This document shows positions 1-33,861 of a stretch of 33,861 nucleotides of DNA, one piece after another. Positions within the stretch are counted from its first letter, which is position 1; each line of letters opens with the position of its first letter. A model generated the notes under the pieces. That model ran no database searches and was not told where the DNA came from. It was given only the letters and a program-made list of their open reading frames with translations. The stretch is from the NCBI GenBank assembly GCA_937870635.1, contig CALMZP010000124.1:1-33861 (forward strand), given 5' to 3'. The DNA is from an uncultured Acidobacteriota bacterium. GTDB taxonomy: Bacteria > Acidobacteriota > Thermoanaerobaculia > Gp7-AA8. Position numbers and translations under genes: made by a program.

Positions 1-107
1 GAAAAGTTGTTTTTCCAGACCTGACACCATGACATTTTTCACTGCTTGTCTCGTGCCTGCGGCCGAGGTAGCCTCGGGTGGGACTTCCGCAGGGTCGCAC
101 ACCCGCC

Positions 108-1643
108 ATGCTCTCGAAAGTATGGAGTGCAGCCACCCTCGGAATTGATGCAGTTCGGATCGTCATCGAGGTCGATTGCCAGCCGGCGCAGCAACCGGGC
201 TTCCGGCTCGTGGGCCTGCCCGATGCCGCTGTCCGCGAATCGTACGCCCGCGTCCGGTCGGCCCTGAACTACTGCGGCCTGTATGTGCCGCAGCGGATGA
301 TCACCGTCAACCTCTCTCCGGCCGACGTGCGCAAGGAGGGATCGCGGTTCGACCTCCCGATCGCGATGGGCATCCTTCACGCCCTCGAATTTCTCCATGA
401 TGACGATGTGAGGGGACGGGTGTTTGTCGGCGAGCTGTCGCTCGACGGCACCCTCACCGCTGTGCGCGGCACACTCTCCATCTCGGCAGCTCTGGCCGGC
501 GATGAGTCGATCCGCGAGCTCGTCGTTCCGGCCGCCAATGCGAATGAAGCAGCCGCGGTGCGGCTGACGAAAGTCATCGGTGCAGCTCACCTGAACGGGC
601 TCCTCAGCCACGTGCGAGGCCGCGAACCGATCGAAGCGGCGACGTCGTCGGCGACCGCTGAGCCGCACAACGACCAGGCGGACTTCGCGGAGGTGCGGGG
701 GCAGGCGCATGCGAAGCGGGCGCTGGAGGTCGCGGCCGCGGGCGGCCACAACGTGATGATGATCGGGCCGCCCGGATCGGGCAAGACCATGCTCGCGCGC
801 AGGCTCTCCACGATTCTGCCGCGTCTCTCGCTGGACGAGGCGATCGTGACGACGAAGATCCATTCCGTGGCGGGGACGCTGCCGGCCGGCAGCGGACTTC
901 TTACGCGGCGACCCTTTCGAGCGCCCCATCACACGATTTCCACCGCCGGCCTGGCTGGAGGAGGCACTCCGATCCGTCCAGGGGAGGTGAGCCTCTCCCA
1001 CTCGGGTGTGCTCTTTCTCGACGAGCTGGCCGAGTTCCGCCGCGAGACGCTGGAGGTGATGCGCCAGCCGATGGAGGACGGCTTCGTGACGATCGCGCGG
1101 GCCACCAAGACGGTGACGTTCCCATCGCGATTCACGCTGGCAGCCGCACTCAATCCGTGTCCGTGTGGTTTCTTCAACGATTCACGGCGCGAATGCACGT
1201 GCACACCGATCCAGATCGCACGATATCTCGCGAAGGTTTCCGGACCGCTGCTCGACCGGATCGATCTGCAGGTCGAGGTTCCCGCGCTCTCCAGCGACGA
1301 AGTCACCGCCACGGAAAGCGGCGAGAGCTCCGCGGCGATCCGCGAGCGTGTGGAGCGGGCGCGGAGCGTACAGCGTGAGCGCTTTCGGCGAACGCATGTG
1401 CAATCGAACGCGGAGATGACGAGCCGCCTGATGCGCCGCCATTGCGAGCTCGACGGCTCCTCGCGAGCGTTGCTGCGATCGGCGATCGACCGGCTGGGAT
1501 TGTCGGCCAGGGCTCACGACCGGATCCTGAAAGTTGGTCGGACGATTGCCGATCTGGCGGGGCGGGAGGCGATCGAGGCCGCGCATATTGCCGAGGCCGT
1601 CCAGTACCGGGCCCTGGACCGCTCGTGGTTCCGCAGTGGCTAA
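108..1643 (+). CDS. comM: YifB/ComM-family AAA+ ATPase (Mg-chelatase-like)
   Basis: This 511-residue protein has the full length and domain order of the ComM/YifB family: an N-terminal ChlI-like domain (about residues 5-150), an AAA+ Mg-chelatase domain with Walker A GPPGSGKT near residue 220 and a Walker B-like VLFLDELAEF, then a C-terminal helical domain. The Cys-rich NPCPCGFF...CTCT segment typical of the family is present. Family members are hexameric helicases that aid branch migration during natural transformation, so a role in recombination of incoming DNA is inferred. I place the start at ATG 108, where the family-like MLSKVWSAATLGI begins; a GTG/ATG 30 bases upstream is in frame but adds non-family residues. 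No Shine-Dalgarno is seen. It stands alone at the left edge, so upstream partners are unknown. Confidence 0.93.
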   Translation: MLSKVWSAATLGIDAVRIVIEVDCQPAQQPGFRLVGLPDAAVRESYARVRSALNYCGLYVPQRMITVNLSPADVRKEGSRFDLPIAMGILHALEFLHDDDVRGRVFVGELSLDGTLTAVRGTLSISAALAGDESIRELVVPAANANEAAAVRLTKVIGAAHLNGLLSHVRGREPIEAATSSATAEPHNDQADFAEVRGQAHAKRALEVAAAGGHNVMMIGPPGSGKTMLARRLSTILPRLSLDEAIVTTKIHSVAGTLPAGSGLLTRRPFRAPHHTISTAGLAGGGTPIRPGEVSLSHSGVLFLDELAEFRRETLEVMRQPMEDGFVTIARATKTVTFPSRFTLAAALNPCPCGFFNDSRRECTCTPIQIARYLAKVSGPLLDRIDLQVEVPALSSDEVTATESGESSAAIRERVERARSVQRERFRRTHVQSNAEMTSRLMRRHCELDGSSRALLRSAIDRLGLSARAHDRILKVGRTIADLAGREAIEAAHIAEAVQYRALDRSWFRSG

Positions 1644-1767
1644 GCGTAATGTCTGCTATTAGTTAGCGAAAAACCAGCACGTTCAATGCATCACGTCTTA
1701 CTAATAACTCAGAATAGAAAAAGGGCCGCAACGGTTTTTTGGAAGGCCAAACGCATGCGATTAATCG

Positions 1768-1795
1768 TTGACAAAATGCGTCTGGAATTTATGAT
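1768..1795 (+). promoter_or_regulatory. sigma70-type promoter for the small gene at 1844
   Basis: A perfect TTGACA (1768-1773) is followed after 16 bases by TATGAT (1790-1795). Transcription would start near 1802, leaving a leader of about 42 bases that contains the GAGGAG ribosome site at 1831-1836. It is the clearest consensus promoter in the window and lies in a 200-base gap that holds nothing else I recognise. Confidence 0.7.
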
Positions 1796-1843
1796 CGGAA
1801 GCACGCACGCCGCCGTGGTCCGTGATGGGTGAGGAGTCGGAGA

Positions 1844-2224
1844 ATGGCATTTGAGAAATGGGATCCGCAGCCGGAGTTTGACCGCTTTCCTGCTTCGGCG
1901 ACGATCGTGCAATCACGCCTGATCCGCCTCCCATCACAGGTCGCTTCGATGCTCCGCCTCCGCGGAAAGCAGAACGCGAATCTCTATTACGACAAGAAAA
2001 GAAAAGTGATCGGGATCAAGCCTCTCGACCGCAAGGAAGAGGGGGCGGCCAAGATCCGTCAGTCGGACAAATCGACGTCACTGCACGTGCCGAGCTTCTT
2101 CCGCTTCTACGACATCGAAGTGCCCGGCATCAAGCGCTTCCACTGCTGGTACGACGAGAAGGAACGGATGGCGATGATCGACATCTCCAAGCCTTCGCCG
2201 CGCGGCAGACCGGCGGGAACGTAG
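1844..2224 (+). CDS. conserved-looking small protein of unknown function
   Basis: A 126-residue basic, soluble protein with no signal peptide or membrane segment. The start ATG 1844 is chosen because GAGGAG (1831-1836) lies 7 bases upstream; a GTG at 1829 in the same frame overlaps that site and is unlikely. A stretch around residues 35-55 (VASMLRLRGKQNANLYYDKKR) followed by GIKPL faintly resembles small beta-sheet DNA-binding folds such as AbrB, but this is only an impression. The middle part is rich in aromatic residues (FFRFYD, FHCWYDEKE). It has its own promoter (1768-1795) and terminator (2291-2314), so it is a monocistronic, probably well-expressed gene. Function not recognised. Confidence 0.8.
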   Translation: MAFEKWDPQPEFDRFPASATIVQSRLIRLPSQVASMLRLRGKQNANLYYDKKRKVIGIKPLDRKEEGAAKIRQSDKSTSLHVPSFFRFYDIEVPGIKRFHCWYDEKERMAMIDISKPSPRGRPAGT

Positions 2225-2228
2225 AGGC

Positions 2229-2287
2229 TAGTGCTTAGTGCTTGGTGCTTAGTGCTGCGAGCCACCAAGCACCAAGCATCAAGCACC
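2229..2287. repeat. period-7 inverted repeat (TAGTGCT units)
   Basis: Four tandem 7-base units (TAGTGCT, TAGTGCT, TGGTGCT, TAGTGCT) at 2229-2256 are followed after a short spacer by inverted copies (CAAGCAC, CAAGCAT, CAAGCAC) up to 2287. Transcribed, it would fold into a long imperfect hairpin. It lies between two convergent gene ends, directly before the terminator at 2291. Confidence 0.85.
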
Positions 2288-2290
2288 AGA

Positions 2291-2314
2291 GGGCGGCCTT
2301 TCGGCCGCCCTTTT
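2291..2314 (+). terminator. rho-independent terminator
   Basis: GGGCGGCC-TTTC-GGCCGCCC hairpin followed by TTTT. It serves the plus-strand gene ending at 2224; on the minus strand the stem is not followed by a T run, so it probably does not stop the convergent hydrolase transcript. Confidence 0.8.
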
Positions 2315-2337
2315 CATGCGTCAGAACGAATGTCGTT

Positions 2338-3738
2338 TCAGTGAGTCGCGCCGCGCAGACGGCGTGCCGGTATGAGCGTGCGGAACCGGAGGATGCTCTG
2401 CGCCGCCTCATCCGACATCTTCCATTCCATGCCCTGGTAAAGGAGAGCGCCCGAGGTCGTGGTCTCGCGCTGGTAGTTGTTCTCGAAGAACTGTGAGAGC
2501 GACGCCACCGGAAAGTCCTCGTCATACGCACGGTTGATCGTCCGGATGTATTCGTTGGCGAAGAACATGTAGCCGATGTCGGTCAGATGGAAGCCATCGA
2601 GGCTGAAGATTCCGCCCGCGATGTACTCGGCTCCAAAACGGAAGGGACCAACGTGGTAACCACCCGCCGCAGCGAAACGGTCGAATAGTCCGCGGATGTT
2701 CGCGACCGGGATGTCCCGTTGCGACGCGGCCTGCTCGATCACGCCGTTGTACTCCTCGGCGCGGGTGCGGATCGCGGCGATTTCGGCCGGCGTCAGCACA
2801 TCGCTGTCATCGAGTGGTTTCCCCGCGTTCGGCAGTTGGTTGAATGGGGGCTGCTGCGCGAGTTGCGGCGGAATCCCGTAGCCGCTTCCGAGCTTTCCCG
2901 CGGCCGACAGGAGCACCATGCTTCCCGGCGGCAGCTGGCCGAAGTTCCCGCCACCGAGGTCGGCGACGAGGTAGACCGGCTTGCCACCGATGAGGAGCGG
3001 CTGGCGAGTGGCGGGATTGATGATGAACGGCTGGACGGTCGCCGTCAGTGGAAGGGCGGATGGATTGGTCGGAAGGTTGCCAACCACCATTCCTGCCTTG
3101 GGTGCTCCAGCCACCAGCTGATCGAGCATCGTGTTGTATGCCGTCCGGAAGGCATCCACCGGCGTCAGCGCGGCCGGCGTTCCCGAAAGCACCGCACCCA
3201 GAAGGTCGTTGCCGCCGATCCAGATCGCGATGAAGGTCGGCTGCTGGGCCAGGGCCTGCTGCACCGGCGTGCCGAGACCTCGGAGGATGAATTGTGCCAT
3301 CAGGGTGGCCGTCCCCTGAGGGTTTTGCTCGCGCCCGGTCAGCACGGTCAAATGACCCGCTGCCGCGCCGGGGATGCTGAGGTTGTTGTAAGGCGCAGGA
3401 TGCGTGAGAAGAAGCGGCTGGCCCTGTCCTGCGGCAGGACGAATGACCGGCGGATAGCTGATGACATCGACGAGTTGCAGTTCCGGACCGATGCCCGGAA
3501 AACTGACCAGCGGCTGAGTGAAGGAAGGCACTCCTGTTTGCCGTGCGATGAATGCCGGCCAGGAGTAAGCCTGATGACGTTGATTCAGCGAAGCGTTCGA
3601 AACACCGGCGCCATAACTGTCGCCGAGCGCCACGAAGCGGGTGAAATCGGCGTCACCGCGCGCGGCGAACACAGGAACTGCGATCATCAGGGCCAGCAGC
3701 GCCAGGGCAATTCTCGAAAAGCTCTTGTTGCGCGTCAT
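2338..3738 (-). CDS. secreted SGNH/GDSL-family hydrolase
   Basis: A 466-residue protein with a signal peptide (basic MTRNKS, hydrophobic core to about residue 20, cleavage near VFAARG). The SGNH blocks are visible: FVALGDSYGAG near residue 35 carries the nucleophile Ser, IGGNDLL near 176 carries the block III Gly-Asn-Asp, and DGFHLTDIGY near 380 supplies the catalytic Asp and His. It is longer than typical bacterial SGNH esterases (200-350 residues). It probably hydrolyses an ester or lipid in the periplasm or outside the cell. The start has AAGGAG six bases upstream. It follows the FadL-type gene by 23 bases on the same strand, so lipid hydrolysis and fatty-acid uptake may be coupled. The substrate cannot be told from sequence. 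Confidence 0.88.
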   Translation of the reverse strand: MTRNKSFSRIALALLALMIAVPVFAARGDADFTRFVALGDSYGAGVSNASLNQRHQAYSWPAFIARQTGVPSFTQPLVSFPGIGPELQLVDVISYPPVIRPAAGQGQPLLLTHPAPYNNLSIPGAAAGHLTVLTGREQNPQGTATLMAQFILRGLGTPVQQALAQQPTFIAIWIGGNDLLGAVLSGTPAALTPVDAFRTAYNTMLDQLVAGAPKAGMVVGNLPTNPSALPLTATVQPFIINPATRQPLLIGGKPVYLVADLGGGNFGQLPPGSMVLLSAAGKLGSGYGIPPQLAQQPPFNQLPNAGKPLDDSDVLTPAEIAAIRTRAEEYNGVIEQAASQRDIPVANIRGLFDRFAAAGGYHVGPFRFGAEYIAGGIFSLDGFHLTDIGYMFFANEYIRTINRAYDEDFPVASLSQFFENNYQRETTTSGALLYQGMEWKMSDEAAQSILRFRTLIPARRLRGATH

Positions 3739-3761
3739 GCGAGTCTCCTTTGGTCTGGGTG

Positions 3762-5042
3762 CTAGAACCGGACGCCGAGGTTGACGAAGTAGAGATTGGC
3801 GCCGGTGCGATAGGTACCGTTGAAGCCTTCAGCGCTCGTGCCGTCGGTGCTGCGCTCCATGAACTCGAGGAACAGCAGTCCGGCGTCGACGATCCAGGGG
3901 CCGTGGTGGTAGCCGGCGCCGAACGACACGCCGACGCGGTCCGAATCGGGAAGCAGCGGGCCGACGCCCTCGGTCGGCTGCGGGTTCTCGTCATAGAGAG
4001 CACCGAGACGGATGTCCCACGCGTCGGTCACGCGACGATTGCCGCCGACGCGGAAGGACATCGTGTCTTCCCAGTTCTGCGGGCGGACGAGGTTGACCTG
4101 AGGCGTCTGGGCGAATTCGACCACGAGTGTTTCGAAGCGGCTCCAGGTGGTGTGCGTGATGTCGAAGTCGAGGTCCCAGGCATCGCCGATCCAACCGATG
4201 CCAACCGCGGTATGAGCCGGGAAGGGGATCGTCGTGCTGATGGCCTGATTCGGGGGCAGCTGCGAGCGGACGATGGCGTCGAACTGCGGATTGCCCGTAG
4301 GGATCTGCGTGAACGTGGCATCACCCTCGATGTCGATGTCCATCGCCGCGCGATGCGAGAGGCCGAAGCGCAGGCGATCGTTTGCCTTGAAAAGCAGGCC
4401 GGCACCCCATCCCATCGACGAGCCCCACTGGCCGCTGAGGTAGATGTTGGCCACGTCGTGAATGCGCCCGGTGAACGGACTGAAAGCGCCGTTGTTCCGT
4501 TCCAGCGTGACACGCGCGCGGCGGTATTCGAGACCGGCCCCGACTGCGAAACGCCCATCGCTCGTCTGCCACGCCAGAGCGGGCATCACAGATGCGGTCT
4601 TGAGGTTGACGTCCTGGGAGATGAAACGGCCCACCCAGGGATCTTTCCAGTCGGTCCGTAGACCATAACCTGCATACGAACCGACCCCGAAGGTGAGGTT
4701 CTCGCCGATGGGAACGATCGCGTAGCCGTTGGGAACCACGAACAGATGCGAGTTGTAGCGGCCGGTGGTGCCCGACGTGAGCTCATCGTTGGGATCGCCC
4801 TGGAACGAGTTGTCGAACGTGATGAACGTCGCCCCGGCGATCCCGGAGAGGCGGCGCTGCTGAGCGATGCCGGCAACGTTGTAGAAGATGGCGCTGGGGT
4901 CATCGGCGATGGCGGTGAATGCACCCGCCATCGAGCTTGCCTTGGCGCCCTGTTCCGGAATCATGAATCCGGAGGGGAATGCCGCGCTGGTGGAGAGAAG
5001 AGCGAGCGCGACGAGCAGAGAAACCCGGGTCGTGAAGCGCAA
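3762..5042 (-). CDS. OmpP1/FadL-family outer-membrane transport protein
   Basis: A 426-residue outer-membrane beta-barrel protein of the FadL/TodX family, which lets long-chain fatty acids or other hydrophobic compounds cross the outer membrane. After a signal peptide (about residues 1-22) come the family's hatch motifs: SGFMIPEQGAKASSMAGAF, then the DDPSAIFYNVAGIA signature. Alternating beta strands follow and the chain ends in NLGVRF, a typical barrel C-terminus with a final Phe. The start is TTG at 5042: AGGAGG (5048-5053) lies 5 bases upstream and the signal peptide begins there. It is first in an operon with the SGNH hydrolase. A TATGAT on the minus strand (5092-5087) is the likely -10 box. 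The specific substrate is unknown. Confidence 0.92.
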   Translation of the reverse strand: MRFTTRVSLLVALALLSTSAAFPSGFMIPEQGAKASSMAGAFTAIADDPSAIFYNVAGIAQQRRLSGIAGATFITFDNSFQGDPNDELTSGTTGRYNSHLFVVPNGYAIVPIGENLTFGVGSYAGYGLRTDWKDPWVGRFISQDVNLKTASVMPALAWQTSDGRFAVGAGLEYRRARVTLERNNGAFSPFTGRIHDVANIYLSGQWGSSMGWGAGLLFKANDRLRFGLSHRAAMDIDIEGDATFTQIPTGNPQFDAIVRSQLPPNQAISTTIPFPAHTAVGIGWIGDAWDLDFDITHTTWSRFETLVVEFAQTPQVNLVRPQNWEDTMSFRVGGNRRVTDAWDIRLGALYDENPQPTEGVGPLLPDSDRVGVSFGAGYHHGPWIVDAGLLFLEFMERSTDGTSAEGFNGTYRTGANLYFVNLGVRF

Positions 5043-5086
5043 GGTAACCTCCTAAGGTGTGACGGCGTAGAGGCGGAAACGCGCGG

Positions 5087-5092
5087 ATCATA
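5087..5092 (-). promoter_or_regulatory. probable -10 box of the fadL-like operon
   Basis: TATGAT on the minus strand, about 45 bases ahead of the TTG start at 5042, inside the 91-base divergent gap. No good -35 is visible. Confidence 0.4.
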
Positions 5093-5133
5093 GCATGCGG
5101 AATTTCGACCGCTTGTGCGCTGTCATGCGATCC

Positions 5134-5934
5134 ATGAAACCCTTCCTTTCACTCGTACTTACCGTCGTCGCATCGATGCCTTCGGCCATCGCCGGACTGA
5201 CCTATGACTTCACCAGCTCCACCACCGGAATGGCCGCACAGACCATCGCCGGCAATGTGAAGGCCGAAGGGAAGAGCATCCGCATCGACATCGCCACGGG
5301 TGACGGCATACTCTTCGAGAACGGGTCGTTCGTCGTCTCCTCCAACGGCGGCCAGACGATGAGCGTCGTCAACCCGAAAGCGAAGACGTTCTACGAGCTC
5401 GACATGGCGCAGCTCACCGGCGGCGCCGACACCCTGCTCAAGCAGTTCGGCGGCGCGCTCAAATTCGACGTCCGCAATCCGAAGGTGACCGTCACCGGCG
5501 GCGGCGGCAGCGACCTGATCGAAGGATTCCAGACGAAGAAATCGCGCGTCGACAGCGCCTACGAGATCGCCGTCGACGGCCTCGGGCAGCCCATGGTCAT
5601 CCGCATGCAGCTCGCCACCGATGTCTGGTGGACCGACAAGGTCTCGTCCGACTTCACGAACTTTCTGCAGATGCGCGGATTCCGCACCGGCGTCGAAGCC
5701 GTGGACAAGCTGATCGCGACCGAAGCCGGCGCGATCAAGGGATTCCCCATGAAGCAGATCACGACCACGAAGGTGAAGCTCAACGGGAACGAGATGACGA
5801 CGACGAGCACGTCGACGGTGAAGAACGTCCGCAAGGTCGCGATCCCGGCTACGGCATTCGCCGTTCCGGCGGGACTGACGAAAACCGCGAGTCCGCTGGA
5901 GAGGATGCTGGGGAGGGTGGGGGCGGGGAAATAA
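5134..5934 (+). CDS. exported protein of unknown function
   Basis: A 266-residue protein beginning with a clear signal peptide (MKPFLSLVLTVVASMPSAIAG) when started at ATG 5134; in-frame ATGs at 5125 and 5095 would add an odd N-terminal tail, and none has a Shine-Dalgarno site. The mature part looks beta-rich: YDFTSSTTG, then alternating polar/hydrophobic stretches (KAEGKSIRIDIATGDGILFENGSFVVSS), a Gly-rich turn (VTGGGGSD) and many Thr/Lys near the end (TTTKVKLNGNEMTTTSTST). The pattern of a stored value followed by MSVVNPKAKTFYELD resembles periplasmic DUF4412-like proteins, but I cannot assign it firmly. It is divergent from the FadL operon. Confidence 0.78.
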   Translation: MKPFLSLVLTVVASMPSAIAGLTYDFTSSTTGMAAQTIAGNVKAEGKSIRIDIATGDGILFENGSFVVSSNGGQTMSVVNPKAKTFYELDMAQLTGGADTLLKQFGGALKFDVRNPKVTVTGGGGSDLIEGFQTKKSRVDSAYEIAVDGLGQPMVIRMQLATDVWWTDKVSSDFTNFLQMRGFRTGVEAVDKLIATEAGAIKGFPMKQITTTKVKLNGNEMTTTSTSTVKNVRKVAIPATAFAVPAGLTKTASPLERMLGRVGAGK

Positions 5935-5986
5935 CGGTTCGGGCTTACGCAAACCGGCGGCTTCGGCTACGGTCTTAGAAGCAGAA

Positions 5987-6066
5987 ATGTTGAATGTTCA
6001 ATGTTGAATGTTCAATGTTGAAATCAGTTTCAACATTAAACATTGAACATTCAACATTGAACATTC
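5987..6066. repeat. period-7 inverted repeat (GTTGAAT/GTTCAAT units)
   Basis: Alternating 7-base units GTTGAAT and GTTCAAT (5990-6020) are followed by ATCAGTT and the inverted copies (CAACATT, AAACATT, GAACATT). The arms pair over more than 30 bases. It lies between the convergent ends of the exported-protein gene and gatB and may act as a terminator for either. Confidence 0.85.
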
Positions 6067-6073
6067 CCGCCTT

Positions 6074-7483
6074 TCACTTTTCTAACAGCTCCCGCAACAC
6101 GCGATTGGCAATCTCCGCATTGGCCCTCCCCCGCATCTCTTTCATGAGCTGGCCGACGAGGAAGCCGAACACCTTCTGCTTTCCGGCCTTGTACTCGGCG
6201 ACCTGACCGGCATTCGCGTCGAGAACCTTCTGCGCGGCCTCGCGGATCGCGCCCAGGTCCGAGACCTGTCCGAGTCCTTTGCGAGCCACGATCGCGTCGG
6301 CCTCTTCGCTGGTCGATGACATGTCCTCGAACACTTCTTTGGCTGCTTTCCCGCCGGTCGCTCCGCTGTCGATCATGCGAATGAGCCGGCCGAGCATCGC
6401 GGGCGTCACGCGATAGTCGCGAAGCTCGATCTTCCGGTCGTTCACCTCGCGCCGCACTTCATTGCGGACCCAGTTCGCCGCTGCACGCGCATTTCCCGCT
6501 TCGGCCACTGTCGCCTCGAAGAATTCGGCGAGCTCGCGTGTCATGGTCAGGACGTCCGCATCGCCGTAGCTGAGCCCGAACTCAGTCTCGTAACGCCGGA
6601 TCCTTTCCGCGGGAAGCGCCGGCAAAGTGGCTCGCGTCTCCTCGACGAGTGCACGTGGCACCACGAGCGGCGGCAGATCGGGATCGGGGAAGTAACGGTA
6701 GTCGTGCGCTTCTTCCTTCGATCGCATCGCCCGCGTCTCGCCAGCGGCCGGATCGAAGAGGCGCGTCTCCTGGATGACTTTCCCGCCTGCCTCCAGAAGT
6801 GCGATCTGACGCTCCGTCTCGAATTCGATGGCGCTCCTCAGGAAGCGAAACGAGTTCAGGTTCTTGATCTCCGCGCGCGTGCCGAGCGGCTCGCCGGCGC
6901 GGCGGACGGAAACGTTCGCATCGCACCGCAGCGAGCCTTCTTCCATGTTCCCGTCACATACCTCGGTGTACATGAGAATCTGACGCAGGCGGGTGAAGTA
7001 GGCAACCGCTTCGGCGGCCGATCGCACCTCAGGTTCCGAGACGATCTCGATCAGTGCCGTCCCAGCGCGGTTCAGGTCGACGAGCGAGCGGTCGCGCTCG
7101 TGAATCAGCTTTCCCGCGTCTTCCTCGATGTGAATCCGGGTGAGCGCGATCGAACGCTCGCCGAGATCGATTCGCCCGCCCGTCGCGATCGGGCGATCGA
7201 ACTGCGAGATCTGATACCCCTTGGGGAGGTCGGGATAGAAGTAGTTCTTCCGCGCGAAGATCGACTCGAGATGGATCTCACAGCCTGTGGCGAGGCCCAT
7301 CCGCACTGCCAGGTCCACCGCGCGGCGGTTGACCACGGGCAGCGCCCCCGGATAGCCGAGGCAGATGGGACAGACGTTGGTGTTGGGAGGAGCGCCGAAG
7401 GCGGTCGGGCATCCACAGAAGAGTTTGGACGCGGTGAGGAGGCGGGCATGCACCTCCAGGCCGATGACGACTTCCCACGACAT
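6074..7483 (-). CDS. gatB: Asp-tRNA(Asn)/Glu-tRNA(Gln) amidotransferase subunit B
   Basis: A 469-residue GatB of normal length. This subunit of GatCAB binds misacylated Asp-tRNA(Asn) or Glu-tRNA(Gln) and phosphorylates the side chain before amidation. Visible marks: WEVVIGLEVHA at the N-terminus, the zinc-site pair CGCP...NVCPICLGYPGALPV, PDLPKGYQISQFD, IHIEEDAGKLIHE, LVDLNRAGTALIEIVSEP, and the C-terminal YqeY-like tail ending VGQLMKEMRGRANAEIANRVLRELLEK. The start is ATG 7483; the frame is open further upstream but only MSWEVVIG matches the family. TATAAT (7498-7493 on this strand) sits 9 bases before the start without a Shine-Dalgarno site, suggesting a leaderless or nearly leaderless mRNA. 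gatA and gatC are not in the window. Confidence 0.97.
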   Translation of the reverse strand: MSWEVVIGLEVHARLLTASKLFCGCPTAFGAPPNTNVCPICLGYPGALPVVNRRAVDLAVRMGLATGCEIHLESIFARKNYFYPDLPKGYQISQFDRPIATGGRIDLGERSIALTRIHIEEDAGKLIHERDRSLVDLNRAGTALIEIVSEPEVRSAAEAVAYFTRLRQILMYTEVCDGNMEEGSLRCDANVSVRRAGEPLGTRAEIKNLNSFRFLRSAIEFETERQIALLEAGGKVIQETRLFDPAAGETRAMRSKEEAHDYRYFPDPDLPPLVVPRALVEETRATLPALPAERIRRYETEFGLSYGDADVLTMTRELAEFFEATVAEAGNARAAANWVRNEVRREVNDRKIELRDYRVTPAMLGRLIRMIDSGATGGKAAKEVFEDMSSTSEEADAIVARKGLGQVSDLGAIREAAQKVLDANAGQVAEYKAGKQKVFGFLVGQLMKEMRGRANAEIANRVLRELLEK

Positions 7484-7492
7484 GCGCGGGCG

Positions 7493-7498
7493 ATTATA
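7493..7498 (-). promoter_or_regulatory. -10 box of gatB
   Basis: Perfect TATAAT on the minus strand, 9 bases upstream of the gatB ATG. It lies in a 35-base divergent gap shared with the -10 box of the amidohydrolase gene, so the two promoters overlap and may compete. No convincing -35. Confidence 0.6.
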
Positions 7499-7506
7499 GG
7501 AGTCGA

Positions 7507-7512
7507 TACACT
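7507..7512 (+). promoter_or_regulatory. -10 box of the M20 amidohydrolase gene
   Basis: TACACT 6 bases before ATG 7519, placing the expected transcription start at or next to the A of the start codon. No Shine-Dalgarno site is present. Confidence 0.45.
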
Positions 7513-7518
7513 CTACCG

Positions 7519-8799
7519 ATGCGCTACCTGCTGATTCTCTCGATTCTCGCCACCTCCGCATTCGGCCAGTCGCTCGATGAACGAGTCCGCCGCGAGCTGC
7601 CTTCGCTCGTCGAGACGTACAAGAAGCTTCATGCGGCGCCGGAGTTGTCGACGCAGGAGAAGAACAGCTCCGCGCTCCTCGCATCTCGCCTTCGCGAGCT
7701 CGGGTACGAGGTCACCGAGAAGTTCGGCCAGTATGCCGAGCCTGGTCTCACTTCGTACGGCGTGGTGGCCGTGATGAAGAACGGAGACGGCCCGGTGGTC
7801 CTCGTCCGGACGGACATGGATGCGCTGCCGGTCGCGGAACAGACGGGGCTTCCGTACGCGAGCGCGAACGCTGGCGTCATGCACGCCTGCGGACATGACA
7901 TCCACATGACCACGCTCCTGGGTACGGCGAAGATGCTCGCGGACCTGAAATCGCAATGGCGCGGTACGGCGATCCTCATCGGACAGCCGTCGGAGGAAAT
8001 CGCGCGCGGCGCCGCGGCGATGCTTCGCGCCGGACTGTACGAAAAGTTCCCGCGTCCGGCCTACGCAGTCGCTCTGCACGACTGGGCGCTCCTGCCAGCC
8101 GGAAAAGTCTCGTATCGCCCCGGATTCATCATGGCGGCCAGCGACGCCATCGACATCACCGTGCGCGGGCAGGGCGGCCACGGCGCGACGCCCGAGAAGA
8201 CGAAGGATCCGGTCGTCGTCGCCGCGGACCTCGTTCTCGCCCTGCAGCGGATCGTCAGCCGCGAAACATCCGCGCTGGATCCTGTCGTACTCACGGTCGG
8301 ATCGATCCACGGCGGCACGAAGCGCAACATCATCCCCGACGAAGTGAAACTCCTCATCACTTTGCGAACGTACAAATCCGAAGTCCGCGAGCGGGTTCTC
8401 GCGGCCATCGAGCGCACCGCGAAGGGAGTCGCCGCCACGGCCGGGATTCCGGCAGATCTCGCGCCGGTCATCACGATCCATCCCGGCGAGGCGACGCCGG
8501 CCACGTACAACGATCCGGCACTGGTCGAGCGCCTCGCAGGCGCAGTGCGCCGTGAGATCGGGGCGTCCGAGGTGGTGGAAGGGGACCAGGTGATGGTGAG
8601 CGAAGATTTCGGGAGATTCAGCGACAACCGCAAGATCCCCACCGCCATGCTCTTCCTCGGCGCCGGCGATCCGGCGGCAATCACCTCCGGCGCGGCACCG
8701 GCGCTTCACTCGAGCAAGTTTGCCCCGCCGCCCGAGGTGACGCTGCGGACGGGAGTGAGGACGTTGACGGCGATGGTGTTGGAGTTGATGCGCCGTTAA
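7519..8799 (+). CDS. secreted M20-family amidohydrolase / metallopeptidase
   Basis: A 426-residue zinc-dependent hydrolase with a signal peptide (MRYLLILSILATSAFGQ). Family M20D marks are present: LHAAPELSTQE near residue 35, the metal-binding DMDALPV near 97, HACGHDIHMTTLLG near 118, QPSEEIARGA near 153, and GQGGHGATPEKTKDPV near 216. Such enzymes remove acyl groups from amino acids or split small peptides; the exact substrate is unknown and the signal peptide places it in the periplasm or outside. The start has no Shine-Dalgarno, but a -10-like box lies just ahead. The TAA stop lies inside the first unit of the GTTAACG repeat. gatB runs divergently only 35 bases away. Confidence 0.93.
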   Translation: MRYLLILSILATSAFGQSLDERVRRELPSLVETYKKLHAAPELSTQEKNSSALLASRLRELGYEVTEKFGQYAEPGLTSYGVVAVMKNGDGPVVLVRTDMDALPVAEQTGLPYASANAGVMHACGHDIHMTTLLGTAKMLADLKSQWRGTAILIGQPSEEIARGAAAMLRAGLYEKFPRPAYAVALHDWALLPAGKVSYRPGFIMAASDAIDITVRGQGGHGATPEKTKDPVVVAADLVLALQRIVSRETSALDPVVLTVGSIHGGTKRNIIPDEVKLLITLRTYKSEVRERVLAAIERTAKGVAATAGIPADLAPVITIHPGEATPATYNDPALVERLAGAVRREIGASEVVEGDQVMVSEDFGRFSDNRKIPTAMLFLGAGDPAAITSGAAPALHSSKFAPPPEVTLRTGVRTLTAMVLELMRR

Positions 8800-8823
8800 C
8801 GGTTAACGGTTAACGGTTAACGG
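8795..8823. repeat. GTTAACG tandem repeat (period 7)
   Basis: Four perfect copies of GTTAACG. Each unit contains the self-complementary GTTAAC, so the array can pair with itself. It includes the stop codon of the amidohydrolase gene and ends 2 bases before the stop of the convergent debranching-enzyme gene. Confidence 0.9.
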
Positions 8824-8824
8824 C

Positions 8825-10870
8825 CTAGTCCCCGAGCACTCGCAAGCACCGCAGCACCTCGGCCACGCTCCACGCCTGCGCGGCGCAGCCGCGCGGGTGG
8901 AAAGGCGGTTCGGCGTCGAAGACTTCGCTGATCGTTCCGATGCACGCCTCGCCGAGGTGAGGACGGAAGCCGTCGAGTAGGTCGAGCGCTCCGGTGCGGT
9001 CGCCGGGATAGACGCGCATCCAGGCGTCGACGAAGGGTCCGATGAGCCACGCCCACACCGTTCCCTGATGGTAGGCGGCGTCGCGCGTGCGAAGGTCGCC
9101 GTGATACGTCGACTTGTAGTCGCGATGCGAGCGTGCGAGTGAGCGCAACCCCACGGGCGTCAGCAATTCGCGCCGGACGGCCTCGACGACATGAATCCAG
9201 CGCGAGCGATGGAGCACGGGATGATCGAGCGAAATTGAGAAGATCTGATTCGGCCGCAGGGCCGGATCGTCCTTCCCATCCTCGCCATCGACGACGTCAT
9301 AGAGGTGGAGTCCTTCTTCGTACCAGAAGCGCTCGTTGAACGATTCATACACGCGTGAAGCCAGCGAAGCCATTCGCGCCGCGGCCTGGCTGTCGCCAAA
9401 TTCAGTGAGGAAGTCTTCCAGGATTTTCAGCGCGTTGAAGAATAGCGCGTTGATCTCGACTGCTTTTCCGCGGCGCGGCGTGACGACCCATCCATCCACC
9501 TTCGCATCCATCCACGTCAGCTGATATCCCTCGGCCCCCTGCTCGAGAAGGCCGTCGTCCGGATCGACACCGATGTTGAAATCGGTTCCGTTGACGTGGT
9601 GGTCGATGATCTCGACGAGCTTCGGCAGGAGGACACGGACCGTCTCGCGATCACCCGTCGCGTCGAAGTATCGGCGGAGGGCGTGGAAGAACCACATCGT
9701 CGCGTCCGCCGTGTGATACAGCCCGGCGTTGTTCCCCTCGGGAAACATGTTGGGGATCAGGCCATCACGGATGTACGAAGCGAAGGTCCGGAGGATGTTG
9801 CCGGCCTCACGGTGGCGCCCGGTGACGAGCGTCAGTCCTTCGAGGCTGATCATCGTGTCGCGTCCCCAGTCGGTGAACCAGTGATAGCCCGCGATCACGG
9901 TGCGCGGCTCATCGCCCGCTGCGCGCAGACGGGCGTCGTCGGCCGCCCTCGAACCGGGACGGATCAGAAACTGGTCGGCCGCGAGGACGAGCTGTGAACC
10001 GAAGTTGTCGTCAGCGAAGCGCCCGGAAATGGAGAGCAACTTCTGACGGCGTTGCGTTTCGGCGGCCCGGCAATCATCGATCGTGAGCGCACGCACGACG
10101 TCCCACGGCTCGATGGAGGCAACGAGCCCGACGTCGACGCCGGGCTCCAGCGCGATGCGAATGACGCCCGGACTCCAGAGCGGACCTTCGTGGTCGTAGC
10201 CGCGGCTTTTCTCGAGTCGGTAATTGAGATCGCGCAGGGTCTTCGCGTCGCCGTCGAAGGAGCTGTTGCCGATCGTCACGATGCGCAGCGCCGGGAGCTG
10301 GGGATCGTTGGTGATCTCGAGCTCGCGGCCGTGCTCGGCGACGTGCCACTGATCCGGCAATTCGCCGCCGAGGAGTCCCTCATGCGGACGTGGATGAAGC
10401 GATGGACGAAGAGTCAGCGTCAGTCCCCGCTGATCGCTGAGGAGGCGATAGATGATGTACGTGGTGTTCTGAAGATGCGGCATCAGCACGCGCTTCTCGA
10501 GCCGGATTCCATCGCGGTTGAAACGCCAGACCGGCAATCCGGTTTCGAGTACGAACTCTTCGAGGACGTCGACGTGTGGATGGCGCGGGGCGGCCTGATC
10601 CTTCGACTCGTCTCCGCTCAGACACCAGGTGTCGCCGCCCGGGATCGTCAGCGACTCCTCGAGGTGGTTGAGCATCATGAAACGGCCGAGAGGCGAAGGG
10701 AGGGATGCGATCAGCTTTCCATGGAACCGGCGCGTACAGGCGCCGCCGATCGTCCCTGACGCATATCCGCCGAGGCCGTTGGTGACGAGCCATTCGCGTT
10801 CGAGGAGTTGTTCGAGCGGATCGCCGCGCTTCCATCCGGTCTGCAGCGGAAAGGGGTGGTCGGCAGGCAT
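8825..10870 (-). CDS. amylo-alpha-1,6-glucosidase (glycogen debranching enzyme)
   Basis: A 681-residue bacterial glycogen debranching enzyme. The N-terminal domain (about residues 8-240) opens with EREWLVTNGLGGYASGTIGG, the family signature, and RRFHGKLIA. The (alpha/alpha)6 glucosidase domain (about 270-670) contains GYHWFTDWGRDTMISLEGLTL, the conserved acidic active-site segment, and later YKSTYHGDLRTRDAAYHQGTVWAWLIGPF. It cleaves alpha-1,6 branches of glycogen or limit dextrin. The start ATG 10870 gives the family N-terminus; the frame stays open for 117 more codons upstream, but those codons are antisense to the hydrolase gene and do not look like the family. No Shine-Dalgarno seen. Other glycogen genes are not nearby. 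Confidence 0.94.
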   Translation of the reverse strand: MPADHPFPLQTGWKRGDPLEQLLEREWLVTNGLGGYASGTIGGACTRRFHGKLIASLPSPLGRFMMLNHLEESLTIPGGDTWCLSGDESKDQAAPRHPHVDVLEEFVLETGLPVWRFNRDGIRLEKRVLMPHLQNTTYIIYRLLSDQRGLTLTLRPSLHPRPHEGLLGGELPDQWHVAEHGRELEITNDPQLPALRIVTIGNSSFDGDAKTLRDLNYRLEKSRGYDHEGPLWSPGVIRIALEPGVDVGLVASIEPWDVVRALTIDDCRAAETQRRQKLLSISGRFADDNFGSQLVLAADQFLIRPGSRAADDARLRAAGDEPRTVIAGYHWFTDWGRDTMISLEGLTLVTGRHREAGNILRTFASYIRDGLIPNMFPEGNNAGLYHTADATMWFFHALRRYFDATGDRETVRVLLPKLVEIIDHHVNGTDFNIGVDPDDGLLEQGAEGYQLTWMDAKVDGWVVTPRRGKAVEINALFFNALKILEDFLTEFGDSQAAARMASLASRVYESFNERFWYEEGLHLYDVVDGEDGKDDPALRPNQIFSISLDHPVLHRSRWIHVVEAVRRELLTPVGLRSLARSHRDYKSTYHGDLRTRDAAYHQGTVWAWLIGPFVDAWMRVYPGDRTGALDLLDGFRPHLGEACIGTISEVFDAEPPFHPRGCAAQAWSVAEVLRCLRVLGD

Positions 10871-10916
10871 CGCGCCGTGACGTGCTGAACTTGTGCCCGG
10901 ACGATATGCTCCGCTG

Positions 10917-11537
10917 GTGGAACCGGACGATTTCCTGGCCGACGGCCCCGAGGGCGGGCCGATTTTTCTCTTCGCGCACGGTGCGGGCGGCGCGATGGAT
11001 ACGCCCTTCATGAATCGCGTCGCGGCGGGCCTCGCTGACCGCGGCGTCCGGGTCCTTCGCTTCGAGTTCCCGTACATGCGGGCGCGCCGCGAAGGCAAAC
11101 GGTCGGGCGCGCCCGACCGGCAACCCGTCCTCCTCGATTCATGGCGCGATGCGATCCGGCGATCGGGCGCCGAGCGGCCGTTCGTCGGGGGCAAATCGCT
11201 CGGAGGGAGGATGGCCAGCATGGTTGCCGACGAAATGAAGGCCGCCGGGCTGGTGTGCTTCGGTTACCCATTCCACCCGCCCGGCAATCCCGAGCGTACT
11301 CGGGTGGAGCACCTGCGGTCGATCGCCACGCCGACGCTGATCATCCAGGGCGAGCGCGATTCGTTCGGAATTCCGGAAGAGGTTGCAGGCTATGGACTTG
11401 GAGCCGCAATCCGCGTGGAGTGGCTGCGCGACGGCGATCATTCGTTCAAACCGCGCCGGGCTTCGGGTGTAACCGAGTTGGAGAATGTTCACCGCGCGAT
11501 CGCGCTGGCGGCCAATTTCATTCGCAGGCAGGACTAG
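10917..11537 (+). CDS. alpha/beta hydrolase (KANL3/Tex30-like dienelactone-hydrolase fold)
   Basis: A 206-residue single-domain alpha/beta hydrolase. FLFAHGAGGAMDTPFM forms the oxyanion region, FVGGKSLGGRMAS is the nucleophile elbow (GKSLGG, Ser nucleophile), TLIIQGERDSFG supplies the acid and GDHSFKP the His. This motif set is that of the KANL3/Tex30 group, whose substrates are poorly known. The start is unsure: GTG 10917 is preferred because a -10-like TATGCT (10905-10910) lies 6 bases upstream, as at other genes here; GTG 10893 would add eight residues. It is divergent from the debranching enzyme and followed after 15 bases by a receiver gene. Substrate unknown. Confidence 0.86.
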   Translation: MEPDDFLADGPEGGPIFLFAHGAGGAMDTPFMNRVAAGLADRGVRVLRFEFPYMRARREGKRSGAPDRQPVLLDSWRDAIRRSGAERPFVGGKSLGGRMASMVADEMKAAGLVCFGYPFHPPGNPERTRVEHLRSIATPTLIIQGERDSFGIPEEVAGYGLGAAIRVEWLRDGDHSFKPRRASGVTELENVHRAIALAANFIRRQD

Positions 11538-11552
11538 CTTTTCTCCATCCCT

Positions 11553-11966
11553 ATGCCACACAATTCCCTTCCCATGCTGCCCAAAGCCCTGGTCGTCGAA
11601 GACGATTCCGCTACGCGTGAGGCGTTGCGCAAAATCGTCCGGGATGAGGGCTTTGAAGTCGATGCGGTGGCCGAAGGGGAGAGCGCCCTCCAGTTGATCC
11701 TGACGCAGCGGTACGCGGTCGTGGTTCTCGACATCGTTCTGCCCGGGATGAGCGGTGCCGAAGTGATGGAGGAGCTCCTCGAGACCTCTCCGGACATCCT
11801 CGAATCGATCGTCGTGGTCACGGGCCTCGACGTCGCCGAGATCCGCAAGCTGTATCCGGGCGTGCGCGACGCCCTCGGCAAACCGGTGTTTCCGTCGCGC
11901 CTTCGCAAAGCGGTGCGCCGCTTCCTGCCGGGTGCGGACGAGGCCAGCGGCATCATCGTCGCTTAG
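11553..11966 (+). CDS. stand-alone response-regulator receiver protein
   Basis: A 137-residue CheY-like receiver without output domain. The acidic pair is in ALVVEDD, the phosphoacceptor Asp in VVVLDIVLPGMSG, the conserved Thr in VVVTGLD and the Lys in LGKPVFP. It would take a phosphoryl group from a histidine kinase encoded elsewhere and signal by protein contact. The start ATG 11553 is used; ATG 11571 is possible. TAGCTT at 11535-11540 could be a -10 box, overlapping the stop of the hydrolase gene. It is one of three stand-alone receivers in the window. Confidence 0.9.
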   Translation: MPHNSLPMLPKALVVEDDSATREALRKIVRDEGFEVDAVAEGESALQLILTQRYAVVVLDIVLPGMSGAEVMEELLETSPDILESIVVVTGLDVAEIRKLYPGVRDALGKPVFPSRLRKAVRRFLPGADEASGIIVA

Positions 11967-11993
11967 GCCACGACACGTCATTCTGAGTGACTC

Positions 11994-12095
11994 TGTCATC
12001 CCGAGCGTAGCGAGGGACCTGGGTGGGCGGGAGGCGCGAAACACGATCCTCGAGCCGCCCGACCTCCAGGTCCCTCGCTAACGCCCGGGATGACA
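11994..12095. repeat. long inverted repeat, copy 1 (TGTCATCCCGAGCG type)
   Basis: The left arm starts TGTCATCCCGAGCGTAGCG and the right arm ends with its near-complement (CGCTAACGCCCGGGATGACA), about 30 pairing bases on each side of a ~42-base centre. A second copy with almost the same arms but a different centre lies at 27015-27120. It lies between convergent receiver genes. Confidence 0.9.
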
Positions 12096-12140
12096 CATCG
12101 ACACTTCGGCGTCTGCGCGCATCAGGATGACGTGACCGCA

Positions 12141-12168
12141 GCACCGAGCACCGGGCACCAGGCACCGG
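12141..12168. repeat. GCACCGG-type tandem repeat (period 7)
   Basis: Four 7-base units (GCACCGA, GCACCGG, GCACCAG, GCACCGG) directly before the stop codon of the minus-strand receiver gene. Unlike the others, no inverted partner is present. Confidence 0.75.
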
Positions 12169-12170
12169 AC

Positions 12171-12554
12171 TCAGTCCATTGCGCGAGTCGTCAGGAGCCC
12201 GTTCACGACGTTGATGAACTGATCGATGTCGAAGGGCTTGCGGATCACGGCTTTCACGACCTTGGAATCGAATACCATCGAGCGCGCCACACCCGACGCA
12301 GTGCAGACGAGGACCGGGACCTTCGTCTGCTGGCTGGAAAGGTAGTCGACGACATCCTGGCCGCTGGACGTGGGCATCATGAGATCGAGGATGACGATCG
12401 AATACGGGCGCGATCGAATGAGCTCGATCGCTTCCCGTCCGTTCGAAGCGACCTCCGTGTGATGGCCGAAGCGGGTAAGGAGGGCCGACAGCAGTTTCTG
12501 CGTCGGCTCGTCATCGTCGACGATGAGGATCGGGTGATCCTGCGAAGCGGTCAT
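12171..12554 (-). CDS. stand-alone response-regulator receiver protein
   Basis: A 127-residue receiver. ILIVDDDE holds the acidic pair, IVILDLMMPTSSG the phosphoacceptor Asp, LVCTASG the Thr and VIRKPFDIDQFI the Lys-Pro switch. No output domain follows. A TATAGT on this strand (12570-12565) lies 10 bases before ATG 12554 and only 1 base before the in-frame ATG 12563, so I prefer 12554 (MTASQDHP). It is convergent with the receiver at 11553 and divergent from tRNA-Arg/prs. The cognate kinase is not in the window. Confidence 0.9.
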   Translation of the reverse strand: MTASQDHPILIVDDDEPTQKLLSALLTRFGHHTEVASNGREAIELIRSRPYSIVILDLMMPTSSGQDVVDYLSSQQTKVPVLVCTASGVARSMVFDSKVVKAVIRKPFDIDQFINVVNGLLTTRAMD

Positions 12555-12636
12555 GAACGACATAACTATAATCGATCGCCTGAAATGAGCAGTTGCCGCA
12601 AGGTGTTCGGCACCATAGAATCAAAACGCTTCCCGC

Positions 12637-12713
<77 letters not shown>

Positions 12714-12743
12714 CTTCCTCCCTTCGAACCTGTTTTCGATCTG

Positions 12744-12749
12744 TATAAT
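12744..12749 (+). promoter_or_regulatory. -10 box of prs
   Basis: Perfect TATAAT 8 bases before the TTG start of prs. Transcription would begin about 2 bases ahead of the start codon. The only -35 candidate (TTCGAA, 12723-12728) is weak. Confidence 0.6.
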
Positions 12750-12757
12750 CACGCCGC

Positions 12758-13702
12758 TTGTACGGTCCGCTGAAGATTTTCTCCGGTCGCGCACATCCCG
12801 GTCTCACCAACGAGATCTGCGCGCGCCTCGGCGTCGAGCCGGGACACATGACCCTCTACAGCTTCGCCGACGGCGAAAACTACTGCCAGATCGACGAGAA
12901 CGTGCGCGGCGCCGACGTCTTCGTCATCCAGCCCACGTGCCCTCCGGTGAACGACCACGTGATGGAGCTCCTCATCATGCTGGACGCCTTCAAACGGTCA
13001 TCCGCGCGGCGGGTCACGGCGGTCATTCCGTACTACGGCTACGCGCGGCAGGACCGGAAAGACAAGCCCCGCGTTCCCATCACCTCGAAGCTGGTGGCCG
13101 ATCTGATCACCGCCGCCGGCGCCGACCGCGTCCTCACCCTCGACCTCCATGCCTCGCAGATTCAGGGCTTCTTCAACATCCCCGTCGATCATCTCTTCGC
13201 CGCGCCGGTGATCGTGGGCCACCTGAAGAAGCTCGATCTTCCTGACCTGACCATCGTTTCGCCCGATGCCGGCGGCGTCGAGCGCGCCCGCGCCTACGCC
13301 AAACGCCTCGGCGCGTCGCTGGCGATCATCGACAAGCGGCGCGTCGCCGCGAACCAGACCGAGGTGATGAACATCATCGGGGATGTCACGGACAGGAATG
13401 TGTTCATCGTCGACGACATCATCGACACGGCCGGGACGCTGATCCACTCTGTCGAAGCCCTGCTCAAGCAGGGAGCTCGGTCGATCTCGGCCTCCTGCAC
13501 GCACGCTGTCCTGTCGGGTCCGGCCGTGAGCCGGATCAACGGCTCGGCGCTCGACCAGGTGGTCACGACGAACAGCATGCCCACGGCGGACAAGGAAGCG
13601 GAGTGTTCGAAGCTCCGTACGCTCTCCATCGCCGACCTGCTCGGCGAGGCCATCAACAGGATTCACAACGAGGACTCGGTCTCCTCGCTGTTTGAGATGT
13701 GA
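12758..13702 (+). CDS. prs: ribose-phosphate pyrophosphokinase (PRPP synthetase)
   Basis: A 314-residue PRPP synthetase of standard length, making PRPP from ribose 5-phosphate and ATP for nucleotide, His and Trp synthesis. Class I marks are in order: KIFSGRAHPGL at the N-terminus, FADGENYCQIDENVRG, the flexible-loop/ATP segment YYGYARQDRKDKPR, the metal-binding LDLHASQIQGFF, SPDAGGVERAR, and the PRPP-binding VFIVDDIIDTAGTL. The start is TTG 12758; no ATG or GTG fits, and the second residues align with the family start. There is no Shine-Dalgarno site and a TATAAT lies just upstream, so the mRNA looks leaderless despite a TTG start, which is unusual. prs next to the L25 gene is a common bacterial order. 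Confidence 0.96.
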   Translation: MYGPLKIFSGRAHPGLTNEICARLGVEPGHMTLYSFADGENYCQIDENVRGADVFVIQPTCPPVNDHVMELLIMLDAFKRSSARRVTAVIPYYGYARQDRKDKPRVPITSKLVADLITAAGADRVLTLDLHASQIQGFFNIPVDHLFAAPVIVGHLKKLDLPDLTIVSPDAGGVERARAYAKRLGASLAIIDKRRVAANQTEVMNIIGDVTDRNVFIVDDIIDTAGTLIHSVEALLKQGARSISASCTHAVLSGPAVSRINGSALDQVVTTNSMPTADKEAECSKLRTLSIADLLGEAINRIHNEDSVSSLFEM

Positions 13703-13708
13703 GGCCAA

Positions 13709-13789
13709 TTTTAGATTTTGGATTTTGGATTTTGGATTTGAGAAACAGGGCGCGTTTCAGTCCAAAATCCAAAATCCAAAATCCAAAAT
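13709..13789. repeat. ATTTTGG/CCAAAAT inverted repeat, copy 1
   Basis: Tandem 7-base units of the TTTTGGA type (13709-13739) and, after a ~28-base centre, the inverted units (CCAAAATC) to 13789. The arms of about 30 bases would form a long A/T-rich stem. It lies between prs and the L25 gene. The same repeat recurs at 15816-15906 and 17982-18063. Confidence 0.9.
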
Positions 13790-13936
13790 GCTGATAAGCT
13801 CCTTCCCGTCAGGAACTTAGGCGAGGGCGCCGCGACCCGGGCCGGCAGTCCCGCATCTGGCTTAAGTGCTTCGGGAATAATGTTTTGCGGCTCAGACTTT
13901 CTGTGCTGCTGTCGGAAATTATCAAGAGGAGTCACC

Positions 13937-14605
13937 ATGGCTGAGGTCACGTTAGAAGTTTCCCGCCGCGAGAGCACGGGCAAGGGAGTGGCGCGGAAGC
14001 TCCGCGCGTCGGGCAGGATCCCGGCGGTCGTTTACGGCGGGCATCGCGATCCGGTGGCGATTGAAGTCGATCGCAAGTCGGTGGCTGAGCTCGTCCAGAA
14101 AGGCGAACATGGCGTCCGTTCCATCTTCCTCCTGAAGATGGCCGGGACGGATCAGCAGCGCCACGCCATGATCAAGGACATCCAGATCGATCCGATCTCG
14201 CGCAAGATGACGCACATCGACTTTGTCCGCGTGCTCATGGACGAGGTTGTGCGCGTGAGCATCCCGGTGCACCTCAACGGCACCCCGATCGGAGTCAAAG
14301 AGGGAGGTCTTCTCGACTTCCAGGTTCGCGAGCTTCACGTCGAATGTCTCCCGAACGCGATCCCGGACACGATCGAAGTCGACGTGTCCGAGCTCGGTCA
14401 TCACGACTACCTGCGCGTCAGCGATCTGAAAGCTCCGCAGGGCGTGAAGGTTCTCGACGACCCGGATCGTGTGGTCGTCGGTGTCACGCATGCGAAGGCT
14501 GAGGTTGTGCCGGAAGCTGCCGAAGTGGCGGCGACCGAAACGCCGGCCGAGCCCGAAGTCATCAAGAAGGGCAAGACCGACGAAGAAGAGCCGGCGAAGA
14601 AGTAA
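13937..14605 (+). CDS. rplY: 50S ribosomal protein L25 (long, Ctc-type)
   Basis: A 222-residue member of the long L25/Ctc family, which binds 5S rRNA in the large subunit. The N-terminal L25 domain (to about residue 95) shows RRESTGKGVARKLRASGRIPAVVYGG and HAMIKDIQIDPISRKMTHIDFVRV; the C-terminal TL5-like domain follows (IPVHLNGTPIGVKEGG, LPNAIPDTIEVDVSEL, HHDYLRVSDLK). The last 40 residues are an acidic/basic Glu-Ala-Lys tail. ATG 13937 is chosen because AAGAGGAG (13924-13931) lies 5 bases upstream, one of the few good Shine-Dalgarno sites here; an upstream ATG at 13880 gives a non-family extension. A strong terminator follows. Confidence 0.95.
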   Translation: MAEVTLEVSRRESTGKGVARKLRASGRIPAVVYGGHRDPVAIEVDRKSVAELVQKGEHGVRSIFLLKMAGTDQQRHAMIKDIQIDPISRKMTHIDFVRVLMDEVVRVSIPVHLNGTPIGVKEGGLLDFQVRELHVECLPNAIPDTIEVDVSELGHHDYLRVSDLKAPQGVKVLDDPDRVVVGVTHAKAEVVPEAAEVAATETPAEPEVIKKGKTDEEEPAKK

Positions 14606-14617
14606 TCCGAAGAGTTT

Positions 14618-14643
14618 GCGGGCGAGATCGCCCGCGGCTCCAC
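14618..14643. repeat. GC-rich palindrome, partial copy (GCGGGCGA...CGCCCGC)
   Basis: GCGGGCGAGATCGCCCGC is self-complementary and is followed by GGCTCCAC, the same flank found in the larger copies at 22047-22114 and inside dnaE2 at 27565-27600. It lies between the L25 stop codon and the terminator. Confidence 0.65.
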
Positions 14644-14675
14644 AAAAAGCCCCGCGTCGCGGGGCTTTTTCTTTT
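14644..14675 (+). terminator. rho-independent terminator after L25
   Basis: AAAAAGCCCCGC-GTC-GCGGGGCTTTTT followed by CTTTT: a very strong hairpin with a T tract. It separates L25 from the next promoter, whose -10 box (14677-14682) begins right after the T tract. Confidence 0.93.
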
Positions 14676-14676
14676 C

Positions 14677-14682
14677 TACAAT
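14677..14682 (+). promoter_or_regulatory. -10 box of the AhpD-like gene
   Basis: TACAAT 8 bases ahead of ATG 14691, directly behind the L25 terminator. Transcription would start 1-2 bases before the ATG; no Shine-Dalgarno site is present. Confidence 0.5.
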
Positions 14683-14690
14683 ACGCGCCC

Positions 14691-15230
14691 ATGTCGAGAC
14701 TCTCGAAGCTGACCAGAGACCAGGTGCCGCCCGACGTGCGGGAGATTTACGTCAAGGTGGGCGAGCTGCGCGGAAACGTTCCCAACATGTTCCGGGTGTT
14801 CGCGCATCGCCCCGAGATCATGAAGACGATGGTTGCGCATCTCAACGCCGTGACAAACACCGGCACTGTGCCGGTCAAGACGAAAGAGCTGGTGGCGACG
14901 CTCGTGTCGCGCATGAACCGCTGTATCTATTGAGACCGTTCCCACACCGCGCAGGCTGCGCGGCACGGAGCGGGGGACGGCGAGCTGGCGGCGTTGCTCG
15001 ATTTCGAAAACGGACCTTTCAGCGAGGCGGAGAAAGCGGCGCTGGCGTGGGCGCAGCAGCTGACGCTCGACGCGCATGCAATCGACGATGCCCTGTTTGA
15101 GAGGGTGAAGAAGCACTACGATGAGGGGGAGATCGTCGAAATCTCGGCGATGGCCGGCCTTTTCAACTATTTCAATCGCGTCAACGACGCGTTGCATATG
15201 GAGCCGACGAAACCAGGCGAGGGACTATGA
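14691..15230 (+). CDS. AhpD-like/carboxymuconolactone decarboxylase-family protein, probable selenoprotein (in-frame TGA as Sec)
   Basis: Read through the TGA at 14931-14933, this is a 179-residue AhpD-like protein. Residues before it (KELVATLVSRMNRCIY) and after it (DRSHTAQAARHGAGDG, then FSEAEKAALAWAQQLT) are both family-like and in one frame with no shift. The TGA is codon 81, giving C78-x-x-U81-x-x-x-H85 with E66 twelve residues before C78: the AhpD catalytic layout, with Sec replacing the peroxidatic Cys. A hairpin (14936-14980, GG in the apical loop about 20 bases after the TGA) fits a bacterial SECIS. The likely role is reduction of peroxides or a related thiol reaction. It overlaps the next gene, a thioredoxin-fold lipoprotein, by 4 bases. 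If TGA means stop, the gene is a pseudogene or a sequencing error split into 80 and about 78 codons. Confidence 0.82.
14936..14980 (+). promoter_or_regulatory. candidate bacterial SECIS hairpin
   Basis: Starting 2 bases after the TGA, CCGTTCCC (14936-14943) can pair with GGGGACGG (14973-14980, one G-U pair). Inside, CCGCGC (14947-14952) pairs with GCGCGG (14958-14963), closing the loop AGGCT with GG at 14954-14955. GG in a small apical loop 16-37 bases after UGA is the bacterial SECIS pattern recognised by SelB. The region is GC-rich, so chance folding is possible. Confidence 0.6.
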
Positions 15231-15790
15231 AGACGCGAATGATCGTGGGGCTCATGCTGCTGGCGGCCATGACGGGCTGCGGCGAACGCCGCGAGGCCGC
15301 GGCGCCCGTCGAACCGGCGGCGGCTCCTGCGCCCGAGCGGGCCGTGGCTCCCGCCGTTGTCACGCTGGGCAGCGTCATGCCCGCGTACACGGCAAAACTC
15401 CTCGACGGTTCGGACTTTGACGTGGCGAAGGAACGCGGCAACGTCGTGTTCCTCAACCTCTGGGCAACGTGGTGTGGTCCCTGCCGTTATGAGATCCCCG
15501 AGCTGGAGAAGCTCCACAAGGACCACGGGGCCTCGAGGTTCAAGGTCGTCGGCGTCAGCGTGGACGAGGGCGGCGACCAGCTCGTCCGCGATTTCGTCAA
15601 CGAACAGAAGATGACCTATCCCGTGGCACTTGATCCCGACGGCCGTCTCGCGGAGATGCTGGAGACGACGATCCTTCCGACGTCGATCATTCTCGACAGG
15701 GAGGGGAAGGTCGTGTGGAAGCACTTCGGCGTTGTGACGGTCAGCGACCCTGAGATGATGAAGGCGCTCGAGGCCGCGCTCAAGTCGTAG
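15227..15790 (+). CDS. TlpA-like thioredoxin-fold lipoprotein
   Basis: A 187-residue membrane-anchored thioredoxin-fold protein. The signal peptide ends in a lipobox (LAAMTGC, Cys 20), followed by an Ala/Pro-rich linker to about residue 45. The TlpA/ResA-type domain has LNLWATWCGPCRYEIPEL with the redox pair CGPC, VVGVSVDEGG, and the cis-Pro in ILPTSIILD. Such proteins reduce disulfides or feed electrons to partner enzymes on the outer face of the membrane. Its ATG overlaps the stop of the AhpD-like gene (ATGA), so the two are translated together and probably work together; however, that partner lacks a signal peptide, so direct electron transfer between them is uncertain. Confidence 0.92.
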   Translation: MKTRMIVGLMLLAAMTGCGERREAAAPVEPAAAPAPERAVAPAVVTLGSVMPAYTAKLLDGSDFDVAKERGNVVFLNLWATWCGPCRYEIPELEKLHKDHGASRFKVVGVSVDEGGDQLVRDFVNEQKMTYPVALDPDGRLAEMLETTILPTSIILDREGKVVWKHFGVVTVSDPEMMKALEAALKS

Positions 15791-15815
15791 CCGGAGAGCT
15801 TGGTCTCCTGAAACG

Positions 15816-15906
15816 ATTTTGGATTTTGGATTTTGGATTGTGGGTCAAAATTCGAATACCCAGTCCAAAAATCCAATTCCAAAATCCAAAATCCAAAATC
15901 CAAAAT
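15816..15906. repeat. ATTTTGG/CCAAAAT inverted repeat, copy 2
   Basis: Units of TTTTGGA on the left, an irregular ~40-base centre, then four CCAAAAT units on the right. Same family as 13709-13789 and 17982-18063. It lies between convergent gene ends. Confidence 0.9.
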
Positions 15907-15911
15907 GCTTT

Positions 15912-16121
15912 TCAGGGGGCCGGCGTGGGGGCCTGAACGTCCTCTTCCTTGCGCCGGTCGGGTGTTCCGCGGACGCTGCGGCGCCGGTCGCGTTGCCGCT
16001 GGATGAAGGAGCTGACGTTCTTGGCGATTTGTGCCAGAAGCAGCCTCATGGGGACGTAGGCGAGCGCGATACCGAGCACAACCGCGGCCGCAATGACGAT
16101 TAACGTAACGATCGAAGACAT
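15912..16121 (-). CDS. small single-pass membrane protein
   Basis: A 69-residue protein with one N-terminal membrane helix (about residues 4-24, IVTLIVIAAAVVLGIALAYV) followed by an amphipathic stretch and a strongly basic tail (RQRDRRRSVRGTPDRRKEED), so N-out/C-in topology is expected. GGTGAGG lies upstream of the ATG at a usual distance. I do not recognise a family. It follows a receiver gene on the same strand by about 40 bases and may be co-transcribed with it. Confidence 0.65.
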   Translation of the reverse strand: MSSIVTLIVIAAAVVLGIALAYVPMRLLLAQIAKNVSSFIQRQRDRRRSVRGTPDRRKEEDVQAPTPAP

Positions 16122-16161
16122 CTGGACGCCTCACCCTCGATCAAGCAAGGATCGAACCGGA

Positions 16162-16578
16162 TCAGCAGAGGTTGGACAGGCTCGCCCGCGGGGATGCGGA
16201 GATGCCTGACAACTCCCGGACGTGAGCGATGAGCTGGCGGATATCGAACGGCTTGGCCAGAACCCGGTAGTCCGGGCGGTCTTCGATCGCATCGGCGGCT
16301 CCCTGGAGGTTCGCGGTCATGACGATGACGGACGGCGTGGCCTCGTTCCGGTGCTCCTGCTCGAGATAGCGCAGCACCCCGTGGCCGTCGATCCGGGGCA
16401 TCATGAGATCGAGAAGAATCGTCGAATAGTCGCCGCGTGAGAGCTTTTGTATCGCTTCGAAACCGTCCCGGGCAGACTCGACCTCGAATTTTTCGCGTTT
16501 CAGCACGCGCTCGACGAGAGCGCGGATCGCGTCATCATCGTCAACCACCAGGATCTTGTTCGACTTATCGGATTCCAT
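16162..16578 (-). CDS. stand-alone response-regulator receiver protein
   Basis: A 138-residue receiver. ILVVDDDDAIRALVERVL holds the acidic residues, ILLDLMMPRIDGHG the phosphoacceptor Asp, VIVMTAN the Thr and VLAKPFDIRQLIAHV the Lys. A short non-conserved tail ends in Cys and no output domain is present. ATG 16578 (MESDKSNK) is chosen over ATG 16617, which adds residues unlike a receiver N-terminus. It is divergent from the glutaredoxin fusion gene and followed by the small membrane-protein gene. The kinase partner is unknown. Confidence 0.9.
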   Translation of the reverse strand: MESDKSNKILVVDDDDAIRALVERVLKREKFEVESARDGFEAIQKLSRGDYSTILLDLMMPRIDGHGVLRYLEQEHRNEATPSVIVMTANLQGAADAIEDRPDYRVLAKPFDIRQLIAHVRELSGISASPRASLSNLC

Positions 16579-16637
16579 GTGTCTCCAGCCCGCGTGAAGC
16601 AAGCATGGGGCCACCACAGGCGGAGTAAGCTTTACCC

Positions 16638-17219
16638 ATGAACGTTCGCGTGACGGTTTACAGCCGCCCCGACTGCCACCTCTGTGACGTAGCGAAGGCT
16701 GCCATTGCCGCGTCCGGGGTCGATGTCACGCTGCGCGAGGTGAACATCGACGACGATCCGGCCCTCCGCCGGCGTTACACGAACGACATCCCCGTGATCG
16801 AGATCGACGGGGTCGAAGCGTTTCGCCATCGAGTCGACGCGAAGGCGTTCCGGGAGTACGTCGAAGGTCGCGGGCGCGGCCGCTCTCCGCTCGCTGCCGA
16901 GGCGTGCGTCCCGTGTCGAGGCGGTGTACCGCCGATGCGTGGCGAGCAGCTCCGGGCCGTGGCGTCCGAACTGGGCAATGGCTGGCGCGTCGTGGATGAG
17001 CATCACCTCGAGAAGGAGTTCCGCTTTCCCGATTTCGCGGAGGGACTCTCTTTTACGAACGCCATCGGCGCCATTGCGGAGCGCGAAGGCCACCATCCCG
17101 ACATTCACCTCGCCTGGGGAAAGGTGGGCGTGAAAATCTGGACTCACAAGATCGACGGCCTCACCCGAAGCGACTTCGTCCTGGCGGCAAAGATCGACCA
17201 GATCCTGCCCGCGAGTTGA
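16638..17219 (+). CDS. glutaredoxin-like domain fused to pterin-4a-carbinolamine dehydratase
   Basis: A 193-residue two-domain protein. Residues 1-80 are a small glutaredoxin/DUF836-like fold: VTVYSRPDCHLCDVAKAA has a CxxC, followed by VNIDDDPALRRRYTNDIPVIEIDG with the cis-Pro. Residues 90-193 are a complete PCD/DCoH domain: CVPCRGGVPPM, FRFPDFAEGLSFTNAIG, the active-site EGHHPD, and THKIDGLTRSDFVLAAKID. PCD recycles the 4a-hydroxy-tetrahydropterin made by aromatic amino-acid hydroxylases; many bacteria use PCD for other, unclear roles. A fusion with a redox domain is unusual. There is no Shine-Dalgarno; TAAGCT (16626-16631) sits 6 bases before the ATG. Confidence 0.9.
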   Translation: MNVRVTVYSRPDCHLCDVAKAAIAASGVDVTLREVNIDDDPALRRRYTNDIPVIEIDGVEAFRHRVDAKAFREYVEGRGRGRSPLAAEACVPCRGGVPPMRGEQLRAVASELGNGWRVVDEHHLEKEFRFPDFAEGLSFTNAIGAIAEREGHHPDIHLAWGKVGVKIWTHKIDGLTRSDFVLAAKIDQILPAS

Positions 17220-17261
17220 CGCTGGCGAAACTCATGCAAATCCACGTCGGCGGAGACACGC

Positions 17262-17978
17262 ATGCCGACGATCAGTTCCGTATTTGAATCCGCCGCCGCA
17301 GCGCGAGCCGCAATGGACTCGCTCGCGGGGATCGGGATCGATGAAGCGCGAATCAACTACCTCACGCCGGGCAACGCCGCGGGAGAGGCCAACACCGCGG
17401 CCGGTCTCGCCCGCGGCACCGGCGCCACCCTCGGTGGCATCCTCGGAATGGGTGCCTCCACCTTTCTCATCCCCGGCCTCGGGCCCATCGCCGGAGTGGG
17501 ACTCATCGCGGGCGCCATCGCCGGCGGTGCGCTGGGTGCGGTGATGGGTAAGGCTGTCGACCGCAAGACCGATGCCCCGCGCGAGGACCTCTTCTTTTAC
17601 GAGGAGGCTCTCAGACGCGGACAGACGATTCTGATCGTCGATGCTCACCACGGCGACGAAGAGACGCGCGTCCGAAACATGCTCGAGCACGCCGGCGGAC
17701 GCAGCATCGACTCGCTCCGCCGCGAGTGGTGGTATTCGCTGCGCGACCGCGAGCGCGAGTTCGTGCGGCTCCGCGGTCACGGCGACTGGAACGAGTCCGA
17801 CTACCGGTCAGGATTCGAAGCCGCGCTGCATCCGGCGACGCGCGGCCAGGACTACGACCAGGCCGCCGCCTATATCGAGAGCTGCTATCCGGGGCCGTGT
17901 AAGACCGAAGTGTTCCGCGTCGGCTTCGACAGGGGGCGGCAATATCTGCAAGGAAACACGAGCGGGGAAGTGCACTGA
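17262..17978 (+). CDS. Gly-rich membrane-associated protein with stress-protein-like N-terminus
   Basis: A 238-residue protein. Its first 40 residues (ISSVFESAAAARAAMDSLAGIGI) resemble the N-terminal domain of general stress protein 17M/YflT-like proteins. Residues 50-95 are Gly- and Ala-rich and hydrophobic, with glycine-zipper-like spacing (GGILGMGAS, GAIAGGALGAVMG), which could insert into a membrane. A second compact part (residues 105-150) includes ILIVDAHHGDEETRVRNMLEHAGG, like the sensing half of such proteins. The C-terminal part is rich in Arg, Tyr and Trp. GGAG lies a suitable distance before the ATG. Function unknown; a stress role is a guess. Confidence 0.8.
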   Translation: MPTISSVFESAAAARAAMDSLAGIGIDEARINYLTPGNAAGEANTAAGLARGTGATLGGILGMGASTFLIPGLGPIAGVGLIAGAIAGGALGAVMGKAVDRKTDAPREDLFFYEEALRRGQTILIVDAHHGDEETRVRNMLEHAGGRSIDSLRREWWYSLRDREREFVRLRGHGDWNESDYRSGFEAALHPATRGQDYDQAAAYIESCYPGPCKTEVFRVGFDRGRQYLQGNTSGEVH

Positions 17979-17981
17979 ATC

Positions 17982-18063
17982 ATTTTGGATTTTGGATTTT
18001 GGATTTTGGATTGACCAATTCCAAAATCCAAAATCCAAAATCTAAAATCTAAAATCTAAAATC
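17982..18063. repeat. ATTTTGG/CCAAAAT inverted repeat, copy 3
   Basis: Left arm of TTTTGGA units from 17982, a short centre near TTGACCAA, then a right arm of CCAAAAT units drifting to TCTAAAA units. This is the most compact of the three copies. It lies between the convergent ends of the Gly-rich-protein gene and the prsW-like gene. Confidence 0.9.
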
Positions 18064-18068
18064 CTCCA

Positions 18069-19082
18069 CTACTCCGCCAGCAGCTCCATCTGCCACAGAT
18101 CCTGCTCGGTGCGGTGCAGCAGCGGCGCGAGGGCCAGCTGGCCCGTCGGGCCGATTGCCGATCGCAGGTAGTGGAGTTCGGTCATCTTCTGCCCGGTCTC
18201 CGCATCTTTCGGCACAGGCAGGCCGCTCTCACGCATCATGAGAATGCCCTTGGCGCGCAGCGAAAGCTCGGAGTGGAGCCGCAGGTAGCAGAGCATGTCC
18301 GCGACGATCGGACCGTCGAAGTGCTCGCGAAGCGCCTGCAGGTATCGCCCCGGACGAGACGAGACGAAGTCGCCGGACCGGATGGCCTTGATCAGTTCCG
18401 AGTCGACGTCGAAGCCGGTGCCGAGCCACGACTGAAGCTGGCGCTCGCTGAATGCGAAGACGACCACCATCAGCGGAGGCAGAACGACCATCACCGCGAC
18501 GGCCGAGAAGAGGGGCGAGAGCAGGAAGTGATTGAACAGCGAGTGGATCGTGAAGCCGATGAGAAGTCCGGGAAGGGCGAACAGCCACGATCGAGACTCG
18601 CGCCGCTGCAGAAGCATCTTCGTGATCATCGCTGCGATGGCAGTCGTGCCTCCGTGCATGACGGCCGTACCGAACCCGCGCACGATCCAGAAGGGAATGC
18701 CTCTCCCGGAGGCAGCGGAGAGATAGTAGAGGTTTTCGATCACCGCGAACCCGGCGCCCGCCGCGAAACCGCAGATGGCCGCGTCGATCACGAAGCCGAT
18801 TCGCTTTGCGCGCAGCAGGATGAGGATTGGCAGCAGCTTGAGGATTTCCTCGACCGCGGGCGCGACGAACCGCGACAGCACGTGACGCTCCACGAGTCCG
18901 CTGTCGAGAATCTGCTGATGGACGACGTAGCTGATCGCGGCCGCGGCGCCCCCGGCGACAATGAGCTGAAGAATGCGCGTGAAACGCACGAGCTTGTAGC
19001 TGTCGATGTAGATGAGGCTCCCGAGGAAGACGCAGACAGGGATGATGCCGAGGAGGCTCTGGATGGTGGTGTCGAGCGTCAT
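18069..19082 (-). CDS. PrsW-family intramembrane metalloprotease
   Basis: A 337-residue protein with about eight hydrophobic segments in its first 230 residues. The PrsW motifs are present: FVAPAVEEILKLLPIL (the Glu-Glu pair), GFAAGAGFAVIENLYYL (FxxxEN), AVMHGGTTAI and GFTIHSLFNHF (His residues), which form the proposed metal site. PrsW enzymes cut membrane proteins, classically an anti-sigma factor. The C-terminal ~100 residues are soluble and helical and not part of the core family. The ATG overlaps the stop of the upstream 978-residue protein by 4 bases, so the two form a coupled operon. The anti-sigma-like protein at 23459 is a possible but unproven substrate. Confidence 0.88.
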   Translation of the reverse strand: MTLDTTIQSLLGIIPVCVFLGSLIYIDSYKLVRFTRILQLIVAGGAAAAISYVVHQQILDSGLVERHVLSRFVAPAVEEILKLLPILILLRAKRIGFVIDAAICGFAAGAGFAVIENLYYLSAASGRGIPFWIVRGFGTAVMHGGTTAIAAMITKMLLQRRESRSWLFALPGLLIGFTIHSLFNHFLLSPLFSAVAVMVVLPPLMVVVFAFSERQLQSWLGTGFDVDSELIKAIRSGDFVSSRPGRYLQALREHFDGPIVADMLCYLRLHSELSLRAKGILMMRESGLPVPKDAETGQKMTELHYLRSAIGPTGQLALAPLLHRTEQDLWQMELLAE

Positions 19083-22015
19083 CGGAGAAGTTTGAGCGAG
19101 ATCATCACTTCATCCGATCCGTCGCCGCCGCCGAAGGCTCTTGCATAGCCGAGGGAGAAGGTCGATTCAAGGCTGGAAAAGATGACGAGGGAGAGATCCA
19201 CCTGGGCGCCGGCGCTGTACAGATCACGTCGGAACTCGGACTCCCCGAGATCGGTGACGAGTGCAGAAGAGAAGAGTGCGACGCGGGCCCAGTTCGTATA
19301 AAACGACGGGACACCGGCGCGGCGGAAGCGGACCGGCGGCAGCGTCCATTCGATGCCTCCACGGGCAAAATCATTTCCACCCGCCGCGTTCAGCTCGAGC
19401 CCGGGGAAGCTGTAGTACTCGCGATAGCGCCGGACTTCCTGGTAGTCGACCCAGTTGTTGCCGAAGCCGCCGAAGAAGAAGTTCGAGAACGCGTTGGTGC
19501 GGTCTCCCCACGATTTGCCGGCGGCGCCCCGCAGCCAGATCGATGAATGATCGATCGGCGTGAGGAACCCCCAGTCGTACGTCCCATAGATCCGCGGGAA
19601 CACCTCGGACTCCACGATGCTGCCGCTCCCGGTGAGCGACCAGCTGTGCCCTCGCTCGAAGTCGACGGCGCCGATGGTCCGCCGCAGGTCCTTTGATACC
19701 AGCTTCGCGCGGACGGTGGCGTACTCGCTGAAAGGCGCCGCGATGTTCTGCGCGTCGGGAATGGTGTCGATCCCGCCGTGGTAGGCGGCGCTGAGCGTGT
19801 ACTCGACCGTTTTCGGCCTCTCGTACACGAGGTACTGGTGATAGGAGACGTCGGCCGAATGTCCCTTCCGGCTCGTCTTGGTCGGACCGAAGAGGTCGTA
19901 GAAGTCGGTGGCGTTGTAATTGAGGCCGATGTGCCACGGCGAACGGTCGTAGCCGGCTTTGAAGTGGAAGCGCTCGTCGGAGTCGACGTCGCCCGCCGAG
20001 ACCGCGGCCGTGACGTCGAGCGAGTTGAGGCCGAGCGGATCCGCGAAGTTCATCCGCACGCCCCCGACGACCGTGTCCTTGTATCCCTCGAGGATGGGAT
20101 AGATCGATCCGAGCTTGAACTGGGGGAGGATGCGGTAGTTGCCGGTGTAAGTCGTCACATCATCGAGGTTTACGCGGGCGGGTGAGCCGGCGTTCCACTC
20201 CTTGACGATCGGGTGCCGCACGACGACCTGCTGCCCGAGGTAGTCGATGGCATTAATGTCTTCGGTCGGCTTGATCGGGATGAGCTCCGGCGTGAACCCG
20301 GTCGCGGTGTAGCGATAGGCGAGGAGCGTGTCATCGCTGATCTGGATCGGCCGGAACAGGCCGGTCTCTGCGTTGCTCACCGCCTCGATCTTCCGGTCGC
20401 GCAGGTCGTAGCGGAACACATTCGAGACGCCCGTGTAGTACGACGTGCCGTAGAGATAGCGGCCGTCGGTCGAGAACACGAAGTTCTCCGGAGAGTTGTT
20501 CGCGAACGTGTGCAGCGGATCGATCGTCGAGACGCCGGCCCGGAGCTTTTCGGTGTCGAGCGCAATGAGCTGCTGCTCGCCCGAGACTTCGATCAGCGAT
20601 GCGCTGAGCGTTCTGCCGTCGGGGGAGATGTCGAGGTCGAAGATGTCGCGCCCGTAGTCGAGCGTGAGCACGACTTTCCAGTCCGTGTAGGGCTTCGGAA
20701 TGCGAACGAGCGACGAGAAGCCGTTGTGATGCTGGATTCCCCAGATCGACCCATCGGCGCGGTTGACTACGATGTCGCCGACGCGGCTGTTCTTCAGGAG
20801 CTGACGCCGCTTTCCGCTGCCGAGGTCTAGCTCATGGAGGTCCCGCCATCCGCGGCTGTTGTCCGTGGTGAAGAAGAGCTTGTGCGCCGCAGGGTCGTAC
20901 GCCAGCGAGGTCACGAAGTAGAGAGCGGGCACGCCCACTTCCCCCAGAGGCCTGATCGCTCCGCTCTCCATGTCGATCGCGACGATCTGAGCGACCCGCG
21001 CCGGACGGTTGATCGCCGCGTACAACAGCTTGCGATCGGCGTCGTAGTAGCTTCGTGACACGGACCCCAGGGTCTCCGTCGTGATCGGTTTTCCCTTCGT
21101 CACCGGGAACTCACGGACGCGGGCGAGATTCTTCGCCTGCCATTCGTGCTCGCTGGCGATCCAACGCCGCCACTCTTCATCGAGCTTCCTGCCGAACACA
21201 TGTTCGAACTGCGACTTGAAGTAGCGCCGGCTGTCGTCGGTCCGGTTGAACCAGCGGATGACCTTCTCCGGCCCGTGCTCGACGGCGAGCCAGGTGACGA
21301 ACCGCGTGCCGTACAGATAGGAATTCTGGCCGACCTGAAAGTCGATCGTCGTCCCTTCGGACTCGAGACCAACCACGTCGTAGAAATGAGCGTCTTCCAG
21401 GACCATCGCCCGGAACGCCATCTCATCGTACCCGCCGAGGACTCTCCCGATGCCGCCCGCCATCCACGTCTCGAGGAAGGTGGCGATGCCTTCGTGATAC
21501 CAGCGCGGCGAATACCAGCGCGGGCTGGTCAGCCAGCTGTAAAACATCGACATCGGGTTTTCCTGCGTGGGAGCGACTTTGCCGCGGAACATCCTGCGGA
21601 ACAGCAGGTCGCTTCCCGCGCCCTTGTCGGTGGCGACGACGTGCACCAGCTCGTGATGCATGAGCCAGTTCATCCGTTCATTCGCGGGCATCGTCTCGTA
21701 GACGTAGTCGAACGGCTCGATGCCGATGCTCACGTAGTTCCACGGAATCGTCGAGGTGCCGCCGTGGCCGTAATCGCCGAAGTCCTGCATGAGGATCACG
21801 ACGGGCTCGCTGGGCGTGTAGTCGAAGAGCTTCCGGTGAAACGCCAGCGAGTTTTCGAACGACCGGGCCAGGTGGTAGGTGAGATATTCGTGAGCCTTGT
21901 CGTAGTAAACGAGGTTCAGGTGCTCGGTGCGGCGTGACATCAGCTCCTGTGCTTCTGCGGCAAGCGCAGAGAACAGTGCGAGTGCGACAGCGACGTGCCG
22001 GACCGTGCGCATCAT
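19079..22015 (-). CDS. secreted metallopeptidase-like protein with beta-propeller and C-terminal beta-barrel
   Basis: A 978-residue three-part protein. A signal peptide (to about residue 22) leads to a gluzincin-type peptidase domain: HELVH (H121-H125) and, 50 residues on, WYHEGIATFLE with E175 as likely third zinc ligand. Residues about 310-610 carry TolB/WD40-like propeller repeats (FVTSLAYDPAAHKLFFTTD, IFDLDISPDGRTL, ENFVFSTDGRYLYGTS). Residues about 640-978 look like an outer-membrane barrel of the surface-antigen type: alternating aromatic strands, GGFGNNWVDYQ, ending in ISLKLLR. It may be anchored in the outer membrane and handle proteins or peptides there. A TTTATA/TATAAA box lies upstream at 22034-22039. 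It overlaps prsW downstream. Confidence 0.88.
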   Translation of the reverse strand: MMRTVRHVAVALALFSALAAEAQELMSRRTEHLNLVYYDKAHEYLTYHLARSFENSLAFHRKLFDYTPSEPVVILMQDFGDYGHGGTSTIPWNYVSIGIEPFDYVYETMPANERMNWLMHHELVHVVATDKGAGSDLLFRRMFRGKVAPTQENPMSMFYSWLTSPRWYSPRWYHEGIATFLETWMAGGIGRVLGGYDEMAFRAMVLEDAHFYDVVGLESEGTTIDFQVGQNSYLYGTRFVTWLAVEHGPEKVIRWFNRTDDSRRYFKSQFEHVFGRKLDEEWRRWIASEHEWQAKNLARVREFPVTKGKPITTETLGSVSRSYYDADRKLLYAAINRPARVAQIVAIDMESGAIRPLGEVGVPALYFVTSLAYDPAAHKLFFTTDNSRGWRDLHELDLGSGKRRQLLKNSRVGDIVVNRADGSIWGIQHHNGFSSLVRIPKPYTDWKVVLTLDYGRDIFDLDISPDGRTLSASLIEVSGEQQLIALDTEKLRAGVSTIDPLHTFANNSPENFVFSTDGRYLYGTSYYTGVSNVFRYDLRDRKIEAVSNAETGLFRPIQISDDTLLAYRYTATGFTPELIPIKPTEDINAIDYLGQQVVVRHPIVKEWNAGSPARVNLDDVTTYTGNYRILPQFKLGSIYPILEGYKDTVVGGVRMNFADPLGLNSLDVTAAVSAGDVDSDERFHFKAGYDRSPWHIGLNYNATDFYDLFGPTKTSRKGHSADVSYHQYLVYERPKTVEYTLSAAYHGGIDTIPDAQNIAAPFSEYATVRAKLVSKDLRRTIGAVDFERGHSWSLTGSGSIVESEVFPRIYGTYDWGFLTPIDHSSIWLRGAAGKSWGDRTNAFSNFFFGGFGNNWVDYQEVRRYREYYSFPGLELNAAGGNDFARGGIEWTLPPVRFRRAGVPSFYTNWARVALFSSALVTDLGESEFRRDLYSAGAQVDLSLVIFSSLESTFSLGYARAFGGGDGSDEVMISLKLLR

Positions 22016-22046
22016 TCGATTTGGGAGTGCTCGTTTATAGCATGAA

Positions 22047-22114
22047 GTGGAGCGCGGGCGACCCCGCCCGCGTCTTTTGAGTCAACGAACGCGGGCGAGT
22101 CGCCCGCGCTCCAC
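22047..22114. repeat. GC-rich double palindrome (GTGGAGCGCGGGCGAC type)
   Basis: GTGGAGCGCGGGCGAC (22047-22062) is mirrored by GTCGCCCGCGCTCCAC (22099-22114), and each half also contains its own CGCGGGCG/CGCCCGCG palindrome. It lies between the start of the 978-residue protein gene and the terminator of the next unit. A related copy lies within dnaE2 (27565-27600). Confidence 0.85.
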
Positions 22115-22137
22115 CATTTTTCGCGAGCAACAAGAAA

Positions 22138-22171
22138 GGCGCGGCAGCACGATCTTTCATGCTGCCGCGCC
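22138..22171 (-). terminator. rho-independent terminator of the sigma-factor operon
   Basis: On the minus strand, GGCGCGGCAGCA pairs with TGCTGCCGCGCC around a ~10-base loop and is followed by TTTCTTGTTG. It begins 9 bases after the stop codon at 22180. Confidence 0.7.
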
Positions 22172-22179
22172 GGTGAGAA

Positions 22180-23397
22180 TCAATCGTTGGCTTTGGCGGC
22201 CAGGGCGCGAGCGCGCTGCGCGAGGCCTTCCGCATCACCCATCGCCGAGGCGAGGTTGGCGCGCGAGGCGACGGCCGCGCGGGCCTGGAGATGGCTGTCC
22301 ACGGCGGCGAGCTGTGCACGCATCGCGAAAGCATTGCGCGCCTGCATCGCGGCACTGCGGGATCCGAGATCGGCCTCGAACGCCGCCAGACGGGTGCGGG
22401 CGGCCTGGACGGCCCGTGCATCGAGATCGCTGGCTCTCGCGTTGAGCGACTGCATGGCGACATTGAGGGTCTGGCCGAAGCGACCGAGAGCATCCACGGT
22501 GGCCTCTTGAGCGGCGAGGGTCTCTTCCATGTTTGCGACGGCGCGCGCTTCGAGCTGGTCAGCCTGCTGCAGGAGATCCTCGCTGACATTTGCAAGAGAC
22601 TGTGCATTGAGCGACTTCGCCTGGAGCGCGCGGCTGGCCATCTCGAGGGACATTGCCTCTTTCGCCATTGCCTCGAGAGATTCCGCCTGTACGCGTAGAC
22701 GCAAGCCGAGATTGTCGGCCTCGAAGGCGTTCTGAAGCATGCTCGGCTCAGGAGCGGCGTTCAGCGTCTCCTGGGCACCCCAGCTGAACGATTCCAGATC
22801 GGCCGCTGCCGCGGCCAGATTGCGAGCCTGGAAGTCATCGACCGAGGCGACTCCGAGCTGATCGGCCATCGCCGCAAGACGCGATCCGAGCTCTTCCATC
22901 TCCTGGGCCTGCAGGTGGTCGTTGAAACGAGCGGCCAGCTCGGTGAAAGCAGCCTTGCCGAGTTGCTCCTCGGCGCCAAGCTGTTCCATCGCCGCGAGGG
23001 CGCGCATCGCATATTCCTGATAGCGCATCCTCAGGTCGGCGTAACGGGCATCGAGGCTCCGCGCGGCGACGGACGCTCGCGCCTCGACCGACGAGGACGC
23101 CGATCCGATCTCAGCGGCGATGTTCTGCAGCGCGGCCGCGTCGGCAAGGAAATCACCGTAGATGACCTGATGGTCCTGCTTCGTCTGTTCGTCGCCGAGG
23201 ACGACATCGCTCTGCGCGATCTGCGGAGCGCGATGCTTCTCGACCGCGCCGATCGCGCCACGGGCGTCCTCGTTGCGGAAGTTAGGAGATACGAACGCGA
23301 TCGCGGCAATCAAAACCACCGCCACCGCACCGAACCCGAGCAACATCCTCTGTCTTTTCGCGGCACTCATTTTTTCGCCTCCATCTGGACTCGACAT
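22180..23397 (-). CDS. Ala-rich helical membrane-anchored protein, third gene of a sigma-factor operon
   Basis: A 405-residue protein with an N-terminal membrane anchor (about residues 18-36, MLLGFGAVAVVLIAAIAFV) and a long, almost wholly helical exterior part. It is rich in Ala, Glu, Gln, Leu and Arg, with recurring units such as ARASVAARSLDARYADL, QAESLEAMAKEAMSLEMASRALQAKSL and ARTRLAAFEADLGSRSAAMQARN. The pattern recalls coiled-coil or apolipoprotein-like helices, and no catalytic motif is seen. Two starts have Shine-Dalgarno sites: ATG 23397 (GGAGG 6 bases off) and ATG 23370 (GGAGG about 8 bases off). It follows the anti-sigma-like gene by 61 bases. Family not recognised; a structural envelope role or a signal-sensing role are both guesses. 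Confidence 0.85.
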   Translation of the reverse strand: MSSPDGGEKMSAAKRQRMLLGFGAVAVVLIAAIAFVSPNFRNEDARGAIGAVEKHRAPQIAQSDVVLGDEQTKQDHQVIYGDFLADAAALQNIAAEIGSASSSVEARASVAARSLDARYADLRMRYQEYAMRALAAMEQLGAEEQLGKAAFTELAARFNDHLQAQEMEELGSRLAAMADQLGVASVDDFQARNLAAAAADLESFSWGAQETLNAAPEPSMLQNAFEADNLGLRLRVQAESLEAMAKEAMSLEMASRALQAKSLNAQSLANVSEDLLQQADQLEARAVANMEETLAAQEATVDALGRFGQTLNVAMQSLNARASDLDARAVQAARTRLAAFEADLGSRSAAMQARNAFAMRAQLAAVDSHLQARAAVASRANLASAMGDAEGLAQRARALAAKAND

Positions 23398-23458
23398 CTG
23401 GGTCCTCCATTCATCGCTCTGAACTACAAAAGCGTTCTCAAAAAGTTGGTTCCTCAGA

Positions 23459-24160
23459 TCAGTCGGCAGGAACCTCCGTCCGCACGATCTCGCTGCCTGC
23501 GACTGCGACTCGGATTTCGAACGGCTCTTCGCCCAGACGGCGAAGCATCACGGACGGCCGATCCTCGGCGCCGCGAAGGGTAAATTCTGCGTTGTGTGTA
23601 GAAGATGATGCTTCCGGTCCCTCGGAAATAGCAACCAGCGCCGCCAGGGTGGGATCCCAGCTGAGGGTGACGGTCACCGGATAAGGGCCGGAAATACGGG
23701 GCTCGACCGCGTAGGTGTCGCCCTGGCGCCGGATCAGAACTGAGTCCCCCTGGGCGGTCAGAGTCGCCACGACGGGCCATTTCGCCGCGGGCGCCATCAC
23801 CGCGCCCGCCCGGTCGTCGATCGTTCCGGGGCGGTAGGCGAGCAGGAAAACGAGGACGAGCATCGCCGCGGCCGCCCAGGCAAACGCGAACTTGCGACGG
23901 CGCGAAAATGGGAGCGGGGCCGTCGCCTTCTCACCTGAGGACCGGACCTCGTCCATCACCCTCGGACGAAGATCGGCCGGGGGGTCCACTCGTTCCACCG
24001 AATCGAGCCGGCTCACGATCCGCCGCGTGGAGGCATCGAATTCGCGCGCCACGGGGGACTTGTCCAGCAGCGACTGAAGCTCGGCCTGCTGCTGCGGCGT
24101 GGCACGGCCGTCGGCCGTGAGATTCACGAGTTCTCCGAGGCGGTCATCGTCGGACGCCAT
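23459..24160 (-). CDS. anti-sigma-factor-like membrane protein
   Basis: A 233-residue single-pass protein. The cytoplasmic N-terminal ~85 residues (LGELVNLTADGRATPQQQAELQSLLD, then a helix to RVMDEVRSS) look like an anti-sigma domain, though the HxxxCxxC zinc motif is missing. A membrane helix at about residues 91-109 (AFAWAAAAMLVLVFLLAY) is followed by an outer beta-rich domain. The ATG lies inside the end of the sigma-factor gene (17-base overlap), and GGAGGG lies a suitable distance upstream. Position, topology and coupling all point to control of that sigma factor. PrsW-type cleavage by the product of 18069-19082 is conceivable. Confidence is high for the gene and moderate for the role. 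Confidence 0.82.
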   Translation of the reverse strand: MASDDDRLGELVNLTADGRATPQQQAELQSLLDKSPVAREFDASTRRIVSRLDSVERVDPPADLRPRVMDEVRSSGEKATAPLPFSRRRKFAFAWAAAAMLVLVFLLAYRPGTIDDRAGAVMAPAAKWPVVATLTAQGDSVLIRRQGDTYAVEPRISGPYPVTVTLSWDPTLAALVAISEGPEASSSTHNAEFTLRGAEDRPSVMLRRLGEEPFEIRVAVAGSEIVRTEVPAD

Positions 24161-24695
24161 TGGGGTTTCCCTCCAGGAGGTCTTTCAAGAGTTGTCGCGC
24201 CGTGAAGAGCCTCGATTTCACAGTCTTCTCAGGCAGATCGAGGACGTGCGCCGCTTCTGCGTAGGACAGCTGCAGGAAGTGGCGGACGATCACGGCCAGG
24301 CGGTATTTCGGGTCGAGGGCGAGGAGCGCGCGCTGAATCTGGTGGTCCCGCTCGGTTTCCTGCATCGTTTCCTCCGGATTCGACCGTGAGGACTCGAAGA
24401 CATCGCTGAGGGGCTCCCAGCGGCGGCGCGATTTGACGTGATTGATGGTCTCGTTGATGGCGACCCGGTACATCCAGCTGAAGAACTTGCGGGAGTGATC
24501 GTAGGAGCGAAGGTTCTCGAACACCTTCACGAATACCTCCTGGCAGATGTCCCGCGCCTCCTCGGGGTTCCCCACCATACGAAGCACCGCGTTAAACACA
24601 GGCTTTTCGTAGCGGGCGACGATGGGTTCGAACGCGTCGCGATCGCCATGGAGACAGCGCTCCACACAGTCCCGGTCGAGGTCATCCTCATTCAT
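24144..24695 (-). CDS. ECF-type RNA polymerase sigma factor
   Basis: A 183-residue sigma-70 family protein with only regions 2 and 4. Region 2 spans about residues 20-90: ARYEKPVFNAVLRMVGNPEEARDICQEVFVKVFENL and KFFSWMYRVAINETINHVKSRRR. Region 4 spans about 120-178, with the helix-turn-helix QLSYAEAAHVLDLPEKTVKSRLFTARQLLKDLL. It directs RNA polymerase to a set of envelope- or stress-related promoters, as judged from its membrane-bound neighbours. It is the first of three co-directional genes (sigma, anti-sigma-like, Ala-rich helical protein). The start ATG 24695 has no clear Shine-Dalgarno. Confidence 0.94.
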   Translation of the reverse strand: MNEDDLDRDCVERCLHGDRDAFEPIVARYEKPVFNAVLRMVGNPEEARDICQEVFVKVFENLRSYDHSRKFFSWMYRVAINETINHVKSRRRWEPLSDVFESSRSNPEETMQETERDHQIQRALLALDPKYRLAVIVRHFLQLSYAEAAHVLDLPEKTVKSRLFTARQLLKDLLEGNPNGVRR

Positions 24696-24796
24696 TGAGA
24701 AGTACAGGTGAGACTGGGAAAAGTTGGGAAAACATCGCGACCGCGGGCGTCCCCGGTCTGCGAGCGACCGCCGGTAGGGGAAGTGGAACGACGCTC

Positions 24797-24882
24797 ACCG
24801 CAGAGACGCAGAGAACGCAGAGGGACGCAGAGAAAGATGAAGGCTCTCTGCGTTCCCTCTGCGTTCTCTGCGTCTCTGCGGT
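24797..24882. repeat. inverted repeat of CGCAGAG units
   Basis: A left arm of CGCAGAG units with starts at 24799, 24807, 24816 and 24826 (spacing 8, 9, 10) is mirrored almost perfectly by a right arm ending at 24882, about 37 bases each, around a ~10-base loop. It lies between the 3' end of the STAS gene and the 5' end of the sigma-factor gene; apart from it the 240-base gap shows nothing. Confidence 0.92.
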
Positions 24883-24935
24883 TGCCTTTTCGCTCTTCAG
24901 GGCAGCGCGACGCATTCTGTTGGCCCATCTCCCAC

Positions 24936-25220
24936 CTACACGATCTCGAAGATCTGATCGAACCCGGAAAAATGGAACACGTCGCGGATGTGCCCGTTGA
25001 CGTTGATCAGGCGCAGGCCCTTGCCGCGCTCGGAGAGTTTCTTCTGAGCGGCGAGAAGCACGCCGAGGCCGGCGCTGGAGATGTAGTCGAGCCGGGCGAA
25101 GTCGACGACTTTCGCATCCTCGAGATTCAGGAAGACCTGCCGAGCCTTCTCGGCCTCGGCGGCGTCGAAGCGTCCGGAGAGGATGATTTCGTCGTTGTCA
25201 CCAACCGAGATCTGCAACAT
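24936..25220 (-). CDS. STAS-domain anti-sigma-factor antagonist (RsbV-like)
   Basis: A 94-residue single STAS domain. After the strand ILSGRFDAAEA comes VVDFARLDYISSAGLGVLLAAQKKL, in which the Ser in ISSAG is the expected phosphorylation site, and then LINVNGHIRDVFHFSGFDQIFEI. In partner switching, the unphosphorylated form binds the kinase and frees its target. It is the last gene of a three-gene module, beginning 1 base after the kinase gene. Confidence 0.94.
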   Translation of the reverse strand: MLQISVGDNDEIILSGRFDAAEAEKARQVFLNLEDAKVVDFARLDYISSAGLGVLLAAQKKLSERGKGLRLINVNGHIRDVFHFSGFDQIFEIV

Positions 25221-25221
25221 G

Positions 25222-25641
25222 TCAGGTCGCTCGCTTGCGCAGGGTTACCGTGGCTGTACGATCCTGGTGACTGTACTCGATGTGATCCATCATTTTCCTC
25301 ACCAGGTGGATCCCGAGGCCTCCCGGGACGCGCTGCTCGAGCTGCCGCTCGATGCCGGGCGGCGGTCCCTCGGTGAGAGGATCGAAGCGGGGAGCGTCGA
25401 AATCGGTCACTTTTGCGACCACCTCGCCGTTCCGGTTCTCGAGCTCGATCCGGATGTCGCTCCGGCCCGCGGCGTTGTGGCGGACCATGTTGGTGAAGAT
25501 CTCCTCGAGCGCGAGCTCGATGGGATAGCGGGTCGGGGCCGATGCCGCGTTCTTCCGGTAGAAGCCCTCGACGAGCTTGTTGATCTCCTCGAGCGCGGCG
25601 ATCTCCCGGGGCACGATGAGTGACAGCGGCTCTTCACTCAA
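25222..25641 (-). CDS. RsbW-like serine kinase / anti-sigma factor (HATPase)
   Basis: A ~139-residue GHKL ATPase. The N box is ELALEEIFTNMVRHN, followed by VTDFDAPRFDP (ATP-binding Asp) and the G box GGLGIHLVRKMMD. Such proteins phosphorylate STAS partners and hold a sigma factor or other target when free. The start is unsure. TTG 25641 overlaps the phosphatase stop codon and matches the family's usual N-terminus; GTG 25668 would add nine residues but has no family match. It is translated next to the phosphatase gene upstream and the STAS gene downstream. Confidence 0.9.
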   Translation of the reverse strand: MSEEPLSLIVPREIAALEEINKLVEGFYRKNAASAPTRYPIELALEEIFTNMVRHNAAGRSDIRIELENRNGEVVAKVTDFDAPRFDPLTEGPPPGIERQLEQRVPGGLGIHLVRKMMDHIEYSHQDRTATVTLRKRAT

Positions 25642-26927
25642 TGCTGTGACCCCCGGTACCGCACACACATCATGGTGAGGTCGTCGGACTGAGGGGCACC
25701 TTCCACGAAGTGCTCGATGCTCTCCGTCACGCCGGCGATGAGGCGCAACGCGCTGGCCTTGCCGCTCTGTTCGAGGGCCTCGTGCAGCCTGTCTATGGAG
25801 AACAGCTCATCGTTGCGATTGGTCGCCTCGGTGACGCCATCGGTGTACAGAAACAGGGCTTCGCCTTCTCTCAGCGTGAGCTCCTGCAGTGAATATCGGA
25901 ACGAAGGCACGACGCCGAGGGCCAGGCCGGGCTTCGACTGGAGGAGCTCCGCGGAACCGTCGGCGCGCAGGATGAACGGGCGATCGTGGCCGGCGTTGCA
26001 GAAGCGGAGAAGCCCGGACCGCAGATCGAGGAATCCGCAGAAGGCCGTGACGAAGATCGTGGGACCCGTGTCCTCGCACAGGCGCACATTCACCGCCTCG
26101 GTGAGCCGCGCAACGTCGTCGTAGTACGGAACGTTCGCGCGGAAAAGCGTTTTCGTGAGGGCCATGACGAGCGCCGAGCCGATTCCCTTCCCGGACACGT
26201 CGCCCACGCAGAAGTAGAGGCGGTCGCCGTTCGCAGCGAAGTCGTAGAGATCGCCGCCGACCATTCTGGCCGGACGGATGAACGCATGAAGCTCGAAGGG
26301 CGTGTCGGTCCCGACGGCGACAGCGCCGGGCGGGAGCATACGCATCTGAATCTCGCTGGCAAGCTTCAGCGCTTCGCTCATGCGCTCGTGTTCGATGAAG
26401 GAGGAAGTGAGCCGTGCGCGCTCCATCGCCACCGCGATGTGCGAAGCGATCGCCCCCATCAACGTTTCATCGTGTTCGTCGAATCGCGGCGCCGTCATCT
26501 TGTTCACGCTCTGGACGACGCCGAGGAGTTTGCCGGCCGAATCGAGAATCGGCGCCGCGATCACCGAACGCGTACGAAAGCCGCTGCGATCGTCGGCTTC
26601 CCGGTTGAAGCGCGGATCGGCATAGGCGTCGGCGACATTTGCCGGGCGCATCGTCTTCGCCACGTCGCCCGCGATTCCAGAGCCCATGGGCAGCTCGATG
26701 ATGGTCGTGATGCCCTGGCCGTGGTGGCTCCAGAGCACGTCGCGTCCGGCGTCATAGACGAAGATGCTGGTGCGCTCCGCTTCTACGACGGACGACGCTT
26801 TCTCCACGATCACCGAAAGCAAAGCATCGAGATCGACCTCGGACCCGAGCGCTTTGGAAAGGTCGAGCAGCGCGTACAAAGCTCGCGCCGTTCTGTCGAC
26901 CGGAATGCTGGCCGCCGGTTCACTCAT
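25638..26927 (-). CDS. GAF-domain PP2C (SpoIIE/RsbU-like) phosphatase
   Basis: A 429-residue two-domain protein. Residues about 20-170 form a GAF sensor domain (LDALLSVIVEKASSVVEAERTSIFVYD, ...SVIAAPILDSAGKLLGVVQSVNK). Residues about 190-425 form the PP2C domain, with metal-binding motifs GGDLYDF, FCVGDVSGKGIGSALVMA, CNAGHDRPFIL, LFLYTDGVTEA and SDDLTMM. It should dephosphorylate the STAS protein in response to a small ligand or redox signal. ATG 26927 is chosen; an open frame nine codons upstream is less likely. CATACT on this strand (26950-26945) is a possible -10 box. The complete phosphatase-kinase-STAS set makes a self-contained partner-switching circuit, whose target is not visible. Confidence 0.94.
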   Translation of the reverse strand: MSEPAASIPVDRTARALYALLDLSKALGSEVDLDALLSVIVEKASSVVEAERTSIFVYDAGRDVLWSHHGQGITTIIELPMGSGIAGDVAKTMRPANVADAYADPRFNREADDRSGFRTRSVIAAPILDSAGKLLGVVQSVNKMTAPRFDEHDETLMGAIASHIAVAMERARLTSSFIEHERMSEALKLASEIQMRMLPPGAVAVGTDTPFELHAFIRPARMVGGDLYDFAANGDRLYFCVGDVSGKGIGSALVMALTKTLFRANVPYYDDVARLTEAVNVRLCEDTGPTIFVTAFCGFLDLRSGLLRFCNAGHDRPFILRADGSAELLQSKPGLALGVVPSFRYSLQELTLREGEALFLYTDGVTEATNRNDELFSIDRLHEALEQSGKASALRLIAGVTESIEHFVEGAPQSDDLTMMCVRYRGSQH

Positions 26928-27014
26928 GAGGGATGGGTGGCGGCAGTATGGCACGAGTGGCGGATGACGAGTACGGGTGACGGAGTAACGAGTGGCGGGG
27001 TGATGACTGAACGC

Positions 27015-27120
27015 GGTGTCATCCCGAGCGTAGCGAGGGACCTGGGTGTGAAGGGGGCGCGAAGATCATGCCTCGTGCCGCCCGGTCCCCAGGTCCCTCG
27101 CTAACGCTCGGGATGACACC
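27015..27120. repeat. long inverted repeat, copy 2 (GGTGTCATCCCGAGCG type)
   Basis: The arms begin GGTGTCATCCCGAGCGTAGC and end GCTCGGGATGACACC, with CAGGTCCCTCGCTAACG in the right arm, so about 34 bases pair. They match copy 1 (11994-12095) over about 30 bases, while the centres differ. It lies between the dnaE2 stop codon and the phosphatase start. Confidence 0.92.
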
Positions 27121-27142
27121 GTCTTCCCTCGTCACCCGTCAC

Positions 27143-28840
27143 TCAGTGAAAGTCGTGACTGCTCACGCCATCCACCCCGTGAAGCGGCCAGAATTTCTCC
27201 GCCTTGATCGAGCACTGGCCGCCGGTGTTCTGGAGGATGCCTTCCACGATCAGGCCGGAGTTGCCGAGGATCGTGGCGCGATGCTCACGGAAGAGCGGAG
27301 GGCTGACGATCGCCTGCGACATCCCCGTCTCGTCCTCGAGCGTGAGGAAGACGAATCCCTTCGCCGTTCCCGGACGCTGGCGGACGATGACGGCGCCCGC
27401 CGTGGTCACGCGCCGTCCCGTGGGAATGCGCTTCAGGTCGAGCGCGGTGAGGATGTTGTCGCGCTTCAGGGCCTTCCGGTAATGCTCGAGCAGATGTGCG
27501 CCGGTGGTCAGCTCCATGGCGTTGTAATCGGCGGCCGTTTCCTGGATGGACGACATCTCGGGAAGTGGAGAGGACGCGGGCGAGGTCGCCCGCGCTCCAC
27601 CTTCGAACAACTCTCCTGCCGGCTTCGCCGCCTTCGATGCCTGCCAGAGCGCGGCGCGGCGCGTGAGGCCGAGTGATCCGAGAGCACCGGCATAGGCGAG
27701 CTTCGTCATCTGGTCGTCGCGCAGACGGCACCGGAAGGCGAGGTCGTCGACCGAGGTGAATGGCTGCGCCGCTTCGATCGTCTTCGCCGTCGTTTCGCGC
27801 AATCCTTTGATGAAGCGCAATCCCATCCGCACGCCCCCCTTTTCCCAGCGGCACATCCACCCGGAATGATTGACATCGATGGGATGGACGGCGACATCGT
27901 GGCGCTGCGCGTCCTTCACCAGAGTGGCCGGATGGTAGAAGCCCATCGGCCACGCATTGAGCAGCGAGACGTAGAACGCTGCCGGATGGCGCGCCTTCAG
28001 ATAGGCGCTCGCGTAGGCGAGGAGCGCGAAGCTCGCCGCGTGCGATTCCGGGAACCCGTACAACGCGAACGACGTGATCGACTTCACGATCTGATCCTGC
28101 GCGGCGCCGCCGATGCCGTTCTTCGTCATGCCGTCGCGCAGACGCTTCTCGATCTCGTGCATCCGTTCCATCGACCGCTTGAACCCCATCGCCCGGCGCA
28201 GCTCCTCGGCTTCACCGCCGGTGAAGTTCGCCGCGACCATGGCGATGCGCAGCAGCTGTTCCTGAAAGAGCGGCACGCCGAGCGTCCGCTTGAGAATCGG
28301 CTCGAGACAGGGATGCGGATATTCGACGGGAACTTTTCCCTGACGCCGGTCGAAGAAGGGCCGGATCATGCCGCCGACGATCGGTCCCGGGCGAATGATC
28401 GCCACCTGCACGACGATGTCGTAGAACTTCTTCGGCGCATTGCGGGGGAGCGACGCCATCTGCGCGCGGCTCTCCACCTGAAACATCCCTACCGTATCCG
28501 CCTCGTTCAACATCCTGTAGACGACTGGATCGTCCGCGGGAAGGTGAGCGAGATCGACCTCGATGCCCTCATTCTTGCGGATCATCGGAATCGCTTCCTC
28601 GATCGCGGCCAGCATGCCAAGGCCGAGGAGGTCGACTTTGATGAGGCCGAGGTCGGCGCAGTCGTCTTTGTCCCACTGGATGACGACGCGGCCGGGCATC
28701 GAGGCCGGCTCGAGCGGCACGACCTCGTCGAGACGCCCCTTTGCCATGACCATGCCGCCGGAGTGCTGGCCGAGGTGCCGGGGCAGATTCTGGATCTGCA
28801 TGTAGAGGCGCATGAAGTGCTGGACCCGGCGATCGGCCAG
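27143..28840 (-). CDS. dnaE2: DnaE2-type DNA polymerase III alpha subunit, C-terminal half (5' truncated)
   Basis: Only the C-terminal ~565 residues of a protein normally about 1,050 long are present. Family marks: LPRHLGQHSGGMVMA, PGRVVIQWDKDDCADLGLIKVDLLGLGM (with the third catalytic Asp in KVDLLGLG), IIRPGPI, VPLFQEQLLRIAM, FALYGFPESHAASFALLAYASAYLKA, then an OB-fold region near the end. The PHP domain and the first two catalytic Asp are missing. DnaE2 carries out error-prone synthesis in damage tolerance with ImuA/ImuB. Homology stops at about 28,840, where autotransporter sequence begins on the other strand; the frame runs on 69 bases but encodes unrelated residues. An in-frame palindrome copy sits in the linker at 27565-27600. 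Confidence 0.9.
   Translation of the reverse strand: MADRRVQHFMRLYMQIQNLPRHLGQHSGGMVMAKGRLDEVVPLEPASMPGRVVIQWDKDDCADLGLIKVDLLGLGMLAAIEEAIPMIRKNEGIEVDLAHLPADDPVVYRMLNEADTVGMFQVESRAQMASLPRNAPKKFYDIVVQVAIIRPGPIVGGMIRPFFDRRQGKVPVEYPHPCLEPILKRTLGVPLFQEQLLRIAMVAANFTGGEAEELRRAMGFKRSMERMHEIEKRLRDGMTKNGIGGAAQDQIVKSITSFALYGFPESHAASFALLAYASAYLKARHPAAFYVSLLNAWPMGFYHPATLVKDAQRHDVAVHPIDVNHSGWMCRWEKGGVRMGLRFIKGLRETTAKTIEAAQPFTSVDDLAFRCRLRDDQMTKLAYAGALGSLGLTRRAALWQASKAAKPAGELFEGGARATSPASSPLPEMSSIQETAADYNAMELTTGAHLLEHYRKALKRDNILTALDLKRIPTGRRVTTAGAVIVRQRPGTAKGFVFLTLEDETGMSQAIVSPPLFREHRATILGNSGLIVEGILQNTGGQCSIKAEKFWPLHGVDGVSSHDFH
27565..27600. repeat. GC-rich palindrome inside dnaE2
   Basis: GTGGAGAGGACGCGGGCGAGGTCGCCCGCGCTCCAC: on the minus strand it reads GTGGAGCGCGGGCGAC then CTCGCCCGCGTCC, nearly the same as the intergenic copy at 22047. 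It keeps the dnaE2 frame and encodes GGARATSPASSPL in an apparent linker before the OB-fold region. Confidence 0.85.
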
Positions 28841-31800
28841 TATGCGACGGCTGTCGGCGGCGGCACGGCCTCCAACTCGATTGCCAACAGCGGCACCATC
28901 GCAATCCATGCGACGGCGTTCGCAAGCGCGCAGAGCTTTGCCTATGCGAGCGCGAGCGTGAGTACCGGCATTCTCCAGTCGGCGAATGCAACCGGCACCG
29001 CCCTGGGCAATACCGCCAATGCGGTGAATTCGATCACCAACAGCGGCACGATTGATATCCTGGCCAGTGCTTCGGCGGTTGCTGCAGGGATCGTTGCGCC
29101 GGCCTCGGCGACAGCCATAGTGGTTGGATCCGCCACGGCGGTTGCCGCGGTCGGGACCGGGATTAACCAGTTTGCGTCCGCCAGCGCGGCGACGAAGACG
29201 GCCGCCACGGTGGTCATCGGTGGCACGACGATCGTCACGTACAACAATAACGGCGTGGCGAACGCGTCCAACACCATCACCAATAGCGGCACCATCAACG
29301 TGGTTGCTGACGCCTTTGCATCCGCGGCTTTTGCGGAAGCTTACGCCAGTATCGATGACGGCATCCAGCAGGATGCGATCGCTTTCGGCGGCTCCGGTGC
29401 GACAGCTGCGGTCTCGTTGACCAACGCTACTGGCGGCGCCATCAATATTGTTGCCGACGCGGGCGCTAACGGCATTTTCACAGCCTTTGCCAGTGCGAGC
29501 GTTGAAACCGGGATCGACCAGGAAGCTGAAGCCTTCGTCAAAGAAGGCACGGCAATAGCGGACGTTTCACTCGACAATTCCGGCTCGATCACCGTCATTG
29601 CCGATGCCAATGCGGTGGCAAGTGGAACCGGCGTGTTTGGCACTCCGATTGCGGGTTCGGCGACGGCATTTGCCTTCGTTGGCACCGGCATTAATCAGAC
29701 TGCTTTTGCTAGTGGATTCGGCGTTCAGACACTTACCCACACAGCGGGAAGCACCCTCCTCTTCACGTTTGCGGGCTCTGCCTCGGCGGCTGCTTCGCTG
29801 ACCAACAGCGGCGCGATCACGATCGTCGCCGATGCCGATGCGGCAGGCGGCAGCGCGTGGGCGGCGGCCTCGGTAGGCACGGGCCTCGACCAGAATGCGG
29901 TCGCGTTCGGCGTCAGTGCCGCCGATGCCTCGGCTTCGATCGTCAACGATGGCACGTTCGCAGTCGTCGCCGATGCGAATGCCTTGGGGACGTCGGCTGC
30001 TTTTGCTACTGCCTTCGTCGGCACGGGTATTGAACAGAGTGCCACCGCGGTTGCCATATCGGGGACCGCGACTGCCAATGTGAGCCTCACGAACAGCGTC
30101 AGCATCGCAGTCGGTGTGGACGCGTTTGCATCCGCTTCGTCCTTTGCTTTCGCGGGTGCTTTCCTCAGCCAGGGCATCGATCAGAACGCCTTCGCCTCGG
30201 GATCGGCCGGTACTGCTTCGGTGTCGCTGGTTAACAGCGGCGATATCTCCGTTGCGGTCGACGCCTCGGCGACTGCCTTGTTCGCGATCGCGATCGCGTC
30301 GATCAGCTCCGATGCCATCGACCAGAACGCAACCGGCGTTGACCAAGCGGTCGTGTCTCTCAACAACAGCGGCACCATTTCAATCACCGCCGAGGCGGAC
30401 GCGGGCAACATCGGCACCTCGACCTTCGCGCTCGCCAGCGCCTTTATCGCAACCGGTATCAACCAGAGCGCGTTCGCGTTCGGAACCGGCGGAGCGGCGA
30501 CGGTTACGCTCGTCAACACCGGCGGGATCCTGATTTCCGCCGATGCGGTCGGTGCGCTCGCGAGCGACGGCTCGGCCGCAGCATTTGCGGTGATCGGCTC
30601 GGCGATCCTCCAGGTTGCTGCAGCTTCGTCCGCGGCAAACGTCGGACTGCTCAACGACGACACGATCCTCGTCCTTGCCGATGCGTCGGCGATCGCTGAC
30701 GAGGATGCGACCGCGGTCGCCGGGATCGGCGCCTTCATCGTTCAGTCGGCAAGCGCTTTCGGAACGGGCGGCGATGCCAACGTGGCGCTCACGAACAACA
30801 GCGTGTTGGTTGCCGATGCTGACGCACTCGCGATCGGCGGCAACGACGTGTTCGCAAGCGCGTTTGTCGGCTCCGGAATCATCCAGGTGGCTTCTGGTGG
30901 AACGACCGGCACCGCCGGTGCCTCGCTCGTCAACAACGGGCTGATCAGCATCACCGCTGATGCCGAAGGCATTGGCGGTGGCACGGGCACCGGCCTCGCT
31001 TTCGCTAGCGGCGGAGTGCAGATTGCCGCGGCCGGTTCGGGCGCGGTGGCGAGCATCGACAACAACGCGACGATGGTCGTCGCGGCCGAAGCCGACATCC
31101 TCGTCGGTAATGCCGCGCAGAAGGGCGCGAGCGCGTTCGCAAGCGCAGTAGCTCTCGGTTGGCTGCAGGTTGCGGCCGCATCCACGTTCACCGGGACCGG
31201 TACGGTCATTTTCACGACCGCTGCGGCGGCTTCAGTCACGCTCACTAACGTTGGCTTCCTGGTGACCTTTACGGGTGTAACCAGCCCGAGTGGTCCGGCC
31301 CTTGCGATCCTGGACAACAGCGGCGCGATGAGCGTCACGGCCGGCGCGAGCGCGGTCGGCGACGACCTCGTCGCCGCCATCGCGGTCGCCAGCGGTTTCA
31401 CCCAGGTTGCTGTCGGGTCGCCCGCGGAAGCCGTGTTTCTCAATGGCCCTGCCGGCACAGCGACGGCCGGCGGGACGCTGGTAGTCGCGGCTTCGGCCTT
31501 CGCGTCAGGCGACAACTCGGGTTCGGCCATCGCGATTGCCGATGCGATCGACCAGACGGCAATTGCCGCGCAAACGGTCACCCAGTTCATCCTCGGTGGC
31601 ACCGCCACCGTGCACTTCACTACCGGTGGCGGAACCATCCTTGCGGTCGAGGACAGCGCGCAGCTGATCCTTGGCTTCGCGAACACGCCGGTCGGCCCAG
31701 CCAATGCGTTGGTCGTCAACAGCGGCATTATCGACGTAGCGGCAACTGCGACTGCGATCGTCAACGGCAACCAGGGCCCGGTGACCCAGACCACGGCTCC

Positions 31801-33861
31801 GGCTTTCGCACTGGCGGCCGCTGACGGCATCGACCAGTTCGTGCGTGGCGATCCCGCCTCGGCCACCGTCGTCAACAGCGGCAGCCTCGAGGTTACCGCG
31901 GCCGCGCTGGCTTCTGGTGTTACCGGTGCGGCGGCCCTCGCCTTCGCAACCGGCATCTCGCAGGTCGCGTCGGCAGTCGCCTTCACTTCGGCGCTGTTCT
32001 TCCACCTCGAGACGTTCACCACGACCGATGTCTTCGGCCACACGAACACCTTCCAGACCTTCACTCTGACTGGCACGGCCTTCGCGGCCACCAACGTCGG
32101 CCAGGCGACGGTCAACCTCGAAAACAGCGGGGTTATCGAGGTGGTCGCGGTCGCAAGCGCGGTCGCTGGAAGCACCGGGACGGCAGCGGCCTTCGCCGCG
32201 GGCGCCTTCCAGGCGGCATTCGGAACGTCGGCCAACGCCAATGCGGTCAACAGCGGGACGATGGACGTCTTCGCCGTAGCGGACGCTTCGGGCACCTTCG
32301 CGGTGGCCTCGGCGGGCGCCATCGGCCTCGGCCAGTTCCTCTCCGGCACCGCGATGAACGCGTCGTTCTCGAACACAGGCGAGCTGCTAGTCGCAGCGTT
32401 CGCGGACGCGACCGGCACGTCCGGCGTGGCCTTCGCCAGCGCGACCGGCTACTCGGTCGTCGGCGCAGGCGGCGGGACGCTCAATGTCGATATCTTCAAC
32501 AGCGGCTCGAGCATCATCGTCGCGGCCGAAGCGGTCGCTCCGGGAACTGCATTCGCGTCCGCGGACGGCATTTTCGTCGCCAACCTGCCGACGTTCACTG
32601 GAACGGCGACGCTCGGCAACCCGGTCTCGGGCAACCTGACCAACGCCGGGCTCATCGACGTCCTTGCCTTCGCTTCTGGTGGAACATTCACCACGCCGAC
32701 CGGAACGACGGGCACCGGAGTGACGACGATCGCGTTGAGCAGCGCGTTCGCCAACGGCATCGAGATCCTCAGCGGTGTCAACACGATGACCGTGACCAAC
32801 ACCGGCGTGATCCTCGTCGATGCGATTGTCGCCAACGGCGGCACTGCGTACGCGGCCGGCCTGCTAGTAAAGGCCAACGGCGCCGCGGTTCCGGCCGTCG
32901 GCGACGTGTTCACCTTCACCAACGACGGCGGAACGATCATCGTCCGCGAGTCGGTGGATGGCGGTGCGACGTTCCGGCGCGGGATGGCGATCGACGTTGC
33001 CGCTGCGGCGAACAACTCGGTCATCAACCTGCTCGGTGACGGCTACATCTACGGCAACATCGACGTGCAGACGGGCGACCAGATCTTCGTCGAGGCGGGC
33101 ACCACCGTGTTCGACGGGATTGTCAATCCCGAGTGCATGCCGCCGGTGTTCGATGATCCGCTCGTCTCCGGCTGCGGCCAGGGCACGCTGACGATCCAGA
33201 ACGGGGGCAACCTTTACCTGGTCGACGGCAACGACGACCCGACGATGGATGACGGACCGTCCTACGTCTTCGTCAACACCTTCAACATGGGTGATACCGG
33301 CACGATCACGTACGAGCTGCACCCGACTGCGGGCGGTGGAACGCAGGCGATCGGCACCTATCCGCAGGTGTTCGCTGACGTTGCCAACCTCGACGGGACT
33401 CTGGTTGCCGACATCACGCTGGCGACCCCGCTTCCGGCCGACAGCTACTTCTGGAACAACGTCATCGACGCGAATGTCCGCAACGGCGTCTTCGACGAGT
33501 GCATCATCCTCGGGTTCCCGGGGGCAGGCGCGCCGGGCTCGCTGTTCCTCGACGGAGGCTGCATCTACGACAGCCAGGCCAACGTCGACATCGGCATCGA
33601 GCGGATCGGCTTCGACGAGATCGCCGGGCTGACCCCGAACCAGCTGGCCGTGGCCGGCGCCCTCGAGGCGGTCTATTCGCCGACCCTGACGGGGCCGTTC
33701 GGTAACCTCATCCTGCAGCTGTTCAACTTCGAGGACGGCGACGAGGCGCTCTTCGGCGATGCCCTCGATATGCTCAGCGGCGTCGAGTATCCGAACTACC
33801 TGCACGCGGTCCGGAACAACACGTTCGTTCTGAACAGCTTCGTGTCGGATCAGATCGACTG
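28832..33861 (+). CDS. giant Ala-rich autotransporter adhesin-like protein, partial at both ends
   Basis: A single frame of 1,676 codons with no stop, running off the window. Residues 1-1350 are made of repeated units of about 45-55 residues: a core like NSGTI or NNSGTISI, then an Ala/Asp-rich stretch (ADAxAxA), then GIxQxAxA. This fits a right-handed beta-helix passenger. A non-repetitive part with four Cys follows (about 33,120-33,580), and NQLAVAGALEAVYSP near 33,640 looks like the start of a linker to an autotransporter barrel, which lies outside the window. No start codon or signal peptide is seen; the frame enters from within the antisense of dnaE2. The protein would be surface-exposed and could serve in adhesion. 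It resembles autotransporters of Alphaproteobacteria more than the rest of the window (from memory, unverified). Confidence 0.85.
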   Translation, partial: MGQYATAVGGGTASNSIANSGTIAIHATAFASAQSFAYASASVSTGILQSANATGTALGNTANAVNSITNSGTIDILASASAVAAGIVAPASATAIVVGSATAVAAVGTGINQFASASAATKTAATVVIGGTTIVTYNNNGVANASNTITNSGTINVVADAFASAAFAEAYASIDDGIQQDAIAFGGSGATAAVSLTNATGGAINIVADAGANGIFTAFASASVETGIDQEAEAFVKEGTAIADVSLDNSGSITVIADANAVASGTGVFGTPIAGSATAFAFVGTGINQTAFASGFGVQTLTHTAGSTLLFTFAGSASAAASLTNSGAITIVADADAAGGSAWAAASVGTGLDQNAVAFGVSAADASASIVNDGTFAVVADANALGTSAAFATAFVGTGIEQSATAVAISGTATANVSLTNSVSIAVGVDAFASASSFAFAGAFLSQGIDQNAFASGSAGTASVSLVNSGDISVAVDASATALFAIAIASISSDAIDQNATGVDQAVVSLNNSGTISITAEADAGNIGTSTFALASAFIATGINQSAFAFGTGGAATVTLVNTGGILISADAVGALASDGSAAAFAVIGSAILQVAAASSAANVGLLNDDTILVLADASAIADEDATAVAGIGAFIVQSASAFGTGGDANVALTNNSVLVADADALAIGGNDVFASAFVGSGIIQVASGGTTGTAGASLVNNGLISITADAEGIGGGTGTGLAFASGGVQIAAAGSGAVASIDNNATMVVAAEADILVGNAAQKGASAFASAVALGWLQVAAASTFTGTGTVIFTTAAAASVTLTNVGFLVTFTGVTSPSGPALAILDNSGAMSVTAGASAVGDDLVAAIAVASGFTQVAVGSPAEAVFLNGPAGTATAGGTLVVAASAFASGDNSGSAIAIADAIDQTAIAAQTVTQFILGGTATVHFTTGGGTILAVEDSAQLILGFANTPVGPANALVVNSGIIDVAATATAIVNGNQGPVTQTTAPAFALAAADGIDQFVRGDPASATVVNSGSLEVTAAALASGVTGAAALAFATGISQVASAVAFTSALFFHLETFTTTDVFGHTNTFQTFTLTGTAFAATNVGQATVNLENSGVIEVVAVASAVAGSTGTAAAFAAGAFQAAFGTSANANAVNSGTMDVFAVADASGTFAVASAGAIGLGQFLSGTAMNASFSNTGELLVAAFADATGTSGVAFASATGYSVVGAGGGTLNVDIFNSGSSIIVAAEAVAPGTAFASADGIFVANLPTFTGTATLGNPVSGNLTNAGLIDVLAFASGGTFTTPTGTTGTGVTTIALSSAFANGIEILSGVNTMTVTNTGVILVDAIVANGGTAYAAGLLVKANGAAVPAVGDVFTFTNDGGTIIVRESVDGGATFRRGMAIDVAAAANNSVINLLGDGYIYGNIDVQTGDQIFVEAGTTVFDGIVNPECMPPVFDDPLVSGCGQGTLTIQNGGNLYLVDGNDDPTMDDGPSYVFVNTFNMGDTGTITYELHPTAGGGTQAIGTYPQVFADVANLDGTLVADITLATPLPADSYFWNNVIDANVRNGVFDECIILGFPGAGAPGSLFLDGGCIYDSQANVDIGIERIGFDEIAGLTPNQLAVAGALEAVYSPTLTGPFGNLILQLFNFEDGDEALFGDALDMLSGVEYPNYLHAVRNNTFVLNSFVSDQID

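Follow-up and report, generated by a model that had tools for sequence, protein, structure and literature searches.

Probable AhpD-like selenoprotein with a covarying SECIS hairpin in an uncultured Acidobacteriota bacterium

RESULTS

An in-frame TGA interrupts an AhpD-like gene. We examined a 33,861-nucleotide stretch of DNA from an uncultured soil bacterium of the Acidobacteriota (the window) and found a gene that, judging from comparative sequence evidence, almost certainly encodes an AhpD-like selenoprotein (TIGR01926, carboxymuconolactone-decarboxylase fold) with UGA read as selenocysteine (Sec). The frame opens at the ATG at 14691, meets a TGA at codon 81, and then runs through 98 sense codons (82 to 179) to the stop TGA at 15228-15230 (Table 1). 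An initial sequence-only reading had described this arrangement, including 98 further codons up to the TGA at 15228, a C-x-x-[TGA]-x-x-x-H motif, and a Glu 12 residues ahead of the first Cys. The sequence matches that description. The motif is present as C78-I-Y-[TGA81]-D-R-S-H85, and the distance from E66 to C78 is exactly 12 residues.

Upstream of the gene, TACAAT is found at 14677-14682, 8 nt ahead of the ATG at 14691, with no clear Shine-Dalgarno sequence. A -10-like hexamer just ahead of the ATG is also found in the related loci L061 and L065, while L063 has GGAGG. The start of the selenoprotein gene is possibly leaderless.

Table 1. Coordinates of the gene, its predicted recoding signals, and associated features
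Feature	Coordinates	Strand	Details
AhpD-like (TIGR01926, peroxidase-related) gene, predicted selenoprotein	14691..15230	+	179 residues, predicted Sec at 81
Predicted Sec-encoding TGA, codon 81	14931..14933	+	Orthologue alignment and Sec machinery in the genome
Putative active-site codons	14886..14945	+	E66 14886-14888, C78 14922-14924, Y80 14928-14930, Sec81 14931-14933, H85 14943-14945
Bacterial SECIS core hairpin	14947..14963	+	CCGCGCA (14947-14953), loop GGC (14954-14956), TGCGCGG (14957-14963); 7/7 pairs
Predicted lower stem	14936..14973	+	14936-14942 with 14967-14973; single-sequence MFE fold
TlpA/ResA-like thioredoxin-fold lipoprotein gene, WCGPC	15227..15790	+	Pfam Redoxin/AhpC-TSA; ATGA overlap with the stop of the selenoprotein gene
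selD (L017)	G000:C118:60682-61620	-	Sec-containing, GGUACK

The TGA is conserved among orthologues. Within the family and class, 10 genomes (the source genome included) carry an orthologue with a single TGA at codon 81, and one carries TGC. A scan of named genomes returned 58 loci, mainly from Acidobacteriota; others came from Chloroflexota (Ktedonobacterales), from one Gemmatimonadales contig, and from a few oddly labelled entries. After merging, we compared 36 distinct Sec-form sequences (TGA, window gene included) and 23 Cys-form sequences (TGC or TGT). The alignment with Cys homologues that the sequence-only reading had called for does place Cys at codon 81 in them, and related genomes have the TGA at the same codon with intact frames downstream. 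Pooled over eight orthologues, pN/pS was 0.27 before the TGA and 0.26 after it.

One rival explanation is that the TGA arose as an error in sequencing or assembly, or through a recent change from Cys to stop that left a pseudogene. TGC and TGT are each one base from TGA, and the window is a contig of a draft assembly (4.52 Mb, 98.7% complete, 171 contigs), both of which speak for such an origin. However, independent assemblies from several phyla contain the same TGA, 36 distinct sequences in all, purifying selection persists beyond it, and a covarying hairpin, described below, is confined to the TGA copies. We give an artifact or fresh mutation next to no credence; for practical purposes, an error of sequencing, a pseudogene, and a nonsense mutation of recent date are excluded. 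It is also very improbable that the TGA is a real stop and that the locus yields either a pair of proteins or a truncated product under regulation. UGA recoding competes with termination, and some truncated product is therefore expected, but a stop at this codon would cut within the catalytic motif, the aligned residue is Cys in all Cys orthologues, and the protein is colinear with its family over the full length.

L116 (4001-4539), a Terriglobia copy with three more in-frame TGAs, a GTT rather than GGC loop, and a long branch, is a decayed or frameshifted copy. L093, L101, and L109, labelled Rhodanobacteraceae or Proteobacteria, cluster within Acidobacteriaceae or Ktedonobacterales in the tree and are either mis-binned contigs or cases of transfer. 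Related genomes also hold more divergent AhpD-type ORFs that contain a single in-frame TGA (L036, L039, L044, and L045; e.g., CTYU, CHYU, CVFU, and CEFU), which are candidates for further AhpD-like selenoproteins within the same taxonomic class. Searches of phage records gave remote matches only (24.7% identity at 93% query coverage and 31.6% at 72%).

The genome encodes the Sec machinery. The source genome contains selA, selB, selD, and tRNA-Sec (selC), the four genes for which a search had been proposed from the sequence. Neither missing sel genes nor relatives with disrupted downstream frames, named at the outset as grounds for rejecting a selenoprotein, were found. The selB match scored 349.7 bits against a cut-off of 242.25, and the tRNA-Sec has the anticodon TCA. 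Since selD also has an in-frame TGA, within GGUACK, and is thus a Sec-containing SelD, the genome makes use of the Sec trait at another locus as well. Across the orthologue set, selA was above cut-off in 33 of 36 Sec-form genomes versus 3 of 23 Cys-form genomes (Fisher p 9e-10), counts that are uncorrected for relatedness and include many draft MAGs. The absence of selA from three Sec-form draft genomes probably reflects incompleteness.

A covarying hairpin follows the TGA. The published criteria for bacterial SECIS elements, in the available text of PMC13188914, are a loop of 3 to 9 nt, a stem of 4 to 16 bp, a G in the first two loop positions, a spacing of 16 to 37 nt, and an MFE of at most -7.5 kcal/mol. 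The hairpin downstream of the TGA falls within all of these, with a GGC loop, 7 bp, a spacing of 20 nt from the TGA, and -24.5 kcal/mol. This MFE was obtained for a 45-nt fold at the window hairpin (z -3.04), and for longer RNAs the fold was scarcely more stable than in shuffles (z -1.23 and -0.57). In so GC-rich a region, single-sequence folding carries less weight, and the case for the hairpin therefore rests on covariation. An Rfam search returned no SECIS match, only chance hits, and this was a further reason for testing the hairpin by covariation.

Over 35 Sec-form sequences, 99.6% of hairpin cells were paired, and five of the seven pairs had changed on both sides. Double-change cells numbered 58 in the Sec set versus 15.4 in shuffles, a difference not to be read as a probability because the sequences are related by descent, and sliding the partners abolished the signal. 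In the Cys forms, 32.9% of hairpin cells were paired, about the shuffle level. The RNAalifold consensus over the Sec forms was exactly the 7-bp hairpin and nothing beyond it; the predicted lower stem lies outside this all-Sec-form consensus and is weakly supported. Taken together, the hairpin downstream of the TGA is a genuine SECIS element. The original proposal that UGA stands for selenocysteine thus gains support from the orthologous TGA codons, the Sec machinery, the covarying hairpin, and the selA correlation. Recoding at codon 81 would then proceed through SelB and Sec-tRNA(Sec), guided by this hairpin, and we infer that Sec is actually inserted there.

Family, active site, and fold. The read-through protein scored 56.9 bits against Pfam CMD PF02627 (cut-off 23) and 94.3 bits against NCBIfam TIGR01926 (cut-off 81.8; residues 2-173 over model positions 1-176 of 178), which bears out the early claim of one AhpD-like protein without a frameshift. 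It was absent from the matches to TIGR00777 (AhpD proper, Mycobacterium tuberculosis type), a model that 3 of 11 members match, weakly. Two related AhpD-domain selenoprotein families were considered and rejected, as the protein is far below the cut-offs of both NF053654, YciW-related (75.4 bits versus 310), and NF041238, AhpD-related (38.6 bits versus 175).

In alignment A1, E66, Y80, residue 81, and H85 are invariant, and C78 is nearly so. Together, E66, C78, Y80, Sec81, and H85 make up the complete set of proton-relay residues known from AhpD-like proteins. An AlphaFold model of the read-through protein is helical, with pLDDT 91.6 and pTM 0.86. The best PDB matches to it were the AhpD-like 2prr and the Deinococcus radiodurans protein DR1765 (6k40), at TM 0.87-0.88. 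The fold and an E..C.YC...H relay are shared with DR1765 and with PA0269 of Pseudomonas aeruginosa (2o4d/2ijc), whose relay E36-C48-Y50-C51-H55 has identical spacing (PMC3141380). Both proteins differ in having Cys in place of Sec81, and identity is 28-30% by structural alignment. M. tuberculosis AhpD (1knc, 1gu9) also has identical spacing in E118/C130/H132/C133/H137 (PMC3141380), but with about 12% identity, TM of about 0.6, and another chain topology, it is not of the same family. The position of Sec81 corresponds to Cys51 of PA0269 and Cys133 of M. tuberculosis AhpD.

Neighboring genes. A TlpA/ResA-like homologue lies downstream in five of seven related loci (L060 to L063 and L066), but neither L064 nor L065 showed one; in the window, this gene is a possible operon partner of the selenoprotein gene. 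On the upstream side, rplY directly adjoins the selenoprotein gene in six of the seven family loci. Farther downstream in the window, an ORF at 16638-17219 fuses a glutaredoxin-like domain (PF05768) to a pterin-4a-carbinolamine dehydratase (PF01329), with a full-length match downstream in L062 and L063. At the window end (28900-33800) are long, low-complexity putative ORFs on the minus strand, rich in Ala, Val, Pro, and Thr, which lie past a fragment of a DNA polymerase III alpha gene (27143-28909).

Exchange of Sec for Cys. At residue 81, the 36 Sec and 23 Cys sequences have U or C without exception. C78, the first Cys of the motif, is Cys in 36/36 Sec forms, and Thr (TxYC) takes its place in 22/23 Cys forms. 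On a tree inferred after masking residues 78 and 81, three Sec/Cys changes are needed, and every Cys lineage is surrounded by Sec forms. Three Sec-to-Cys changes are the simplest reading, with the rooting uncertain because the outgroup branches are long. Thr occupies position 78 in two of the three Cys lineages (a large Acidobacteriaceae clade and L084), and the third, L104, keeps CxYC.

Losses affect C78 but never residue 81. Residue 81 therefore seems to be the essential one of the two and is more likely to be the attacking (peroxidatic) residue, in agreement with the sequence-only reading. Sec at this position may also raise the activity, as that reading proposed. We tentatively suggest, at somewhat below even confidence, that Sec and the first Cys are coupled in this clade, such that the change of Sec to Cys brings that of C78 to Thr and would turn a CxxU selenenylsulfide enzyme into a one-Cys TxxC enzyme with altered chemistry; this coupling of Sec loss with first-Cys loss rests on two independent events.

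DISCUSSION

By analogy with structural relatives, we favor peroxide reduction as the main activity, with moderate confidence. Sec81, activated by the His/Glu relay, would attack a (hydro)peroxide or other small oxidant. C78 would then resolve the selenenic acid to a selenenylsulfide, which a thiol reductant would open; both the substrate and the reductant are conjectural. PA0269 shows weak, thiol-dependent reduction of H2O2 (PMC3141380), and a D. radiodurans mutant without DR1765 is sensitive to H2O2 (PMC8945050).

The fold also includes the debrominase Bmp8 and the AhpC reductant AhpD, and its members therefore need not be peroxidases. The protein could be a selenoprotein of this fold that acts instead as a thiol-disulfide reductase or adaptor for a peroxiredoxin, as AhpD does for AhpC, or in reductive dehalogenation, as does Bmp8. 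In M. tuberculosis, AhpD takes electrons from DlaT and hands them on to AhpC (PMC12028322), the Bmp8 structures (6ohi/6ohj) fit our model at TM 0.86, and the stop codon of the selenoprotein gene is overlapped by the gene for a thioredoxin-fold lipoprotein. However, PA0269 and DR1765 favor peroxide defense in close structural relatives, Bmp8 is the weaker match by sequence (66.9 bits versus 90.6 bits for 2pfx), and the neighboring TlpA-like protein, judging from a lipoprotein-like signal in its sequence, is probably extracytoplasmic. A literature search on Bmp8 returned nothing. Such a role is a real but less probable alternative to peroxide reduction.

Standard gene-calling programs break the gene up or cut it short at the catalytic residue, and it would therefore be missed or mislabelled in such genomes. 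Our data document an AhpD-like selenoprotein in mostly uncultured Acidobacteriota. In addition, the 36 Sec and 23 Cys sequences form a natural series of Sec/Cys exchange, and presence or absence of the SECIS hairpin goes along with the exchange. The missing partner Cys of the Cys forms makes it possible to test which roles of Sec go beyond those of Cys. If Sec and the first Cys are truly a coupled unit, this contrasts with the simple Sec/Cys swap that is usually assumed. The CxxU-to-TxxC switch is the sole part of the finding for which we found no description, in a limited literature that likewise held no resolving-Cys link for AhpD selenoproteins.

AhpD-like CxxU selenoproteins themselves are already known. 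According to the available text of each source, 27 such sequences came from the Sargasso Sea data in 2005 (PMC1088965), AhpD-like 1 and AhpD-like 2 selenoproteins were described from the GOS data (PMC2398784), and a 2026 review lists TIGR01926 CxxU (PMC13188914). Nearly all Cys orthologues in our set are TxYC, a switch that goes unmentioned in the available text of these three sources. As far as that text describes them, the known proteins share with ours the CxxU motif, the TIGR01926/CMD assignment, and a SECIS element directly 3' of the UGA. The window protein differs in coming from Acidobacteriota, with relatives in Ktedonobacterales and Gemmatimonadales, and it is well supported that its gene adds a member to this established group.
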